A DNA stretch of 64,000 nt, taken from Actinospica robiniae DSM 44927 (GTDB taxonomy: Bacteria; Actinomycetota; Actinomycetes; Streptomycetales; Catenulisporaceae). Below the pieces are notes generated by a model that was not told the origin of the DNA, searched no databases, and saw only the letters and a program-made list of their open reading frames with translations. Of this stretch, positions 1 to 64,000 are shown piece after piece. Position numbers and translations under genes: made by a program. Positions within the stretch are counted from its first letter, which is position 1, and every line of letters starts with the position of its first letter. The stretch spans positions 9,468,154 to 9,532,153 of the forward strand of contig NZ_KI632511.1 of NCBI RefSeq assembly GCF_000504285.1. Reading direction: 5' to 3'.

Positions 1-109
1 CGTTGAATGCCATGCACTGATCATGTCAGTACCGGCGTTATGACTGAACAGCCGGTGCGCGCGGAACACTGATTCATGGGACGTGGCTCAGCAGTCTCTT
101 GAGCGTCCG

Positions 110-745
110 TCAGCGCGCGCCCAGCCCGACGAGCTTCGTGAGGAATCGGTCGATCTGCGCCTCGGCCGGCGGCCAGGGCAGATCGGGCTCGTTGATGCGC
201 TGTGCAAGCATGCCGTTGACGGCGGTGCGCAGATCGATGGCGACGGTCGTCGCGTCGTCGACGGGGGCGAGCCCGGCGTCCATGCAAGCCTGCACGGCGA
301 CAGCGGTGCGTTCGACGAGCTCGTGTTTGAGCGGCATGCCGATGCTGCGGTGCACCTTGCTCTCGTGCAGGACCTTGTACAGGCCCGGATGCTCCCGCGC
401 CCAGGTCACCTGGGCGAAGATCCGGGCACGCAGCGCAGCGGCCGGATCGCCGGCGGCCTCGGCGGCCGCGTCGCCCGTGGCCAGCAGCTGATCGTGGCAG
501 CCCTGTAAGACGGCCAGTACCAGCGTGTCGCGGTCCGGGAAGTGCAGGTAGACCGACGTCGCGGCGATCGACACCGCCCGCGCGACGGCCCGGAGGGACA
601 GGGCCTCGTCGTCGGCGAGCTCGTCGAGCATGTCCGCGGCCGCCGCCACGATCTCTTCGCGCAGCTGCTGCCCCTGCCCGCGCGCGTTGGGCCGGCGCCG
701 GGACGTTGACGACGGTCGGGGCGGGGGCGTCGAGGTCTCGTTCAT
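110..745 (-). CDS. TetR/AcrR-family transcriptional regulator
   Basis: A 211-residue TetR-type repressor. The N-terminal tail (about 1-25) is Pro/Ser/Arg-rich. The helix-turn-helix DNA-binding domain follows at about 28-75, with the typical tail motif of the family (SIAATSVYLHFPDRDTLVLAVL). The C-terminal ligand-binding helices (about 80-205) are not specific enough to name an effector. It is transcribed away from the carboxymuconolactone-decarboxylase-like gene at 847. The roughly 100 bp between the two starts contains a perfect 41-bp palindrome, so autoregulation plus control of the neighbour is the natural inference. Family assignment is firm; the ligand is unknown. Confidence 0.9.
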   Translation of the reverse strand: MNETSTPPPRPSSTSRRRPNARGQGQQLREEIVAAAADMLDELADDEALSLRAVARAVSIAATSVYLHFPDRDTLVLAVLQGCHDQLLATGDAAAEAAGDPAAALRARIFAQVTWAREHPGLYKVLHESKVHRSIGMPLKHELVERTAVAVQACMDAGLAPVDDATTVAIDLRTAVNGMLAQRINEPDLPWPPAEAQIDRFLTKLVGLGAR

Positions 746-774
746 GTCGTGGTCAGTGTAGCTGGACAGCCATC

Positions 775-815
775 GCGCTACACCTGTAGCCTCAATGAGG
801 CTACAGGTGTAGCGC
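775..815. promoter_or_regulatory. Perfect palindromic operator between divergent genes
   Basis: Two 20-bp arms (775-794 and 796-815) are exact reverse complements around a single central base. Each arm contains GCTACACCTGTAGCCTCA or its complement. Within each arm there is also the shorter near-palindrome CTACACCTGTAG, so two regulator dimers could bind. The site lies 30 bp from the TetR start and 32 bp from the start of the divergent gene. It is the obvious binding site for the TetR protein, but binding itself is inferred. Confidence 0.85.
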
Positions 816-846
816 TACGACTGTCTCTTAAGAGGTGTGATTCTCC

Positions 847-1614
847 GTGAGTTCCGCCACGACCACGACCACATCAATGGCCTCCAACGGCACCGCTCCG
901 ACCGGCACCCGGACGAACTTGCAGCAGGTCGCCGCCCTCGACCCGATGTTCGCCCAGATGCTCGGCGCCACCGCCGCGCACGCCCGCGCGATCCCCGAGC
1001 TGACTGAACGTGAGAAGACCTTCCTGCGGGTGACCGCGGACGTCTGCCAGCCGAGCCTCGGCTTCGCCCTCGAAGCGCACCTGCGCATGGGCCTCGCAGC
1101 GGGCATCTCCACCGCCGAGGTTCGAGCCCTGGTGCGCTTCATCTCCTACGACTGCGGCTACCACGCCGCCACCTCAGGGCTCGAGCGCATCGCGGAATTC
1201 GAGGCGAAGAACCAGATGGCGGCGGTCGAGATCGAGCCGCTGCCCGAGGAACTGGTCACGACCGGCCCCGACGCAGCGCCCAGTCCGCTCCCGGAGCCGG
1301 TTCGGGCCGACCTGGCGGAGCTCGACCCGCACTTCCTCGAGTTCTTCGACTTGCAGTCACGGATGCGCTCCGGCCACGGCCCGGAAACCCTGACCGAACG
1401 CGAGCGCGGACTCGCGACCCTCAGTATCGACGTGCACTACCAGACGCTGGGGGATACGTTCCGCATCCACGTCGGCCGCGCGTTGCGCGGCGGCGCGTCC
1501 CGCGAAGACGTCCGCGCCGCGCTGCGCTTCAACGCCCAGTTCGGCGCGACGAGGGCCTGGCAGGCCTGGAAGACGCTCAACGCCCACTTCGCTGCGCTCG
1601 ACGCGGAGGAGTGA
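847..1614 (+). CDS. Carboxymuconolactone decarboxylase / AhpD-like protein, two domains
   Basis: A 255-residue protein with two AhpD/CMD-type helical repeats: about residues 30-110 (LTEREKTFLRVTADVCQPSL...) and about 155-250 (LTERERGLATLSIDVHYQTL...). CMD-fold proteins are decarboxylases or peroxidase-like disulfide reductants. The usual CxxC pair is not complete here: the first repeat has a single Cys in DVCQPS and the second has none at the matching place, so redox activity is doubtful. The GTG start at 847 is preceded by AGAGGTG about ten bases upstream. It is divergent from the TetR gene and is its likely target. Confidence 0.75.
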   Translation: MSSATTTTTSMASNGTAPTGTRTNLQQVAALDPMFAQMLGATAAHARAIPELTEREKTFLRVTADVCQPSLGFALEAHLRMGLAAGISTAEVRALVRFISYDCGYHAATSGLERIAEFEAKNQMAAVEIEPLPEELVTTGPDAAPSPLPEPVRADLAELDPHFLEFFDLQSRMRSGHGPETLTERERGLATLSIDVHYQTLGDTFRIHVGRALRGGASREDVRAALRFNAQFGATRAWQAWKTLNAHFAALDAEE

Positions 1615-1910
1615 GGGGAGGCTGTATGGTCTGCCGGAAACGGTCCTCTCGGGGCTGTTGAGCTGCGAGTCGGCTCCCAGCGGCTTGGAGTCTGTTCGGC
1701 ACAGCCATCCCGGATACATCGTTGCTTATGACGACCACGACGACCCGACGCGGTTCGGCGAGGTCCGCCATGAGTTCGAGATCACGCTCATCGGCCGTCC
1801 CATAGGCGCCCCCGGCGGGGGCCCTTCTCTCGGAGAGAGTGCCGGGGCTGCGTGGTTGCTGGCGTTGGTGGGGCGGGCTGGGGTTCGGGGTGGTGGGGTT
1901 GCGGGGGTGT

Positions 1911-2062
1911 GCTCTCTCCTCGGTCGGTTCCCGGAGGCAATCAGGAACCTGCCGGGAGGTCAAGCGGCGGTGGCTCTGGTTGATGGTGGATTGTGCATCG
2001 CGCCGCTTGACCTCCCGGCAGAACCCTGATCGGGCTTCGCCTGCCCGACCGAGGAGAGAGCC
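1911..2062. repeat. Long hairpin P1 of element A
   Basis: Arms of about 57-62 bp (1911-1967 and 2000-2061) are imperfectly complementary around a 32-bp loop. Each arm runs from TCTCTCCTCGGTCGG to GCCGGGAGGTCAAGCGGCG. The middle of the outer arm (CCGGAGGCAATCAGG) differs from that of the inner arm (GGCGAAGCCCGATCAGG). The loop (GATGGTGGATTGTGCAT) resembles the loops of P2, P3 and P4. Confidence 0.85.
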
Positions 2063-2363
2063 CACCCCCTGAGGGTCCGGTGCGAGCTGCGCTCGGGCCG
2101 GCCTCGTGGCCCGGTCGCGCTTGATCCGGAAGAATCCTGCATCACCGTTCTGGGCTGCTCTTGTCTTCTCTACTGGTTCAACGCCGGAGGGACCGCCCTA
2201 GTGCCCGGAAATCTCCATAATTTTTTCTTTTCCGGTGAAAAGACTGATTCACGGTTTTTGTCGGTGGTGGCATCTAGCATGGAAGAGTACGAGGGTCAGG
2301 GCTTGTGACGGGAGGGTGGTGGACGAGGTGGCCCGGCAGATGACCTCAGGGGTGGGGCCGAAA

Positions 2364-2640
2364 GCGGTGCAGGATTTCCCCTCGGCGTGCGACAGCGCCA
2401 GGCGATCCGGGCACCGGCGCCTTCACGCGGATCGAGGGTCGGGATGGCCGGATCAGACCGATGCAGGATCCTTCCGCATCGAACGCGGCCGGCCTGCGGG
2501 ATTCTGCCGCGAGGTCTGGGATCGGGTCGGACGCACCAGCGCGGTGCAGGATTTCACTTCAGGTGCGACCGGAGCACCGACGCCTTCGCGCGGATCGAGG
2601 ACCGGGATCGTCGGATCAGGGTGATGCAGAATCCTTCCGC
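2364..2640. repeat. Imperfect direct repeats of about 100-114 bp inside element A
   Basis: Two imperfect direct repeats (2364-2477 and 2541-2640) both begin GCGGTGCAGGATTT. Both continue through a segment with CACCGACGCCTTC and CGCGGATCGAGG or close variants, and both end GATGCAGGATCCTTCCGC or a variant. A third related unit is in element B at about 17862-17965. No frame is preserved between copies. Confidence 0.7.
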
Positions 2641-2707
2641 GCCGGGCGCGGCCGCGCCACGGGCCGGGCTTCAGCCGAGCGCAGCTCGCACTGCTCCCTA
2701 GGGGGTG

Positions 2708-2858
2708 GGCTCTCTCCTCGGTCGGGCAGGCGAAGCCCGATCAGGGTTCTGCCGGGAGGTCAAGCGGCGCCATGCAGAATCGAGCATCAGCGGAAACCGC
2801 CGCTTGAGCTCCCGGCGGGTTCCTGATTGCCTCCGGGGACCGGCCGAGGAGAGAGCAC
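2708..2858. repeat. Long hairpin P2 of element A
   Basis: This is the inverted partner of P1. The inner arm is 2708-2769 and the outer arm is 2798-2857. The loop (CATGCAGAATCGAGCATCAG) is the reverse-complement orientation of the P1 loop. The flank beyond it (2859-3112) matches 19706-19945 and, inverted, 15355-15593. Confidence 0.85.
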
Positions 2859-3237
2859 ACCCCCGCAACCCCACCACCCCGAACCCCAACCCGCCCCGTT
2901 AACGCCAGCATCCACGCAGACCCCGGCACTCTCCGAGGGAAGGGCCTGCGCCGGAGGCGAGATCTTGAAACCCCAGCCCACCCCGCCGACGCAACGGGTG
3001 GGCGGGTGGTCAGACAAACAGGGCGACGCGAAGCGGCCGCCCACACCCCGACGACCACCCCGGACCCGACAGACCACCACGCTCACGCCCCACCAGCACC
3101 CAGCCGATCATCAACTTGCGTCAATGTCCCGGCTGATGCCCGGCACGAGGCGAGGAAGGCCCTCAGGTAGGTGCCGGGCGCGGGAGGGTGCCGGGAGTTG
3201 CGCAGTGAGGGTTGCGGTCGCGTAGCGGCGATCCCGA

Positions 3238-3753
3238 TCACGACCAGAGTTCGAAGGGTTCGTCCAGGCTCTCTCCGGCCAGGAACCGCTCGATCAGGGC
3301 GGGCAGGCTACGCGGATAGAACAAGCCCGAATTCTCGGCCACCTCGCTCACCGGCCACCACCGGAAGTCGAAGTAGGCCTCTTTCTCGTAGTCGAAGCGC
3401 CCGCTCTCGTTGACGTCGGGGCCCGGGACGTCGAGGCGGACCTCGACGATCACCTCGTGCTGCAGGTTGCGCTGCTCGCGGTTGCGGAAGCTGGCCGTGC
3501 GTCGCCAGGTGGGTGGGCCGACCTGGTGGGGTGCGGCTTCGATGCCGGTCTCCTCGCGCAATTCGCGCAACGCCGCCGCGAGGTAGTCCTCGCCCTCGTC
3601 GATGCCGCCGCCCGGAAGTTCCCACCATTCGCCGAGTTCGGGCGCGCTCTGTTCGCGGGTGTGGAACAACAGGATCCGGCCTGCCGCGTCCCGCACGACC
3701 ATGCGGACGACGTCGCGCTCGATGATCGGCAGGTCCTGGGGGAGTTCGAGCAT
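3238..3753 (-). CDS. NUDIX hydrolase
   Basis: A 171-residue NUDIX-fold pyrophosphohydrolase. The signature box at about residues 47-69 (GGGIDEGEDYLAAALRELRE, then ETGI) has the GX5EX7REUXEEXGU spacing with all catalytic Glu residues. NUDIX enzymes hydrolyse nucleoside diphosphates linked to another moiety; the substrate cannot be read from the sequence. The gene stands alone between element A and the divergent CopD-type gene. Base composition fits the host. Confidence 0.9.
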   Translation of the reverse strand: MLELPQDLPIIERDVVRMVVRDAAGRILLFHTREQSAPELGEWWELPGGGIDEGEDYLAAALRELREETGIEAAPHQVGPPTWRRTASFRNREQRNLQHEVIVEVRLDVPGPDVNESGRFDYEKEAYFDFRWWPVSEVAENSGLFYPRSLPALIERFLAGESLDEPFELWS

Positions 3754-3839
3754 GGTGAAAGTCTCTCAGCGCGGCTGGGGGCACGGAACGGCACCCTGGC
3801 GTTCGCCGTGGGTTAGCGACGGCGCGTTGCGTCCGTAAG

Positions 3840-3859
3840 TTAGGTAAGGCTAACCTTAA
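3840..3859. promoter_or_regulatory. Putative IdeR/DtxR iron box
   Basis: TTAGGTAAGGCTAACCTTAA closely matches the actinobacterial iron-box consensus TTAGGTTAGGCTAACCTAA. It lies 45 bp upstream of the CopD-type gene, where a bound repressor would cover the promoter. The match is visible directly; iron control is inferred from the known IdeR/DmdR1 family. Confidence 0.75.
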
Positions 3860-3904
3860 TGACGCTGGCGCTCTCCCTTACCCACAAGCTAGGACGGTCC
3901 CCCC

Positions 3905-5185
3905 ATGCCTTCTTCCGGTGTACTTCCTCCTGATCTGACACCTTCTGCGCTCGCGGCGCCGTCGACTCCGCTGGGGTCGTTCGCCGCGAGTGCGGTGTCG
4001 TGGACGGCCTGGACGACGCTGATGGGGTTCGTCGGATTGACCGCGCTGGCGGTGCTCGCGGCGGGGCCGGCCGCTCGGCGGATCGGGCCGGAAGCGCTGG
4101 GTGCTGTGACCGCGCGGCTTTCCCGGGCCGCGCTGGTCGTGGGCGTGCTGGCGGTTCCGGCCGTGCTCAGCGATTTGGCGCAGAGTGCGTCCGACAATGG
4201 CGGCTATGACTATTCCGCAGCTTGGGATTCCTTGTACGACGGGACTAACGCAGGTCGGCTATCAGGGCTGGAAGTCGCCTTCATCCTGATCGGCGTGGCG
4301 CTGATAGCCCCGCTCGCGGTGCGCAGGGTCGCAGCCGGCCGGGTCGGCCGGTGGCTGCTGCCTTCCGCACTCGGCGCCGGCGCGATCGCGCTCGGCACGA
4401 CGAAGTTCCCCGACGCGGTGCCCACTGACTGGGGCCGGACCAGCTTCGAGACGCTGATGTGGATGCTGCACCTGCTCGGCGGCGGCGTCTGGATCGGCGG
4501 CCTGCTCGGCTTGGCGCTGCTCGCCCTGCCTGGCGCAGTCGCGCGGCAGGACAGCGCGGCGTTCTGGTCGGGCACGATCCGTCGCTTCTCCGCGGCCGCG
4601 ATGAGCTGCGTCGCCGCCATCGCCCTGTCCGGGCTGTTCCTTTACTGGGAGCACGTGGACGGCCCCTCGCAGCTGTTCACCACCATGTACGGTCGTGTAC
4701 TCGGCGTCAAGATCCTGCTTTTCGGCACGATGCTGCTGCTCGGCACGTTCAACCAGTTCTGGCTGCATCCGCGCATCGACGCGCTGCGCTCGGCCGGCGA
4801 CGAGCGTCCGCTGCGGGCGATCCTGCTCAAGCAGTTCCCCGCCGTCGTCGGCGCCGAGGCCGTCCTCGGTCTGGCAGTGCTCTTCGTCGCGCCGTTCCTG
4901 CACGGCTCCGCGCGCAACCAGGCTTACCAGGCCGGCCTTGCCGCACACGCTGCCACCGCCGCGAACGGGAAGCTGCCCAAGCTGGCGGCCAAGGTGCCGG
5001 ACGCCGCGACCTGGATGTGGGGCAGCGCGGAAACAATCGCCGTCATCGCTCTGATGATCATCGGCTACCGCGTCTCCGGCCGCATCGCCCGGCGTCGCGC
5101 CGCCGCACTCGCCGCTTCGGCTCCGCTCGGCGCGGAGTTCGAGGAGCAGGCCGCGGCCGTCGAACATGCGGGGAGGTTGATCTGA
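3905..5185 (+). CDS. CopD-domain integral membrane protein
   Basis: A 426-residue polytopic membrane protein with about eight hydrophobic segments. The C-terminal half carries the CopD-like domain, including MLHLLGGGVWIGGLLGLALL (about 188-207) and a conserved intramembrane His. CopD proteins are linked to copper import across the membrane, often with a CopC partner. No CopC gene is adjacent. The iron box just upstream suggests expression under iron limitation, so a role in iron or heme-linked metal handling should be considered. It is a single-gene unit followed by a riboswitch-led operon. Confidence 0.8.
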   Translation: MPSSGVLPPDLTPSALAAPSTPLGSFAASAVSWTAWTTLMGFVGLTALAVLAAGPAARRIGPEALGAVTARLSRAALVVGVLAVPAVLSDLAQSASDNGGYDYSAAWDSLYDGTNAGRLSGLEVAFILIGVALIAPLAVRRVAAGRVGRWLLPSALGAGAIALGTTKFPDAVPTDWGRTSFETLMWMLHLLGGGVWIGGLLGLALLALPGAVARQDSAAFWSGTIRRFSAAAMSCVAAIALSGLFLYWEHVDGPSQLFTTMYGRVLGVKILLFGTMLLLGTFNQFWLHPRIDALRSAGDERPLRAILLKQFPAVVGAEAVLGLAVLFVAPFLHGSARNQAYQAGLAAHAATAANGKLPKLAAKVPDAATWMWGSAETIAVIALMIIGYRVSGRIARRRAAALAASAPLGAEFEEQAAAVEHAGRLI

Positions 5186-5257
5186 CGTTCACATGAGCGG
5201 TCGCCGCTGGTGACATCGCGGCGATGTCCTAGTCGTGACCCGCCCGGACGAGGGCGG

Positions 5258-5367
5258 GGCGCGTCTAGGGTTCCGCCGGCGAGTCGCGCCGGGCCTGGTC
5301 CGAGAGACGCAGGCGGAGCCCGACGGTTCCGTTCCACGGCGGGAGAAAAGCCCGGGAGGCCAGGTGA
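5258..5367 (+). promoter_or_regulatory. Guanidine-I (ykkC) riboswitch
   Basis: The conserved ykkC elements appear in order: CTAGGGTTCCG (5264-5274), TGGTCCGAGAGACGC (5296-5310), and CACGGCGGGAGAAAAGCCCG (about 5335-5354) followed by GGAGG. This class binds guanidinium. Downstream CTCCCGG (5396-5402) can pair with CCGGGAG (5351-5357) in the aptamer's last stem, which is a plausible switching hairpin. It precedes an APC permease and urea-amidolyase-associated genes, the classic context. Confidence 0.92.
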
Positions 5368-5590
5368 GCTCGGCCGTCCCCCCGGCCGGGCCCGGCTCCC
5401 GGAGTAGGCCGTGAGACCTCGATCAACAGCACCCTCTTCACCTTCGAACCACAGCGGTGACTTCGGTATCTCCAGTCACCCGAGCCACCCGAACCTCGCG
5501 CACTTCATCGGCCGGGCGAGGGTGGCGCCGCCCGGCCGCAATGCCCTGAGCTCACGCGGACGCGCGCAAACGCGCGGAAAGGCGGCAACC

Positions 5591-7141
5591 GTGTCCACCA
5601 CCTTGTCCGTCGTCGAGGACGAAAGCCTCGACGCGGCCGACCTGGCCGAGTTCGGATACCCGCAGCAGCTGCGGCGCGGACTGGGGCAGTATGCGTCCTT
5701 CGCCGCGGGCTTCTCCTTCGTCTCGATCCTGACCACCGTCTTCCAGCTCTTCTCCTTCGGCTACGGCTTCGGCGGGCCGGCCTTCTTCTGGACCTGGCCG
5801 ATGGTGTTCGCGGGCCAGTTCCTGGTCGCGCTCTGCTTCGCCGAGCTGGCCGCGCGCTATCCGATCTCAGGGTGCGTGTATCAGTGGTCTCGGCGCATGT
5901 CGACGGGGCTGCTCGGGCACTTCGCCGGGTGGACGATGCTGATCGGGCAGGTGGTGAGCGTCTCGGCGGCGGCCATCGCGCTGCAGGTGGTGCTGCCCTC
6001 GGTCTGGAGCGGATTCCAGCTCGTCGGCGGGGATACGGCGCTGACCAGTAAGACGGGCGCGACGAACGCCGTCCTGCTCGGCGCGGGCCTGATCGCGTTG
6101 ACCACCGTCGTCTCCTCGGTGGGAGTGAAACTCACGGCCCTGATCAACAGCGTCGGGGTCACCTGCGAGTTGGTCGGCGTGGCCGCGCTCGTGGTGCTGC
6201 TGTTCGCGCACTCCAACCGGAACCCGAGCGTGGTGCTGCACACGGACGGCGCGGCCGGGAGCGGTGGCAGTTCCTACCTCTGGCCGTTCCTCGTCTCCGC
6301 GCTGATGGCCGCGTATGTCATGTACGGCTTCGACAGTGCGGGGGAGTTGAGTGAGGAGACGCGTTCGCCCCGCACCACCGCGCCGAAGGCGATCCTCAAG
6401 GCCTTGGCGGTCTCCGGAATCGGCGGTGCCGCGCTGCTGCTCGGCGCGCTGATGGCCGCTCCTTCGCTGACGGACGGCCGGCTCGCCACCGAAGGGCTGC
6501 CTTACGTCGTGACCAGCCGCCTCGGTGACGGCCTCGGCCGCGCAGTGTTGGTGGACGTTGCGATAGCGATCTGCGTGTGCACGCTCGCGATTCAGACCGC
6601 GGCCTCGCGGCTGGCCTACTCGATGGCGCGCGACGGCAGCCTGCCCGGCGCCGCGCGGCTCTCCCGGGTGTCCCCGCGCACGGGCACTCCGGTCCTGCCG
6701 ACGGTGCTCATCGGTGGCGCGGCTCTCCTGATCCTCGGGGTGAACGTGGGGCAGGCGCAGTTGTTCACGGCGCTCACCAGCGTCGCGGTCGTGATCGTCT
6801 ACCTCGCCTATCTGCTGGTGACGCTGCCGATGCTGGTTCGGCGGCTGCGCGGGCAGGTGCCGGCGGGGGACGGGCGGTTCTCGCTGGGCCGCTTCGGCTT
6901 GCCGGTCAACGCGCTCGCGGTCGGCTACGGCCTGTTCATGGCGGTGAACCTGGCCTGGCCACGGCAGGCGGTCTACGACCCGGCGGGCGGGCACTGGTAC
7001 CTGCGCTACTTCGCGGTGCTGTTCTGCGCGGCCGTCGCCGTGTTCGGATACGCGGCTTACCTGGCGGCCCGGCGTTCGACCGCGACTGCGCGCGCGACGA
7101 CGCTCGCCGACGTGGCCGAGATTGCGGAGGCCGCCGCGTGA
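5591..7141 (+). CDS. APC-family amino acid/guanidine permease
   Basis: A 516-residue APC-superfamily transporter with about twelve membrane segments between residues 35 and 500. The open frame extends upstream to 5411, but that part is hydrophilic and overlaps the 3' side of the riboswitch leader. GTG at 5591, with GGAAAGG upstream, gives the normal family N-terminus (VSTTLSVVEDESLD). It is the first gene of a riboswitch-led operon and its TGA overlaps the next GTG (7138). Permeases in this position import guanidine or related compounds in other bacteria; here this is inference from context. Confidence 0.85.
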   Translation: MSTTLSVVEDESLDAADLAEFGYPQQLRRGLGQYASFAAGFSFVSILTTVFQLFSFGYGFGGPAFFWTWPMVFAGQFLVALCFAELAARYPISGCVYQWSRRMSTGLLGHFAGWTMLIGQVVSVSAAAIALQVVLPSVWSGFQLVGGDTALTSKTGATNAVLLGAGLIALTTVVSSVGVKLTALINSVGVTCELVGVAALVVLLFAHSNRNPSVVLHTDGAAGSGGSSYLWPFLVSALMAAYVMYGFDSAGELSEETRSPRTTAPKAILKALAVSGIGGAALLLGALMAAPSLTDGRLATEGLPYVVTSRLGDGLGRAVLVDVAIAICVCTLAIQTAASRLAYSMARDGSLPGAARLSRVSPRTGTPVLPTVLIGGAALLILGVNVGQAQLFTALTSVAVVIVYLAYLLVTLPMLVRRLRGQVPAGDGRFSLGRFGLPVNALAVGYGLFMAVNLAWPRQAVYDPAGGHWYLRYFAVLFCAAVAVFGYAAYLAARRSTATARATTLADVAEIAEAAA

Positions 7142-7794
7142 CCGGCTACGTGCTTGAAATGCCCGGCGCTGCGGCTGATTCGTTGCGGCTGCGGCGGCAC
7201 AGGACCCTGACTCTTCACTGCCTCGGACCGGGAACGAACGTCGCGGCTCTGATATATGCACTCGATGACAGGACCGAGCGGCTCAACGTTCCGGACACGC
7301 TCAAAGCCCAGATGTCCGCGAGCATCGCGGCTCCTATGGCGCTGATGTCCGACATGGGGCGCGCGCTGGCTTCCGTGACAGGTTCGAGTCTCGACTGGCA
7401 CGACGCGATCACCGGCCACGGTCTGCCGGGAGTCGACGGCGCGCGCGAGGGCCTGCTCGGCGAGCTCTGGAAGCACGGTCTCGGCGCCCGCGATCTGCAC
7501 GCCAACGTCAATTTCTTCAGCAAGGTCACCCCAGTCGGCGATCAGCGCGGGACTCTCGTCTACGAGCCCGGATACGCCACGGAGGGCGACTGGGTCACCC
7601 TGCGGGCCGAGATCGACCTGCTCGTCGTGCTGTCCACCGCGCGGCACCCGTTTGACCCCTCGACGTCGGGCGAACCGGCCGGAGTGCGGCTCGAGGTGGC
7701 CGAGGGCTCGGCACCGGGGCCCGACGATCCCAGCCGAAGCTTTCGGTCCGAGACCGCGCGCGCACTGGAACTGGCCGAGAGGAGCTACGCATGA
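7138..7794 (+). CDS. Urea amidolyase-associated DUF1989 protein (first of pair)
   Basis: A 218-residue DUF1989 protein of the kind found in guanidine-riboswitch operons. In characterised systems the paired proteins form carboxyguanidine deiminase (CgdAB), turning carboxyguanidine into allophanate and ammonia. The motif NVNFFSKV matches NINFFMNV in its partner. It lacks the CPQINNPCN Cys motif that the partner has, so it is probably the non-metal-binding subunit. The GTG start overlaps the permease stop (GTGA), and its own TGA overlaps the next ATG (7791). Tight coupling suggests the two chains are made in equal amounts. Confidence 0.85.
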   Translation: MTGYVLEMPGAAADSLRLRRHRTLTLHCLGPGTNVAALIYALDDRTERLNVPDTLKAQMSASIAAPMALMSDMGRALASVTGSSLDWHDAITGHGLPGVDGAREGLLGELWKHGLGARDLHANVNFFSKVTPVGDQRGTLVYEPGYATEGDWVTLRAEIDLLVVLSTARHPFDPSTSGEPAGVRLEVAEGSAPGPDDPSRSFRSETARALELAERSYA

Positions 7795-8408
7795 GCGACG
7801 TCTTCGAACTCGACGACGTGATCGGAGCCGGCGACGGCTGGATCGGCGAGATCCCGGCGGGCCACCTGCTGCGCATCACCGATCTCCACGGGAATCAGGC
7901 TGTAGATACGCTGTTGTACGACGCCCGCGACTACGCCGACCGCTACAGTGCGATCGACACGATCCGCGAACAGGGCGCCGTGTATCTGAGCACTGGTTCC
8001 GTGCTGCTGACCGGGAACGGCGAAGCGCTCGCCACGATCGTCGACGACACCTGCGGCCGTCACGACACGCTGGGCGGTGCGTGCGCGCAGGAGAGCAACG
8101 TCGTGCGCTACGGAGGCCACACCCGGTATCAGCCTTCTTGCCGCACCACGTTCCTGCGCAAGGCGCGGGAGTGGGGGCGGGGGCTGGAGAAGCGCGACCT
8201 CGGCCATAACATCAACTTCTTTATGAATGTGCCGCTGACCCCGGACGGCGGCCTCACGTTCGAGGACGGCGTCTCCGCACCCGGCAAGTACGTGGAACTG
8301 CGGATGGAACGCGACGTGCTGTTGCTCATCTCCAACTGCCCGCAGATCAACAATCCCTGCAACGGCTTCAACCCGACGCCGATCCGGCTGACCGGACGTC
8401 GGCCATGA
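7791..8408 (+). CDS. Urea amidolyase-associated DUF1989 protein (second of pair)
   Basis: A 205-residue DUF1989 protein with the conserved C-terminal motif SNCPQINNPCNGFNPTPIRL (about 183-202), whose Cys residues suit metal binding. NINFFMNVP lies at about 141-149. It is the likely catalytic partner of the preceding gene in a carboxyguanidine-deiminase-type complex. ATG at 7791 overlaps the previous stop, and its stop overlaps ATG 8405. Which chain corresponds to CgdA and which to CgdB I cannot say without alignment. Confidence 0.85.
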   Translation: MSDVFELDDVIGAGDGWIGEIPAGHLLRITDLHGNQAVDTLLYDARDYADRYSAIDTIREQGAVYLSTGSVLLTGNGEALATIVDDTCGRHDTLGGACAQESNVVRYGGHTRYQPSCRTTFLRKAREWGRGLEKRDLGHNINFFMNVPLTPDGGLTFEDGVSAPGKYVELRMERDVLLLISNCPQINNPCNGFNPTPIRLTGRRP

Positions 8409-10537
8409 CCTGGATGCTCGACGTCCTCGACCCCGGTGTGCAGACTTCGGTCCAGGACCTCACCGGCCGTCGCGGACTGTGGGGAGTCGGAGTGCCGCCG
8501 TCAGGGGCCTACGACGCCCTCTCGTTCGCCCTCGCGAACCTGGCCGTCGGCAACGATCCGGGGGCTGCCGGTCTCGAAGCGGTGCTGGTCGGGCCCACGT
8601 TGTGTTTCCGCGCCGGCGGCAATGAGGAGCGGCGGCACGTGCTCGCCGCCGTCGCAGGAGCCTGCCAAGGAGCTCAGCTGGACGGCCGTGCGGTACGTCC
8701 TGGCGAGCCGTTCGCCGCGTACGACGGCTCCGTGGTCACGTTCGGGCCCTGCGGTCCGGCCGGGCTGCGCGGATACCTCGCGGTACGCGGCGGGGTCGCG
8801 GTGCCGCGTGTGCTCGGTAGCCGGGCCGCCTTCCTGCTCGGCGGCTTCGGCGGCGGCGTCGGGCGTGCGTTGGCTGCGGATGACGCCCTGGGCGTCGGCC
8901 GGGAAGAGAACTGCGACGCGCCCGCCGTCCTCACCGCGATCGTGCCGACGCTCACCGACCGTTGGACCTTACGGGTGATCCCCGGCCCCCACGGCGCCCC
9001 GGACTACTTCACCGGTGACGCGCTGGCCGCGCTCTTCGCGGCCGAATGGGCGGTGGACCATCGCAGCGACCGCACCGGCATCCGCCTGGCCGGGCCACCC
9101 GTGCGTTTCGCCCGCGCGGACGGCGGCGAAGCCGGGCTGCACCCGTGCAACATCCACGACTCCGCCTATCCCGTCGGCGGCATCATGATCTCCGGCGACA
9201 CCCCGGTCATCGTCGGACCGGACGGGCCCAGCCTCGGCGGATTCGTCGTTCCGGCGGGAGTGATCCGGGCCGACCTGTGGAAGCTCGGCCAGTTGCGGCC
9301 CGGCGACCGCGTGCGGCTCGAGCCCGTCACCGCCGAGGCCGCGGCCGAAGCAAGAGACGAGCGACGGCGCATGCTCGCCGATCCGCGCGCCGCGGCCGCC
9401 GCGGTGATCTTCCCGCTGCCTGCCGAACCCGCGCCAGCGGCCGAGACACCGCAGACGCCGCAGACGCCGTCGGCGCGCAGCGCGACCTGGGACCGCCCGT
9501 CCCCGCTCCTGACCATCCCCGCCTCCGGTGCGCGGCCCGAACTGTCCGTCAGGTTCAGCGGCGACCATCACCTGCTGGTGGAGGCAGGCCCGGCTCGCTT
9601 GGACCTCACCGTACGGGCACGCATCCACCTGCTGCACCGCGAACTCGCCGCACGCGGGCTGCTCGGTGCGTCCGCCGGAGTCCCGGAGGACGTCGAGGGC
9701 GTCAGGTCTCTGCTGCTCGGCTTCGAGCCGCTGGCGGTCGATCCACGCGCGCTCGCCGAACGGGTGGGCGAGGCGTGGCTGGCGACTCCTGACCCCGCCG
9801 GCGTCGAGCTGCCGGTGCGCGAGGTGACGATGCCGATCTGCTTCGACGATCCCGGCGCGCACGAGGCGATGCACCGCTACCAGCGCGGCGTGCGCCCGGA
9901 CGCGCCGTGGTGCCCGGACAACGTCGAGTTCATTCGCCGGGTCAACGGCCTGCGCGACCGCGACGAGGTGTTCGAGATCGTACAGAAGGCGACGTACCTG
10001 GTCATCGGCCTCGGCGACGTCTACCTCGGCGCGCCCCTCGCGGTGCCGCTGGATCCGGCGCACCGCCTGGTGACCACGAAGTACGACCCGCCGCGCACCT
10101 GGACGCCGGAGAACGCGGTGGGCATCGGCGGCGCGTACCTGTGCGTCTACGGCATGGAAGGTCCCGGCGGTTACCAGCTCGTCGGGCGGACCGTCCCGGT
10201 GTGGCGCAAGCCCGGCGCCGACCGCGCGGACGGTGCCGGCGAGGCGGCGCCTTCGTGGCTGCTGCGGAGCTTCGACCTGCTCCGCTTCGAGCCCGTCGGG
10301 CACGACGAGCTGATGGAGCTGCGGGCTGCGATCGCCGACGGAAGCATCGGGCTGCGTATGCGCGAGACGACGCTCGACCTCGGCGCCCTGCCCGGGCCGG
10401 AGACGCCGCAGCCCCCGGAGACCGCGGAGTTCATCCGGCGGCGCGAGGGCGCCTTCGCCGCGGAACGCGCCCGCTGGGCCGAAGCGGCGGCGGCCAAGGC
10501 ACAACAGAACAAGGCACAGCAGAACAGAGGAGCCTGA
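8405..10537 (+). CDS. Carboxyltransferase-only urea/guanidine carboxylase homologue (AHS2-AHS1)
   Basis: A 710-residue protein with an AHS2/KipA-like domain (about 1-310, GVQTSVQDLTGRRGLWGVGV), a low-complexity linker (about 315-365), then an AHS1/KipI-like domain (about 375-620, EVTMPICFDDPGAHEAMHRY). These two form the carboxyltransferase half of urea/guanidine carboxylase, which is normally about 1,200 residues. Missing are the N-terminal biotin carboxylase with its ATP-grasp and the C-terminal biotin carrier (no AMKM). The protein ends in an Ala/Lys/Gln-rich tail just where the carrier would begin. It also resembles a fused PxpC-PxpB (5-oxoprolinase) pair, but no PxpA gene is nearby. Confidence 0.85.
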   Translation: MTWMLDVLDPGVQTSVQDLTGRRGLWGVGVPPSGAYDALSFALANLAVGNDPGAAGLEAVLVGPTLCFRAGGNEERRHVLAAVAGACQGAQLDGRAVRPGEPFAAYDGSVVTFGPCGPAGLRGYLAVRGGVAVPRVLGSRAAFLLGGFGGGVGRALAADDALGVGREENCDAPAVLTAIVPTLTDRWTLRVIPGPHGAPDYFTGDALAALFAAEWAVDHRSDRTGIRLAGPPVRFARADGGEAGLHPCNIHDSAYPVGGIMISGDTPVIVGPDGPSLGGFVVPAGVIRADLWKLGQLRPGDRVRLEPVTAEAAAEARDERRRMLADPRAAAAAVIFPLPAEPAPAAETPQTPQTPSARSATWDRPSPLLTIPASGARPELSVRFSGDHHLLVEAGPARLDLTVRARIHLLHRELAARGLLGASAGVPEDVEGVRSLLLGFEPLAVDPRALAERVGEAWLATPDPAGVELPVREVTMPICFDDPGAHEAMHRYQRGVRPDAPWCPDNVEFIRRVNGLRDRDEVFEIVQKATYLVIGLGDVYLGAPLAVPLDPAHRLVTTKYDPPRTWTPENAVGIGGAYLCVYGMEGPGGYQLVGRTVPVWRKPGADRADGAGEAAPSWLLRSFDLLRFEPVGHDELMELRAAIADGSIGLRMRETTLDLGALPGPETPQPPETAEFIRRREGAFAAERARWAEAAAAKAQQNKAQQNRGA

Positions 10538-10538
10538 G

Positions 10539-12227
10539 ATGGAAGAGACGTCCGGCACCGAATGGATCCGGCGCTTCACCGAGGAGGAGTCCGCCCGATT
10601 CGTCGCTCGGGAGCTCACTCGAACGGACGAAGCGGGCGATCTTCCCTTGGCGGGCCTCTCGTTCGCCATCAAGGACAACATCGACATCGCCGGCGTTCCC
10701 ACGACAGCCGCGTTCCGCGAGCGCGCCGGCAGACCGGCCGTTGGCACGGCCACCGCCGTACGACGCCTGATCCAGGCCGGTGCCGTGCCCGCCGGGAAGA
10801 CGAACCTCGACCAGTTCGCCACCGGGCTCGTCGGCACGCGCAGCCCCTACGGCGCCTGCCACGCCGCCGGCCATCCGACGCACGTCTCCGGCGGAAGCAG
10901 CTCCGGAAGCGCCGTGGCGGTCGCCTCCGGCCAGGTCGACCTCGCGCTGGGCACCGACACGGCTGGCTCAGGGCGGGTTCCGGCCGCGTTCAACGGGATC
11001 GTCGGTCTCAAGCCCTCGCGTGGTCTGATCTCCACCACCGGTGTCGTCCCGGCCTGCCGTTCCCTCGACTGCGTCAGCATCTTCACTCGTTCGGTCGATC
11101 GTGCTCGCGCAGCGTTCCGGGCAGTCGCCGCGTTCGATCCCGCCGACCCCTACTCCCGCCGGATGCCGCCACATCGCCCGCACCTCGCCGCCACGCCCGG
11201 CGTCATCGCGGTCCCCGCCGGCGCGCTCGACCTGGACGCCGAGCACCGGACGGCATGGGACGCGGCGCTCCGGCATGCGCGAGAGGTGGCCGACTACCTC
11301 GTCGAGGTCGACATCGAGCCCTTCCTCGAAGCCGCGCGCCTGCTTTACCAAGGGCCGTGGCTCGCCGAACGCTGGCACGCGATCGCCCCGATACTGGGGG
11401 AGCCGGGCCTCGACCACCCAGACCTCGACCCGACCGTGCGACGCGTCCTGGCGGGCGCGGAGGCGATCGGCGGGGCCGCCACGTTCGCAGGCTTCGACGA
11501 GCTCGCGCGGTTGAGGCGCGCAACCGAGCACGTCTGGGACGTAGCCGACGCGCTCCTGCTGCCGGTCACCCCGGGCCACCCGACCCTCGCCGAGGTCGCC
11601 GCCGACCCGGTCGGGGTCAATGGCCGGCTCGGCACCTATACGAACTTTGTGAACCTGCTCGATCTGTGTGCCATCGCCGTCCCGGCCGGCCGACGCGCGG
11701 ACGGGCTGCCGTTCGGCGTTCAACTGATCGGGCCGACGTTCGCGGACGAGCAGCTGCTCGACCTGGCCGCGGCCTGGACCGGTGAGGGCCGCGCCACCCC
11801 CGAGAGCCCGCTGCCCGCCGGGTTCACCCGCATCGCCGTCGTCGGCGCCCACCTGTCCGGGCTGCCGCTGAACAGCCAGCTGCTCACGCTTGGCGCCCAA
11901 CTGATCCGTCGCACCAGGACCGCGCCGGACTACCGCCTCTACCGCATCCCCGACACCGAGCCGCCGCGCCCCGGCCTCTATCCGATCGGTGAGGCGGAGC
12001 CACCAGAAGACGGCCGGGGTATCCCGGCTGAGATCTGGCAGCTGACACAGCAGTCGGCCGCCGCCCTGCTGGGGACCGTACCGCCGCCGCTCGGGTTCGC
12101 CGCCGTCACCATGGCCGACGGTACCCGCGTCCTCGGTTTCATCGCCCACGGCCCGGTTCCCGCCGGCGCCGTGGACGTGACCGGCCTCGGCGGCTGGCGC
12201 CCGTACCTTGATACGGTAGCCAGTTGA
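10539..12227 (+). CDS. Allophanate hydrolase (amidase signature family)
   Basis: A 562-residue enzyme. The amidase-signature domain (about 1-430) carries the Ser-cisSer-Lys triad: Lys in FAIKDNIDIAG (about 44), Ser residues in GGSSSGSAVAVASG (about 113) and the nucleophile in GTDTAGSGRVPAAF (about 137). The C-terminal 120 residues match the extra domain of allophanate hydrolases (AtzF/DUR1 type). The enzyme converts allophanate to ammonia and CO2, the last step after guanidine carboxylase and carboxyguanidine deiminase. It starts one base after the previous stop and closes the operon. Confidence 0.9.
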   Translation: MEETSGTEWIRRFTEEESARFVARELTRTDEAGDLPLAGLSFAIKDNIDIAGVPTTAAFRERAGRPAVGTATAVRRLIQAGAVPAGKTNLDQFATGLVGTRSPYGACHAAGHPTHVSGGSSSGSAVAVASGQVDLALGTDTAGSGRVPAAFNGIVGLKPSRGLISTTGVVPACRSLDCVSIFTRSVDRARAAFRAVAAFDPADPYSRRMPPHRPHLAATPGVIAVPAGALDLDAEHRTAWDAALRHAREVADYLVEVDIEPFLEAARLLYQGPWLAERWHAIAPILGEPGLDHPDLDPTVRRVLAGAEAIGGAATFAGFDELARLRRATEHVWDVADALLLPVTPGHPTLAEVAADPVGVNGRLGTYTNFVNLLDLCAIAVPAGRRADGLPFGVQLIGPTFADEQLLDLAAAWTGEGRATPESPLPAGFTRIAVVGAHLSGLPLNSQLLTLGAQLIRRTRTAPDYRLYRIPDTEPPRPGLYPIGEAEPPEDGRGIPAEIWQLTQQSAAALLGTVPPPLGFAAVTMADGTRVLGFIAHGPVPAGAVDVTGLGGWRPYLDTVAS

Positions 12228-12259
12228 CGGTACGCGGCGGATAAGGCGGGAGTGGCGAA

Positions 12260-13126
12260 ATGCCAAAGGTGGCGGTTACCGGGAGCAGCGGCAAGCTCGG
12301 TAGGCATGTGGTGCGTGAGCTGGTACAGGCCGGCTGGGACGTGGTCGGCCTCGACATGCAGGCGAGGCCGCAGGAAGGTGAGCGGGCGGTCGCGGTCGAC
12401 CTGTCCGACTTCGGGCAGACGCTCGGCGCGCTGACCGGGGTGGACGAGATCGGCGGCGGCTTCGACGCGGTCGTGCACCTCGCGGCGATCCCGGCCCCCG
12501 GCCTGCGGCCGGACGCGGTGACGTTCCACTCCAACATGGCCTGCACCTACAACGTCTTCACGGCCGCGGTGCGGGCGGGAGTGCGCACGATCGTGTGGGC
12601 GTCGAGCGAGACGGTGCTCGGCCTTCCGTTCGACGTGCCGCCGCCGTACGTGCCCGTGGACGAGGAGTACGCGCCGCGGCCGAACAGCTCGTACTCGCTG
12701 TGCAAGACCCTCGAGGAGGAGATGGCCCGTCAGCTGTGCCGCTGGGAGCCGGAACTCACGATGGTCGGCCTGCGCTTCTCCAACGTGATGGACCCGCAGG
12801 ACTATGCGAAGTTCCCGGCGATGCAGCACGATCCGCAGCTGCGCAAGTGGAACCTGTGGAGCTACATCGACGGCCGGGACGGCGCTCAGGCCGTGCGCCG
12901 GGCGCTGGACTACCAGGAGAAGGGCGCCGAGATCTTCATCATCGCCAGCCCGGACACGGTCATGGAGACGCCCAACGCCGAACTGCTCGCGGCCTGCTTC
13001 CCGGACGTGCCGCTGAGCCGGCCCGTGAGCGAGCACGAGACGCTGCTGGGCATCGACAAGGCCCGCCGGCTGCTGGGCTACGCGCCGGAGCACAGCTGGC
13101 GGGACCCGGCGGCTGACGGCGCGTGA
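12260..13126 (+). CDS. NAD-dependent epimerase/dehydratase (extended SDR)
   Basis: A 288-residue extended short-chain dehydrogenase. The Rossmann motif is GSSGKLG (about 8-14), and the catalytic YxxxK appears in SSYSLCKTLEEE (about 148-159). The fold is that of sugar-nucleotide epimerases and uronate dehydrogenases. It lies 32 bp after the guanidine operon on the same strand, but nothing else ties it to that pathway. Substrate unknown. Confidence 0.85.
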   Translation: MPKVAVTGSSGKLGRHVVRELVQAGWDVVGLDMQARPQEGERAVAVDLSDFGQTLGALTGVDEIGGGFDAVVHLAAIPAPGLRPDAVTFHSNMACTYNVFTAAVRAGVRTIVWASSETVLGLPFDVPPPYVPVDEEYAPRPNSSYSLCKTLEEEMARQLCRWEPELTMVGLRFSNVMDPQDYAKFPAMQHDPQLRKWNLWSYIDGRDGAQAVRRALDYQEKGAEIFIIASPDTVMETPNAELLAACFPDVPLSRPVSEHETLLGIDKARRLLGYAPEHSWRDPAADGA

Positions 13127-13227
13127 GCCGGGGCCGGCCACTCCGGCACATCGGATGTTTCATAGTTGCGGAACGGGCAACTGTGCGCCGGGCGTAGCGA
13201 CGGCCGCACAGCCCGGGGGGAACGACA

Positions 13228-13611
13228 ATGACGTCGGATGGGGAGCACGGCCGCGCCTTGGAGGCGGAGCGCGTCTACCTGCGCACGCTCGACGAGGTCG
13301 CCGCGCAGCAGGTCGCGGCGGTGGCGGAGGACATCGTGTCCGAGGCCTGGATGCATGAGCTGGAGCGGGCCCGTACCCTGCTGCTGGGGTCCTTCGAGGA
13401 GGTCTGGGATCGGGCCCGGATCCGGCGCACGCCCAGCGACGCGTCGGACGATCTCGAGCGGCTGCGCACCGAGATCGACGCGGTGGAAGGGGAGATCGAG
13501 CGGGTCTGCCTGGGCGCGATCTCCCGTTCCCGCACGGTCCGGGAGGCGCTCGGCCGCCTGCGCTCCGCGTGGGTCGAGGCCTATGGGCCGGACGAGATCG
13601 AAGTATTCTGA
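13228..13611 (+). CDS. Hypothetical protein, helical
   Basis: A 127-residue protein that I do not recognise. It is rich in Glu, Arg and Ala with heptad-like spacing, suggesting two long helices. There is no signal peptide or membrane segment. ATG 13228 follows a G-rich ribosome-binding site (GGGGGGAACGACA). It lies between the epimerase and the sigma-factor remnant. Codon use has the GC-rich third positions expected of a real gene here. Confidence 0.55.
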   Translation: MTSDGEHGRALEAERVYLRTLDEVAAQQVAAVAEDIVSEAWMHELERARTLLLGSFEEVWDRARIRRTPSDASDDLERLRTEIDAVEGEIERVCLGAISRSRTVREALGRLRSAWVEAYGPDEIEVF

Positions 13612-13672
13612 GAAAGCGGGAGACTCAGGGGTTTGAAAGCACGGCGAGCGGTGACTCGGGCGCCTGCGCAGT

Positions 13673-14217
13673 ATGGCCGGCCTGCCGATAGGGGTCGAGC
13701 GCGAGTCGGCCCGCGAACGGCTCATCGCGGACCACATGGGCGACGCCCGGCGCTTGGCGGCCCGCTACCAGCGCCGCGGCGGATGCAGGAGCTGACCTTG
13801 GCACTGCATCGGGCGGTCGCGGAGCTGAGCAACGAACTCGGCCGGGACGCGACCATCCGGGAGTTGGCCGAGCGGGTCGGCGTCGGCGCGGACGAGGTCA
13901 TCGAGGCTTTCGACGCCTCCTCCGCCTACAGTGTCTCGTCGCTCGACCGCGAGGTCGGAGCCGAGGCGGACGGGACGACCGTCGGCGACCTCATCGGCCG
14001 GGACGATCCGGGCTACGACCGGATGATCGACCACGAGGTGCTCAAGACCCTGGTGCGCGGATTGGGCGAGCAGGACAAGAGAATCCTGCTGCTGCGCTAC
14101 TTCCGCGGGCTGACCCAGCTGGAGATCGGCAACGACCTCGGAGCCTCGCAGATGCACGTCTGCCGGACCATCGCCCGGATCCTGGCCGAGCTGCGCGACG
14201 GCTTCGGGACGCAGTGA
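13673..14217 (+). pseudogene. SigB/SigF-type sigma factor with region 2 deleted and frame broken
   Basis: Two pieces of one sigma factor sit in different frames. 13673-13795 encodes the normal N-terminal part (ERLIADHMGDARRLAARYQRRGG), then stops. From about 13771 another frame gives region 3 (PRRMQELTLALHRAVAELSN, ELGRDATIRELAERVGVGADE) and region 4 (LLLRYFRGLTQLEIGNDLGASQMHVCRTIA). About 55-60 residues forming region 2 (core binding and -10 recognition) are absent. The joint lies in CGCCGCGGCGG, a sequence that can code both RRGG and PRR, as expected for deletion between short repeats. ATG 13783 could still give a 144-residue region 3-4 protein. Confidence 0.8.
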
Positions 14218-14294
14218 GCTGATTCGCTCCGCGTGGCGCGCAGCCGATGGCTGAGCTCTGACATGGCGCGACGCACCGTGGTAACGTTCACGCC

Positions 14295-15341
14295 GTGATG
14301 GAGCGCGCGAGCCGGCTCCCGACGATGCGGGATGTGGCGCGGCAGGCGGGGGTCAGCGTGATGACCGTCTCGCGGGTGGTCAACGGCGAGCCGGGGGTGC
14401 TGCCGGACACGGCCGCGCGGGTGGAGCTGGCCATCCGGGCTATCGGCTATCAGCGCAATGACATGGCACGGAACCTGCGCCGCGGTGCCACCGGCACGCA
14501 GACGGTGGGCCTGCTCGTGGACGACCTGGCCAACCCGTTCTTCGCCGCTCTGGCCCGCGCCGTCGAAGACCAGGCGAGGCTGCGCGGCTCGCTCGTGCTG
14601 ATCGCCAGCTCAGGCGACGACCTGCGGCGCGAGCGCGAGGCCGTGCAGGCGTTCTGCGCCCGGCGGGTGGACGGGCTGATCCTGGTGCCGGTGGCGGGAA
14701 GCCACCGGTTCCTGCGTGCCGCGCTGGATCGCGGCACCAAAGTGGTGTGCGTGGACCGGCCGGCCGACCAGCTGCGGGTGGACACGGTCGCGGTGGACAA
14801 CCGAGACGGCGCGATGCGGGCGACCGGGCACCTGCTCGCGCACGGGCACCGCCGCATCGGCTATCTCGGCGACCGCCCGGAGATCTGGACCGTCAAGCAG
14901 CGCTTCACCGGGTTCTGCGACGCCCTCGCAGCCGCCGGCCTGACCCCGGATCCTAACCTGATCCGGCACGGCCTGCGCACGCGCGAGGACGCGGCAGCCG
15001 CGGTCGCGCGGCTGATGGCGGCGCAGGATCCGCCTACGGCCGTCTTCACCAGCAATGACCTGATGTCCGTCGGCGCACTCGGCGGCCTCGGCCCGAGTGC
15101 CGGCCGGATAGCGATGGTCGGCTTCGACGACTTCGCTCTGGCTGATCGGATGACCCCGGCCGTCACCGTGGTCGCCCAGGATCCGGCCGCCCTCGGCGCC
15201 ACGGCGGCCCAGCTGCTCTTCGCCCGGATCGACGGCGACACCTCCGCGCCGCGCGACCTCGTCCTGCTCACCCGCCTGCTCGTCCGCGGCTCCGGCGAGA
15301 TCGCGCCGACCGCGGCTGATAGGAAGAGCTTGACTGCGTAG
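14295..15341 (+). CDS. LacI-family transcriptional regulator
   Basis: A 348-residue LacI/GalR-type repressor. The helix-turn-helix and hinge are at about 8-65 (TMRDVARQAGVSVMTVSRVV, then NGEPGVLP). The periplasmic-binding-like effector domain (about 66-335) includes VGLLVDDLANPFFAALARAVE and IAMVGFDDFALADRMTP. No sugar catabolic gene is adjacent because element B begins directly downstream, so its original target may have been displaced. Effector unknown. Confidence 0.93.
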   Translation: MMERASRLPTMRDVARQAGVSVMTVSRVVNGEPGVLPDTAARVELAIRAIGYQRNDMARNLRRGATGTQTVGLLVDDLANPFFAALARAVEDQARLRGSLVLIASSGDDLRREREAVQAFCARRVDGLILVPVAGSHRFLRAALDRGTKVVCVDRPADQLRVDTVAVDNRDGAMRATGHLLAHGHRRIGYLGDRPEIWTVKQRFTGFCDALAAAGLTPDPNLIRHGLRTREDAAAAVARLMAAQDPPTAVFTSNDLMSVGALGGLGPSAGRIAMVGFDDFALADRMTPAVTVVAQDPAALGATAAQLLFARIDGDTSAPRDLVLLTRLLVRGSGEIAPTAADRKSLTA

Positions 15342-15593
15342 GGCCATCGGGGCTGGTATGGGGGCTGGGGTGGCTTGTCGGGTCAATGTGGTGGTCGTCG
15401 GGGTGTGGGCGGCTGCTTCGCGTCGCCCGGGTTCGTTTCCACCCGCCCACCCGTTGCGTGGGCGGGGTGGGCTGGGGTTTCAAGCTTTCGCCTCCGGCGT
15501 GGGCCCTTCTCTCGGAGAGAGATGCCGGAGTCCGTGGGGTGGTGTGGTTGGTGGGGCGGGTTGACGTTGGGGGTGGTGGGGTTGCGGGGGTGT

Positions 15594-15669
15594 GTTCTCT
15601 CCTCGGTTGGTCCCCGGAGGCAATCAGGGACCTGCCGGGAGGTCAAGCGGCGGTGGTTTCCGCTGCTGG
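15594..15669. repeat. Outer arm and part loop of hairpin P3
   Basis: The outer arm (15594-15654) and fifteen loop bases are followed by the IS30-family element. The matching inner arm resumes at 16924-16986. The five bases CTGGC occur at both edges of the insertion (15665-15669 and 16907-16911). Confidence 0.85.
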
Positions 15670-16906
15670 CGCGGTGTCTGTCAGTGGTTGCGAATCAAGG
15701 TGGTGTGTTGTCTGGGGATCCATTGTGCCATGCGTTCTTCCGGGGTAGCCCATTCGAGGACGCGGCGGGGGCGGGTGTTGAGGAGGTGTTCGACGTGGCG
15801 GAGGTCTTCGAGGGTGTGGCGGGAGAGGTCGGTGCTCTTGGGGAAGTACTGGCGTAGGAGGCCGTTGGTGTTCTCGTTGGTCGGCCGCTGCCAGGGTGAG
15901 TGGGGGTCGCAGAAGAACACGGGCATGCCGGTCAGCTCGGTGGTCTCGCGGTGGCGGGCCATTTCGGAGCCCTGGTCCCAGGTGAGTGATTTGAGGATCT
16001 GGGCGGGCAGGTCGGCGAGTTGGGCGACGAGGGCGTCGCGCATCGTCTCGCCGGTGCGCCGGTGGGGCAGGTGGATGAGTCTGAGGTAGCGGGTGTGGCG
16101 GCACACGAGGGTGCCGATCTGGGAGCGCTGGTGCTTGCCGATGATCAGGTCGCCTTCCCAGTGGCCGGGTTCGGAGCGGTCGTCGGCGGCGGCGGGGCGC
16201 TGGCGTATCGAGGTCATGTGGGGTATCGGGCCGGCGTGGCCGGGTTTGGCGCGTGTGTGGGGTGTGCGCAGGCGGCGCCCGGTGCGTAGTTTCGCTTTCT
16301 TCTCCCCGACCAGGCCGGCGTAGTAGGCCTGGTAGATGCTCTCGGCGCAGGCGCGCTGGTGCCACTGGTCGGGGTGGGCGGCGGCGAGGTGTCCGGCGAT
16401 CTGGCCGGGCGACCAGCCGGCCGCGAGGAGTGCGTGTACCTGTTCGCGCAGGGGCTCGTTCGCTTCGATCTTGGCCGGGCGGTCGCGGCGTCGGGCGAGG
16501 TAGGCCTGGTTGTGGGCGTAGTAGGGGTCATAGACCCCGTTGGGTCTGCTGTTGCGCTCGATCTCGCGGTAGACGGTCGCGACGCTCTTGCCGATCGCCT
16601 CGGCGATCAGCGGTTTGGGGCGGCGTGCACGGGTGCCGTCGGCGATCACGATCCGGTCTTGGAGTGAGAGGAAACGGGCTGAGACCCGGGCTGGTTCATC
16701 GATGCTCACCCCACCAGCGTGCTGGAGCCAGCGGCAGCCGGCGCTTTCGGATACTCCGGCCGCCGCTGCCGCCTGCCTTTGGGTATAGCCCGAATGGATG
16801 AGCTCGAAGAACCGGTACTTGACCTCGCGCGCAACGGGTATCCCAGTCGGATTGGGCACGTACGAAACCTCTCAACGAGAAGTTCGCAACCATCACTGGA
16901 AACCGC
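15670..16906 (-). mobile_element. IS30-family insertion sequence
   Basis: A 1,237-bp element. Its ends, GCGGTGTCTGTCAGTGGTTG (left) and GCGGTTTCCAGTGATGGTTG (reverse complement of right), share an outer GCGGT and an inner TGGTTGCGAA block. It is flanked by a 5-bp direct repeat CTGGC, somewhat longer than the 2-3 bp typical of the family. Excising it together with one CTGGC rebuilds an intact hairpin loop like that of P1. The single transposase gene is intact. Confidence 0.85.
15681..16859 (-). CDS. IS30-family transposase
   Basis: A 392-residue transposase. The N-terminal helix-turn-helix region (about 10-55) contains YTQRQAAAAAGVSESAGCRW. A second DNA-binding domain (about 75-110) contains KPLIAEAIGKSVATVYREIE. 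The DDE catalytic core has Asp in HWEGDLIIGK (about 236), Asp in LTWDQGSEMA (about 293) and Glu in SPWQRPTNENTNGLLRQYFP (about 330). No stop or frameshift is visible, so it may be active. Confidence 0.93.
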   Translation of the reverse strand: MPNPTGIPVAREVKYRFFELIHSGYTQRQAAAAAGVSESAGCRWLQHAGGVSIDEPARVSARFLSLQDRIVIADGTRARRPKPLIAEAIGKSVATVYREIERNSRPNGVYDPYYAHNQAYLARRRDRPAKIEANEPLREQVHALLAAGWSPGQIAGHLAAAHPDQWHQRACAESIYQAYYAGLVGEKKAKLRTGRRLRTPHTRAKPGHAGPIPHMTSIRQRPAAADDRSEPGHWEGDLIIGKHQRSQIGTLVCRHTRYLRLIHLPHRRTGETMRDALVAQLADLPAQILKSLTWDQGSEMARHRETTELTGMPVFFCDPHSPWQRPTNENTNGLLRQYFPKSTDLSRHTLEDLRHVEHLLNTRPRRVLEWATPEERMAQWIPRQHTTLIRNH

Positions 16907-16923
16907 CTGGCGGATTCTGCAGG

Positions 16924-16986
16924 GCGCCGCTTGACCTCCCGGCAGAACCCTGATCGGGCTTCGCCTGCCCGACCGAGGAGAGAGCC
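16924..16986. repeat. Inner arm of hairpin P3
   Basis: The arm runs from CGCCGCTTGACCTCCCGGCA to GACCGAGGAGAGAGCCC and matches the P1 inner arm (2000-2061) base for base over nearly all its length. Confidence 0.85.
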
Positions 16987-18030
16987 CACCCCAATGCCGT
17001 TCGGTTCAGTTCCATGATCGTTGGTGCAGTGCCGATGAACTGCGTCGATGGCTATGTTCGATCGTTAACGCGTTCGTCAGTGGCTGACTACCGCTGTGTA
17101 GCCGGCTCTGGCGGCAAGCGACCAGTAGCCTGCGTGCGCTGCAGCGGTTGACGTGCGCCGATGCCCCTTGGTCATTACGCGCGCCGCGTTGCGTGCGGCG
17201 CGGCATGCCCGTTTGAACCGAACGACATTGGAGCCCACCCCCTGGGGGAATGGTGTGAGCTGTGCTCGGGCCCGGGTCCCGGCCCGTGGCCCGGTCGCGC
17301 TCGGTGCGGAAGGATTCTGCATCACCGCGATCCGACCATCCCGGTCCCCGATCCGCGCGAAGAAGCCCGTGGCCTGGCCACGTCTGACGTCGAATTCAGC
17401 ATCGCCGTTCTGGGCCGCTCTTTTCTTCTCTACCCCTTCAACGCCGGGGAGCCCGCCCGGGTTCCCCAGAAATCTCCGGAATATTCCTTATCCAGCAAAG
17501 GCCAGATACACGGCTTTTGTCGGTGGTGGCGTCTAGCATGGAAGCGTACGGGGGTTGTCCGGACTTGTGGCGGGAGGAGTGTGGCTGAAAGCGATGGTGG
17601 AGGTAACTGAGGGATGCGCCCGCTTGCTTGCGCACGACGCAGGTTCGGAAGCTCCCGGGTTGTATGCCGCACGGCATTGTCACCGTCGGCACGTACGAGA
17701 TGCAGGAGTTCCCCGCGGAGTGCGACTGAGCCACGCGATCTTGCGCATTGCGTGAACGCCGGGTGGATCGCACCAGGGCGATGCAAAATCCTTCCGCATC
17801 GAACGCGGCCGGCGTGCAGGGTTCTGCAGCGAGGTCTGGGATCGGGGTGGACCGCACGGGGGCGGTGCAGGATTTCACCTCAGGTGCGACCGGAGCATCG
17901 ACGCCTTCGAGCGGAATCGGGAAGCGGATGGTCGGATCAAGGTGATGCAGGATTCTTCCTGATCGAGCGCGGCCGGGCCACGGGATGGGACTCGGCCCGA
18001 GCGCAGCTCGTACTGCCCCCTCAGGGGGTG

Positions 18031-18113
18031 GGTTCTCTCCTCGGTCGGGCAGGCGAAGCCCGATCAGGGTTCTGCCGGGAGGTCAAGCGGCGCGATGCAA
18101 AATCGACCATCAG
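18031..18113. repeat. Inner arm and part loop of hairpin P4
   Basis: The inner arm is 18031-18093, followed by loop bases up to the IS256-family insertion point. The 8 bases ACCATCAG (18106-18113) recur at 19627-19634. The outer arm continues at 19644-19705. Confidence 0.85.
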
Positions 18114-19626
18114 GGGAGTGTTTAATCTCTTGTGTAAGTAGTTGATGGGCTTGACCTTGGCTGTCGGGTTCTCTACCTCACTAGGAAGTTACCGACAGTG
18201 ACGATTTCGATGGACCGTGCCTCTCGGCGTGACGAGGCCGAAGGCGATGGGCACTACCGCGAGGACGCGGCGGCGGCGCGGGTGGCCGAGGCGCTCTCCT
18301 CGGAGGCGATCGGGCAGCTGGTCGCGGACGCGAAGGCCTCCGGAATGGGCCTGGACGGCAGTGGCGGGCTGCTCAACCAGATGTTCAAGGCCGTGCTGGA
18401 ACGCGCGCTGCAGACGGAGCTGACCGAGCACCTGGGCTACGAGAGGAACGAAGCCGCCGGGCGCCGGTCGGGCAACACGCGCAACGGGTCCTACCCGAAG
18501 TCCGTCTCCACGGTGGCCGGGCCGGTGGACCTCGCGGTGCCCAGGGACCGGGCCGGCAGCTTCGAACCGGTGATCGTGCCCAAGGGCTCGCGCCGGATCG
18601 GGCAGATCGACGAGATGATCCTCTCGCTCTACGCCCGCGGCATGTCCACCCGCGATATCAGCAGCCACCTGCAGGAGGTCTACGGCGCCTCGTGTTCCCC
18701 GGGCCTGGTCTCGAAGGTGACCGACGTGATCGGGGCCGAGGTCGAGACCTGGGCGAACCGCCCGCTCGACGAGGTCTACCCGATCCTGTACATCGATGCG
18801 CTGCGGGTGAAGGTGCGCCACGAGGGCGCCGTGGTCAACAAGTCCGCGTACCTGGTGATCGGGGTCGATCTCGACGGGGTCAAGAACGTGCTCGGGCTCT
18901 GGCTCCAGGAGAACGAGGGCGCGAAGTTCTGGCTGCACGTACTCACCCAGCTCAAGAACCGGGGCCTGCGCGACGCACTGATCGTGTGTTGCGACGGACT
19001 CAAGGGCCTTCCCGAGGCGATCGACGCGGTCTGGCCCCAGGCGATCACCCAGACCTGCGTCGTTCATCTCGTGCGGGCCGCGATGCGTTACGTGACCTAC
19101 GCCGACCAGCGCAAGGTCGCCTCCGCGCTCAAACCGGTCTACACCGCGGCCAACGAGACCGCCGCCCTCGAAGCCCTTGAGAAGGTCCGCGAGGACTGGG
19201 GAAGGCGCTACCCCGGCCTGATCGACACCTTCGAACGCGCCTGGGAGCAGTTCATCCCGTTCCTGGACTTCGACCAGGACATCCGTCGGGTGATCTACAC
19301 GACGAACACGATCGAGGCCTGGAACCGGTCGCTGCGCAAACTGCTCAAGACCTCCGGCCACTTCCCGACCGACGAGGCCGCCGTCAAGCTGATCTACCTC
19401 GGCATCCGCCGCCTGGAAGGACGTCACATCGACGGCACCGGCAAGGGCACGACGCTGCGCGGCACCGGAACCCTCGGCTGGAACCGGGCCATGAACCAGT
19501 TCAAGATCCGATTCGGCGACCGGCTTCCCCTCTGACCCGCCAACACCCAGTAATCAGAAACCAGAGAGCTGACAGCCAGCGGCAGGAACACTCAACACGC
19601 ACTTACACAATCTGGTTGACACACCC
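18114..19626 (+). mobile_element. IS256-family insertion sequence with 8-bp target duplication
   Basis: A 1,513-bp element flanked by the direct repeat ACCATCAG (18106-18113 and 19627-19634), the 8-bp length typical of the IS256 family. Terminal inverted repeats of about 26 bp share GGG-GTGT at the tips and TTGTGTAAGT at the inner end. Excision restores a hairpin loop matching P2. The transposase gene is intact. Confidence 0.92.
18198..19535 (+). CDS. IS256-family (mutator-type) transposase
   Basis: A 445-residue transposase. The N-terminal region (about 60-110) has LTEHLGYERNEAAGRRSGNT and NGSYPKSVSTVAGPVDLAVP. DDE catalytic residues lie in YIDALRVKVR (Asp about 196), VCCDGLKGLPEAIDAVWP (Asp about 263) and TTNTIEAWNRSLRKLLK (Glu about 375). 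Length is normal for the family and no lesion is visible. It is the only gene of the element. Confidence 0.95.
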   Translation: MTISMDRASRRDEAEGDGHYREDAAAARVAEALSSEAIGQLVADAKASGMGLDGSGGLLNQMFKAVLERALQTELTEHLGYERNEAAGRRSGNTRNGSYPKSVSTVAGPVDLAVPRDRAGSFEPVIVPKGSRRIGQIDEMILSLYARGMSTRDISSHLQEVYGASCSPGLVSKVTDVIGAEVETWANRPLDEVYPILYIDALRVKVRHEGAVVNKSAYLVIGVDLDGVKNVLGLWLQENEGAKFWLHVLTQLKNRGLRDALIVCCDGLKGLPEAIDAVWPQAITQTCVVHLVRAAMRYVTYADQRKVASALKPVYTAANETAALEALEKVREDWGRRYPGLIDTFERAWEQFIPFLDFDQDIRRVIYTTNTIEAWNRSLRKLLKTSGHFPTDEAAVKLIYLGIRRLEGRHIDGTGKGTTLRGTGTLGWNRAMNQFKIRFGDRLPL

Positions 19627-19643
19627 ACCATCAGCGGAGACTG

Positions 19644-19705
19644 CCGCCGCTTGACCTCCCGGCAGGTCCCTGATTGCCTCCGGGGACCGACCGAGGAGAG
19701 AGCAC
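19644..19705. repeat. Outer arm of hairpin P4
   Basis: The arm runs from CCGCCGCTTGACCTCCCGGC to CCGAGGAGAGAGCAC and matches the P2 outer arm and, inverted, the outer arms of P1 and P3. The following 240 bp are the right flank of element B. From about 19950 to 20124 I see nothing recognisable. Confidence 0.8.
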
Positions 19706-20124
19706 ACACCCGCAACCCCACCACCCCAAACCCCAGCCCGCCCCACCAACAACAGCACCCCACAGACTCCGGCATCTCTCTCCGAGGGAAGGGCCTGCCA
19801 GCGGCGATTTTCGTCTTGAAACCGCAGCCCGCCTCGCCAACGTAACGGGTGGGTGGGTGGTCAGACAAAACGGGCGACGCGAAGCGGCCGCCCACAGCCC
19901 GACGACCATCCCGACCCGACAGGCCACCACGCCCACGAGCACCCAGCCGATCATCACCCGCAATAGTGCGGTGCGGGACGCGCAGAAAGCTGGGTGTGTT
20001 CTCCCTGCGGAAGTCGTTCGTCGCCGACTTTGTCCATGCCGACGAGGCGACGACGCGGCCCCGCACGATCGCGTTCTCATCAGGCCCGATCGGTGCGACT
20101 CAGGCGGCGTTCGGCGGCTTTGAT

Positions 20125-20168
20125 GTCAGGCTGTCTTGACACGCAGCCCGTGTCAAGGCACCCTGACA
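20125..20168. promoter_or_regulatory. Nested dyad operator upstream of the HTH/ClpN pair
   Basis: A perfect dyad CTTGACACG (20135-20143), CAGCC, CGTGTCAAG (20149-20157) is enclosed by a second pair TGTCAGG (20125) and CCTGACA (20162). It ends 2-13 bp before the ATG at 20171, so a bound protein would block transcription or initiation. Autoregulation by the adjacent HTH protein is inferred. Confidence 0.7.
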
Positions 20169-20170
20169 CT

Positions 20171-20425
20171 ATGAACGCCGATGACACGCCGGCGGCAGCG
20201 CTGGCAGCACAGGTGACCGACAAGGACCCGGCAGTCGGGTTGCGCGCGGTGCTCGAACTGCGCCGACTGCTCGAGGAACTCGAACGCGTCCACGTCGACA
20301 ACGCCCGGGACCAGGGCTGGTCCTGGCAGGGCATTGCCACGGCGCTGCAGGTAAGCCGTCAAACCGTCCATGAGAAGCACGCCGGGCGCCGCAAGGCCAC
20401 GGGCAAGGAGAGCGGACATGACTGA
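20171..20425 (+). CDS. Small helix-turn-helix protein
   Basis: An 84-residue protein. Residues about 26-45 are helical (RAVLELRRLLEELERVHVDN) and residues about 50-70 form a clear helix-turn-helix (WSWQGIATALQVSRQTVHEK). The start at 20171 is chosen because it follows the nested dyad and excludes an unlikely upstream extension. Its end overlaps the ClpN-type gene by 8 bp (20418-20425), indicating co-translation. It probably regulates the pair through the dyad. Confidence 0.75.
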   Translation: MNADDTPAAALAAQVTDKDPAVGLRAVLELRRLLEELERVHVDNARDQGWSWQGIATALQVSRQTVHEKHAGRRKATGKESGHD

Positions 20426-20966
20426 GGTCACCACCGTCTACGACCGGTTCACCGAGTTGGCCAAGCGCTCTTTGGTCGCCGCCAGGGACGTCGCGGACTC
20501 GCTCGGCACCGACTTCGTCGGCACCGAACATCTGCTGCTCGGGTTGGCGCAGACCGCCGGAACGGCGAGCGAAGCGCTGCGGGCGCACGGCGTCGAACTC
20601 GGCCGAACGCGCGCGGCCGTGGAAGCCGCGCTGCGTGCGGCCGGAGCACCTTCCACCGCAGGTGGTGGGGCGGCGGAGGCGCTGTCCACGATCGGCATCG
20701 ACGTCGCCGAGATCCAGCAGCGGGCCGACAGCACCTTCGGGCCCGGCGTGTTCCGCTACCCGCGCCCGGCCTTCTCGCTGCGCCTGAAGGAGGTCATCGC
20801 ACGCTCGCTCCAGCAGGCACGTGAGCTCGGCGGCGAACACATCGACACCGAGCACCTGCTGCTCGCCCTGCTCTCCGTTGACGAGGACGCGGCCGTCAGG
20901 GTTCTGTCGCAACTGGGTGCTGATATCCGGGCGCTGCGTCAGGCTGTGCTCGACCGGGTGGCGTAA
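20418..20966 (+). CDS. Clp N-terminal-domain protein without ATPase
   Basis: A 182-residue protein made almost entirely of two Clp N-domain repeats: about 6-75 (FTELAKRSLVAARDVADSLG, GTEHLLLGL) and about 110-180 (FSLRLKEVIARSLQQARELG, DTEHLLLALL). It has no Walker motif, so it is not ClpC itself. Such proteins may act as adaptors or decoys for Clp substrates or inhibitors. It is overlapped by the HTH gene upstream and followed by a terminator. Confidence 0.85.
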   Translation: MTEVTTVYDRFTELAKRSLVAARDVADSLGTDFVGTEHLLLGLAQTAGTASEALRAHGVELGRTRAAVEAALRAAGAPSTAGGGAAEALSTIGIDVAEIQQRADSTFGPGVFRYPRPAFSLRLKEVIARSLQQARELGGEHIDTEHLLLALLSVDEDAAVRVLSQLGADIRALRQAVLDRVA

Positions 20967-20981
20967 CGCGGGTGATCGTGC

Positions 20982-21016
20982 CGCGGGCCCTCGCCGTTCG
21001 ACGACGAGGGCCCGCG
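20982..21016. terminator. Bidirectional terminator hairpin
   Basis: Perfect 12-bp arms CGCGGGCCCTCG (20982-20993) and CGAGGGCCCGCG (21005-21016) with an 11-base loop. It lies between two genes that converge. Confidence 0.8.
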
Positions 21017-21027
21017 ACGTTCGGACA

Positions 21028-21798
21028 TCAATCGGCGGGAAGCGACATCCACAGCCGTTCGCCGCAGTCGGTGAAGCCGGTCTTCCGGTACACGCCGGCG
21101 TTCTTCGCCTCGCACTCCAGGAAGACCAGCTTCATCCCGCGGGCGAAGGCGGCCTCGGTCAGGAACGCGCTGATCGCCCCGCCGATGCCGCGGCCGCGAT
21201 GCTGTTCGACCGTGGCCACGGCGGCGAGTTCGCCGGTCGGGTCGTCCGGGCCGGTCACGTCGATCAGGCCGGCGCCGATGAGCTCGCCGGTGTCGGCGGT
21301 ACGCGCCGTGGCGATCAGCACGCCGCGGGCGATGCACCGCTGGAGACGGTCGACGTCGGCTTGGCTCGCCGGCTTGGTCTCGCCGTAAGCACGGTTCTGC
21401 AGGTTCGCGATCGCGAGCAGTTCGGCGTCGTCCGGGGCGGCCGGCGCCAGGACCACGTCGGCGGGCAGACGCGGTGTGAGGTGGTAGTCGGGAGTCGCAG
21501 CCATCTGCGGAAGGCAGTCGTCCTGCCGGAATCCGGCCGCGGCCAGGGCAGGCGCGACGGCCGGGGCGGCCTGCGCGATCAGTTCGAATCGGGGGACGCG
21601 GTCGTTCGCGCGGAAATGCGCGACGAGGTCGGCGATCTCCTGCGCGGTCGGTTCGGCGTCGTCGACCGGGATGGCGTAGTTCCAGGCCGCGGAGGTGTGG
21701 TTCTGATCCAGGTTGACCACGAACGGGCCGATGACCTGGTGAGCTCTGCGCGTGGCCGAGGCCATGATACGGGCAGAGATCAGTGCAGCAGTATTCAC
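21028..21798 (-). CDS. GNAT-family N-acetyltransferase
   Basis: A 256-residue protein with a GNAT domain in the C-terminal half (about 105-255). The acetyl-CoA loop is EQHRGRGIGGAISAFL and the last strand is KNAGVYRKTGFTDCGERLWM. The N-terminal 100 residues form a second, degenerate GNAT-like region. GTG 21798 is chosen because AAGGA lies just upstream; an ATG at 21834 in the same frame is the alternative. Substrate unknown. Confidence 0.85.
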   Translation of the reverse strand: MNTAALISARIMASATRRAHQVIGPFVVNLDQNHTSAAWNYAIPVDDAEPTAQEIADLVAHFRANDRVPRFELIAQAAPAVAPALAAAGFRQDDCLPQMAATPDYHLTPRLPADVVLAPAAPDDAELLAIANLQNRAYGETKPASQADVDRLQRCIARGVLIATARTADTGELIGAGLIDVTGPDDPTGELAAVATVEQHRGRGIGGAISAFLTEAAFARGMKLVFLECEAKNAGVYRKTGFTDCGERLWMSLPAD

Positions 21799-21965
21799 TG
21801 GTGAATCCTTCGAGAAAGGGGGAAAACGAGGCATGGCAAAGAGAACCGAGAATCTCGGTCACACTGCGGGGAGGCCTCAGCCCTTTCGGAAGGTCGGCTG
21901 CGCATCCTGCGCGGCCGGGTCTGCGAAGAGCATGGCATGCGGCGAGGGCGTGCGCAACACCTTAA

Positions 21966-22709
21966 TCAATACCGTTGCGCGTACCAGGTCGGTGTCTCGC
22001 CGAACATGCTCCTGAAGTCGCGGATGAAGTGGCCCTGGTCTGCGTAGCCGAGGTCCGCCGCCAGCGCGGCCCAGTCGATCGCGCCGCCTGCGGCCATGCG
22101 TGCGGTCACCTCGTGCAGTCGGTGGCGGCGGATCACCCACTTGGGCCCGATGCCGACGTACTCCGAGAACAGCCGTTGCAGCCCTCGCATGCTCAGCCCC
22201 AGCTCATCGGCGAGGCGTTCGACCCGTGTCAGGGTCTTGTCCTCGGCGACCAGCTCGACCGCGGCCGCCGCCTGCTGCGCCCGGGCGTCCTCGTCCGGCA
22301 GGTGCTTCAACAGGAATGCATCCATGGTCGGCACGTCGAGGGTCGTGGGCAGGTCCGGGCCGAACACCTCGGCCGCCGGGATGACGCGGTCGGTGATCGT
22401 CGAGACTGAGGCGCCGAGGAAAGGGCGGAAGCAGCCTGGCCGGAACGCGACGCCGAAGACGTGGTCGCGGCCCTCGAGGACCTTGATCTGGCAGCTACTG
22501 CACAGGCCGTTGACGTCCGCTCGGCCCTGGCCGAACGACAGATGCACGTTCGCGCGCGGCACGATCTTCTGCCGGTAGGGCTCGGCGTAGTCCCAGCGAG
22601 CCTCCCAGTAATGCTCCACCCAGGGCGCGAGCGCCGGCGACGGATCGTGGATCGCGTGGCGCTGATACCTGGTCCACGCACCCGCCAGCTCACGAACGTC
22701 TCGATCCAC
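21966..22709 (-). CDS. AraC-family transcriptional regulator
   Basis: A 247-residue regulator. The N-terminal half (about 10-130) is a DUF6597-like sensor region (PALAPWVEHYWEARWDY...VFGVAFRPGCFRPFL). The C-terminal AraC double helix-turn-helix (about 160-245) has GLSMRGLQRLFSEYVGIGPK and LGYADQGHFIRDFRSMFGET. GTG 22709 is the best start; the frame upstream of it is antisense to the divergent gene. It is divergently arranged with the DinB-like gene at 22773. Confidence 0.87.
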   Translation of the reverse strand: MDRDVRELAGAWTRYQRHAIHDPSPALAPWVEHYWEARWDYAEPYRQKIVPRANVHLSFGQGRADVNGLCSSCQIKVLEGRDHVFGVAFRPGCFRPFLGASVSTITDRVIPAAEVFGPDLPTTLDVPTMDAFLLKHLPDEDARAQQAAAAVELVAEDKTLTRVERLADELGLSMRGLQRLFSEYVGIGPKWVIRRHRLHEVTARMAAGGAIDWAALAADLGYADQGHFIRDFRSMFGETPTWYAQRY

Positions 22710-22772
22710 ATGCCAAAGCGTACGTCGCCTTTGTCCAATACCCTTCCGGCCACGCCGCCTAGCGTGGCCGTC

Positions 22773-23342
22773 ATGTCTCACGTTTCCAACGCGGCCGCGG
22801 CAGTGGCCGCTATCGCCCGCACCATCTCCGACGACCAGCTCGCCAACAAGACCCCGTGTACGCAATATGACGTGCGGGCACTGATCAACCACCTCCTGTT
22901 CTGGGGCCCGTCGCTCGCCGGCGCCGGGCGCAAAGAGTCCGTTCCCCAGCCGGCGGCCGCCGAGTCCGAGGTGGACTTGGCGGATGGCGACTGGCGCGGC
23001 AGCCTGCTCGCCTTGCTGGACGAGCTCACCTCGTCGTGGGCGCCGCCGAGCGCCTGGGAGGGCGAGACGAGCATGGGCTCGCCGCAAATGCTGCCCGCGT
23101 CCGTCATGGGCGACATGATCGTCGGCGAGTTGGCCGTGCACGGCTGGGACCTGGCGGTCGCGACCGGGCAGCGGTTGGAACTGCCCGGTGACCTGCTCGC
23201 GCATCTGCGCGAGGCGATGCTCGCCGGAGTGGCGCAGGGGCGGGAGATGGGCCTGTACGGACCGGAGGTCGCGGTGCCGGCCGACGCACCGACCTTGGAC
23301 CGGATCCTCGGCCTGACCGGCCGTGATCCCGCCTGGACGTAG
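22773..23342 (+). CDS. DinB-like metal-binding protein (TIGR03086 type)
   Basis: A 189-residue DinB-like four-helix protein of the actinobacterial mycothiol-linked group. His residues for metal binding lie in ALINHLLFWG (about 40) and VGELAVHGWDLAVATG (about 125). Members are maleylpyruvate isomerases or uncharacterised thiol transferases. ATG 22773 is 63 bp from the divergent AraC start, suggesting it is the AraC target. A strong hairpin follows the stop. Confidence 0.8.
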   Translation: MSHVSNAAAAVAAIARTISDDQLANKTPCTQYDVRALINHLLFWGPSLAGAGRKESVPQPAAAESEVDLADGDWRGSLLALLDELTSSWAPPSAWEGETSMGSPQMLPASVMGDMIVGELAVHGWDLAVATGQRLELPGDLLAHLREAMLAGVAQGREMGLYGPEVAVPADAPTLDRILGLTGRDPAWT

Positions 23343-23363
23343 TTCCCGACCCGGCTTCGAGCA

Positions 23364-23407
23364 GCGACGGCGCACCCCACGAAGGGAGTCGGAGGGTGCG
23401 CCGTCGC
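23364..23407 (+). terminator. Terminator hairpin
   Basis: Perfect 14-bp arms GCGACGGCGCACCC (23364-23377) and GGGTGCGCCGTCGC (23394-23407) with a 16-base loop, 21 bp after the DinB-like stop. Confidence 0.8.
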
Positions 23408-23570
23408 GCTGCGGCGCTGCTCCGCCGGGAGCGCTCGGCGCGTTCCGGAACCGGCGTGCGCGCCTTGACGATGCAAGATCTCTGATACACACTCGCCCAC
23501 GTGAACGTTACCACCGGCTGCGGGCTGGACGTTCCGACCTACGATGCTCCTCACCCACCAGGAGTGCGGT

Positions 23571-26500
23571 ATGCGCATATCGCGAACGATCCGCTTGCAC
23601 CGCTCCCGCCGCCGGCCGGTCCTCGGCGCGCTGACGGCGGCCGCCACCGTCGTCGCGCTGGCTCTGCCGACCGGCCCCGCGGTCGCCCAGACGGCCACCT
23701 CCGACAGTTCGCCGGTGAATCTCTCCAACGCGATCAACCTGGCCGTGGGCAAGGCCGTGGCCAACGCCACCGTCGTCGAGGGCGATGCGCGGTTCGAGGT
23801 GCTCACGCCCGAAGTGATCCGGATGGAGTACTCGACGACAGGGAGCTTCCTCGACCTGCCGACCTTCGACATCCTCGATCGCGATTTCACCGCGCCCGCC
23901 TTCACTTCCAGCGTCTCGAACAATGTACTGACGATCACGACCAGCCAGCTGACGCTGACCTACCGGCTTGGGTCAGGGCCCTTCAACACGACGAACACTT
24001 CGATGAAGCTGCTCGGCACGCTGCCGCCGGGCGCTTCCGCGAACGTCACGCCGACCTGGGGCCTGGAGTGCACGTTCGGGCAGGTCTGCCAGTCCGGCGC
24101 GGCCGGGCTCGCCGGCGGGGCGAGTATGGCCAGCGACCATAAGAACTCGGTCAGCCCGGCCGGATTCGTCGCCGGCCTGACCGCCACTGGTGCCGAAGCG
24201 ACCTGGAGAGTGCTCGGCGCTCCCGCCGGAACAGCCGATGTGACCATCCGCTACGCCAACAACAAGGGCGGCGACGGGAACACCGAGACGCGCACCGCTC
24301 ACCTCGTCGTCAACGGCACTGGTACCCAGGTCTCCTTGCCGGCCACCGCCAGCTGGGACACCTGGTCGACCGTCACCGTCCCGGTGACGCTGACTGCGGG
24401 CACTGACACCGTCGCCGTGGAGTGCGCGAGCGGCGACAGCTGCAACGTCAACGTCGACGACATCGCGGTGAACGCGCCGGGTAGCAGCGCGCTGCCAGTC
24501 GTTCCGGCCAGGCCGCTCGGCGGCTACATGCGTTCGTACGACTCGACCAACGGCTCCTACGATGCCGGCACGCCGACCTGCGCGAGTGGCCAGTCCGGGG
24601 ATGCCTGCGCCGCCGACATCCCATCGATGGCCTCGGGTCTGCTCGACGAGTCGGGTTGGTACCTGCTCGACGACTCCCAGGCGGCCGTGTGGACTTCGAC
24701 CGGCTGGCTGGCCAACCGGCCGACCGGCGACATCGAGGACGGATACCTGTTCGGCTACGGGCAGAACTACACCGGCGCGCTGGCCGATCTGGCCCAACTG
24801 ACCGGGCCCGCCACGCTGCCGGACGAGTCGGCGTTCGGCAACTGGCTCTCCCAGTACTACGGCTACACGACGGCGGCGTATCAGAGCACGCTGTTGCCGC
24901 AGTTCGAGGCCAACGGAGTCTCGCTCGACGACCTTTCGGTGGACACGGACTGGAAGAGCCCGAGCACCTGGAACGGCTGGGAGTGGAACTCCTCGCTCTT
25001 CCCGGACTCCACCGCGTTCACCGACTGGGCCAAATCGCAGGACGTCAGCGTGGCCCTCAACGTCCACGCCGGGATCCCCACCAACGACGCGCTCTACAGT
25101 CAGGCCCAGGACATCGCCGGCAATACGCTGACGACCTCGGGCAGCACCGCGTACTGGGACTGGGCGAACGTGGCCCAGGCAGAGTCCTACTTCGCCACGG
25201 CCGACCCGACGCAGAACTCTGTCGGACTCACCTGGCTGGACTGGTGCTGCGACAACAGCGGCGTGTTCTCCGAACCCGGCGTCACCCCCGACTCCTGGAT
25301 CAACTACCTGATCGCCCAGCAGATGGTGAACGAAGGCCAGCGCGGCTACGTGCTCTCCCGGATCGGCGCGTCGCTGCAGAACTCGCAGGCGGGCTCGGGC
25401 ACGACGGGAGCGTGGGCGGAGCACCGCTCGACCATCGCCTTCACCGGGGACACCCAGGGCACCTGGAACACCCTCGCCAGTGAGGCCCAGCTGGCCCAGG
25501 ACGCCGGGAGCATCGGCGAGCCCTACGTCAGCGACGACATCGGCAGCTTCCTCGGCTCCGCCGCGGCCGGCAACGTCCCGGACGACCTCTACCTGCGCTG
25601 GCTGCAGCTCGGCACCTTCCAGCCGGTCATGCGCGAGCACTCGGACGGCGTGGACGACGACCAGAACGCGCGCCTGCCCTGGATGTACGACGCGGCGACC
25701 CAGGCCGTCGGCGACCAGTTCATGCAGCTGCGAGAAGAACTCGTCCCGTACCTCTACACCCTGGCCGCGCAGGCAGGCAGCACGGGCATGCCGATGACCC
25801 AGGCGCTCTACCTCAACTATCCGAGCCAGGCCGCGGCGTACACCAACCCGACTGAGTACACCCTCGGCCCGGATGTGCTTGTCGCGCCGGTCACCCAGCC
25901 GGGCGCGAGCGTGTCGATGCCGGTGTGGTTCCCGCCGGGCACCTGGCAGGACTACTTCACCGGCGCCACGTTCACCGGCCCGGCGACGCAGACCATCACC
26001 GTCCCGACGAGCCGGATGCCGGTGTTCGTCAAGGAAGGCGGCATCGTCCCGCTTCAGCCTTCCTCCGGCCAGGCGCAGACCGCGGGCGCGGCGCCGATCA
26101 CGCTGCAGGTGCACGCCGGGGCCAGCGGTTCGTTCTCCCTCTACGACGACGCCGGAACCGGCCTGGGCTATGAGTCCGGGCAGTCATCGAAGACTGCGAT
26201 CAACTACACCGAGAACACGTCCGCCTCGACGCTGACCATCTCGGCCGCGTCCGGGTCGTACTCCGGCGAGCCGTCCAGCCGCAGCTACACCCTGGACCTG
26301 GTCGACGAATCGAAGCCGACTTCGGTGCAGGTCAACGGCCAGACTCTCACGACGACGCAGTGGTCTTACGACTCCGCCACGCACACCCTGCTGGTCCCGC
26401 TCGGTGCGGTGCCGGTCTCCGGCAGTGAGACCGTCACCCAGACCGGCGGCGCGCCGCTGCAGCTGTCCGAGCCGACCACTCCGTTGGTCACCTTCGCCTC

Positions 26501-27572
26501 TCCGGCCAAGGCGACGGCCGGGCAGCAGGTCACCATCAGCGGCAGCGGCTTCGGCGCGAGCCAGGGCAGCAGTTACCTGACATTGAGCGACAACGGCACC
26601 ACCTGGGGCGCGCCCGGTGACGCCGCCACGTTCGCCGTGAACAGCTGGAGCGACAGCGCGATCACCTTCACCGTCCCCACGCCCTCGGGCACGAACGGCC
26701 AGTGGGCGGTCACGCCCGGCAGCTCCGCGACCGTCTCCGTAACCACCGGGTCCGGGACATCGAACACTGCGACGACGATGATCGGCTCCACCACGCCACC
26801 GAGCGGCCAGGTCACCGGGAATCAGGGTCTGTGCTTGGATGACCGGAGCGCCTTGACCACGAACTCCAATCCGGTCCAGGTCTACACCTGCAACAACACC
26901 ACCGCGCAGCAGTGGACGATAGAGCCGAACGGCACGGTCCAGGTGCTCGGCATGTGTCTGGACGTCGCCAGCGGCGCCACCGTCAACGGCACCGGCGTCG
27001 GTATCTACACCTGCAACAACACCGGCGCGCAGACCTGGGTGCAGCAGCAGGACGGCCAGCTGGTCAACCCGCAGTCGGGTAAGTGCCTTGATGACTCCGG
27101 CAACGGCGGTTCGGGCACGCAGACGGTGATCTACGACTGTGACGGCTCGGCCGGCGAGCACTGGAACGTGCCGAGCGGTGGCTCGTACATCGCGGCGCAG
27201 GGCCAGATCACCGGATATCAGGGCTTGTGCCTCGACGACAGCAACGCCGCCACCGCCGACGGCAACCCGATCCAGGTCTTCACCTGCAACCAGAGCGCGG
27301 CCCAGCAGTGGACGGCAGGCCAGAACGACTCGCTGCAGACGCTCGGCAAGTGCCTGGACGTGTCCGGCGGGGCCGGCGCCAACGGCACCGTCGTCAACCT
27401 CTATACATGCAATGGAACCGGCGCGCAGAAGTGGCTGCCGGTGAGCGGAGGCGCGCTGATCAACCCGCAGTCGAGCAAATGCCTGGAGGACAACGGCGGT
27501 GGCGGCTCCGGCACGCACGTGATCATCGATGCCTGCAATGCGGGAGCGGACCAGCAGTGGACCCTGCCCTGA
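23571..27572 (+). CDS. Secreted GH31-family glycosidase with CBM, IPT/TIG and ricin-B lectin domains
   Basis: A 1,333-residue secreted enzyme. The signal peptide is 1-40 (VALALPTGPAVAQ). A CBM35-like beta-sandwich lies at about 195-305, inserted before the catalytic domain. The GH31 barrel (about 310-860) has the probable nucleophile Asp557 in TWLDWCCDNS and the acid/base at Asp655 or 656 in YVSDDIGSF. An IPT/TIG domain (about 975-1070) is followed by two ricin-B lectin domains (about 1085-1333) with QxW motifs. GH31 enzymes cleave alpha-glucosides or alpha-xylosides. ATG 23571 is preceded by AGGAG; an ATG nine codons upstream is less likely. It converges on the next gene with a 4-bp gap. Confidence 0.87.
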   Translation: MRISRTIRLHRSRRRPVLGALTAAATVVALALPTGPAVAQTATSDSSPVNLSNAINLAVGKAVANATVVEGDARFEVLTPEVIRMEYSTTGSFLDLPTFDILDRDFTAPAFTSSVSNNVLTITTSQLTLTYRLGSGPFNTTNTSMKLLGTLPPGASANVTPTWGLECTFGQVCQSGAAGLAGGASMASDHKNSVSPAGFVAGLTATGAEATWRVLGAPAGTADVTIRYANNKGGDGNTETRTAHLVVNGTGTQVSLPATASWDTWSTVTVPVTLTAGTDTVAVECASGDSCNVNVDDIAVNAPGSSALPVVPARPLGGYMRSYDSTNGSYDAGTPTCASGQSGDACAADIPSMASGLLDESGWYLLDDSQAAVWTSTGWLANRPTGDIEDGYLFGYGQNYTGALADLAQLTGPATLPDESAFGNWLSQYYGYTTAAYQSTLLPQFEANGVSLDDLSVDTDWKSPSTWNGWEWNSSLFPDSTAFTDWAKSQDVSVALNVHAGIPTNDALYSQAQDIAGNTLTTSGSTAYWDWANVAQAESYFATADPTQNSVGLTWLDWCCDNSGVFSEPGVTPDSWINYLIAQQMVNEGQRGYVLSRIGASLQNSQAGSGTTGAWAEHRSTIAFTGDTQGTWNTLASEAQLAQDAGSIGEPYVSDDIGSFLGSAAAGNVPDDLYLRWLQLGTFQPVMREHSDGVDDDQNARLPWMYDAATQAVGDQFMQLREELVPYLYTLAAQAGSTGMPMTQALYLNYPSQAAAYTNPTEYTLGPDVLVAPVTQPGASVSMPVWFPPGTWQDYFTGATFTGPATQTITVPTSRMPVFVKEGGIVPLQPSSGQAQTAGAAPITLQVHAGASGSFSLYDDAGTGLGYESGQSSKTAINYTENTSASTLTISAASGSYSGEPSSRSYTLDLVDESKPTSVQVNGQTLTTTQWSYDSATHTLLVPLGAVPVSGSETVTQTGGAPLQLSEPTTPLVTFASPAKATAGQQVTISGSGFGASQGSSYLTLSDNGTTWGAPGDAATFAVNSWSDSAITFTVPTPSGTNGQWAVTPGSSATVSVTTGSGTSNTATTMIGSTTPPSGQVTGNQGLCLDDRSALTTNSNPVQVYTCNNTTAQQWTIEPNGTVQVLGMCLDVASGATVNGTGVGIYTCNNTGAQTWVQQQDGQLVNPQSGKCLDDSGNGGSGTQTVIYDCDGSAGEHWNVPSGGSYIAAQGQITGYQGLCLDDSNAATADGNPIQVFTCNQSAAQQWTAGQNDSLQTLGKCLDVSGGAGANGTVVNLYTCNGTGAQKWLPVSGGALINPQSSKCLEDNGGGGSGTHVIIDACNAGADQQWTLP

Positions 27573-27576
27573 TCCG

Positions 27577-28680
27577 TCACGCTGCCAACGGCGCGGGGAC
27601 GCGCGTCGCCAGAAGCTCGCGGATCTCGCGGACGGCGTCGCGTCCCGCGCGGTTGGCGCCGACCGTGCTGGCCGAAGGCCCGTAGCCGACCAGGTGCAGC
27701 CGGGGTTCGCCGACGACGCGAGTGCCGTCCATGACGATGCCGCCGCCGGAAGCGCGCAGGTGGAGCGGCGCGAGATGATCGAGCGCCGCTCGCCAGCCGG
27801 TACACCACAGGATCACGTCGGCCTCGACGAAGCCCGGCGCACCTGCCTGCGGCTCGTCCCAGGCGACGCCGTCCGGCGTGATCCGGTCGAACATCGGCAG
27901 CCGGTCGAGCACCCCCTGCCGCCGGGCTTCGAGCACTGCTTCGGTCACCGGCAGCCCGGTGACGCTGACGACGCTCTGCGGCACCAGTCCGGCCCGCACG
28001 CGGCGGTCCACCATGGCCACGACTTCGCGCCCGTACTCGCGCGTGAAGGGCTGATCGCGGAACACCGGCGGCCGGCGGGTTACCCAGGTGGTCGCGGCTC
28101 CGGCCTGCGCGAGCTCGCCGAGCAGCTGAAGCGCGGTGATCCCGCCGCCCACGACGACCACCCGCCGGCCCGCGAACTCCTCCGGGCCGGGATACGTCGC
28201 CGCGTGCAACTGGCGGCCGCGGAAGCTCTCACGGCCCGGGTAGTACGGCCAGAACGGCCGGTTCCAGGTACCGGTCGCGTTGATCACGGCCCGCGCGGCC
28301 CACGTCCCGGCGTCGGTCTCGACCAGCAGCCGGTCGTCCGCCCCTTCCCGCACCGCGCGCACGCTCACCGGCCGCAGCACCGGAAGCTCGAAGTGCTCCT
28401 CGAACTGAGCGAAGTACCGGGGGATCGCCACCGACGCCCGCTCCTGCGGGGACGGCGGGTCGAAGGCCATCCCGGGCAGGTCGAAGATGCCGTTCACCGT
28501 CTGCATGCGCAACGAGGGCCACCGGTGCTGCCAGGCTCCGCCCGGCGCCCGATCGCCGTCGAGCACCACGTAGCCCGCGCGGGGCTCGAACCCGGCCCGG
28601 CCCAGAAAGTAGGCGCTGGAGAGACCGGCCTGACCGGCCCCGATCACCACGACCTCGGTGGCGCGCGTCTGTTCGTCCAC
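27577..28680 (-). CDS. FAD-dependent monooxygenase/oxidoreductase
   Basis: A 367-residue flavoprotein. The FAD-binding motif is VVVIGAGQAGLSSAYFL (about 10-26) and the NADPH-binding motif is VVVVGGGITALQLLGELA (about 172-189). GGAWQHRWPSLRMQ (about 47-60) is typical of CzcO/flavin monooxygenase-like proteins. These oxidise a soft nucleophile or ketone using NADPH and O2. The partner and substrate cannot be inferred from the neighbours. Confidence 0.88.
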   Translation of the reverse strand: MDEQTRATEVVVIGAGQAGLSSAYFLGRAGFEPRAGYVVLDGDRAPGGAWQHRWPSLRMQTVNGIFDLPGMAFDPPSPQERASVAIPRYFAQFEEHFELPVLRPVSVRAVREGADDRLLVETDAGTWAARAVINATGTWNRPFWPYYPGRESFRGRQLHAATYPGPEEFAGRRVVVVGGGITALQLLGELAQAGAATTWVTRRPPVFRDQPFTREYGREVVAMVDRRVRAGLVPQSVVSVTGLPVTEAVLEARRQGVLDRLPMFDRITPDGVAWDEPQAGAPGFVEADVILWCTGWRAALDHLAPLHLRASGGGIVMDGTRVVGEPRLHLVGYGPSASTVGANRAGRDAVREIRELLATRVPAPLAA

Positions 28681-28809
28681 AGCCGAACAACAAAAAGTCG
28701 GCGCTCCTGCTTCCCGGCCCGGCTGTCACGCCGTCAGGTCGCGCCGATGTCGCCGGCCCGCCATGCCCCGCCCACCCGGCATTCACGACCCCGGACGATC
28801 CTTCCATCC

Positions 28810-30342
28810 ATGCTTACGCGTCGAACCTACCTGCGGCTGATGAGCGCGTCGGCCGGCTTCGCGGCCGTGACCGGCCCCGAGCTGCTCGCCCGAGCGGCCG
28901 CCAGCGCCTCGCCCGCGATCCGTCCGAACGGCTCGAACGGCATCGAGCACGTCGTGGTGCTGATGATGGAGAACCGCTCATTCGACCACTTCCTCGGCTG
29001 GCTGCCCGGCGCCGACGGCCGGCACGACCTGCGCTTCCCGGCCGCGGACGGCAACGTCTACCCGAACTACCCGCTGGCCCCCGACTTCCAGGGCTGCGGC
29101 TACAGCGACCCCGACCACAGCTGGGAAGGCTTCCTCGTCCAGCACAACCACGGCCGGATGGACGGGTTCCTGCAGCGTCCGACCACGCCAGAGCCCAACC
29201 CCGGCGTGACCCTGGCCAGCGCCAACACCTTCCCGGTGGGCTACTACACGAACCTCGAGCGCAACGGCCGGCCCAAGGCCACACCCGACCTTCCGGTCAT
29301 CGGCGCCCTCGCGCAGCACTACACCGTGCTCGACCGCTACTTCTCCTCGTTCGCCGGCGAGACCTTCCCGAACCGCTTCTACCAGCACGCCGCGCGCACC
29401 GACCGCGACCACAACTCGAGCGTCATCTCGACGATGCCGACGATCTGGGACCAGCTTTCCCCGATCCCCAACGACCAGGGCATCCCGACCGGCGCCTACT
29501 ACTTCCGCGACTCCCCGTTCCTGGCGCTCTGGGGCACCAAGTACCTGCCGTTCTGGCACCCCTTCGCCGACGGCGACGTCGACGCGCTCGGCATCCCGAT
29601 CACCACGAAGTCCTTCCTCGACACCGTGGCCGCGGGCGAGCTGCCCAACGTCAGCTTCATCGACCCCGCCTTCGACACCGAAGCCACCGGGACCTCGGCC
29701 GACGACCACCCCATGGCCGACATCCGGCTCGGCGAGCGCTTCATCGCCGACACCTACCACGCGCTCGCCGACGCCGGGTACCTGGACAACACCGTGCTCG
29801 TGGTGACCTTCGACGAGTGGGGCGGCTTCTACGACCACGTCCCGCCGCCGCGCGTCACCGATGACACCGACCCCGCGAACGTGGATCACACCGGTGATGG
29901 CACGACTCCGACTGACGGGCAGTCGATCCCCGACTACCGGCAGCTCGGGTTCCGCGTGCCGGCGATCGTCGTGTCCAACCTGGCCCCGGCCCAGGTGGTC
30001 AAGCACGGGCCGTTCGAGCACACCTCGACGCTGAAGATGATCGAGTCCACCTTCGGCTTGAACTCGCTCACCGAGCGCGACGCCCACGCGCTCGACCTGG
30101 GCCAGGTCCTGGAGCACCACCCGCGGCGCCCCGTCCCGGCCGGTGCGATCCCGACCAGCGCCGAGGTCCCCGGGCCGGTCAGCGACGCCGCCGCGGTCTG
30201 CGGCATCCACAGCGTCCAGTCCGCCTCGCCGTCTCCGGTCACGATCGGCCACCACCGGTACGGCCTCACCGTCCCGCCGCAGATCGCGGGCATGGACGTG
30301 CTCGGCCGCGAGCTGCGGCAGAAGAACAGCTCGGAGCGGTAG
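28810..30342 (+). CDS. Tat-exported phosphoesterase (phospholipase C / acid phosphatase family)
   Basis: A 510-residue protein. The N-terminus carries a twin-arginine signal (TRRTYLRLMSASAGFAAVTG), so it is exported folded. The phosphoesterase domain (about 45-450) has the metal/nucleophile motif HVVVLMMENRSFDHFLGWLP (about 47-66). TFDEWGGFYDHVPPPRV (about 336-352) and the late EHTSTLKMIE motif are also present. The family includes phospholipases C and acid phosphatases; which one cannot be settled by eye. A strong terminator follows. Confidence 0.88.
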   Translation: MLTRRTYLRLMSASAGFAAVTGPELLARAAASASPAIRPNGSNGIEHVVVLMMENRSFDHFLGWLPGADGRHDLRFPAADGNVYPNYPLAPDFQGCGYSDPDHSWEGFLVQHNHGRMDGFLQRPTTPEPNPGVTLASANTFPVGYYTNLERNGRPKATPDLPVIGALAQHYTVLDRYFSSFAGETFPNRFYQHAARTDRDHNSSVISTMPTIWDQLSPIPNDQGIPTGAYYFRDSPFLALWGTKYLPFWHPFADGDVDALGIPITTKSFLDTVAAGELPNVSFIDPAFDTEATGTSADDHPMADIRLGERFIADTYHALADAGYLDNTVLVVTFDEWGGFYDHVPPPRVTDDTDPANVDHTGDGTTPTDGQSIPDYRQLGFRVPAIVVSNLAPAQVVKHGPFEHTSTLKMIESTFGLNSLTERDAHALDLGQVLEHHPRRPVPAGAIPTSAEVPGPVSDAAAVCGIHSVQSASPSPVTIGHHRYGLTVPPQIAGMDVLGRELRQKNSSER

Positions 30343-30349
30343 CGCCGCG

Positions 30350-30385
30350 GTCGCCCGCCCCGGCCGCACGGCCGGGGCGGGCGAC
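30350..30385 (+). terminator. Strong terminator hairpin
   Basis: Perfect 16-bp arms GTCGCCCGCCCCGGCC (30350-30365) and its complement (30370-30385) around a GCAC loop, 7 bp after the phosphoesterase stop. Confidence 0.85.
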
Positions 30386-30462
30386 GGTGTCCCTGGCTGA
30401 CGGTAATCTGTCGCACGACCGTCGGGCCGCCGCGTGGACCGCGGGACGTGAAGGGACCACTG

Positions 30463-33400
30463 GTGACTGATCAGTTCGACACCGCGGCGATCCGCGAGCG
30501 GGTACTCGCGTCCTGGGTGGCCGCGCCCGTGCGCTTCCGTGAGGACGCCAACCTCGAGGAAGACCTCGTCCTGGGCGGTTATCGGGACCGCGTGCTGGTC
30601 GAACTGGCCCAGAACGCGGCGGACGCCGCGGCGCGGGCCGGGGTGCCGGGCCGTCTGCGCTTCACGCTCGAGAGCTCGTCGCAGGGCTCGACGCTGTCCG
30701 CCGCGAACACCGGCGCGCCGCTGGACGCGGCCGGGGTGGTGAGCCTGTCCACGCTGCGCGCGTCGGCCAAGCGCGAGGACGCGCCCGCGGACCGGCCCGG
30801 CGACGCGGTTCCGGTCGGCCGGTTCGGCGTCGGATTCGCCTCGGTGCTGGCCGTGAGTGACGCGCCGTCGGTGATCTCGCGCGACGGTGCCGTACGGTTC
30901 TCCGTCACCCAAGCGCGTGACGAGGTCCGCCAAGCCGCCGCGCAGAACGCGGAGCTCGGCACGGAACTGAGCCGCCGAGGCGGCCGGGCGCCCGCGCTGC
31001 GCCTGCCCTACCCCGCCGAGGGCACGCCGCCGTGGGGTTACGACACCGTCGTGGCGCTCCCGCTGCGCGACGCGGCGGCCGAGGCGCTGGTGCGCAGCCT
31101 GCTGACAGAGCTCGACGACACCCTGCTGCTCGTCCTCACTCAGCTCGCTGAGATCGTGGTCGAAGTCGACGGCGAAGTGCGTACCCTGACCGCCGATCGC
31201 AGCGCCCAGGACGAGTGCGTCGTGCGCGACGGGGATCGCACCACCCGCTGGCGGCTGGCCGGCGCCCAGGGCGAACTGGACCGCGAGCTGCTCGCCGACC
31301 GTCCGGTCGAAGAGCGGATCCGCCCCCGCTGGTCGCTGACCTGGGCGGTGCCGGCCGACGCGGACGGCTCCCCGCAGCGCCTGCGCACCGCGCCGGTGCT
31401 GCACGCCCCGACCCCCACCGACGAGCCGGTCGGGCTGCCCGCGCTGCTGATCGCCTCGTTCCCGCTGGAGGTCTCCCGCCGCCACGTCGCCCCCGGCCCG
31501 CTGACGGACTTCCTGCTCGAGCGCGCCGCCGCCGCGTACGCGGACCTGGTGGCGTCCTGGCCCGCCCGCACCCCGGAACTGCTGCGCCTGGTCCCCGGGC
31601 CGATGGGGGAGGGGGTGCTCGACGCCGAACTGCGCCGCCGGATCGGCGCCCGGCTGCCCGACACGGCGTTCCTGCCGGCGGCGGCCGGCAGCCCGGCCCC
31701 GCTGCGCCCGCGCGACGCCGTCGTCCTCGACCCCTGCGACGAACAGCTGGTCGGCGTGCTGCGCGACGTCCTGCCCGGCCTGCTCCCGGCCGGCTGGGAA
31801 CGCGACCAGGTCGCCGGGACGGCGCTCAAGCTGCGTCGGCTGAGCCCGGCCGAACTGGCCGAGACGCTGGCCGGCCTCGACCGGGAACCGGCCTGGTGGG
31901 GCGGCCTCTACGCGGCGCTGTACGGAACCGTCGGTCAGGACCCGAACACCCGCGAGGCCCTGGCCACGCTCCCGGTGCCGCTGGCCGACGGCCGGACCGT
32001 GCGCGGCGCCCGGGACACCCTGCTCCCGGTCGCAGACCTCGATGACTCCCTCTCGGCCTCGTTCCGGCGGCTCGGCCTGCGGATCGTGCACCCCTCGGCG
32101 CTCGCCCCGGGCAACGGCCCCTCTTCGCTGCTGGAGCGCCTCGGCGCCCGCCCGGCCTACCCGCGCGCGCTGCTCGCCGACGTGGCCGCGCGCGGCGTCG
32201 CCATGGCCTCCGACAGTTCCCTGCTTCCCTATGAACAAGACGCCGGTCCGGATGACCAGAGCCGCTTGGCCGAGGCCGTGCTCGCCCTCGTCCGCGCGGC
32301 CGAACCCGGTCCACACGAACGCTTCGGACTCGGCGACCTGCCGCTGCTCAACGCCCGCGCCGGTTACAGCCCCGCATGCGAGCTCGTGCTCCCGCACTCG
32401 CCGTTGGCCGACGTGGTCGACCCCGAGACGTTCGGCTACGTCGACGAGGGCTGGGTGCGGCGCTGGGGCGCGGACGTGCTGCGCGCGGTCGGCGTGCTGG
32501 ACACGCTCGAGGTCGTGCGAGCCGAGAACGTGCTGCTCGACGCCGACGCGCTGGAGGAGGGCCTGCTCGACCTGGACGGATTCGAGGACTGGGTCGACGA
32601 TATCAGGACCATGATCGACCGCTCGGCGCAGGACGTGCCGCCGGTGGTGGCCGAGCTGATCGCGGTGCGCGACCTCGAGCTGATCGCCGACTGGCCCCGC
32701 GCGCTGGAACTGCTGGCCTCGCCCGGCCTGCGCGAAGCCACGACCTCCGCCGCCAAGGTGCTGCCCGGCGTCGGCCGGACGCTGCACCTGCCGTCGTACA
32801 CGTCCTGGTGGCTCAGCCGGCACCCGGTGCTCGACGGCCGGTGCCCCGCGGATCTCGCCACCGGCGGCGGCCTGCTCGAAGGCCTCTACGACCCCGCCCC
32901 CGAGGACCGCGACCCGCAGGAGCTGATCGGCCTCGGCGTGCGCACGACCCTCGCGGCGCTGCTGGCGACCCCGGGCGGTCCCGGCGAACTCCTCGACCGG
33001 CTCGCCGACCCGCAGCGCCCGGTCACCGGCGTCCAGCTGACCGCGCTCTACGACGCGCTGAGCGAGGTCCCGGCCGACCAGCTCGCCCCGCCGGACCGGC
33101 TGCGCGCCTGGCAGAACGGCGCCCTCGTCGTCGCCGACGCCGACGACGTCCTGGTGATCGACGCGCCCGACCTGCTGCCCCTGGTCGGCGACCGCCCCTA
33201 CCTCGCCGTCCCGCCGCGTTGCGCCGTGCAGCTCGCGGACCTGCTGGACGTGGACCTCGTCTCCGAGGCGATCACCGGCGCGGTCACCTCGCCCGGAGAA
33301 GAGCAGCCCGTTCCGGACGTCGTCAGGGAACTGATGCCGGAGTCCCCGGCCACGTACATGGAGCACGACGAGCTGATCCTGGACGACCAGGACGAGGTCT

Positions 33401-33564
33401 ACTGGCGCGTCGTCGACGGCGTCGCCCACGCCTCCACCTTCGACGGCATCGCCCGCGCCCTCGCCTGGGCCGCCGGCCGCTGGGACCGCCGCCACCTCAT
33501 CGCCGCGCTGCTCACCGAGCCGGAGAGGATGGAAGAGCTCAGCGAAGAGACCTACTATGAGTAG
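30463..33564 (+). CDS. Sacsin/Hsp90-like ATP-binding protein
   Basis: A 1,033-residue protein whose first 180 residues form a GHKL/Hsp90-type ATPase of the sacsin N-terminal kind. The N-box is LVELAQNAADAAARAG (about 42), the adenine-loop region is LSAANTGAPLD (about 73) and the lid is VGRFGVGFASVLAV (about 115). The remaining 850 residues are alpha-rich and not otherwise recognisable; there is no membrane segment. GTG 30463 is chosen because AAGGGA lies 6 bases upstream; an in-frame GTG at 30448 is possible. Homologues are widespread single genes in actinobacteria with no firm function, perhaps chaperones. Confidence 0.82.
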   Translation: MTDQFDTAAIRERVLASWVAAPVRFREDANLEEDLVLGGYRDRVLVELAQNAADAAARAGVPGRLRFTLESSSQGSTLSAANTGAPLDAAGVVSLSTLRASAKREDAPADRPGDAVPVGRFGVGFASVLAVSDAPSVISRDGAVRFSVTQARDEVRQAAAQNAELGTELSRRGGRAPALRLPYPAEGTPPWGYDTVVALPLRDAAAEALVRSLLTELDDTLLLVLTQLAEIVVEVDGEVRTLTADRSAQDECVVRDGDRTTRWRLAGAQGELDRELLADRPVEERIRPRWSLTWAVPADADGSPQRLRTAPVLHAPTPTDEPVGLPALLIASFPLEVSRRHVAPGPLTDFLLERAAAAYADLVASWPARTPELLRLVPGPMGEGVLDAELRRRIGARLPDTAFLPAAAGSPAPLRPRDAVVLDPCDEQLVGVLRDVLPGLLPAGWERDQVAGTALKLRRLSPAELAETLAGLDREPAWWGGLYAALYGTVGQDPNTREALATLPVPLADGRTVRGARDTLLPVADLDDSLSASFRRLGLRIVHPSALAPGNGPSSLLERLGARPAYPRALLADVAARGVAMASDSSLLPYEQDAGPDDQSRLAEAVLALVRAAEPGPHERFGLGDLPLLNARAGYSPACELVLPHSPLADVVDPETFGYVDEGWVRRWGADVLRAVGVLDTLEVVRAENVLLDADALEEGLLDLDGFEDWVDDIRTMIDRSAQDVPPVVAELIAVRDLELIADWPRALELLASPGLREATTSAAKVLPGVGRTLHLPSYTSWWLSRHPVLDGRCPADLATGGGLLEGLYDPAPEDRDPQELIGLGVRTTLAALLATPGGPGELLDRLADPQRPVTGVQLTALYDALSEVPADQLAPPDRLRAWQNGALVVADADDVLVIDAPDLLPLVGDRPYLAVPPRCAVQLADLLDVDLVSEAITGAVTSPGEEQPVPDVVRELMPESPATYMEHDELILDDQDEVYWRVVDGVAHASTFDGIARALAWAAGRWDRRHLIAALLTEPERMEELSEETYYE

Positions 33565-33567
33565 ATC

Positions 33568-34380
33568 ATGCGGATCATGGTCATCGGCGGGAGCGGCTAC
33601 CTCGGCAGCGAGGTCGTGCGCCGGGCAGGCGGATCAGGGCACGAAGTCATAGCGACGTCCCGCGCGGAGGCGAGTCGACATCACCTCGACATCACCTCGC
33701 GCCTCGCCGTGGCCTCCCTGATCAGCCAGGTGCAGCCGCAGTGCATCATCAACGCGGCGTACCGGCAAGACGCATGGGCGCCGACCGCCATCGGGCCGGG
33801 CAACGTCGCGCTCGCCGCGGCAGCCTGCGGCGCGCACCTGATCCAGGTATCAAGCGACTCCGTGTTCTCCGGTCGCGCTCCGGCCTACCCGGAGAGTTCG
33901 TACCCTGATCCGCTCACCCCTTACGGCGCCGCGAAAGCCGCCGCGGAGACCGCGATTCAAGCGATCGACCCCACCGCGGCGATCGTGCGCACCTCGCTCA
34001 TCGTCGGCGACGGCCACTCCGTTCACGAGCAGTTCGTCAGAGCCCTCATATCGGGCGAGAACGAGGGCGTGCTCTTCACCGACGTCCTACGATGCCCGGT
34101 CCATGTCGCCGACCTCGCCGCGGCGCTGCTGGAGATCGCAGAGCAGCAGCGTTCTGGCATCCTCCACGCCGCCGGGCCGGAGGCGGTGAGCCGCTACGAC
34201 CTCGGATGCATGATCGCGCGACGTCTCGGCCTCGACGAGAAGCGGCTACGACCAGACCAGCGCGCCACCACTCCGACGCCCGGCCCGCTCGCCGTCCGCC
34301 TGGACTCCCGCAACACCCAGTCCACGCTCCGAACCGCACTGCGTGGCGCCACCGAGTTCCTCGATAATCGCTCATGCTGA
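33568..34380 (+). CDS. RmlD-like NAD(P)-dependent sugar reductase
   Basis: A 270-residue SDR protein of the dTDP-4-dehydrorhamnose-reductase type. The Rossmann motif is GGSGYLG (about 7-13). IQVSSDSVFSG (about 92) and YGAAKAAAE (about 113) give the catalytic Tyr-Lys. No other rhamnose pathway gene is present, so the true substrate may differ. It starts 3 bp after the sacsin-like gene and overlaps the next start by 7 bp, suggesting a three-gene unit. Confidence 0.85.
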   Translation: MRIMVIGGSGYLGSEVVRRAGGSGHEVIATSRAEASRHHLDITSRLAVASLISQVQPQCIINAAYRQDAWAPTAIGPGNVALAAAACGAHLIQVSSDSVFSGRAPAYPESSYPDPLTPYGAAKAAAETAIQAIDPTAAIVRTSLIVGDGHSVHEQFVRALISGENEGVLFTDVLRCPVHVADLAAALLEIAEQQRSGILHAAGPEAVSRYDLGCMIARRLGLDEKRLRPDQRATTPTPGPLAVRLDSRNTQSTLRTALRGATEFLDNRSC

Positions 34381-34880
34381 CAAACCCCTGGCTGGCCGGC
34401 CCGTCGCCGGAGCGCGGCCTGGACCGCGACCGTCTCGAAGAGCGCATCCTGAACCTGCTCTCGAGCCAGAACATGTGCGTCGTCGCGACCACTGGCCCAC
34501 AAGGTCCGCTGGCCACCCCGGTGCGCTACTACCACCTCGACTTCGCCGTGATGTTCACCGCCATGGCCTCGTCGCCCAAGATGCGCAACATAGCCGTCGA
34601 CCCGCGCGTCTCCATCGGCGTCTTCGCCCCCTTAGTCGGCCAGGCCAGCAGCCGCGGCGCCCAACTCTTCGGCCGCGCGCGGGTCCTCATGCCGGAGGAC
34701 GACGAGCATGCGAGCTACTGGCCGGCCTTCCGCTGGCAATCAGACCACGTCGAACGCGGCCGCCCCCTCGACACCCCGCCCGCCGGCCCACTGATCGTCG
34801 TGGAAGCCGACCGCATCGTCTACACCGAGCACTGGCTCCGCCGCGACGGCTACGCGCCTCGCCAGTTCTGGTCCAGATAA
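34374..34880 (+). CDS. Pyridoxamine 5'-phosphate oxidase-fold flavoprotein
   Basis: A 168-residue split-barrel protein of the PPOX/FMN-binding group. Typical residues include NMCVVATTGPQGPLATPVRY (about 33-52) and KMRNIAVDPRVSIGVF (about 69-84). Such proteins bind FMN, F420 or heme. It overlaps the RmlD-like gene by 7 bp and is probably translated with it. It ends 66 bp before the left 29-bp inverted repeat. Confidence 0.82.
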   Translation: MLTNPWLAGPSPERGLDRDRLEERILNLLSSQNMCVVATTGPQGPLATPVRYYHLDFAVMFTAMASSPKMRNIAVDPRVSIGVFAPLVGQASSRGAQLFGRARVLMPEDDEHASYWPAFRWQSDHVERGRPLDTPPAGPLIVVEADRIVYTEHWLRRDGYAPRQFWSR

Positions 34881-34945
34881 CAGGCCCACTGCTCCGCGCC
34901 CGCACCAAACCCTGCCGACGCTCTCGCTCAGCACTCCGAACACTT

Positions 34946-34974
34946 GTCATTCCGAACGTGGGGACTGAGCTGGG
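34946..34974. repeat. Left 29-bp inverted repeat bounding the NUDIX cassette
   Basis: This 29-bp sequence starts GTCATTCCGAACGTGGGGAC and matches the reverse complement of 36159-36187 at 28 of 29 positions. It lies 66 bp after the upstream gene. Confidence 0.8.
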
Positions 34975-35049
34975 CTTGTCGCGTAGCGGGAATCGAGGTC
35001 TGCTGAGGTCTCTGGAGATGTGGAAGGCGAGAGCGGCATACTGGCCGCC

Positions 35050-35592
35050 GTGACCAGCACTCCCAGCGCCGGCTCGGCCGCGTTCTCGACAATCAGGATC
35101 CGTACCAGTGCGGTCGTGTTCTGCGGCAGCGAGGTAGCGCTCATCCGGCGTGACAGAGAGGGATCGACGCTGTACACCACGATCGGTGGCAACGTTGAGG
35201 GCGCGGAGCCGCTGCCGGAGGCGTTGCGCAGGGAGCTGGCTGAGGAATTGAACCTCGACCTCGACCAAGCCGACGGCGGCGAACTGCTGTGGGTCCTCGA
35301 CCAGCGTGTCTCGAGGCCCGGTCCGACGCCTCCGCCGCGCAAACTGCACTTGATCTACCGCTTCCACGTCAGCCCGGCCGTCCGCGAGACGCTCGCCGCC
35401 GAGGAGTTCGATGCGCAGGCCGACGGCTCCTACGAGCTCGGCACGATCGAGTGGATCGACTACCGCGAAACCGCCGCCCTGCCGCTGTTTCCTCCGATCG
35501 GCCCGGCGCTCGCTGCCTTGGACTCCCCACACGCCCAGGTTCTCGACGCCGCGTTGGCCGCCGTCACGGACGAGAACTACTCCTGGATCTAG
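35050..35592 (+). CDS. NUDIX hydrolase within an inverted-repeat-bounded segment
   Basis: A 180-residue NUDIX protein. The box GGNVEGAEPLPEALRRELAE (plus ELNLDL, about 47-72) has the canonical Glu spacing. The C-terminal WIDYRETAALPLFPP is like that of 8-oxo-dGTPase/ADP-ribose group members, but the substrate is unclear. GTG 35050 is preferred; ATG 35020 in frame is the alternative. It is the only clear gene between the 29-bp inverted repeats. Confidence 0.85.
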   Translation: MTSTPSAGSAAFSTIRIRTSAVVFCGSEVALIRRDREGSTLYTTIGGNVEGAEPLPEALRRELAEELNLDLDQADGGELLWVLDQRVSRPGPTPPPRKLHLIYRFHVSPAVRETLAAEEFDAQADGSYELGTIEWIDYRETAALPLFPPIGPALAALDSPHAQVLDAALAAVTDENYSWI

Positions 35593-35779
35593 ACGGGGCG
35601 GGCGGGCCATGCTTCGGGGTGGTTTCACCCCCGGTCTGCGCGTAAAGGCAGGCCTGCTGTGTAGCTCGAGGGTGTTGAGTCCGTGAGCACGCGAATAGGC
35701 CCTGTTGCCCTTGCTGTACGCTCCCGCCGTCGCTCAACGCGGTATCCGCGGCGGCGTGTCGTGTAACTGTCTGGCGCAC

Positions 35780-36070
35780 CAGTACGGCAACGCCGCGGAT
35801 CGCCCGATGCGCAGGCCGCAGTGACCTCCAGACCCAGCGCTGCTGCCAACTGCTGCGCGCGCACCCAGCAACACCCTGTGTCCGGACGTCGGAGGCGCCA
35901 TTCACGGCGAGCACCGCAGCGAGCGTGGCCCGCGAGATCTCGATGTGCTCAAGCACCAACTCCACCTCAGCGAGCTGCGCAGCGACCCGCGCAGCCTCCG
36001 CCCGCAGAACCTCGGCCCTCGCACGCACGGAAACCTCATGCGCATCGAGCAATCCGTCGACTGAGACCAC
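35780..36070 (-). pseudogene. Coiled-coil protein remnant
   Basis: Reading leftward from ATG 36070, the first 58 residues (VDGLLDAHEVSVRARAEVLR, then a Glu/Ala/Leu-rich coiled coil ending EHIEISRATLAAVLAVN) look like a real protein N-terminus. After that the frame degenerates into low-complexity residues. Short coiled-coil ORFs of this style often accompany insertion elements in actinobacteria, which is recalled rather than tested. Apart from this I see nothing in 35593-36158. Confidence 0.35.
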
Positions 36071-36158
36071 GACTGCTGCGCGCTGTGGCGAGTCGCACCA
36101 TCACCTCGACGCTGCCACCTACCACGCCGTCTCACACGCCCAAAGCCTGGCTATTTTC

Positions 36159-36187
36159 CCAGCTCAGTCCCCATGTTCGGAATGACG
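36159..36187. repeat. Right 29-bp inverted repeat bounding the NUDIX cassette
   Basis: The reverse complement of 34946-34974 with one mismatch. It lies 9 bp beyond the stop codon of the SRPBCC gene. Confidence 0.8.
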
Positions 36188-36195
36188 ACACGCTT

Positions 36196-36669
36196 TCAGC
36201 CCAGCTGCGTGCGCAGCTTGGCGATGATGCGCTCGGCGCCGCGGCCGCCTTCGGCTCTGGCCAGCAGCCGGCTGCCGGGAAGGCGCAGCGTGCCGCATCC
36301 GGCGAACCTCGTGCCCCCTTCTTCCGGCGATGCCGCCATCCCGCCGATCACCAGTCGGCTCTGCATCAGACACCAGCCGGGCTTGAGGATCACGTCGAAC
36401 GCGCCGCGGTTGCCGAGCAGCCCCACGGCCTTGGCTTTCATGCGGATCTCGCCCGCATCGCCCACCGGCGCGCGCTCGGCGATGCGGAACGAGCGGAAGT
36501 CCGTGATCAGCGCGGGCATGCTCGTCTCCATGTCCTCGATGAACGCCCACACCCGGTCGAACGGGATGTCCAGGTGGGCCTCAGCGTAGGAGACGCCAGG
36601 GAGCGACGCGGCCAGCACCCGCATCCGCCGCACCTGGTCGAGTTCGACATCAGGCCAGTCGGAGGTCAT
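36196..36669 (-). CDS. SRPBCC-family protein
   Basis: A 157-residue START/Bet v1-like protein with the usual opening strand-helix pattern (VSYAEAHLDIPFDRVWAFIE, about 23-42) and a long C-terminal helix. The fold binds hydrophobic ligands; function unknown. ATG 36669 overlaps the sigma-factor stop as ATGA, so the two are translationally coupled. Coupling to an ECF sigma suggests a role as sensor, modulator or regulon product. Confidence 0.75.
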   Translation of the reverse strand: MTSDWPDVELDQVRRMRVLAASLPGVSYAEAHLDIPFDRVWAFIEDMETSMPALITDFRSFRIAERAPVGDAGEIRMKAKAVGLLGNRGAFDVILKPGWCLMQSRLVIGGMAASPEEGGTRFAGCGTLRLPGSRLLARAEGGRGAERIIAKLRTQLG

Positions 36670-37196
36670 GACGTCCACGCCTTTCGGAAGCTGTTTTTGG
36701 CCCGGCTCAAGCGGGATTTGGCCGTGCCCGTGGAGATCGAGAGCAGCTCGGCCGCGCTCTTCTCATCCACGCCCTCGATCTCGCGCAGCACGAGAATTGC
36801 GCGATGCTCAGGCGTGAGGCGATCGAGCACGTCCCGGATGTCCGCAGCCAGCTCGAGACTGCCGGGCGCCGGTAGATCCTCGAGCTCCGCCGCGACCGCC
36901 GGGTGCGCGCGGCGAGCCACACGCACCGCCTCGCGGACGGCAGTCGTGCGCACCCACCCGTAGAGCGCCTGCGGGTCGCGGACGTTGCGCAGCCCGCGGA
37001 ACACCGCGATCAGCGCCTCCTGCGCGGCATCCGCGCCATCCTGCAACGCGATGGGCGCGCACAGCCGCGTGACGTACGGCGTGAGCAGATCCAGCAACTC
37101 GTTCATCGCCACCGCGTCGCCGCGCTGCGCCCGGCGCAACAGATCCGCGGCGAGAGTGAATCGGTCGAGCGGGATCGTGGCAGCCTCCGAACTCAC
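36666..37196 (-). CDS. ECF-type RNA polymerase sigma factor
   Basis: A 176-residue sigma-70 factor with regions 2 and 4 only. Region 2 spans about 13-85 (DLLRRAQRGDAVAMNELLDL...QEALIAVFRGLRNVRDPQAL). Region 4 spans about 118-170 (LTPEHRAILVLREIEGVDEK, LSISTGTAKSRLSRAKNSF). GTG 37196 is chosen; the frame runs much farther upstream but only as antisense of the alpha/beta hydrolase gene. There is no recognisable anti-sigma gene, and the coupled SRPBCC gene occupies that position. Confidence 0.85.
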   Translation of the reverse strand: MSSEAATIPLDRFTLAADLLRRAQRGDAVAMNELLDLLTPYVTRLCAPIALQDGADAAQEALIAVFRGLRNVRDPQALYGWVRTTAVREAVRVARRAHPAVAAELEDLPAPGSLELAADIRDVLDRLTPEHRAILVLREIEGVDEKSAAELLSISTGTAKSRLSRAKNSFRKAWTS

Positions 37197-37258
37197 GCGG
37201 CCAAGACTAGGGCGTGCCGTGTGCACGGCGCTTAGGGGGAGGCCCGTCGCAGCCATGG

Positions 37259-38179
37259 TCACGGCCGGGATCCCGAGCACGCCGACCGCAGTGCGAAGAA
37301 GGCACGCGCATGCTCGGCCACAGCCTCCGGACGTTCCTCGGGCAGCAGGTGGCCGGCATCCTCCACGATCGCCACGTGCAGGTCGTCGGCGTGTCCTTCC
37401 CCGTCGGCGAGGACGCTCGGCGGGAAGACCACATCGTCGCGGCCGCCGATGATCAACGTCGGGACAGCTAGGTGCGCCGTGCGGAAGCGCCCGCGTGGGT
37501 GCCCGAAGATCTCGCGGATGACGTATTGAAAGTGGAGCTGCTCGCCGGCCCTGGCGTGTGCCGGATCGCGGAAGACGTCCGCGTACACATCGAGTGTGGC
37601 GCGATCGAGCACACTGCCGTCGCGCGACCAGTGGCGCAACAGGAACCTGATGAACCACCGGCCTCGGCGCAGCAGCAATCGGCCGAACGGCGGGTACTCG
37701 AAGAGCGCCGTATGCCACATCCGCCACGCGTTCGGCAGCATCTTGCGATGGTTCGGCCACAGGTGGGTCATGTTCACCGCGACGAACCGCTGCACGCGCT
37801 CGGGCCTGCGCACGCTCAGGATGAATCCGATCCACCCACCCCACCCGTGGCCGATCAGATGAACCCGCTTCAGCCCGAGCGCGTCCAGCAGGGCGACCAG
37901 GTCGTCGGCGATCGCAATGCCCGTGTAGCCTCCGCGCGGGGCATCCGACCACCCGAAGCCGCGCAGATCGACGGCCAGGATCCGATGGTCGGCCGAAAGC
38001 AGTGGAATGACGTGCCGCCACGCGTACCAGTGCTGCGGGAAATCGTGGAGCAGGAGGACGGTCTCGCCCTCGTCTGCCCCCGCTTCGGCCACGTGCAGGC
38101 GCACTCCGCGCGTGGGCAGGTCGACGAAGCGGTGGGTGACGCCGGGGACTTCGGGCAGGTGCACGACGGATTCCTTCAC
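37259..38179 (-). CDS. Alpha/beta hydrolase, epoxide-hydrolase-like, with altered nucleophile position
   Basis: A 306-residue alpha/beta hydrolase resembling epoxide hydrolases and haloalkane dehalogenases. The HG-like motif is LLHDFPQHWYAWRHV (about 43) and GYTGIAIADDLVALLDALGL precedes the nucleophile elbow. The elbow reads HLIGHGWGGW (about 106-115), where the family has GHDWGG; the usual Asp nucleophile is Gly. The late His is kept (DAGHLLPEE). The enzyme may be inactive as a hydrolase or use another chemistry. It ends 62 bp before the ECF gene on the same strand. Confidence 0.82.
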   Translation of the reverse strand: MKESVVHLPEVPGVTHRFVDLPTRGVRLHVAEAGADEGETVLLLHDFPQHWYAWRHVIPLLSADHRILAVDLRGFGWSDAPRGGYTGIAIADDLVALLDALGLKRVHLIGHGWGGWIGFILSVRRPERVQRFVAVNMTHLWPNHRKMLPNAWRMWHTALFEYPPFGRLLLRRGRWFIRFLLRHWSRDGSVLDRATLDVYADVFRDPAHARAGEQLHFQYVIREIFGHPRGRFRTAHLAVPTLIIGGRDDVVFPPSVLADGEGHADDLHVAIVEDAGHLLPEERPEAVAEHARAFFALRSACSGSRP

Positions 38180-38310
38180 CAGGTGATTTCGTTTGTCCGC
38201 TTGGAGAAGAGGACCGACTCGGCCCGAAGGTTCCCTCGTCCACTCACGCAGATGCGTCGAGAATCGGCTCTCGGCGCGTCCGACACCCGTGGCAGGGGTC
38301 TTTAATTCCG

Positions 38311-38348
38311 TATGCTGCCATCAGCATGCTGGGTAGGCTGCATATAAT
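38311..38348 (+). promoter_or_regulatory. Candidate promoter and operator of the Lrp-type gene
   Basis: The perfect palindrome CAGCATGCTG (38322-38331) is flanked by TATGCTGCC (38311-38319) and an inverted GGCTGCATA. A consensus -10 hexamer TATAAT (38343-38348) overlaps the right edge. The arrangement fits an autoregulated promoter. Confidence 0.55.
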
Positions 38349-38403
38349 GGCGAGGTTTCCGGGGGGAATTCCACGGACCCGTGTTCCGATGCAGGAGGCG
38401 CTC

Positions 38404-39405
38404 ATGCTCGACGAACTCGACCGGGCGTTGGTTCACGCGCTGCGCATCGACGGCCGGGCCCCGTTCAACCGGATCGCGGCCGCGCTGGAGGTCTCGCCGC
38501 AGACCGTGGCCCGGCGCTACCAGCGGCTGCGCGCGGAGACCGCGTTGCGGGTGGTCTGCGTGGTGGACGCGCACCAGGCCGGTCAGGCGCAGTGGCTGCT
38601 GCGGCTGACGGCCAGCCCGCACAGCGCGCAGGACCTCGCCCGCGCGCTGGTTCGCCGGCCGGACACCTCCTGGGTCAAGCTCACCTCGGGCGGCACCGAG
38701 ATCACCGCGATCATCAACACCTCGACCAACCCCGGCGAGCACTCGCTGCTGCTGCGCGACATCCCGCGCACGGCCTCGATCACCGCGGTCTCGGCGCATT
38801 ACCTGCTGCACACCTACCTGGGCGGCCCGCGTTATTGGCGCGGCTCCTACCGGGTGCTGACGGAAAACCAGGAGCGCCTGCTCAAGCAGGACGGGGAGCT
38901 GGAGCCGGCGCCGCCGCAGAGCCCTGGCACGTCGCTGACCGCGGCCGACCACGAGTTGCTGGCCGCGCTTCAGCGCGACGGCCGGGCCACCCATGCCGAG
39001 CTCGCCACCCTCACCGGCCTGTCCGCGGTGACCGTGGCCCGGCGGCTCGAGGACCTGCAGGCGCGCGGCGTCGTCTTCTTCGACGTGGAGATCGACCCGG
39101 CGCTGCTCGGCGCGCCGACCCAGGCGCTGCTGTGGATGTCGGTGGCCCCCGCGCATCTGCACAGCGTGGCCACCACCCTGGCCGCGCACGAGGAGCTGGC
39201 CTTCGTGGCCGCCACGACCGGCCCGCGCAACCTGGTGGCCAACGCGCTGTGCGCGGGCCCGGCGGACCTGCACCACTACCTCGCGCACCGGCTCGGCGCG
39301 CTCCCGGCGATCCACACCATGGAGACCGCGCCGGTGCTCCAGACGCTGAAGTCGGCCGGCCCCGCCGACGTTGCGCGGTTCCGGGGATTACGAACACTGA
39401 TGTAG
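38404..39405 (+). CDS. Lrp/AsnC-family regulator with two HTH-ligand modules
   Basis: A 333-residue protein containing two complete Lrp/AsnC units. The first has an HTH at about 2-50 (LDELDRALVHALRIDGRAPF) and a RAM-like domain at about 60-150. The second has an HTH at about 180-225 (LTAADHELLAALQRDGRATH) and a RAM-like domain at about 235-320. Ordinary Lrp proteins have one unit of about 150 residues. ATG 38404 follows AGGAGG (38393-38398) with a 5-base spacer; earlier in-frame ATGs lack this. It lies upstream of an MFS exporter on the same strand, a plausible target. Confidence 0.88.
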   Translation: MLDELDRALVHALRIDGRAPFNRIAAALEVSPQTVARRYQRLRAETALRVVCVVDAHQAGQAQWLLRLTASPHSAQDLARALVRRPDTSWVKLTSGGTEITAIINTSTNPGEHSLLLRDIPRTASITAVSAHYLLHTYLGGPRYWRGSYRVLTENQERLLKQDGELEPAPPQSPGTSLTAADHELLAALQRDGRATHAELATLTGLSAVTVARRLEDLQARGVVFFDVEIDPALLGAPTQALLWMSVAPAHLHSVATTLAAHEELAFVAATTGPRNLVANALCAGPADLHHYLAHRLGALPAIHTMETAPVLQTLKSAGPADVARFRGLRTLM

Positions 39406-39715
39406 CAGCGGTCGCAGAAACAATTCCCGGACGGGCTCGGGAAACGTCCGCGCGGTAATTCGCGAAAAGAAACGGGGCGGATAGCGCCGACTCATCCACG
39501 CGGCCGCCAGCCCTTCAAGCGGGGCGCGGCTGACTTCGCGCACCCAGGCCTGCCGCTGTGGCATTTTCTGTCACCGCGAGCACCTCACATGGATGTTTTC
39601 GACCTCAGTGCGGGGATCGGATGGAGATCCGGCAGCCGCGCAGCCACGCTCGGTCCACGGGACGCCTCGGTCCGTGCAGGACCGGCGGGAGGACGCACGG
39701 TGGAAAGGGACTGCC

Positions 39716-41149
39716 ATGACTGCGACCACACGCGCGCAAGCGGAGGTCGGCACGACATACCGGTGGCGGTGGCTCGGGTTGGCCGCGCTGCTGACCGGCG
39801 AGGCGATGAATCTGCTGGACTCCACGATCGTGCAGGTCGCCGCGCCGGTGATGCACGCCCGGCTCGGCGGCTCAGCCGCGGACGTGCAGTGGTTCTCCAG
39901 CGCCTACACGCTGCCCTTCGCGCTGCTGCTGGTCACCGGCGGCCGGCTCGGCGACATCGCCGGACGCCGGCGGATCTTCCGGATCGGCGTCGTCGTGTTC
40001 ATGCTCGCGTCGCTCGGCTGCGCCCTCGCGCCCACCGCGGGCGTGCTCATCTGCCTGCGGGTGGTCCAGGGCTGCGGCGCGGCGCTGATCATCCCGCAGA
40101 CCATCGGGCTGATCAAGACGATGTTCCAGGGCCCTGAGATGTCGAAGGCGCTCGGCTCGATCGGCCCGGTGATGGGCCTCGCGGCGGTCAGCGGCCCGAT
40201 CCTCGGCGCCGTACTCACTCACGCGAACCTGTTCGGCACCTCCTGGCGCGCCGTGTTCCTGGTCAACGTGCCGCTCAGCCTCGGGGTGCTGGCCGCTGCG
40301 CAGAAGCTGATGGAGGATCGGGCCCCGCGCCGCCCCGGGATCGATCCGGTCGGCACCGTGCTGGTCATGGCCGGTGTGGGCCTGATCGTCTACCCGCTGA
40401 TCAACGTCGGCAGCGGCCGGCTGTCCGCGGGGGAGTGGGCCGCCATGGCCGGCGGCGCGGTCATCCTGGCCGTCTTCGCCCTGCAGCAGCGCCACGCCGC
40501 CGCGGCCGGCCGGCTCCCGCTCGTCGAGGTCAGCCTGCTGCGAGACCGCACCTTCCCGGCCGCCCTGGTCACCTCCACCCTGTTCTTCGGCACCATCACC
40601 GGGCTGACCCTGGTGATCGTGCTCGAACTGCAGATGGGCGCGGACGAGAGCGTGCTGACCGCCGGCCTCACCCTGGTGCCCTGGTCCGTCGGGTCCGGCG
40701 TCGCGTCCTGGATCGCCGGCGCACGCCTGGTCGGCCGGTACGGGCATAAGCTCACCGGCATCGGACTGGCCGTCATGCTCGTCGGCCTCGCCGCCACGCT
40801 CGCCGTCTACCACCAGGCCGATCCGAGCGGCTCGTACCCCAAGGCGCTTCCGGTCGCGCTCGCCGTCGTCGGCGTCGGCGGGGGCCTGTTCAGCCCGACG
40901 TTCTTCACCACCGCGCTGCACCAGGTCCGCCCGCAGGAGATCGGCTCCGCGGCCGGTCTGCTCAACGCCGTCCAGCAACTCGGCGCGACGCTCGGCGTGG
41001 CGGTGCTCGGCAGTGTCTACTTCCTCTCGGCTCGCAGCGGCCGGCCGGAAACCGCGCTGCACGCCATTCAGGTCGTCTTCCTGGGCGCCCTCGCCGTCAT
41101 CGCGCTCACCGTCCCCGTCAGCGCCCTGATGGTGCGGCGGTCGCGGTAA
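39716..41149 (+). CDS. MFS transporter, DHA2 (14-TM drug:H+ antiporter) type
   Basis: A 477-residue major facilitator protein with about fourteen membrane segments. Motif A appears as GGRLGDIAGRRRIFRIG (about 75-91) and motif C as GLAAVSGPILGAVL (about 153-166). The first helix carries LLDSTIVQVAAPVM. ATG 39716 with GGAAAGGGA upstream is the start; the longer frame to 39593 is hydrophilic and unlike the family. The 310 bp between it and the Lrp-type gene show nothing recognisable. Drug or metabolite efflux is inferred from the family. Confidence 0.9.
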   Translation: MTATTRAQAEVGTTYRWRWLGLAALLTGEAMNLLDSTIVQVAAPVMHARLGGSAADVQWFSSAYTLPFALLLVTGGRLGDIAGRRRIFRIGVVVFMLASLGCALAPTAGVLICLRVVQGCGAALIIPQTIGLIKTMFQGPEMSKALGSIGPVMGLAAVSGPILGAVLTHANLFGTSWRAVFLVNVPLSLGVLAAAQKLMEDRAPRRPGIDPVGTVLVMAGVGLIVYPLINVGSGRLSAGEWAAMAGGAVILAVFALQQRHAAAAGRLPLVEVSLLRDRTFPAALVTSTLFFGTITGLTLVIVLELQMGADESVLTAGLTLVPWSVGSGVASWIAGARLVGRYGHKLTGIGLAVMLVGLAATLAVYHQADPSGSYPKALPVALAVVGVGGGLFSPTFFTTALHQVRPQEIGSAAGLLNAVQQLGATLGVAVLGSVYFLSARSGRPETALHAIQVVFLGALAVIALTVPVSALMVRRSR

Positions 41150-41150
41150 A

Positions 41151-41201
41151 CGCCGAAAGCTCAACCGTTTGACTGTTGGTCAACCGGTTGAGCTTTCGGC
41201 G
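41151..41201. terminator. Bidirectional terminator hairpin
   Basis: Perfect 17-bp arms CGCCGAAAGCTCAACCG (41151-41167) and its complement (41185-41201) with a 17-base loop, between converging genes. Confidence 0.85.
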
Positions 41202-41213
41202 GTGGATCCAGGG

Positions 41214-41825
41214 TCAGCCGGCTGCCTGGAACGCCTTCGTCAGTGCGGCTTCCACGTCCTGGGTCGTCGCCCCGCCCGAGTCCCCGGCGCTCGGGTAGCT
41301 CAGTACGGTGATCTTCGGGTACGTCGAGGAACGCGCGTTCGCCGCCTGAGCGGGCAGCTGTCCGGCGGCGAGGATGACGTCGCAGCCGCGACCGGCCAGA
41401 GTGTTGAAATACGTCTCCGCGTTGGTCAGCGTCTGGTCGCCCTGGACGGCGAGGTAGCTGGTCTGTTCCGTGGTCTTCGCCGAGGCTTGCTGCATTCCGG
41501 ACCAGACCACTGAAGCGGCGGGCCCGGTGATGCCGCTGCTGTCGGTGAGTAGGCAGGCGCTGTAGTCGGCGTACTGCCGCGAGCGCGAAGCCGGGTGGTA
41601 CGGGGCCGGGGAGGATTGGGTCTCCAGGACCGCGAGTGTGACCACGCCGGCTACGACCACGACGCCGATCGCCGCCGAGGGCCGCGGGTGCCGACGCATC
41701 AATGTTCGAAGGCGCTCGACTCCGGACAACAGGGTACTGACAGCGCGGACGAGCGTCCGGCGGTCGGCTTCCTCCACCCGCGCTTTCGGCAGATTGTTGC
41801 GGTTGCGAGTTCCACTGCGTGCCAT
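41214..41825 (-). CDS. Membrane-anchored extracellular protein, periplasmic-binding-like
   Basis: A 203-residue protein. An Arg-rich cytoplasmic tail (1-50) precedes one membrane segment (about 54-72, AAIGVVVVAGVVTLAVL) and an outside domain. That domain (about 85-200) contains YSACLLTDSSGITGPAASVV and AGRGCDVILAAGQLPAQAAN, a pattern like the first lobe of BMP-type substrate-binding proteins. At this length it would be only part of such a fold. ATG 41825 is preferred over the 41921 ATG. Function unknown; it precedes the giant RHS gene divergently. Confidence 0.6.
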   Translation of the reverse strand: MARSGTRNRNNLPKARVEEADRRTLVRAVSTLLSGVERLRTLMRRHPRPSAAIGVVVVAGVVTLAVLETQSSPAPYHPASRSRQYADYSACLLTDSSGITGPAASVVWSGMQQASAKTTEQTSYLAVQGDQTLTNAETYFNTLAGRGCDVILAAGQLPAQAANARSSTYPKITVLSYPSAGDSGGATTQDVEAALTKAFQAAG

Positions 41826-41987
41826 GGTGCGGGAGCGTACATCAGGTCGAGTCCCGTAGTCACCGGCGGTCACGACCGGGCGAAGCGCGGTCGCGCGGAC
41901 GTTCGATGTGATGCATCTCATAGTTTACTCAACGAGCTGCAATCAGGCTCTTGTGTCTCGAAACAGGGGTCTGGTATATCTGTCCGC

Positions 41988-42009
41988 GACGTGGCGGTGA
42001 CGCCACGTC
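41988..42009 (+). promoter_or_regulatory. Leader hairpin with GNRA-type loop upstream of the RHS gene
   Basis: GACGTGGCG (41988-41996), GTGA, CGCCACGTC (42001-42009): a perfect 9-bp stem with a GUGA tetraloop if transcribed. It ends 35 bases before the GTG start of the giant gene. A structural or regulatory role in the leader is inferred. Confidence 0.5.
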
Positions 42010-42044
42010 TCTCGCTGTTCGTGTGCTGAGATGGGTGAGCTGCT

Positions 42045-45000
42045 GTGGGTGGGAAGCGTCGCTTCTTCGGGGTCCGGCGTCGGCGCTGGGGTGCGGTGGG
42101 CGTGACCGCGGTGGTCGCGGTGTTCGCCCTCATGATCGGCATCGCCACGGACACTCAGCCGCCGGAGAAGCTGGCAGCCGGCGGCGGGGCGTCGCGGGCG
42201 GTCTCGTCCGCGTGGCATTCGCTCACCTCGGCGTTCGATGACGCGGTCGGCCTGATCCTGCCGCACGAGGCGGACGGCAAGCCGGTGCATTCGGGCTCGG
42301 ACAAGGCCGGCGCGGGCAGCGGGCACGCTCCGGGCAAGGGGGTGGGCCAGCTTCCGGAGTACGACCCGTCCCGCGTCGCGACGAAGGTGACGCCCGGCAA
42401 GTCGGCGACGATTCAGACCGGTTACGACGCCAAGACCAGCAAGCTGGATCAGAAGCGGACGACCTCGACCACCACCTGGTACGACAATGCCGACGGCTCG
42501 CTGACCGAGCACTTGTCGCAGTCGCCGGTCAACTTCAAGGACTCGAGCGGCCAGTGGCACCCGATCGACAGCTCGCTCGCCCTGGCCTCGTCCTCGAACA
42601 CGTACGAAGCCAAGTCGAACTCGTTCGGGTTGAACCTGGCAGCACGGTCGGGCGCGGGCGCGGGGATCGAGGCGCAGTCGGTTCCGGGTTCGACGCTGCA
42701 GGATGTGCCGGGAGCCGGCACGACCCTGAGCGCGTCCACGCCCTCCACGCCCCCCGGGTCCTCGTCGGCGGGTCTGCTGGCGTCCTTGGCCTTGTCCTCC
42801 TCGGAGCAGTTCGGCTGGTCGCTGGCGGGGGCGAACGACGTCACGGGCGTCGAGTCGAGCGACGGAATGACCGTGACCTACCCCGGGATCCTGCCGTCGA
42901 CGAACCTGTCGCTGACCAGCGAGTCCTATGGCGTGAAGGAATCGCTGACGCTGACTTCGGCCTCGGCGGGGAACGTGTGGAGGTTCCCGCTCTCGCTCAA
43001 GGGCCTGACGGTCGGGCCGGGCGCTGACGGCGCCTGGCAGCTGACGGATGGTTCGGGCGCCGTGGTGGCGACCCTGGAAGCGCCGTATGCGGACGATTCC
43101 GCGGGCACCTCGAAGGACCCGGACCCGGCGGAGACCCATGCGGTCACGTACTCGCTGGCGCCGGCGAGTGACGGCACGCAGGATCTCGTGATGACGCTGG
43201 ACAAGTCGTGGCTCGACGACCCCGCGCGGGTGTTCCCGGTGACGGTGGATCCGACGACGTCCGTCTCGATCAACGGCCAGGAGGAGACGACGTATGTCGA
43301 CTCCGGCTACCCGTCGCAGAACTACGCCTCGAGCACACGGATGGTCATCGGCGACGACCCGGGCAACGAGGGCAATATACGTCGCAGCTACCTGAACTTT
43401 CCGACGTCGTCGATGTCCGATCAGGGCTATCACTTGTCCGCCGCGCAGTTCGCGGCGTATATGTACGCGGCGTCCGACTCCGCGTCCTCGTACGCGAGCT
43501 ACACAATCAAGGCTCCCGCCTCGTCTTGGAGCGAGACGGGGCTGACGGCAAGCAACCAGCCCGACGTTTACGGGACGACGGTTGGGTCCGGGTCGTATAC
43601 GACGGATACGACCGGGTCGGTGACCGAAGACGGGACGACCTACGACGGGTCGTGGACCTACCTGACTCTGAGCACGACGTTGCTCAACCAGTTCCAGTGG
43701 AAGTCGAGCGTCTCTTACTACGGGCTCGAGCTCATCGCCACCTCCGAGTCGGATCCCTACTACTCGAAGTGGTTCACCTCCTCGCTGTACTCGGGATACG
43801 CGCCGTATCTGTCTCTGACGTACACGACGGACGTGCCGGCTCAGATCACGGCGTGGGCGCCCTCGTCGGGGGAGGCGGTCCAGACCCTCACCCCGACACT
43901 CTCGGTTCAGGCGACGGACAGTGACATGTTCCCGGGGGCGGTGCTCGGCTACGAGTTCATCGTGTACTCGGGGACGACCGGTAAGAAGATCGCTGATTCC
44001 AAGGGCATGACGACGAGCTCGTATACGGTCCCGGACAAGCTGCTGAAGTGGGGTGAGACGTATCAGTGGGTGGCGCTCGTGTTCGACGGGTATCAGGACG
44101 CGCCGGAGACCTGGTACTCGTTCACCACGACCGCGCCACCACCCGTCCTCGGCGGACAGCAGTCCTCGGATACCTCGGGCAAGGGCTTCAACGCGGCGAC
44201 CGGCGACTACACGTCCGCTGCGACCGACGCGACCGTCGCCACGGCGGGTCCCGCGCTGTCGGTGATGCGCTCCTACAACTCGCTCAACCAGCTCTCCTCC
44301 GGGGCCTTCGGCTCCGGGTGGTCCACCGGCATCGACGCCGGGGTGACCCAGATTCTGGACGGCGCGGGCAATCTCACCGAGGCCGTGGTCACGTACCCGG
44401 ACGGTGAGGAGATCGCGTTCGGCCGGGAGAGCGACGGCACGTATGAGGCTCCCGCGGGCCGGTATGCGACGTTGACCTACTCCTCCTCGACGGGCTACAG
44501 CCTGCTGGACCGGCAGAACACGCAGTACCAGTTCGGGCATGTGCTGACGGCTCCGGTGATCTCGACGAAGGATTCCACGAAGCAGACGACGGCCGGCGTG
44601 TACGGGATCACGCAGGTCAGCGATGCCCAGGGGAGAGCTCTGACATTTGCGTGGTCGGCCACGACGGGTGGGAACATCTCCAAGGAGACCTCGGCCACCT
44701 CGGGCCGGTACCTGACCTTCACCTGGGCCAAGCCGACCGGCGCCGCCTACAGCCACGTCACCTCGGTCGGTGAGTACTCGTCGTCCGCGACACTGGTCGA
44801 GTCCTGGGGCTACGGCTACGCGGACGGCAATGACGATCTGACCTCGGTGTGCGGACCGGGCCAGACGAGCGCGTGTACGGGATACCAGTACAGTGCCGGC
44901 TCGGTGTATCAGGAGACGATCGTCAACTCCGGTGCCGCGCAGTACTGGCCGTTGGACGAACCGGCCGCCTCGACCGCGGCTTCGACGCAGGTGGCGGCGA

Positions 45001-48000
45001 ACTACGGGTCGGGGGTACTGAAGTACACGAACGTGGGCCTGGGGACGGCGGGGACGAGCTCCGGTCCGGTGGCCTCGGATATCGCCGGGTCGGGGGCGAG
45101 CGCGGCCACGTTCAACGGGTCGAGTTCCTACGCCTCCTCGACGGCTTCGATCGTGGACACGGTCGGTGACTTCACCGTCTCGGCCTGGGCCAAGGCCAAC
45201 AGCACGTCCGCGACACAGGATGTGGTCACCGAAGACGGCGCGCACAACTCCGAGTTCTACCTTCAGTTGATCAGCGACCACTGGTCGTTCTCCCGGATCG
45301 CCTCGGACGCGACGGCGGGCTCGAGCGCCACCCGGGCTTCGGATTCCGCGGCCGAGAGTGCGAACACGTGGTACTTCCTGACCGGCACGTATGTGGCCTC
45401 GACCGGAACTTTGACGATGTACGTCAACGGTGTGGCGGTGGGGACAGCGACGGATACGACGCCGTTCTACAGCGCGAGCGGTGTGCTGCGCATCGGGCGG
45501 GGTCTGTATGCGGGCAGCGCCACGGACTGGTACAACGGCGCGATCTCCGATGTGGCGGTGTGGGGGACTTCGCTCTCGGCGATGCAGATCAGCCAGCTGT
45601 ATGCGGCCGGTCATGGGGCCTCGCGGCTGCTGAGCAAGATCACCCGGCCGAACCTGTCGACGAACCCGAACGCGACGGACGACGCTGACGTCACCTATGA
45701 CTCGGTGACCGGCCGGGTCTCGTCGGTCACCGATGGCAATGGCGCGCTGTACACCGTTTCGGCACCCTCGGCCGGCTACTCGGCCCAGGCCTACCGGGCC
45801 GATGTCGCCGCGTACGGACCGACGTTCGACTGGACGCTGGGGGACGGTGCGTCGGCGTCGGTGATGACGAACTCGGTCACGGATGAGACGACTTCCGACG
45901 GCACCGGGTTGGACGGGACGGCCGAGCAAGCGCTCTACAACCAGCTGACTTTGGGCACGGACGGGTCGGAGTTCAACAGCGCCGCCTCGGGCAGCACCCC
46001 GACCTACACGGCCGGCACCTTCAACGGGTCGAGTTCGTTCGTCACTCTGCCCTCGGACTTCCTCAACGAGCTGACGACCGGGTCGGTGGTGCTCTGGTTC
46101 AAGACGTCGACGGCCGGGGGAGTGCTTCTCTCGTCCTCGGTGGACGCGCTGAATCCCGCGGGCACGGTCACGACCACGTCCAGCAATTACACCCCGATGC
46201 TCTACGTCGGGTCCGACGGGAAGCTGCACGGCAGCTTCTATGCCAAGCCGGGGTATCAGTACACGTCGGCGTCGGTGGTGGACGACAACAAGTGGCACAT
46301 GGTGGTGCTGACCGGTGGCCAGGCCGCCAAGGCCTCGCACGGTGTCCAGGTGTGCCCGAGCGCGGAGGCGACCGTGCCGGCGGCCCCGACCTCGAGCGCG
46401 AGCCCCACTCCGTCGCCGTGTCCGGATCCGTCCGCGAGTTCGGCGAGCGCTTCGCCCTCGAGCAGTGCCACACCGACGAGTGAGGCGATGTTCGTCGACG
46501 GGACGGCGGCCGATTCCACCCTTGACCCGAGCCTCGTGGCGGAACCGGGCCAGACCAACGCGTACCTCGGCGCAGGCTACATCGGCGGTAAGTGGACGAA
46601 CGAGACCTATCAGTCCTCGACCTCCAGCACCGGGACCTCGCAGTTCTTCAAGGGTGACATGGCGGACGTCGCCGTGTACGGCAGTGCGTTGTCGGACTCC
46701 GCGGTCTCGCAGTTGTGGAGCGCATACAAGCAGGTCGCGCTCGGCAATGTGTACTACTACAACGCCATCGAGAAGGTGACGGTCACCACACCGCTGGACT
46801 CGTACGACCAGGTCGTCACCCATTCGTCGGCGGCGCCGGTTGCCACGTATTACTACGACCCGGCTAACGGGATGCGCGAGGCGGCGTCGCAGGACCCGAT
46901 GGGAGCGATGACCACCTACGGGTACGACTCCGCCGGCTCGCTGGACACGGTGGTGGATCCGAACGGTGATGAGACGATCACCGGTCACGACGACCGCGGC
47001 AACGACGTGTCCGAGACCACGTGCCAGGACCAGGTCGAACAGAAGTGCTCGACGTCTTATAAGTCGTACTACTTCGATCCGGTCAACCATCTCGATCCCC
47101 GCAATGACGTGCTGGCCACTTCGGCCACTGCGAACTCGAGCTCGGCGACCGATACCAGGTACCGCACAACATACGCGTATGACAAGTTCGGCAACCCGCT
47201 GGCGACCACCGATCCGCTCGGGCACACGACATCGAGCACGTATACGAACGGCACCAGTGCGTTCCCGTCCTGCGATGCCGGAGCGGCGAAGCCCGCGCCC
47301 ACCGGTATGGAAGCCTCGACCACCACGGCGAGTGGCGCACTCACGCGTTACACGTACTACGCCGACGGCGACGTGTGTGCGGTCACCAACGGGGACGGGA
47401 ACGTCACGACGTTCACCTATGACGGGCTGGGTCGGATCAGCTCGAAGACGACGGGCCACCAGTTGGTCGGAGCGTGGCCGCTGACCGATGCGGCGGGCAG
47501 TACGAGCGCGCTGGACACTTCGGGCCTGGGCAATTCGGGCACGGCGACGAATGCCACGTTCAACGGTTCGTACGCGTCGTTCCCCGGTACTGCCGGGCAG
47601 GGCATCGTGGCCGGCAACGCCGTTCTCAACAGCGCGGCGAGTTACACGGTCTCCGCGTGGGTGGATCCGTCGAACTCTTCGGGCTATCAGCCGGTGGTCA
47701 ACGTCTGCGGGACGAACCACTGCGCGGTGTATCTGGAGGAGAACGCGTCGGGGCAGTGGGAGTTCGCGGCCGAGAACTCGGATGCGTCGACGAGCACCGT
47801 AGCGGAGGTCAATACGACATCCACGGTGGCGGTCGGTGCGTGGTCGCTGGTGACGGCCGTGTTCGACGCGTCCGCGCGCACCCTGACGCTGTATGTGAAC
47901 GGCGCGAAGATCGGTTCGGTGGCGTGGACGACGCCGTGGGCTGCCGCAGGTCCGCTCACGATCGGTGCCTCTCGTTACGCCGGCGCGAGCGTGAACACGG

Positions 48001-51000
48001 GCACGTTCGCCGGCGGGATCGCGAACGTGCAGGCGTATCAGCGGGTGCTCTCGGCGACCGAGGTCGCGACGCTCTACGGGCAGGGTCGGGCCGGTGCCGT
48101 CCTGACGGATCCGACGAGCGGGAACTGGCCGCTGGCTGATGCGGCGGGCAGCACGAGCGCAGTGGACACCTCGGGCTCCGGGAACACGGGCACGGCGACG
48201 GATGCGACGTTCAACGGCTCGTATGCGTCTTTCCCGGGCACCGACGGGCAGGGCATCGAGACGGCGAACCCGGTGCTGGATACGACCAAGAGCTATTCGA
48301 TCTCCACGTGGGTGCAGCTGTCCGCGATGCCGTCGAACTACGCAATGGTGGCGGAGGTCAAGGGCGCTGCCGGGACCGGCGCGGCCGCGGCGATCCTGTA
48401 CACGACGTATAACGGCTCGAACGAGTTCATCTTCCAGACCACCTCGGCGCAGTCGTCGAATCCGACCTGGTATACCGCGCAGCCGAATTCGAGTCCGACG
48501 ACCGGCTCCTGGTATCACCTGGTTGCCACGCATGATGCTGCGAGCGGGCAGATCGCGTTCTACATCAACGGCGCCCTGGTCGGCACGGACACGGCGAGCC
48601 AGTCCTGGACCCCGTCGACGGGAGATTTCTCGATCGGTTCGGACAACGGAGCCTCGCCGTTCCCGGGCGATATCGCCGATGTCCAGACGTATCAGGAGAC
48701 CCTCTCGTCCTCCGAGGTCGCCGGCCTCTACGCACAAGGCCGTACCAGCGCGTCGGTGTCCACTGCGACCACCGCCGCGTGGCCGATGACGGACGCCGCC
48801 GGTAGTTCGAGCGCGCAGGATGCCTCCGGTCGGGGCAACTCCGGCACGGCGACGGATGTGACGTTCAACGGCTCGTATGCGTCTTTCCCGGGCACCGACG
48901 GGCAGGGGATCGAGACGGCGAACCCGGTGCTGGATACGACCAAGAGCTATTCGATCTCGACGTGGGCGCAGCTCTCGTCCTTGCCATCGAATTACGCCAT
49001 GATCGCCGAGGTCAAGGGCGATGCCGCATCCGCCGGGTCCGCGCAGCTCCTGTACACGACGTATGACGGCGCGGACCGGTTCCTCTTCCAGACCACCTCG
49101 GCGCAGTCCTCGAGCCCGACCTACTACCCGGTCTCGACCCAGTTCTCGACCCCGGCGGTGGGCGCCTGGTACCACCTGGTCGCCACCTACGACAGCTCGT
49201 CCGGGAAACTGTCCCTCTATATCAACGGCGTCCTGGACGGAACGGCCACGGCCGCCCAGTCCTGGACCCCGTCCACGGGTGACCTCGTCCTCGGTTCTGA
49301 CAACGGCTCCCTGCCCTTCCCCGGCAACATCGCCAACGTGCAGACCTTCCAGTCGGCACTGTCCTCCACCGAGGTCTCCGCGCTCTACGCACAGGGCCGC
49401 TCCGACGCGTCGCTGCCCGCCGCCAGCGGAATGAACGAGACCACGTCCTACCTCTACACCACCCGTGGTGAGCTGGCGCAGGTCACCAACCCCGCGGTCA
49501 CCGACGCGGTGACCGGCGCGACGCACACCTCAGTGACCAGCTACACCTACGACGACGACGGCGATGTCCTCTCGACGACGGTCGCGGACTGGGGCGGCGG
49601 AGACGAGTCGCGCGAGACGACGGACGTCTACAACAACTACGACCAGGTGACATCGCAGACCGCGCCGGCGGGGAACGCGTCGTACACCTACGATGCGAGC
49701 GGCAACCAGCTCGCGCAGTTCCCCGCCGATCAGGACGGCGAAAACCACACTGGCACGTACACCTACGACGCGTACGGCAACGTGCAGACCTCGACCGACG
49801 CCCTCCACAGGCAGACCCAGACGCTTTATGACGGCGCGGGCCGTAAACGCCTGGTCGAGTTGGCCGACACGGACGAGCACGGCCAGGCCAGCAGCGGCAA
49901 CGACCTGATCCAGGAGACGTGGTCGTACGACCCGGCCGGACGTATCTCCGAAACGGTGCAGGACCCGGGCGGGGTGGATCGCACCACGACGTACAAGTAC
50001 TACGACAACGGCCTGGGTTACCAGGTCACTGAGTCGGATGGCTCCGGGCACTCCTCTGTCGATGCGACCTCGTCGTATGACGGCGCGGGAGAACTGACCA
50101 AACAGATCAGCCAGAACGGCACCCTGGAGACTGATTACGCCTACGATCCCGCCGGCGAGAAGACCGTCACGACGGTTGATCCTGCAGGCGTGGACCGAGT
50201 GACCACCAGTACCTACGGGCTGGGCGGCCAGCCGCTCGAGACCACGGTCGTCGGGTACGCGCAGGGTTCTTCCGGTGCGCGGGTGACGGTCTCGGATGCC
50301 ACCGCGACGTTCAATGCGCTCGGCGAGGAGCTGACCTCGTCCTCGATCGACGGTTCGCTCACGCGTACGACGTCGTACGAGCGTGATTGGCGCGGTCTGG
50401 CCACTGCGGTGACCGACCCCGCCGGCAACGTCACCTACGACGTCTACGACGCGGCTGGCCAGCAGGTCGAGACGATCAGCCCGACCGTGTCGAGCACGAC
50501 GGTCGATGCCACGAGCGGCGCGGTGAGCCAGGCGAACGCCCAGGCGGTGGCGAGCGTCGGATACGACACCTTCGGCGAGAGCGTCGAGGCGGTGGACGCC
50601 GACGGGAACGAGACACGCGCCGGCTACGACGCGGACGGCCTCAAGATCTACACGCAGGATCCCACTTACAACCGGCCCGACCCGGGATCCGGGCCGGCCA
50701 GTGTCACCCCCGTGACGGTCAACCAGTACGACGCGGGCGGCGAGCTGATCCACTCCTGGGACCCGGCGGCGACGGGTTCCGAGACGGTCAGCCCCGGCAC
50801 CCTGCCGCTCGACACCACGGGCTACACCGCGGGCGCGGAGACCTCGGCCTCCTACAACAACCTCGGGTTGACGGTCGGTGAGACCCAGACCGACCTGTCG
50901 GGTGCGATCTCCACGCCCCTGACGTCGTCGGCGACCTATGACGCGGTCGGCGATCAGCTGAACACGACCGACCCGGACGGCGTGCAGACGATCACCGACT

Positions 51001-54000
51001 ACGACTACCTAGCCCGGGTCACGTATCAGACCACATACGAAAGGTCTGGCGGATCGGACGATAAGACCGGTGAGTACGACACGGTCGCCTTCGGGTACGG
51101 CACGACGCCGTATTCTGCGTCGAACCCGGCGGGGTATGCGACCGTGCAGACGGAGCAGACCGCTTCGAGCCTCGCCGCGTCACAGTCCTCGTCGGCGACG
51201 GTGTTGGGGACCGCGTACCGCACGTACGACAGCGCCGGGGAGGTCGCCTCTCAGATCAGCCCGGTGGACACGGCGAGCTCGAACGACGTCGCCGTGGAGT
51301 CGTACACGTATGACGGGGCCGGGCGTGTCGTGGACACGGTGGAGCCCAACGGCTCCTCGACCGCGGCGACCTACGACGAAGCCGGTATGCAGACGGCCTC
51401 CACGAGCTACGACGGGTCCAGCGCGGTGATCGCCGCCAACTCGGCGACCTACGACGTGGACGGCAGAACAGCCACCAGCACCACCCTCGAGCAGACGGCG
51501 GCTCAGTCCTCGTCCGGGACCGCGACGTACGCGACGTCGTGCTTCTCCTACGACGCGACCGGCATGCTGCGCAGCGAGGTCCAGCCGGTCACGGCCGCGT
51601 CGGATCCCGCGAACGGCTGTAGCGGCTATGTGACGTCCGGGTCGAGCGCGAACGCGATCCAGGTGTCCTACGGATATGACGCGAGCGGGCATCAGACCGC
51701 GTACACCGATGGTGACGGGAACACCACCTACGCCACGTACAACAGCCTCGGTCTGCCGGAGGCGAGCATCGTCCCGGCGGTCTCGACCAGTGCCTACTCC
51801 TACACCGGCCTGGCCGATCGGGAGACGGTTTCCACCTACGACGCCGATGGTGCGGTCACTGCGGACCAGGAGCCGGGCGGTGTCACCGTCACCTCCGGCT
51901 ACGACGCCTTCGGCCGCGCGTCGCAGGAGAACGGGTCCGTAGGCAGCGGCTCCGACTCCGGGACCACGGCACCGACCGCGCAGCGGAGCTTCACCTACGG
52001 CAACGACGGAGAGATCCTCTCCGCCTCTACCAGCGCCACTGCCAACAGCGCAGCGACCAGCGAGTCGTTCACCTACAACGACCGAGGCGAACTGCTCACC
52101 GCCTCGCAAGACGCATCCGACTCCTCCTCGTTCACGTACAACGGCGCCGGCCAGATGGCCAGTCGGACCGACGCGTCGGGCACCTCGACGTACACGTACA
52201 CCAATGGGCTGCTGGCTGCGGACACCGATGCCGCCTCCGGCACGACGGCGCAGTACACCTACTCCCCGACGACCGGGCAGGCCGCGTCCGTCAGCTACGG
52301 CGGCGCCGGCGGTGAGACCCGCAGCTTCCTGTATGACGCATCGGGCCGCGTCACCTCCGACTCGCTCAAGGTCACCGCGACCGGCACGGACATCGGCCTG
52401 CTGACGTACGCGTACAACGCCGCGGGCGAGCTGACCTCGAAGCAGGATGCGACCGGCACCGCGAACGCCTACACCTACGACGAGGCCGGAAGGCTCACGT
52501 CCTGGACCAAGGGCAGCAGCACGCCGGCCTACTCCGGCAGCGGGACCTGCACGAATGGCAGCGCCCTGACGTGCTACGCGTACGACGCCGATTCGAACCG
52601 CACCGAGGTCGGCTCGAACGTCTACGCCTACGATGCGCGCGACCAGCTCACCAGCGACGGGACGAACACCTACACGTACACCGCGAACGGTGACGTCTCG
52701 CAGATCTCGAAGTCGACCGCCAACGGGCCGGTCGTCACCGCGTACACCGATGACGCGTACGGCCAGCAGCAGAGCGCCGGCACGGCCACCTACACCTACG
52801 ACGCGGCAGGCCGCGTGGTCTCGGAGACCGCGGGCACCACGACGAGCACGATGCAGTACTCGGGCGCCGGGAACGACGTCGCAGAGGTCGACGGGCAGAT
52901 CTACTCGCGTGATCCGTCCGGCGGGCTCGTCGGGGAGAACACGGCCGGGAGCACGTCCACAGGCAGCCTGCTGTGGAGCGACCAGCACACCGACGTCGTC
53001 GCGTCGTTCGCTCCGAGCGGCACGACCCTGACCGGAACCCAGGAATACGACCCGCTCGGCAACGTCCTGGCCTCCACCGGGACGATGCAGAGCATCGAAC
53101 TCGGCTACCAGGGCGAGTTCACGGACAAGTCCACGGGCGAGGTCAACATGGCCTCGCGCTGGTACAACCCGGCCACCGGCACGTTCCTGAACAAGGACAG
53201 CGCCGCCAACTCCGCGACCCCCGACACCGCCAACGCCAACCCCTTCGCCTACGGCGACGGCGACCCGGTGACCGCGACCGACCCCACCGGACACTACGCG
53301 TCCTACTGCGTCACCGCGGTCTGCAACCAGGAGACGGGGGGCAACCCGGACACCGAACCTCCCACGCCCGACCAGACCTACGTCCAGACCCCCAGCCAGT
53401 GCGCCACCCAGCTGTGCAACCAGCAGGTCACCCAGCAGATCGAATACGTGCAGCAGACCCAGGACAACATCATCGACGAGGCCGACTCCGACCTCGAACG
53501 AGACTGCATGCACGGCACCAAGGCCGCCCAATGCCTTCAGCGAAACGAACAAGCCACGTATTCGAGAGCAATGGGCGCCACGATCCAAGCCACCGGCGGC
53601 CAATACGTCGAAAACGGGGCACTGGTCACCGACAAGACGTACATCGACAACATGGTCGCCGCCCAACAGGCCGCGGCAGCACAACAGAAGGCGAAACAGC
53701 AGGCACAACACCGATCCTGGTGGAAATCGGCCATCAGCATCGCCACACAGGTGGTCACGACGGTCGCGACCGTCGCAGCCTCCCTCGCATGCGCGGCATG
53801 CGCTCCGTTGGTCGGCGCACTGGCCTCCATGGTCGACTACTCCGTCGACGCGGCCCTGAACGGAAACTTCTCCGTAGGCGGACTGCTCGCCAGCGGCGCA
53901 GTCGGCGCGCTATCCGCGTTCGTCGGCGGAGCCACCGAAGGCCTCGCCAGCAGCCTCACCACCAAGCTCGGCGAAGGAATCCTGGCCAGCGCCGTCAAGG

Positions 54001-55544
54001 GCGCGGTCGTCGGTGCGGCAGTAGGCGCGGTATCAGGCTTCGGCAACTACTCCATAGGCTGCGGCCAGTCCTGTTCGCTGACCGGCGCTCTCCTCAGCGC
54101 GGGCACAGGCGCCGTGATCGGCGGCGTGACCGGAGGCATCGCCGGCGGCGCGATGTCCGCGATAGGCAAGGCAGCCAGCTCCCTCCGCTCGTCCGGCGAC
54201 AGTGCCGCCGGCGACGCCACGGGCGCGACCGACACGGCGGCGTCCAACGCCGGCGAGGCCACGGGCAGTACGTCCGAGCCGAACGTCGAAGCGGGCGGCG
54301 GCGCGACGACAGACGCGCCGAGCGGCGCGACAACGGATGCGTCGGAATCGACCGGCAACACGTCGTCCGCCAAGGGCGAAGGCGACCCTGAGGACGATGC
54401 GACAGGCTGTCCGACCAAGCCCAACTCGTTCACGGGCGCGACCCCGGTGCTGATGGCCGACGGCACGACCGAGCCGATCAGCCAGGTGAAGGTCGGCGAC
54501 CAGATCGAGAACTCGGTCCCCGGCCAGGCCGGCGTCCAGACGAACACGGTGACCGCGGTCGAGGTCGTGCAAACCGACCACGACTTCGTCGACGTGACCG
54601 TCAAGCCCGTCGCCAGCAGCGCCGCAGCCTCGCAAGGCGCTGGTCAGCGTGCGTCGACCACCGCGAAGGTGACCAAGGCCGCCGCAAAGCGTGCGACGAT
54701 CGGCGTGGCCGCAGGACTGGCCGCGCTCGGCCTCGCCACCGGTGCGGTCCGCGCTGCGAACCCGCAGACCTCCTCGGCCGCCGCGGCCACCGCGTCGTCG
54801 ACGGCGGCGCAGGTCGTGTCGTCCGCGGCGCAAGGCAAGGCGGCCGGATCCACCTCGGCCGGCAGCCCGGATCGCGCAGCGACCAGCGGCGGAACGATCA
54901 CGACGACGTTCCTGCACCCCTTCTACGACGAGACTCAAAGCTCGTTCGTCGAAGCCCAGCACCTGCACGTAGGCGACACCCTGCAGACGACCGACGGCAC
55001 GGCCGTCATCACTGCGCTCCACCTTTACCACGCCGACACGACCACGTACGACCTGACCATCGGCAGCCTGCACACGTTCTACGTAGTCGCAGGAAATACC
55101 CCGATTCTGGTTCACAACTGTACCGCCGGGGTGGATGCAAATGGTAATCCGTGCAAGTGCGCCAATGGGCCAAATCAGTACACTGCCGCATTTCAGATGG
55201 AACTCGACCCGGCTGATTATGGTAAATCGCGTAGCGTGCACTTCAATCGCGCTAATACTGCGCTGGATGCGGCGTTGAAGTCGGATCCAGCATTTGCCAA
55301 GCAAATGGAGAACCTGATACCTGGCGTATCAAAACGCGTGTCGTCTACTGGCGGCCGGAAAAATCCTGTTGACTGGACCTGGCAACATGAACCATCTGTG
55401 AATGCGCAGGGTAGACTCGGAGTGATGTCGTTGGTCCCCAGATTCCAGCACGATCCGGGATCGGTATGGCAAAGTATCATCCATCCAGGAGGCGCAGGTG
55501 GATACGCCGAGTGGGCCATCCCCAACGGCGCTCCCCCGAACTAG
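42045..55544 (+). CDS. Giant RHS/YD-repeat polymorphic toxin with Hint and WHH-like nuclease tip
   Basis: A 4,499-residue surface or secreted toxin. In order: an Arg-rich start with a membrane anchor or signal (about 16-34); a DNRLRE-type region (about 405-595); RHS entry (about 720); LamG-like domains at about 963-1190, 1309-1567, 1809-2016, 2026-2236 and 2245-2454; YD repeats (about 2466-3669); and the RHS core (about 3667-3756, GEVNMASRWYNPATGTFLNK). A hydrophobic Gly/Ala stretch (about 3891-4048) and a Hint domain (about 4121-4359, ending PILVHNC) follow. The last 140 residues are a tip with W4446-Q-H4448, LVPR, H4469 and H4480-PGG, resembling WHH-type HNH/EndoVII nucleases. GTG 42045 is the start. 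The tip DNA is visibly richer in A/T than the rest. Confidence 0.9.
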   Translation: MGGKRRFFGVRRRRWGAVGVTAVVAVFALMIGIATDTQPPEKLAAGGGASRAVSSAWHSLTSAFDDAVGLILPHEADGKPVHSGSDKAGAGSGHAPGKGVGQLPEYDPSRVATKVTPGKSATIQTGYDAKTSKLDQKRTTSTTTWYDNADGSLTEHLSQSPVNFKDSSGQWHPIDSSLALASSSNTYEAKSNSFGLNLAARSGAGAGIEAQSVPGSTLQDVPGAGTTLSASTPSTPPGSSSAGLLASLALSSSEQFGWSLAGANDVTGVESSDGMTVTYPGILPSTNLSLTSESYGVKESLTLTSASAGNVWRFPLSLKGLTVGPGADGAWQLTDGSGAVVATLEAPYADDSAGTSKDPDPAETHAVTYSLAPASDGTQDLVMTLDKSWLDDPARVFPVTVDPTTSVSINGQEETTYVDSGYPSQNYASSTRMVIGDDPGNEGNIRRSYLNFPTSSMSDQGYHLSAAQFAAYMYAASDSASSYASYTIKAPASSWSETGLTASNQPDVYGTTVGSGSYTTDTTGSVTEDGTTYDGSWTYLTLSTTLLNQFQWKSSVSYYGLELIATSESDPYYSKWFTSSLYSGYAPYLSLTYTTDVPAQITAWAPSSGEAVQTLTPTLSVQATDSDMFPGAVLGYEFIVYSGTTGKKIADSKGMTTSSYTVPDKLLKWGETYQWVALVFDGYQDAPETWYSFTTTAPPPVLGGQQSSDTSGKGFNAATGDYTSAATDATVATAGPALSVMRSYNSLNQLSSGAFGSGWSTGIDAGVTQILDGAGNLTEAVVTYPDGEEIAFGRESDGTYEAPAGRYATLTYSSSTGYSLLDRQNTQYQFGHVLTAPVISTKDSTKQTTAGVYGITQVSDAQGRALTFAWSATTGGNISKETSATSGRYLTFTWAKPTGAAYSHVTSVGEYSSSATLVESWGYGYADGNDDLTSVCGPGQTSACTGYQYSAGSVYQETIVNSGAAQYWPLDEPAASTAASTQVAANYGSGVLKYTNVGLGTAGTSSGPVASDIAGSGASAATFNGSSSYASSTASIVDTVGDFTVSAWAKANSTSATQDVVTEDGAHNSEFYLQLISDHWSFSRIASDATAGSSATRASDSAAESANTWYFLTGTYVASTGTLTMYVNGVAVGTATDTTPFYSASGVLRIGRGLYAGSATDWYNGAISDVAVWGTSLSAMQISQLYAAGHGASRLLSKITRPNLSTNPNATDDADVTYDSVTGRVSSVTDGNGALYTVSAPSAGYSAQAYRADVAAYGPTFDWTLGDGASASVMTNSVTDETTSDGTGLDGTAEQALYNQLTLGTDGSEFNSAASGSTPTYTAGTFNGSSSFVTLPSDFLNELTTGSVVLWFKTSTAGGVLLSSSVDALNPAGTVTTTSSNYTPMLYVGSDGKLHGSFYAKPGYQYTSASVVDDNKWHMVVLTGGQAAKASHGVQVCPSAEATVPAAPTSSASPTPSPCPDPSASSASASPSSSATPTSEAMFVDGTAADSTLDPSLVAEPGQTNAYLGAGYIGGKWTNETYQSSTSSTGTSQFFKGDMADVAVYGSALSDSAVSQLWSAYKQVALGNVYYYNAIEKVTVTTPLDSYDQVVTHSSAAPVATYYYDPANGMREAASQDPMGAMTTYGYDSAGSLDTVVDPNGDETITGHDDRGNDVSETTCQDQVEQKCSTSYKSYYFDPVNHLDPRNDVLATSATANSSSATDTRYRTTYAYDKFGNPLATTDPLGHTTSSTYTNGTSAFPSCDAGAAKPAPTGMEASTTTASGALTRYTYYADGDVCAVTNGDGNVTTFTYDGLGRISSKTTGHQLVGAWPLTDAAGSTSALDTSGLGNSGTATNATFNGSYASFPGTAGQGIVAGNAVLNSAASYTVSAWVDPSNSSGYQPVVNVCGTNHCAVYLEENASGQWEFAAENSDASTSTVAEVNTTSTVAVGAWSLVTAVFDASARTLTLYVNGAKIGSVAWTTPWAAAGPLTIGASRYAGASVNTGTFAGGIANVQAYQRVLSATEVATLYGQGRAGAVLTDPTSGNWPLADAAGSTSAVDTSGSGNTGTATDATFNGSYASFPGTDGQGIETANPVLDTTKSYSISTWVQLSAMPSNYAMVAEVKGAAGTGAAAAILYTTYNGSNEFIFQTTSAQSSNPTWYTAQPNSSPTTGSWYHLVATHDAASGQIAFYINGALVGTDTASQSWTPSTGDFSIGSDNGASPFPGDIADVQTYQETLSSSEVAGLYAQGRTSASVSTATTAAWPMTDAAGSSSAQDASGRGNSGTATDVTFNGSYASFPGTDGQGIETANPVLDTTKSYSISTWAQLSSLPSNYAMIAEVKGDAASAGSAQLLYTTYDGADRFLFQTTSAQSSSPTYYPVSTQFSTPAVGAWYHLVATYDSSSGKLSLYINGVLDGTATAAQSWTPSTGDLVLGSDNGSLPFPGNIANVQTFQSALSSTEVSALYAQGRSDASLPAASGMNETTSYLYTTRGELAQVTNPAVTDAVTGATHTSVTSYTYDDDGDVLSTTVADWGGGDESRETTDVYNNYDQVTSQTAPAGNASYTYDASGNQLAQFPADQDGENHTGTYTYDAYGNVQTSTDALHRQTQTLYDGAGRKRLVELADTDEHGQASSGNDLIQETWSYDPAGRISETVQDPGGVDRTTTYKYYDNGLGYQVTESDGSGHSSVDATSSYDGAGELTKQISQNGTLETDYAYDPAGEKTVTTVDPAGVDRVTTSTYGLGGQPLETTVVGYAQGSSGARVTVSDATATFNALGEELTSSSIDGSLTRTTSYERDWRGLATAVTDPAGNVTYDVYDAAGQQVETISPTVSSTTVDATSGAVSQANAQAVASVGYDTFGESVEAVDADGNETRAGYDADGLKIYTQDPTYNRPDPGSGPASVTPVTVNQYDAGGELIHSWDPAATGSETVSPGTLPLDTTGYTAGAETSASYNNLGLTVGETQTDLSGAISTPLTSSATYDAVGDQLNTTDPDGVQTITDYDYLARVTYQTTYERSGGSDDKTGEYDTVAFGYGTTPYSASNPAGYATVQTEQTASSLAASQSSSATVLGTAYRTYDSAGEVASQISPVDTASSNDVAVESYTYDGAGRVVDTVEPNGSSTAATYDEAGMQTASTSYDGSSAVIAANSATYDVDGRTATSTTLEQTAAQSSSGTATYATSCFSYDATGMLRSEVQPVTAASDPANGCSGYVTSGSSANAIQVSYGYDASGHQTAYTDGDGNTTYATYNSLGLPEASIVPAVSTSAYSYTGLADRETVSTYDADGAVTADQEPGGVTVTSGYDAFGRASQENGSVGSGSDSGTTAPTAQRSFTYGNDGEILSASTSATANSAATSESFTYNDRGELLTASQDASDSSSFTYNGAGQMASRTDASGTSTYTYTNGLLAADTDAASGTTAQYTYSPTTGQAASVSYGGAGGETRSFLYDASGRVTSDSLKVTATGTDIGLLTYAYNAAGELTSKQDATGTANAYTYDEAGRLTSWTKGSSTPAYSGSGTCTNGSALTCYAYDADSNRTEVGSNVYAYDARDQLTSDGTNTYTYTANGDVSQISKSTANGPVVTAYTDDAYGQQQSAGTATYTYDAAGRVVSETAGTTTSTMQYSGAGNDVAEVDGQIYSRDPSGGLVGENTAGSTSTGSLLWSDQHTDVVASFAPSGTTLTGTQEYDPLGNVLASTGTMQSIELGYQGEFTDKSTGEVNMASRWYNPATGTFLNKDSAANSATPDTANANPFAYGDGDPVTATDPTGHYASYCVTAVCNQETGGNPDTEPPTPDQTYVQTPSQCATQLCNQQVTQQIEYVQQTQDNIIDEADSDLERDCMHGTKAAQCLQRNEQATYSRAMGATIQATGGQYVENGALVTDKTYIDNMVAAQQAAAAQQKAKQQAQHRSWWKSAISIATQVVTTVATVAASLACAACAPLVGALASMVDYSVDAALNGNFSVGGLLASGAVGALSAFVGGATEGLASSLTTKLGEGILASAVKGAVVGAAVGAVSGFGNYSIGCGQSCSLTGALLSAGTGAVIGGVTGGIAGGAMSAIGKAASSLRSSGDSAAGDATGATDTAASNAGEATGSTSEPNVEAGGGATTDAPSGATTDASESTGNTSSAKGEGDPEDDATGCPTKPNSFTGATPVLMADGTTEPISQVKVGDQIENSVPGQAGVQTNTVTAVEVVQTDHDFVDVTVKPVASSAAASQGAGQRASTTAKVTKAAAKRATIGVAAGLAALGLATGAVRAANPQTSSAAAATASSTAAQVVSSAAQGKAAGSTSAGSPDRAATSGGTITTTFLHPFYDETQSSFVEAQHLHVGDTLQTTDGTAVITALHLYHADTTTYDLTIGSLHTFYVVAGNTPILVHNCTAGVDANGNPCKCANGPNQYTAAFQMELDPADYGKSRSVHFNRANTALDAALKSDPAFAKQMENLIPGVSKRVSSTGGRKNPVDWTWQHEPSVNAQGRLGVMSLVPRFQHDPGSVWQSIIHPGGAGGYAEWAIPNGAPPN
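48186..48975 (+). repeat. Near-identical direct repeats within adjacent LamG modules
   Basis: About 130 bp at 48186-48320 recur almost unchanged at 48842-48975, spaced by about 655 bp. Both encode TATDATFNGSYASFPGTDGQ (or a one-residue variant) and the following ETANPVLDTTKSYSIST. A weaker third copy begins near 47535. The spacing equals one LamG module, so these are recent module duplications. Confidence 0.8.
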
Positions 55545-55554
55545 GGTGTATGAA

Positions 55555-55878
55555 ATGACGTTCACAATTATGCATCGTGACGGTGGGATGGATGATGGAG
55601 ATGAGTCGGCAATTCCCTTTCTGATTGCAGAGTTGGATGGCGAGTTTGATAGTGAACACCCCGATGTATCTGTTACCGAAGATGAAAGTGGCTGGTGCCT
55701 GTCATATTTCCAGAATGAGCTGGCTGTCTTTGAGAATATCAACGGTGGCGACGATGGTCCTAGGCACATGGCCGATGTGCCGCGCGAATATGCACTGAAT
55801 CTGATGTTCCTCGTCGCACGCGGTGATATTTCTGCCGTGGATCAGTTGGCCTGGCGGCAAGGATATGGCAGTCGATAA
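55555..55878 (+). CDS. Probable immunity protein to the RHS nuclease toxin
   Basis: A 107-residue acidic protein (pattern HPDVSVTEDESGWCLSYF...ENINGGDDGPRHMADVPREY) with no signal peptide or membrane segment. ATG 55555 lies 10 bp after the toxin stop; GTG 55546 in frame is an alternative. Position, small size, acidity and shared A/T-richer composition with the toxin tip are what is expected of a cytoplasmic immunity protein. I recognise a general resemblance to actinobacterial immunity-type proteins but cannot name the Imm family. Confidence 0.75.
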   Translation: MTFTIMHRDGGMDDGDESAIPFLIAELDGEFDSEHPDVSVTEDESGWCLSYFQNELAVFENINGGDDGPRHMADVPREYALNLMFLVARGDISAVDQLAWRQGYGSR

Positions 55879-55879
55879 T

Positions 55880-56760
55880 TGAAGAATGGCCCCGCGTTGA
55901 GGTGGGCGTGGCCGAGGGCACCGGAGATGACGTGGAGTTCGGTGCCCTCCTCGCGTAGGAGGGTCGCTGTGGTGTATCTGAGGTTGTGGATGCGGAAGTG
56001 GGGGAGCTCAGCGATGGTGCGGAAGCGGTCGAAGATGGAGGGCGGGCTGTCGGGGTCGAGTGGCTTGCCGTAGCGGGCGGTGAAGACAAGGCCGGTTTCG
56101 TGCCAGCGTGGGCCGGCGAGGGTCTCTTTTCCCGGTTCTGTCGGCGCCGGTGGTGTTCGAGGATGGCGATGGCCGGTTCGGTCAGGGTGATGGTGCGCTT
56201 CGAGGTGGGGTTCTGGGCGGGGTGAAGATGTTGCCTGCACCGACGAGGCGTTGCAGGGTTTGGTGGATGGTGAGGGTGCCGGCGTCGAGGTCGATGTCTT
56301 GCCAGCGCAGGCTGAGCAGTTCGCATCGGCGCATGCCGGGCGGCAGGGAGGTGGACAAGGGCGTAGAGGCGGTGATCGCTGGCGGCATCCAGGAGGGCAT
56401 TGGCTTGGTCGAGGCTGAGTGCTCTGGGTCTGTGTGCCCATCGTGGCCGGTGGGGACCTTGACGAGGGCGGCGACGTTGCGGTGCAGGCACTCCTCCCGC
56501 ACGGCGTGGTTGAGTGCTGCGACGAGGACCTGGTAGATGCGGTGGACGGTGGTGGGCGCGAGGTACTGTCCGAAGCAGGTGCCGATGGCGCAGCATTGGG
56601 ACTGTTTGCGGCGGCGCTCTTTGCTCTGGGCGCAGCATTGGCAGGTGGTCTGCAGTCTGGTGACGAAGCGGCGTACGTCGGCGATGCTGAGTTGCCGAGG
56701 TCGATGCGGCGATCTGTCCGCTACCACGCAGCGGGCCGGGCGCAGACGTCCGGACTCAGC
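55880..56760 (-). pseudogene. Tyrosine-recombinase integrase remnant
   Basis: A decayed site-specific integrase split over at least three frame changes. Readable pieces from N to C are LSIADVRRFVTRLQTTCQCC (core-binding domain), ALSLDQANALLDAASDHRLY, GMRRCELLSLRWQDIDLDAG (first catalytic Arg), SKRTITLTEPAIAILEHHRR and FRIHNLRYTTATLLREEGTE (HxxR kept), then ISGALGHAHLN. The segment with the catalytic Tyr is missing, cut off where the immunity gene ends at about 55878. Its N-terminal end faces tRNA-Val, the usual layout for an element integrated at a tRNA 3' end. Confidence 0.85.
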
Positions 56761-56789
56761 TCCGGGGCCTTGGTGACGACGCCCTAGGT

Positions 56790-56823
56790 AAACAAAAGAG
56801 CGCCCTAGGTGACCTAGGGCGCT
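56790..56823 (-). terminator. Intrinsic terminator of the tRNA operon
   Basis: Read leftward, the perfect 12-bp arms AGCGCCCTAGGT / ACCTAGGGCGCT (56812-56823 and 56799-56810) around one base are followed by CTTTTGTTT. This is a classic hairpin plus U-tract, placed 20 bp after tRNA-Val. Confidence 0.88.
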
Positions 56824-56842
56824 GACCTGCGGTAACGCTGGT

Positions 56843-56913
56843 GGACGATACTGGGATTGAACCAGTGACCTCTTCCGTGTCAGGGAAGCGCTCTCCCGCT
56901 GAGCTAATCGTCC
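56843..56913 (-). tRNA. tRNA-Val (anticodon GAC)
   Basis: A 71-nt cloverleaf: acceptor GGACGAT/ATCGTCC, anticodon stem-loop CTTCC-CTGACAC-GGAAG with GAC, T-loop TTCAATC. No encoded CCA. The 3' end faces the integrase remnant and may have served as an attachment site. Confidence 0.95.
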
Positions 56914-56942
56914 TCGAGACTCCCCCGATGAACGGGGAAAGA

Positions 56943-57012
56943 GGTGGAGACGGGATTTGAACCCGTGTACACGGCTTTGCAGGCCGTTGCCTCGCCTCTC
57001 GGCCACTCCACC
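56943..57012 (-). tRNA. tRNA-Cys (anticodon GCA)
   Basis: A 70-nt cloverleaf: acceptor GGTGGAG/CTCCACC, anticodon stem-loop ACGGC-CTGCAAA-GCCGT with GCA, T-loop TTCAAAT. It is the middle gene of the three-tRNA operon. Confidence 0.95.
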
Positions 57013-57054
57013 GCGCTATGGTGGCGGTACACCCAGGGGCAAGCCCCCACGCGA

Positions 57055-57125
57055 GCGGACGACGGGATTCGAACCCGCGACCCTCACCTTGGCAAGGTGA
57101 TGCTCTACCACTGAGCCACGTCCGC
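57055..57125 (-). tRNA. tRNA-Gly (anticodon GCC)
   Basis: A 71-nt cloverleaf: acceptor GCGGACG/CGTCCGC, anticodon loop CTTGCCAAG with GCC, T-loop TTCGAAT. It is the first gene of the Gly-Cys-Val cluster, an arrangement common in actinobacteria. Confidence 0.95.
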
Positions 57126-57404
57126 ATGTCTCCGGTCCGTTCCCCCGTTCGGGGCGCCGTCCGGCGATGAAGAAACTGTATCGGATTCCGTCTCAGGATC
57201 AAATTCGTTTGGGCGGCGCAGCGGGAGGTCCTTCGATCGGGTGAGGCGGGGGTGATTGCGGAGGCGGGCGGCGGCGGGCGCCGGGACGATGGGGGCATGC
57301 GCTTTCGCCACCGAGAGTCGTCTCCGGGCCGCGTCGTACTCGGCCACGCCCCACCCGCTCCTGCTGCCCGCGCTGTCGCGGCCGGGCCGGGCGGTCCGGG
57401 CGGC

Positions 57405-58241
57405 ATGCGGCGGGTACGGCGCTCGCCGCTGTGGCGGGCGGCGGCGGGGACTCTGGGGGCGGCGTTGGTGGGGGTCTCACTCGCGGGGGCCGGGCCGGCC
57501 CGGGCGGTGGTCGGGGGCACGTCGGCGGCTCAGGGGGAGTTCCCGTTCATGGTCTCGCTGCGGGAGAACGGCTACCCGTACTGCGGTGGCACGCTCGTGG
57601 CCTCGCAGTGGGTGCTCACCGCCGCGCACTGCCTGACCGGGCGTCCGGTCGGCATCCTCAGCGCCGTGCTGGACCAGGCCGCCCGCTACGGCTCCGGGCA
57701 GACGCTGGGGATCAGCAAGGCCGTGATCGACCCGCGTTACGACTCGACCACGGAGGACTACGACGCCGCCCTGGTCCGGCTCGCCACGCCCGTCACCGGG
57801 ATCACCCCGGTGGGCATCGACCCCGCCGGCTCCGGGGACACGGCCTTCGCGCAGGCGGGGGCCTCGGCCACAGTCATCGGGTACGGCTCGGTCGATCCGG
57901 AGGCGATCAACGGCGACGGGTCCGTCGACTACCCGAGCAGCCTCCAGTACGCCCCGGTGGTCATCGCCACCGATACGACCTGCACCGCCGTCTTCAACGG
58001 CACGCAGGAGCCCGTCGCCCGCTCGGACGTCATGCTCTGCGCCGGCGGGGACGGGCACCACGACGCCTGCGTGGGCGACAGCGGCGGCCCGCTGCTGGTC
58101 CAGGGCGGCCCGGCGGGCTGGACCCAGATCGGCGTCGTCAGCTGGGGGGCCGGCTGCGCGGTGCGCGGCGTGCCCGGGGTCTACACGCGGCTCTCCCAGC
58201 CGTCGATCAACTCCTTCGTGAAGAGCACGATCGGCCACTAG
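57405..58241 (+). CDS. Secreted trypsin-like serine protease (S1 family)
   Basis: A 278-residue secreted protease. A signal peptide at about 1-33 (WRAAAGTLGAALVGVSLAGA, ending PARA) is followed by VVGGTSAAQGEFPFMVSL. The catalytic triad is visible: His in WVLTAAHC, Asp in EDYDAALVRL and Ser in ACVGDSGGPLL. The new N-terminus after signal removal begins like mature trypsin, so there is little or no propeptide. ATG 57405 gives a normal signal peptide; ATG 57297 would add 36 Arg/Pro-rich residues. Confidence 0.92.
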   Translation: MRRVRRSPLWRAAAGTLGAALVGVSLAGAGPARAVVGGTSAAQGEFPFMVSLRENGYPYCGGTLVASQWVLTAAHCLTGRPVGILSAVLDQAARYGSGQTLGISKAVIDPRYDSTTEDYDAALVRLATPVTGITPVGIDPAGSGDTAFAQAGASATVIGYGSVDPEAINGDGSVDYPSSLQYAPVVIATDTTCTAVFNGTQEPVARSDVMLCAGGDGHHDACVGDSGGPLLVQGGPAGWTQIGVVSWGAGCAVRGVPGVYTRLSQPSINSFVKSTIGH

Positions 58242-58319
58242 GCGGCGCGGGTCTCTCCGCCGACGTCCGGCATCCCCCACCGGCGTCCCGTCCGCACCGG
58301 TACGCGGCGGGCCGCGCCG

Positions 58320-59333
58320 GTGGGGGATCATGGGTGCGTGCGCGACTACGCCTACTTCGACGGACGCCTCGCCACCGGGCTGGCCGAGATCAGCCACGAC
58401 CCGGCAGTTTTGGACGGACCGGGCTGGTGGGCCGTCGTCGGCACCTTCGAGGGCCGGTGGACCTGCGCCCGCTTCACCTCCGTGGCCGCCGCGCCGGTGC
58501 CCGCCGGGGTCTGGGCCGGGCCGAGCCCGACCGCGTGGCGCACCTCGCTCGGCCGCCGTGCGTACGAACGCGGTGTGGCCGAGATTCGCGAGCAGATCGC
58601 CTCGGGCTGGGTCTACCAGGCCAATCTTTGCCGCGTGCTGACCGCCCCCATCCCGGCCCGCGCCGAGGCGGCCGGGCTCGCCGGCGTGCTTGCCGCGGCC
58701 CATCCCGCGCCCTACGCGGGCGTGGTGGACGTGCCGGACGCCGGGATCCAGGTCGTGACCGCGTCGCCCGAGCTCTTCCTCGCCCGAGACGGCGACCTGC
58801 TCACCTCCGGCCCGATCAAGGGCACCGGACGGACCGAGGCGGACCTGCAGCCCAAGGACACGGCCGAGAACGTGATGATCGTCGACCTGGTGCGCAATGA
58901 CCTCGCCCGGGTGGCCCAGCCGGGGACTGTGGATGTGCCCACGCTCTGCGCGGTGCGCGAGCACCCCGGGCTGGTGCACCTGGAATCCACCGTCACGGCC
59001 CGGCTTCGGGCGGGCGAGGGCTGGGCCTCGATCCTGGCGGCCACGTTCCCGCCCGGCTCGGTGACCGGCGCGCCGAAGCACAGCGCGCTCAAGACGATCA
59101 CGGAGCTCGAGCGCGAGGCGCGCGGCCCCTATTGCGGCGCCGTCGGCTGGGTGGACGGCGACCGGCGCACGGCCCGGCTCGCCGTCGGCATCCGGACCTT
59201 CTGGCTCGAGCGGGGGCTGCTGCGGTTCGGCACCGGCGCCGGGATCACCTGGGGGTCGGACCCGGCCCGGGAGTGGGCCGAGACGGAACTCAAGGCGGAG
59301 CGGCTGATCGGGCTCGCCAGCAGCCGCGGCTGA
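58320..59333 (+). CDS. pabB: Chorismate-binding enzyme, aminodeoxychorismate synthase component I type
   Basis: A 337-residue chorismate-utilising enzyme. The C-terminal domain (about 85-330) has GWVYQANLCRVL, the signature PIKGTGRTEADLQPKDTAEN (about 164), IVDLVRNDLARV, and FPPGSVTGAPKHSALKTITE. It lacks the long N-terminal domain of TrpE, pointing to PabB, which with glutamine amidotransferase makes aminodeoxychorismate for folate. No PabA gene is adjacent. The start is GTG 58320, with GTG 58338 as the alternative. Other members of the superfamily cannot be fully excluded. Confidence 0.82.
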   Translation: MGDHGCVRDYAYFDGRLATGLAEISHDPAVLDGPGWWAVVGTFEGRWTCARFTSVAAAPVPAGVWAGPSPTAWRTSLGRRAYERGVAEIREQIASGWVYQANLCRVLTAPIPARAEAAGLAGVLAAAHPAPYAGVVDVPDAGIQVVTASPELFLARDGDLLTSGPIKGTGRTEADLQPKDTAENVMIVDLVRNDLARVAQPGTVDVPTLCAVREHPGLVHLESTVTARLRAGEGWASILAATFPPGSVTGAPKHSALKTITELEREARGPYCGAVGWVDGDRRTARLAVGIRTFWLERGLLRFGTGAGITWGSDPAREWAETELKAERLIGLASSRG

Positions 59334-59361
59334 GCCCTCGCCGGCCGTATTCGCAGACACG

Positions 59362-59388
59362 GAACCCCGCCGGGGTCCGGCGGGGTTC
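59362..59388. terminator. Bidirectional terminator hairpin
   Basis: Perfect 12-bp arms GAACCCCGCCGG (59362-59373) and CCGGCGGGGTTC (59377-59388) with a 3-base loop, between the converging pabB-type and ssgB genes. Confidence 0.85.
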
Positions 59389-59412
59389 GGTGGGGTCTGC
59401 GGCGGGGGCGGG

Positions 59413-59826
59413 TCAGTTGTCGGCGAAAAGATGGGCCAGTTCGCTGTCGATGTCGTAGTGGCGGTGCTCCGAGCCGGGGGCTACCGCGGCGTTGGTGCGC
59501 TTGAGAAAACTCTCCAGCGCCCGCGCCGGGGCCTCCAGCAGCGCCTCGCCCTCGGGTGAGGACAACGCGATGCACACGATGCCCTGACCGCGGTTGCGGG
59601 AGGGCCACACACGGACGTCACCGCAGCCGGTGGGCCGTCGCAGGCCTTCAGCGAGCAGATCGCGCGCGAAGACCCAGTCGACCGTCTCATTGCCGCCGGT
59701 GTGGAACGAAGCGTGGACGGCGTAGGGGTCCGCCGAGTCGTAGCGCAGACCGGCGGGGACCGGAAGAGACGATTCGCTGGAGACGACCAGGCGCAACTGC
59801 AACTCACAGGTCACCGAGGTGCTCAT
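59413..59826 (-). CDS. ssgB: Sporulation and cell division protein SsgB
   Basis: A 137-residue SsgA-like protein, the same length as Streptomyces SsgB. The sequence STSVTCELQLRLVVSSESSL (start), YDSADPYAVHASFHTGG, and ALSSPEGEALLEAPARALES match SsgB very closely as I recall it. SsgB positions FtsZ at sporulation septa with SsgA. ATG 59826 is chosen; the upstream frame to 59892 is not family-like. A short dyad ACCACAGCGTGGT at 59888-59900 lies about 60 bp upstream. The 389 bp to the next gene otherwise show only GC-rich palindromic sequence. Confidence 0.93.
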   Translation of the reverse strand: MSTSVTCELQLRLVVSSESSLPVPAGLRYDSADPYAVHASFHTGGNETVDWVFARDLLAEGLRRPTGCGDVRVWPSRNRGQGIVCIALSSPEGEALLEAPARALESFLKRTNAAVAPGSEHRHYDIDSELAHLFADN

Positions 59827-60215
59827 GGCGGCCGGCCTTTCCCGTAGGAGTGCGTTGGGGTTACGCACGGAACGTGGCAAAGATGCCACCACAGCGTGGT
59901 CGGTAAACCCCTGTGGCCGGGATACGCCGCGGGCTTGCGCCGTTGGGCTGATAGCCGCCGGGCCTGCTGCGGGGGTTCGCGGCCAGGCAGGAGGCGCAGT
60001 TCCGAACAGCTATTGATGCTCGTATCAGGATGACGATGCGGGAAGGTGCCACGCCGCGGCCGGCCGGCGCGTCACCCGGTCGGCCGCCGCCCGCTCGCCC
60101 GCGGCGGCCGGCGGGACCGCGCCGGGAGCCGCGGCAGGGCCGCGAGCTGGGACGATCGCGCCGGGTCCGGACCTGGCCGAAGGTGCGGGAAAGGGAATGG
60201 GTTACCATCTGGCGC

Positions 60216-60743
60216 ATGTCTGCCACGGTCAACCTGCGCCCCGTCCTCGAGTCCGATCTGCCGATGCTGGCCCTGCTGCGCACCGATCCGGTGGAGGCGT
60301 CGGTCTTCGGCTGGAACGGTTTCCGCGACAACAGCGACCTGTACCGCGCGTTCGCCGAGGGCACGATGCTGACCGCGGACGGCGGCCGGCTGGTCGTGGT
60401 GGCCGACGGGCAGCCCGTCGGCGTGGTCAGCTGGCACCAGGTGCGCACTGCGCCCAGCTCCTTCACCTGGAACATGGGCATAGCCCTGCTCGCGGCCGGC
60501 CGCGGCCACGGCCACGGCACGACCGCCCAGCGCCAGCTGGTCGAATACCTCTTCGCGCACACCCAGGCGAACCGGGTGGAGGCCTGCACCGAGGCGGAGA
60601 ACCTGGCCGAGCAGCGCTCGCTGGAGAAGGCCGGGTTCCAGCGCGAGGGCGTGCGGCGCGGCTCGGCGTTCCGGGACGGGCGCTGGCGGGACATGGTCGT
60701 GTACGCGCTGGTGCGGACCGACGTCCTCGGCGACGGCCGCTGA
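60216..60743 (+). CDS. GNAT-family N-acetyltransferase (RimJ/RimL-like)
   Basis: A 175-residue acetyltransferase. LRPVLESDLPMLALLRTDPV is the typical start, the acetyl-CoA site is ALLAAGRGHGHGTTAQRQLV (about 90-109), and NRVEACTEAENLAEQRSLEK, AGFQREGVRRG ends the fold as in RimJ/RimL-type enzymes. ATG 60216 gives the family-length protein. Substrate unknown. Confidence 0.88.
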   Translation: MSATVNLRPVLESDLPMLALLRTDPVEASVFGWNGFRDNSDLYRAFAEGTMLTADGGRLVVVADGQPVGVVSWHQVRTAPSSFTWNMGIALLAAGRGHGHGTTAQRQLVEYLFAHTQANRVEACTEAENLAEQRSLEKAGFQREGVRRGSAFRDGRWRDMVVYALVRTDVLGDGR

Positions 60744-60804
60744 GTCTGGGCCCCGCGCCGTATCGCGCCCTCCGCGCCTGGCTGAATCCTCGGCGCGGTA
60801 TTGC

Positions 60805-62013
60805 CTAGTTCTGCAACGCCGCGTATACGCACGTCTCGAAGTCCTGGGCCACGCGCGGGGGAGCGGGCGAGTCCCACATGCGCGGGGTGAGCAGGATGCC
60901 GACGAGGTTCTCCTCCGGATCGTTGAACCACATCGAGCCCAGCCCGCCGTTCCAGCCGTACTGACCGACGGACGCGAAGCCGGTCTTGCGTGTCGTCACG
61001 CGCAGGCCCATGCCCCAGCCGTGCGCGTCCCACATGCCCGGCTGCAGGCCGCCGCGCGCCTTGTTCTCGGGCGTGAGCTGGTCCGAGGTCATCAGCTCGA
61101 CCAGCGGGCGGGAGAGCAGCCGGGTGCCGCTGTACCGGCCGCCGCCGAGGAGCATCCGCGCGAAGACGAGGTAGTCGTCGATCGTGGAGACGAGGTCGCC
61201 GCCGCCGTCCGGGAACAGCGGGTCGGCGGTCCATTTCCCGTCCTCGGCCGGGTCTGCCACCGTCAGCGCCTTGGTCTCGCGGTCGGCGGTGTACAGAGTG
61301 GTGAAGCGGTCGAGCTTGTCGGCCGGGACGTGGAAGCCGGTGTCGTCCATGCCCAGCGGCTCGAAGATGCGCTCGCGCAGGAAGTCCCCGAGCCCCTGAC
61401 CCGACGCACGCGCGATCAGCGCGCCGGCCACCGCGATGCCGGTGTGGTAGAGCCAGGCCTCCCCGGGCTGGTGGACCAGCGGGAGCTCGCCGAGCCGGCG
61501 CAGATAGAGGTCCGTGGCCGGCGCGGGCTTGGGCGTCAGCCGTGGCGGTTGCGGGGCCACACCGCGCTCTATGGCCGCGGCGGTCACCGGCCAGTCCGGA
61601 TCCCAGGTGCCGCCGAAGCCGGCCCGGAAGGTGAGCAGGTCGCGCAGCGTGATCGGCCGCTCGGCGGGCACCGTCTCGTCCAGCGGTCCGCCCGGGCGCT
61701 TGAGCACGCGCCGGTCGGCGAGTTCGGGCAGGAAATCGTCCACCGGGTCGTCGAGCCCCAGCACGCAGTCCTCGACGAGCATCAGCGCGGCCACGGCGGT
61801 GATCGGCTTGCTCATCGAGGAGATGCGGAAGATCGAGTCGGCCCGCATCGACTCCCCGCGGTCGAGATCCTGCCGGCCGTGCACCTCGATCTGGGTCGAG
61901 TCGCCGCGGGCGAAGGCGGCGACCAGACCGGGCAGCACGCCGCGCTGGACGTAGCCGGACAGGACGCGGGTGGCCCGGTGCAGGCCCTTCCTGGAGAACT
62001 CGTTCACAGCCAT
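60805..62013 (-). CDS. Serine hydrolase of the beta-lactamase / class C family
   Basis: A 402-residue protein of the beta-lactamase/esterase EstB group. The SxxK nucleophile motif is FRISSMSKPITAVAAL (about 62-77) and the Tyr motif is WLYHTGIAVAGALIARASGQ (about 187). GMGLRVTTRKTGFASVGQYG, WNGGLG, lies near the HxG-equivalent. It has no signal peptide, so it probably acts as a cytoplasmic esterase or peptidase. Confidence 0.88.
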   Translation of the reverse strand: MAVNEFSRKGLHRATRVLSGYVQRGVLPGLVAAFARGDSTQIEVHGRQDLDRGESMRADSIFRISSMSKPITAVAALMLVEDCVLGLDDPVDDFLPELADRRVLKRPGGPLDETVPAERPITLRDLLTFRAGFGGTWDPDWPVTAAAIERGVAPQPPRLTPKPAPATDLYLRRLGELPLVHQPGEAWLYHTGIAVAGALIARASGQGLGDFLRERIFEPLGMDDTGFHVPADKLDRFTTLYTADRETKALTVADPAEDGKWTADPLFPDGGGDLVSTIDDYLVFARMLLGGGRYSGTRLLSRPLVELMTSDQLTPENKARGGLQPGMWDAHGWGMGLRVTTRKTGFASVGQYGWNGGLGSMWFNDPEENLVGILLTPRMWDSPAPPRVAQDFETCVYAALQN

Positions 62014-62105
62014 AGGCCCAAGTCAACACCCTGGGCCGCTCCCGCGAGGGGATGACGGCCGAATCCGCCGGAACCGGCCGACCCCGGCGGGGAACAGGCG
62101 TCGGC

Positions 62106-62510
62106 TCAGAGCCCGGAGGCGCGCTCGATGGCGAAGCGCAGCAGAACCCTGCGGTCGCGCTCCATGGCGGCCCGGTACTCGGGCCAGTCGTCGTGCTCGC
62201 CGCTCAGCCGCCGGTAGTAGTCCACCAGCGCGTCGATCCGGTCCTCGCCGTCGACGAACTCGGCGGTGCCCTCGACCTGGACCCAGCGTCCGTAGAAAGC
62301 GTCGTTGAACACGCAGAGGGACACCCGCGGATCGCGCCGCGCATTGCGGGTCTTGGCCCGGTCCTCGGTGACGCTGATGATCACTCGTCCTTCGTCGTCG
62401 ATGCCGGCCGTGACCGGGGACTGTTGGACGCGGCCGTCGCGGCGGAAGGTGGCGAGCACGCCGCGGTGGTGGTCGGCGAGGAAGGCGCGGGCATCTGCGA
62501 TGTCTGTCAT
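62106..62510 (-). CDS. PPOX-class F420-dependent protein
   Basis: A 134-residue split-barrel protein of the actinobacterial F420-binding PPOX class. It opens ADARAFLADHHRGVLATFRR, continues TEDRAKTRNARRDPRVSLCV and ends in the usual two-strand region. ATG 62510 is the family-like start; the longer frame to 62645 reads through the divergent DUF1992 upstream region. The reduced substrate is unknown. Confidence 0.87.
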   Translation of the reverse strand: MTDIADARAFLADHHRGVLATFRRDGRVQQSPVTAGIDDEGRVIISVTEDRAKTRNARRDPRVSLCVFNDAFYGRWVQVEGTAEFVDGEDRIDALVDYYRRLSGEHDDWPEYRAAMERDRRVLLRFAIERASGL

Positions 62511-62631
62511 GCCCGGCACAACGCGCGGCGGCCGCGGTGGATTCCGCACGGTGGGCCGGGTGGGGTGCAGGCGCGGGTGGTCGGCTGCGGGCTCAGGGTG
62601 GCTTGCTGCGGTGCGCGAGTAAAATGAGGAT

Positions 62632-63093
62632 ATGAGCGGTGCCAATTGGGAGTCTCGGCACGACGGGCTGATCGATCAGCAGATCCGCGCCGCCCAGGCG
62701 CGCGGCGAATTCGACGATCTGCCGGGATTCGGCAAGCCCCTGGCCGACGACAAGATGCCGTATCGGCCCGACTGGTGGCTGCACGAGGTGGTCAAGCGCG
62801 AAGGTGCGGGCGTGCACGTCGTGCCGCTGCCGCTCGCGCTGCGCAAACTCGCGGACGAGCTGACCGCCGGAGCCGAGAAGCTGAGCGCCGAGCGTGACGT
62901 GCGCGGCGCCGTCGCCGACTACAACGAGCGGGCGGCCAAGGCGAGGCTGTTGCCGCAGGTCGGCCGACCGATCGTGCTGCCGCCGCTCGATGCCGACGAG
63001 ATCGTTGCGGCCTGGCGGGCTCGGCGCGCCGAGAAGGCCGCGGGCACCGACGGTGGCTCCGGAGCCGACGCAGACGCTGACGGGGGCCGGTAG
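62632..63093 (+). CDS. DUF1992 (DnaJ-related) protein
   Basis: A 153-residue DUF1992 protein. The conserved stretch is WESRHDGLIDQQIRAAQARG, then FDDLPGFGKPL (about 6-36), followed by YRPDWWLHEVVKREG. The C-terminal tail is Gly/Asp-rich. The family is related to a region of eukaryotic DNAJC28 but lacks a J domain; function unknown. A terminator hairpin overlaps the stop. Confidence 0.88.
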   Translation: MSGANWESRHDGLIDQQIRAAQARGEFDDLPGFGKPLADDKMPYRPDWWLHEVVKREGAGVHVVPLPLALRKLADELTAGAEKLSAERDVRGAVADYNERAAKARLLPQVGRPIVLPPLDADEIVAAWRARRAEKAAGTDGGSGADADADGGR

Positions 63094-63105
63094 GACCGGC
63101 CCCCG
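63081..63105. terminator. Terminator hairpin overlapping a stop codon
   Basis: Perfect 10-bp arms CGGGGGCCGG (63081-63090) and CCGGCCCCCG (63096-63105) with a 5-base loop containing the TAG of the DUF1992 gene. Confidence 0.75.
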
Positions 63106-63198
63106 CGTTGAGCGGTTGGAATGTCGTTCAGTCATTCAGTTGTGCGAGATGCGGAATGCGAGATGCGTGGTGCGTGATGCGGATCGCCGGGTGCGGGA

Positions 63199-64000
63199 TC
63201 AGCCCGCGGTCAACGTGAAGTCGTCCGCGTAGACGTTGCCCTGGCCGTACCAGCCGTGGATGAACACGGTCACCGCGCCGGACGAGCCGGTGGTGAAGCT
63301 GACCGAGAGCTTGCTCCACGAGCTCGAGGAGCCCCACGTGGACGCGGAGGCGCCGCCGCTCACGCCGATGAAGGCGTAGTTGCCCTGCACGTAGCCGCTG
63401 AGCGTGTACTTCGTGTTGGCGGACAGGGTCACCGACTGGTCGCACTCGCCGGTCGCGCTGGCGGTCGGCACTTCCTGCAGCGCGTACTTGCCCGCGTGCA
63501 CGGTCGTGGTCTGCACCGAGTCGCCGGACAGGCAGGTCCACGGGCTCGCGCTGCCGGTCTCGAAGTTGCCGTTGACCAGCGAACCGCCGCTGCTGGTCGT
63601 GCCGCCGGTGACCGTGAGCGTGTAGGTCGCGCTCTGGGTACCGGAGGCCGCAGTGCCGGTGATGGTGATCGGGTAGGTGCCCGACGCCGTGGCCGAGGTG
63701 GTGGTGATGGTGGCCGTGGCGGACGAGCCGGCCGTGACCGAGCTCGGGCTGAAGGAGACCGTCACGCCACTCGGCGCGCCGCCAGCGCTCAGCGCCACGC
63801 TCTGGGCCGAGCCCGCGGTCACGGCCGTCTTCACGGTCGCCGTAGCGGAGGAGCCCGCCGCCACCGAGGCGGAGGTCGGCGAGACCGACACGGAGAAGTT
63901 GTTCGACGGTGCGGTCGAACCGCCGCTGAACGGGGCGAAGGCGTGGCTGAAGAACCACGTGCTCTGCGAGATGCCGGAGCAGCTGTCGGAACCGCCCGTC
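63199..64000 (-). CDS. Secreted protein, C-terminal Ig-like and carbohydrate-binding domains (partial)
   Basis: The last 266 codons of a gene that continues past the window edge. The visible part starts with TGGSDSCSGISQSTWFFSHA, probably the end of a catalytic domain I cannot identify. A Ser/Thr/Ala-rich Ig-like module (VSVSPTSASVAAGSSATATV...) follows. A C-terminal jelly-roll carbohydrate-binding domain (LVNGNFETGSASPWTCLSGD...VFIHGWYGQGNVYADDFTL) ends the protein. Extracellular glycan binding is a safe inference from the modules. Confidence 0.8.
   Translation of the reverse strand, partial: TGGSDSCSGISQSTWFFSHAFAPFSGGSTAPSNNFSVSVSPTSASVAAGSSATATVKTAVTAGSAQSVALSAGGAPSGVTVSFSPSSVTAGSSATATITTTSATASGTYPITITGTAASGTQSATYTLTVTGGTTSSGGSLVNGNFETGSASPWTCLSGDSVQTTTVHAGKYALQEVPTASATGECDQSVTLSANTKYTLSGYVQGNYAFIGVSGGASASTWGSSSSWSKLSVSFTTGSSGAVTVFIHGWYGQGNVYADDFTLTAG

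Follow-up and report, generated by a model that had tools for sequence, protein, structure and literature searches.

The window, a stretch of 64,000 nucleotides from the soil actinobacterium Actinospica robiniae DSM 44927, contains a nitrogen-assimilation operon that is predicted to be controlled by a guanidine-I riboswitch and whose carboxylase retains only its carboxyltransferase (CT) part. Urea and guanidine carboxylases are described as single-chain biotin enzymes. Our preferred reading, to which we give a probability of about 0.55, is that the stand-alone CT protein uses carboxybiotin provided in trans by AccA. The retained CT residues, the presence of an AccA-type alpha subunit in the genome, the precedent of PDB entry 9yx5 and the finding of no dedicated biotin carboxylase (BC) count for it; a methionine (Met261) in place of a diagnostic Asp, the PxpCB-like nature of the MSMEG_0435-0436 pair and the partial BC census count against it. 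An AccA/AccA3-type alpha subunit, with BC and biotin carrier (BCCP) in one chain, would generate carboxybiotin from ATP and bicarbonate, its carrier arm would visit the CT-only protein, and the carboxyl group would be passed to a guanidino substrate with Lys559 as general base. This substrate would most likely be guanidine, bound in a remodelled pocket (Met261, Asp561, Arg220), or possibly a related guanidino compound. If this holds, nitrogen scavenging may draw on the same biotin arm as fatty-acid synthesis.

Riboswitch and operon organization

The RNA at 5254-5360 of the + strand matched the guanidine-I (ykkC) aptamer of Rfam, RF00442, with 82.8 bits (E 3e-13), above the gathering score of 63 and with the conserved core, and is a predicted guanidine-I riboswitch heading the operon. 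It was the single guanidine-I match of an RF00442 search in the whole 9.92 Mb genome. Genes for a permease, CgdA, CgdB, the carboxylase and an allophanate hydrolase follow on the same strand (5591-12227), overlapping or abutting, and both the riboswitch and this layout agree with the sequence-only reading. The permease (5591-7141, +), which is of APC type and of the kind that accompanies urea/guanidine carboxylases, matched TIGR03428 with 708.1 bits (E 5.6e-213), under the cut-off of 740.45; inspection of the sequence by eye and the alignment with A. durhamensis place its best start at the GTG at 5591, compared with 5411 from the ORF finder. A divergent CgdA-like DUF1989 protein (UAAP1; 7138-7794, +), whose GTG start overlaps the permease stop, matched PF09347 with 105.5 bits and TIGR03425 with 173.8 bits (cut-off 205.95). 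The CgdB-like DUF1989 protein (UAAP2; 7791-8408, +) exceeded the cut-off of TIGR03424 with 296 bits, and its cysteines in the GAC, SNCPQ and NPCN motifs are retained in 23/23 aligned loci. The allophanate hydrolase AtzF (10539-12227, +), with amidase and AH_C domains, was also over the cut-off (TIGR02713, 641.8 bits) and contains the motifs IKDNID, GGSSSGS and GTDTAGS, which we take to carry the catalytic Lys-Ser-Ser. The set of CgdA, CgdB, AtzF and guanidine riboswitch of a guanidine carboxylase pathway operon is thus present, with CgdA divergent and under its NCBIfam cut-off. The predicted pathway would lead from import through carboxylation and deimination by CgdAB to allophanate hydrolysis.

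A carboxylase consisting of carboxyltransferase domains

The carboxylase gene (8405-10537, +, ATG start) encodes a protein of 710 residues, as the sequence-only reading had seen, with the AHS2-AHS1 domains of guanidine carboxylase (Gca) and urea carboxylase (TIGR02712; PDB 3va7 and 5i8i). The TIGR02712 match is confined to positions 448-1121 of 1201 and reaches 720 bits against a cut-off of 1303.85, and Pfam detected CT_A_B and CT_C_D only. BC (about 1-447 of TIGR02712) and BCCP (about 1122-1201) are absent, so that the protein departs from the BC-CT-BCCP organization of guanidine carboxylase; the likeness extends over the whole CT domain (34% to K. lactis). The AlphaFold2 model, built on 62 sequences (pLDDT 83.4) and replacing an earlier model that was too poor (9 sequences, pLDDT 63.7), superimposed on the CT of K. 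lactis urea carboxylase with a Z of 34.2 and an rmsd of 2.7 over 618 residues.

A separate full-length guanidine carboxylase or an identity with PxpBC would, according to the sequence-only reading, have spoken against its interpretation. No full-length relative was found in the genome, whose two CT_A_B genes are the window gene and one beside PxpB. It is scarcely credible that the protein is a fused 5-oxoprolinase PxpCB: the domains are the same and the PxpC profile NF045499 matches, but at 137.8 bits, far under its cut-off of 500 (TIGR00370, 32.1 against 145.55), whereas TIGR02712 reaches 720 bits, the residues typical of Pxp are absent, and the genome has a separate PxpB/PxpC pair at 1.07 Mb. 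PxpA does not lie alongside the carboxylase; its sole match in the genome is at 0.95 Mb (950 kb), far from the window. We know of no Cgd gene or riboswitch associated with PxpBC, KipI-KipA or MSMEG_0435-0436.

Conservation of the short form

Since the same short gene is present in other genomes, the short frame is not an assembly artefact. A. durhamensis has the same gene and gene order (82% over 722 columns), and the Frankiales MAG has both, with the permease missing from the order (57% over 690). Against A. durhamensis, the dN/dS of the CT gene was 0.20, within the range of 0.15-0.22 of all five operon genes. The comparison with related strains that the sequence-only reading had proposed thus turned out in favour of its view that there is no obvious recent truncation, and on these alignments the 710-residue carboxylase is a conserved form. 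The same operon was found across several families, and the active-site blocks are invariant. RF00442 aptamers precede it in A. durhamensis (75.2 bits), the Frankiales MAG (73.0 bits) and the genomes G002 (68.3 bits), G140 (80.2 bits) and G074 (81.6 bits); in the group of loci to which the window belongs, called here the Met/Ile group, a guanidine-I aptamer heads the operon in 6 of 10. It is very improbable that we are looking at a dead carboxylase in a decaying operon, or at a scaffold or regulator. Two domains and the diagnostic Asp are lost, and in G508, a genome with no Biotin_carb_C match, the stand-alone relative L266 lacks both Lys559 and Asp538; the dN/dS, the invariant blocks and the recurrence of the operon across families argue the other way.

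Active-site residues

In a published criterion (PMC11410670), guanidine carboxylases have Asp at the equivalents of K. lactis residues 1330 and 1584. Urea carboxylases have Asn at 1330; Lys1605 is given as the likely general base of carboxyl transfer (PMC5770610). Asp538 (codon 10016-10018, +) aligned with Asp1584 and Lys559 (10079-10081, +) with Lys1605, both being kept, and Met261 (9185-9187, +), a residue that the sequence-only reading had overlooked, aligned with residue 1330 of K. lactis UA, where Asp would be expected. Position 261 is Met in 7/7 and Ile in 2/2 readable rows of the window's group (two loci having Ile for the diagnostic Asp), against Asp in 106 and Asn in 4 of 110 full-length rows. 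If the branch does act on guanidine, the published Asp criterion leaves out one riboswitch-controlled guanidine branch.

Lys559 and Asp538 are retained in 110/110 full-length rows, in 12/12 rows of a second CT-only group (family f6, see below), in 5/5 complete Met-type rows and in 2/2 Ile-type rows, that is, in all 19 complete operon-borne CT-only forms. In the seven PxpBC rows, Arg occupies the Lys559 position, a gap the Asp538 position and Gln the specificity position. Asp561 and Arg220 of the window protein are unlike nearly all full-length enzymes and could point to new chemistry; Asp561, two residues past the general base, stands in place of the Asn of Gca/urea carboxylase and of the f6 group. 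It may make up for the missing charge of the Met type, a compensation that does not apply to the Ile type.

These residues bear on a reading in which the carrier still acts in trans and the Met/Ile group carboxylates something other than guanidine itself, for example another amide or a guanidino compound that is alkylated or larger, guanidine being a signal or product. The replacement of the Asp throughout the group agrees with it, as does the divergence of CgdA, which is 45-71% identical to the window's inside the group and 28-37% for DUF1989 genes outside. We nevertheless hold it to be rather unlikely, given the aptamer that leads 6 of the 10 loci, the conventional CgdB and AtzF, and the possible compensation by Asp561 in the Met type.

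Search for a biotin carboxylase partner

Five BC genes were found in the genome, none inside the window. One lies in a 2107-codon frame continuing beyond BC and carrier, two adjoin a CT-beta-like gene, and the remaining two encode AccA-type alpha subunits, 99.3% identical to each other. The uncommitted BC-BCCP gene is the predicted shared acyl-CoA carboxylase alpha subunit. The presence of such alpha subunits proves little, because they serve fatty-acid synthesis anyway. Unlike the window protein, actinobacterial acyl-CoA carboxylases have a CT of the acyl-CoA carboxyltransferase family and not of the AHS1/AHS2 kind. The proposed logic is nonetheless that of actinobacterial acyl-CoA carboxylases, in which one BC-BCCP chain (AccA) serves several CT (beta) subunits; a report on S. 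coelicolor describes one alpha serving two beta/epsilon sets (PMC13118682). By its title and chain list, PDB 9yx5 is an M. smegmatis long-chain acyl-CoA carboxylase with the AHS2/AHS1 pair MSMEG_0435-0436 bound, and its alpha3 chain matched the AccA of the window's genome with an E of 5e-262. The pair (3mml, 9yx5), like PxpBC and KipI-KipA, shares the AHS1/AHS2 fold without BC or BCCP and differs in having separate chains; it is PxpCB-like and not a CT-only carboxylase, a precedent by analogy. The reading in which AccA acts in trans suggests a reason for the presence of such a pair on a mycobacterial acyl-CoA carboxylase.

No dedicated BC partner was found near the CT-only genes (fetched stretches of 5-19 kb) or in a partial BC census. 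Within one genus (g8), the number of BC genes is 4-5 in six CT-only genomes and 4, 5 and 4 in three genomes with no family match. The four BC genes of each of G207, G062 and G351 all have a counterpart in G365, which bears a full-length enzyme. The comparison covered 3/5 BC genes of G140, and was a count of genes for G344 (7), G302 (7), G386 (8), G089 (6) and, with 5 each, G170, G189, G405, G198 and G279. The A. durhamensis alpha C99 has no close counterpart in the window's genome, and the AccA-type alpha of G525/G759 is only 45-48% identical to the one encoded there. The sole BC within the CT-only stretches, at locus L173, resembles pyruvate carboxylase in its size and in the order of its domains, and about 2 kb separate its end from CgdA; we take it as chance, because the operons of the same genus (L167, L169, L170, L171, L174) have no BC nearby. 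As candidates for a free carrier protein, frames of 81 residues with a biotin/lipoyl match occur in G207 and G062, and the window's genome has a similar match at 4691263.

The sequence-only reading had offered two explanations. The better supported one, if on circumstantial evidence, is that BC and carrier come from another locus, such as the alpha subunit of acyl-CoA carboxylase; the presence of the shortened enzyme in relatives suggests that the missing biotin-loading half is borrowed from the fatty-acid machinery of the cell. A biotin-independent variant, in which the CT-only protein itself uses ATP for carboxylation or activation as does the related 5-oxoprolinase PxpABC, is less likely and seems improbable. 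PxpABC is ATP-dependent and biotin-free, BC and BCCP are missing from the window protein, and in a first PxpBC-rooted tree the Met type branched outside the full-length enzymes as a whole; with other rows this deep root is no longer settled, Lys559 and Asp538 persist in the 19 complete forms and in none of the PxpBC rows, and the single PxpA match is distant from the operon. G508 at first looked like proof of biotin independence and was rejected: it is no test, because Lys559 and Asp538 are both gone from L266, which also stands without Cgd or AtzF genes beside it.

CT-only forms in Actinomycetota

Among 394 genomes sampled from the class, the BC-less form occurs in 17 of the 44 with a family member, a frequency that the sequence-only reading had not brought out. 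All five CT-only proteins scanned missed the TIGR02712 cut-off, and if the proposed function is right, annotation by this model overlooks many possible guanidine degraders. The forms make up two groups in different parts of the tree, one of Mycobacteriales type, in which the active-site residues checked are kept, and the Met/Ile group of the window. An ancestral CT-only form, as the first tree would have had it, was not upheld in the revised tree (four rows added, eight dropped), where Met and Ile types make one group (83/93) and the root position among full-length rows is not fixed; because of this root we claim only two tree places and not an older state. It is quite improbable that the whole of a wider scenario is correct, in which Actinobacteria reached a CT-only guanidine carboxylase at least twice and the Met/Ile group, partly under its own riboswitch, re-specified its pocket and works with no biotin enzyme of its own, either biotin-independently or plugged into AccA. 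No guanidine or urea carboxylase lacking BC and BCCP was found in literature titles and abstract beginnings, a scope excluding the founding carboxyguanidine deiminase and KlUC structure papers, and we do not claim the CT-only forms as unreported. A plasmid protein search gave no match of at least 60% identity among the matches listed (25 of 267 records), and a DNA search with an Asp-type gene gave 262 records, 30 of them listed.

The second CT-only group comprises 12 loci, all of family f6, nested among full-length actinobacterial enzymes (100/99). As in the window, the CT-only protein directly follows CgdB and a permease or AtzF is nearby in most; the group differs from the window's in its place in the tree and in having Asp at the specificity position, with Asp261, Asp538, Lys559 and Asn561 retained in 12/12. 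A guanidine-I riboswitch at the gathering score was found at 0/12 of these loci. The start of the f6-type gene was located in Tsukamurella tyrosinosolvens (NZ_LR134452.1), with a TetR-family gene beside the operon. The msmeg_2184-2189 system of M. smegmatis, for which control by AmtR/GlnR has been reported, is likely the equivalent of these f6 loci.

The riboswitch-led operon and its short carboxylase

The guanidine-I riboswitch aptamer at 5254-5360 (+ strand, 82.8 bits), the sole one in the genome by a genome-wide scan, is followed on the same strand by five genes that abut or overlap one another, coding for a permease (5591-7141), a CgdA-like and a CgdB-like DUF1989 protein (7138-7794 and 7791-8408), the carboxylase (8405-10537) and an allophanate hydrolase, AtzF (10539-12227). 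The carboxylase matches the urea/guanidine carboxylase profile TIGR02712 from position 448 to 1121 of 1201 and has only the carboxyltransferase (CT) domains CT_A_B and CT_C_D, which confirms the sequence-only reading of a carboxylase without biotin carboxylase (BC) and biotin carrier (BCCP) domains, here called CT-only, behind a guanidine-I riboswitch. A CopD-domain membrane protein gene (3905-5185) lies immediately upstream of the riboswitch on the identical strand, and a cluster of three tRNA genes is at 56842-57125 (- strand).

The structural model of the carboxylase (m11365fdb94a0, pLDDT 83.4) superposed on the CT domain of K. lactis urea carboxylase with a Z of 34.2 (618 residues, rmsd 2.7); behind the two K. 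lactis entries, the next-best chains were Pxp-like (5-oxoprolinase PxpBC-type), at Z 23.9 and less. The pLDDT is below 50 at 242-258 and 271-279, flanking Met261, so that the pocket itself is poorly modelled.

Active-site residues

Residues were numbered from the K. lactis alignment (window protein numbers in brackets). The count left out any row that fell outside 600-700 residues or did not show both BC and BCCP; the 110 full-length rows that stayed include near-copies. Position 1330 (261) is Asp in 106 and Asn in 4 of these 110; in the CT-only rows it is Asp in 12/12 Asp-type, Met in 7/7 Met-type (not counting G002, from the genus of A. durhamensis, whose sequence ends before the position) and Ile in both Ile-type rows. 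Asp1584 (538) and Lys1605 (559) are kept in all 110 full-length rows and in 12/12 Asp-type, 5/5 complete Met-type and 2/2 Ile-type rows. In contrast to Met261, Asp538 and Lys559 of the window protein, all seven Pxp rows have Gln at 1330, a gap at 1584 and Arg at 1605. By the guanidine-carboxylase criterion at positions 1330 and 1584, as worded in the passages seen of PMC11410670, the window protein fails at 1330 and passes at 1584. The column of its Asp561 is Asn in 110/110 full-length, 12/12 Asp-type and the Ile-type rows, and Asp in 5/5 complete Met-type rows; that of Arg220 is Arg in 6/7 Met-type and Asn in 107/110 full-length rows. Identity reaches 97% or more in 201 columns of the full-length rows; Asp-type CT-only rows differ at 19 of these columns and Met-type ones at 48. 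The window protein is a conserved CT-only protein related to guanidine carboxylase, led by a guanidine riboswitch and altered in its substrate pocket. The genome also carries a urease alpha gene, so urea can be handled without urea carboxylase.

Distribution and phylogeny of the CT-only forms

Whether relatives keep the short form could be answered positively, and the phenomenon is wider than the sequence-only reading had seen. Among 60 relatives searched, the short gene was found in A. durhamensis with an identical start position and 82% identity over 722 columns, in an operon that is also riboswitch-led; taking the five genes in order, dN/dS between the two species is 0.17, 0.18, 0.15, 0.20 and 0.22. 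In G002, riboswitch, permease, CgdA and CgdB are followed by a CT gene of which 75 residues fit on the contig, and the Frankiales MAG RYN_109 lacks the permease but has the riboswitch, CgdA, CgdB, the CT-only gene and AtzF. Of 370 relatives from genome_contigs, 80 loci were kept, with L051 and L052 (the Frankiales MAG locus) CT-only; the other 78 have BC and BCCP, apart from two incomplete loci: L053 shows BC but is cut at its downstream end, and L107 shows BCCP but is cut upstream. The short carboxylase is thus no accident of one strain.

Counting as family members all matches to the AHS2 half with an E of 1e-60 or less, we found 44 positive genomes among 394 sampled from the class. Twenty regions were fetched, four of them full-length controls and 16 picked because their frames were short or their identity was high. 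Forms without upstream BC occur in 17 genomes, five Met-type (window, G140, G080, G074, G217; the G080 and G217 loci are cut on the 3' side and classed by the missing BC alone, the BCCP region lying outside the sequence) and twelve Asp-type (G344, G170, G089, G386, G405, G189, G207, G198, G062, G302, G351, G279). BC and BCCP were seen in 21 of the remaining 27, the other six (G095, G183, G241, G331, G373, G406) being called full-length by frame size alone (1128-1569 residues). G089 and G386 have a full-length gene in addition; in G089, the Asp-type CT-only gene adjoins CgdB (L165) and a separate full-length, urea-like Asn-type gene stands with AtzF (L176), a pair that would fit one enzyme for urea and another for guanidine.

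A phylum sample of 396 genomes gave 16 with a match, several shared with the class sample, and added G680 (full-length), G525, G759 and G508. G525 and G759, from another class, have permease, CgdA, CgdB, CT-only gene and AtzF, with Ile at the specificity position (L264:7528-9447 and L265:5166-7121, both +); their permease is more distant, about 30% identical. G508 carries a degenerate stand-alone CT-only copy (L266:7398-9359, +; general base Lys to Arg, Asp1584 to Glu), and its genome (94% complete) gave no Biotin_carb_C match. In Tsukamurella tyrosinosolvens, a TetR-type gene, permease, UAAP1 (CgdA) and UAAP2 (CgdB) precede a CT-only-like gene start cut by the record end.

In a tree of 50 CT sequences, the 12 Asp-type rows form one group (100/99) within the full-length actinobacterial enzymes; a second group (100/100) consists of six Met-type rows, and the partial L175 adjoins it. 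With a PxpBC outgroup the Met type falls outside all full-length rows; with Ile-type rows added and some others exchanged, Met and Ile form one group (83/93), the root being without resolution. CT-only forms occupy two places in the tree, which does not imply the ancestral state of the Met/Ile group. CgdA is strongly diverged in this group, unlike CgdB (45-71% to the window's within it, 28-37% for DUF1989 genes outside), and may have a changed role.

Scored at the gathering score, the riboswitch is present in 6/10 Met/Ile-group loci (window, A. durhamensis, G002, Frankiales MAG, G140, G074), absent in G080, G217, G525 and G759, and found in 0/12 Asp-type CT-only and 0/5 scanned full-length loci (L047, L048, L176, L177, L267). 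The M. smegmatis cluster msmeg_2184-2189 comprises a permease gene, two unknown frames, a 'urea amidolyase' gene and an allophanate hydrolase gene. It is induced by nitrogen starvation and is under GlnR and AmtR control; the passages seen of PMC4222082 and PMC4617892 do not mention missing domains.

Proposed source of the biotin arm

The genome has five BC genes. One is in a 2107-codon frame extending past BC and carrier, two adjoin a CT-beta-like gene, and the other two are AccA-type alphas (BC and BCCP); an AccA-type alpha is what remains. For the supply from another locus envisaged from the sequence, no dedicated partner was seen among these five genes and the AccA-type alpha stays as the candidate. 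A. durhamensis also has five BC genes; they include counterparts of these types, with one such AccA-type gene, and a further alpha (C99). In genus g8, six CT-only genomes carry 4-5 BC genes and three others, negative for the family in the phylum sample, carry 4, 5 and 4; each of the four BC genes in G207, G062 and G351 finds its counterpart in G365, a genome bearing a full-length enzyme. The one-contig genome G525 has two, one adjoining a CT-beta-like gene. Nothing among the BC genes compared in these genomes points to a dedicated BC; other CT-only genomes hold up to 8 (gene counts only).

According to the text seen of PMC13118682, one alpha serves two carboxylases in S. coelicolor. In PDB 9yx5, going by its title and chains, the AHS2/AHS1 pair MSMEG_0435-0436 is bound to M. 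smegmatis acyl-CoA carboxylase; the window genome's AccA finds its best PDB match in the alpha3 subunit of that carboxylase. Given this arrangement, the CT-only protein may plausibly dock on an AccA complex. A shared acyl-CoA carboxylase alpha subunit probably completes the window carboxylase in trans. The two AccA-type alphas of the genome are 99.3% identical (L040:6828-8618 and L041:6547-8574, both -) and about 6.65 Mb apart, and a short biotin/lipoyl-domain match (G000:C1:4691263-4691451) resembles 81-residue frames of G207 and G062.
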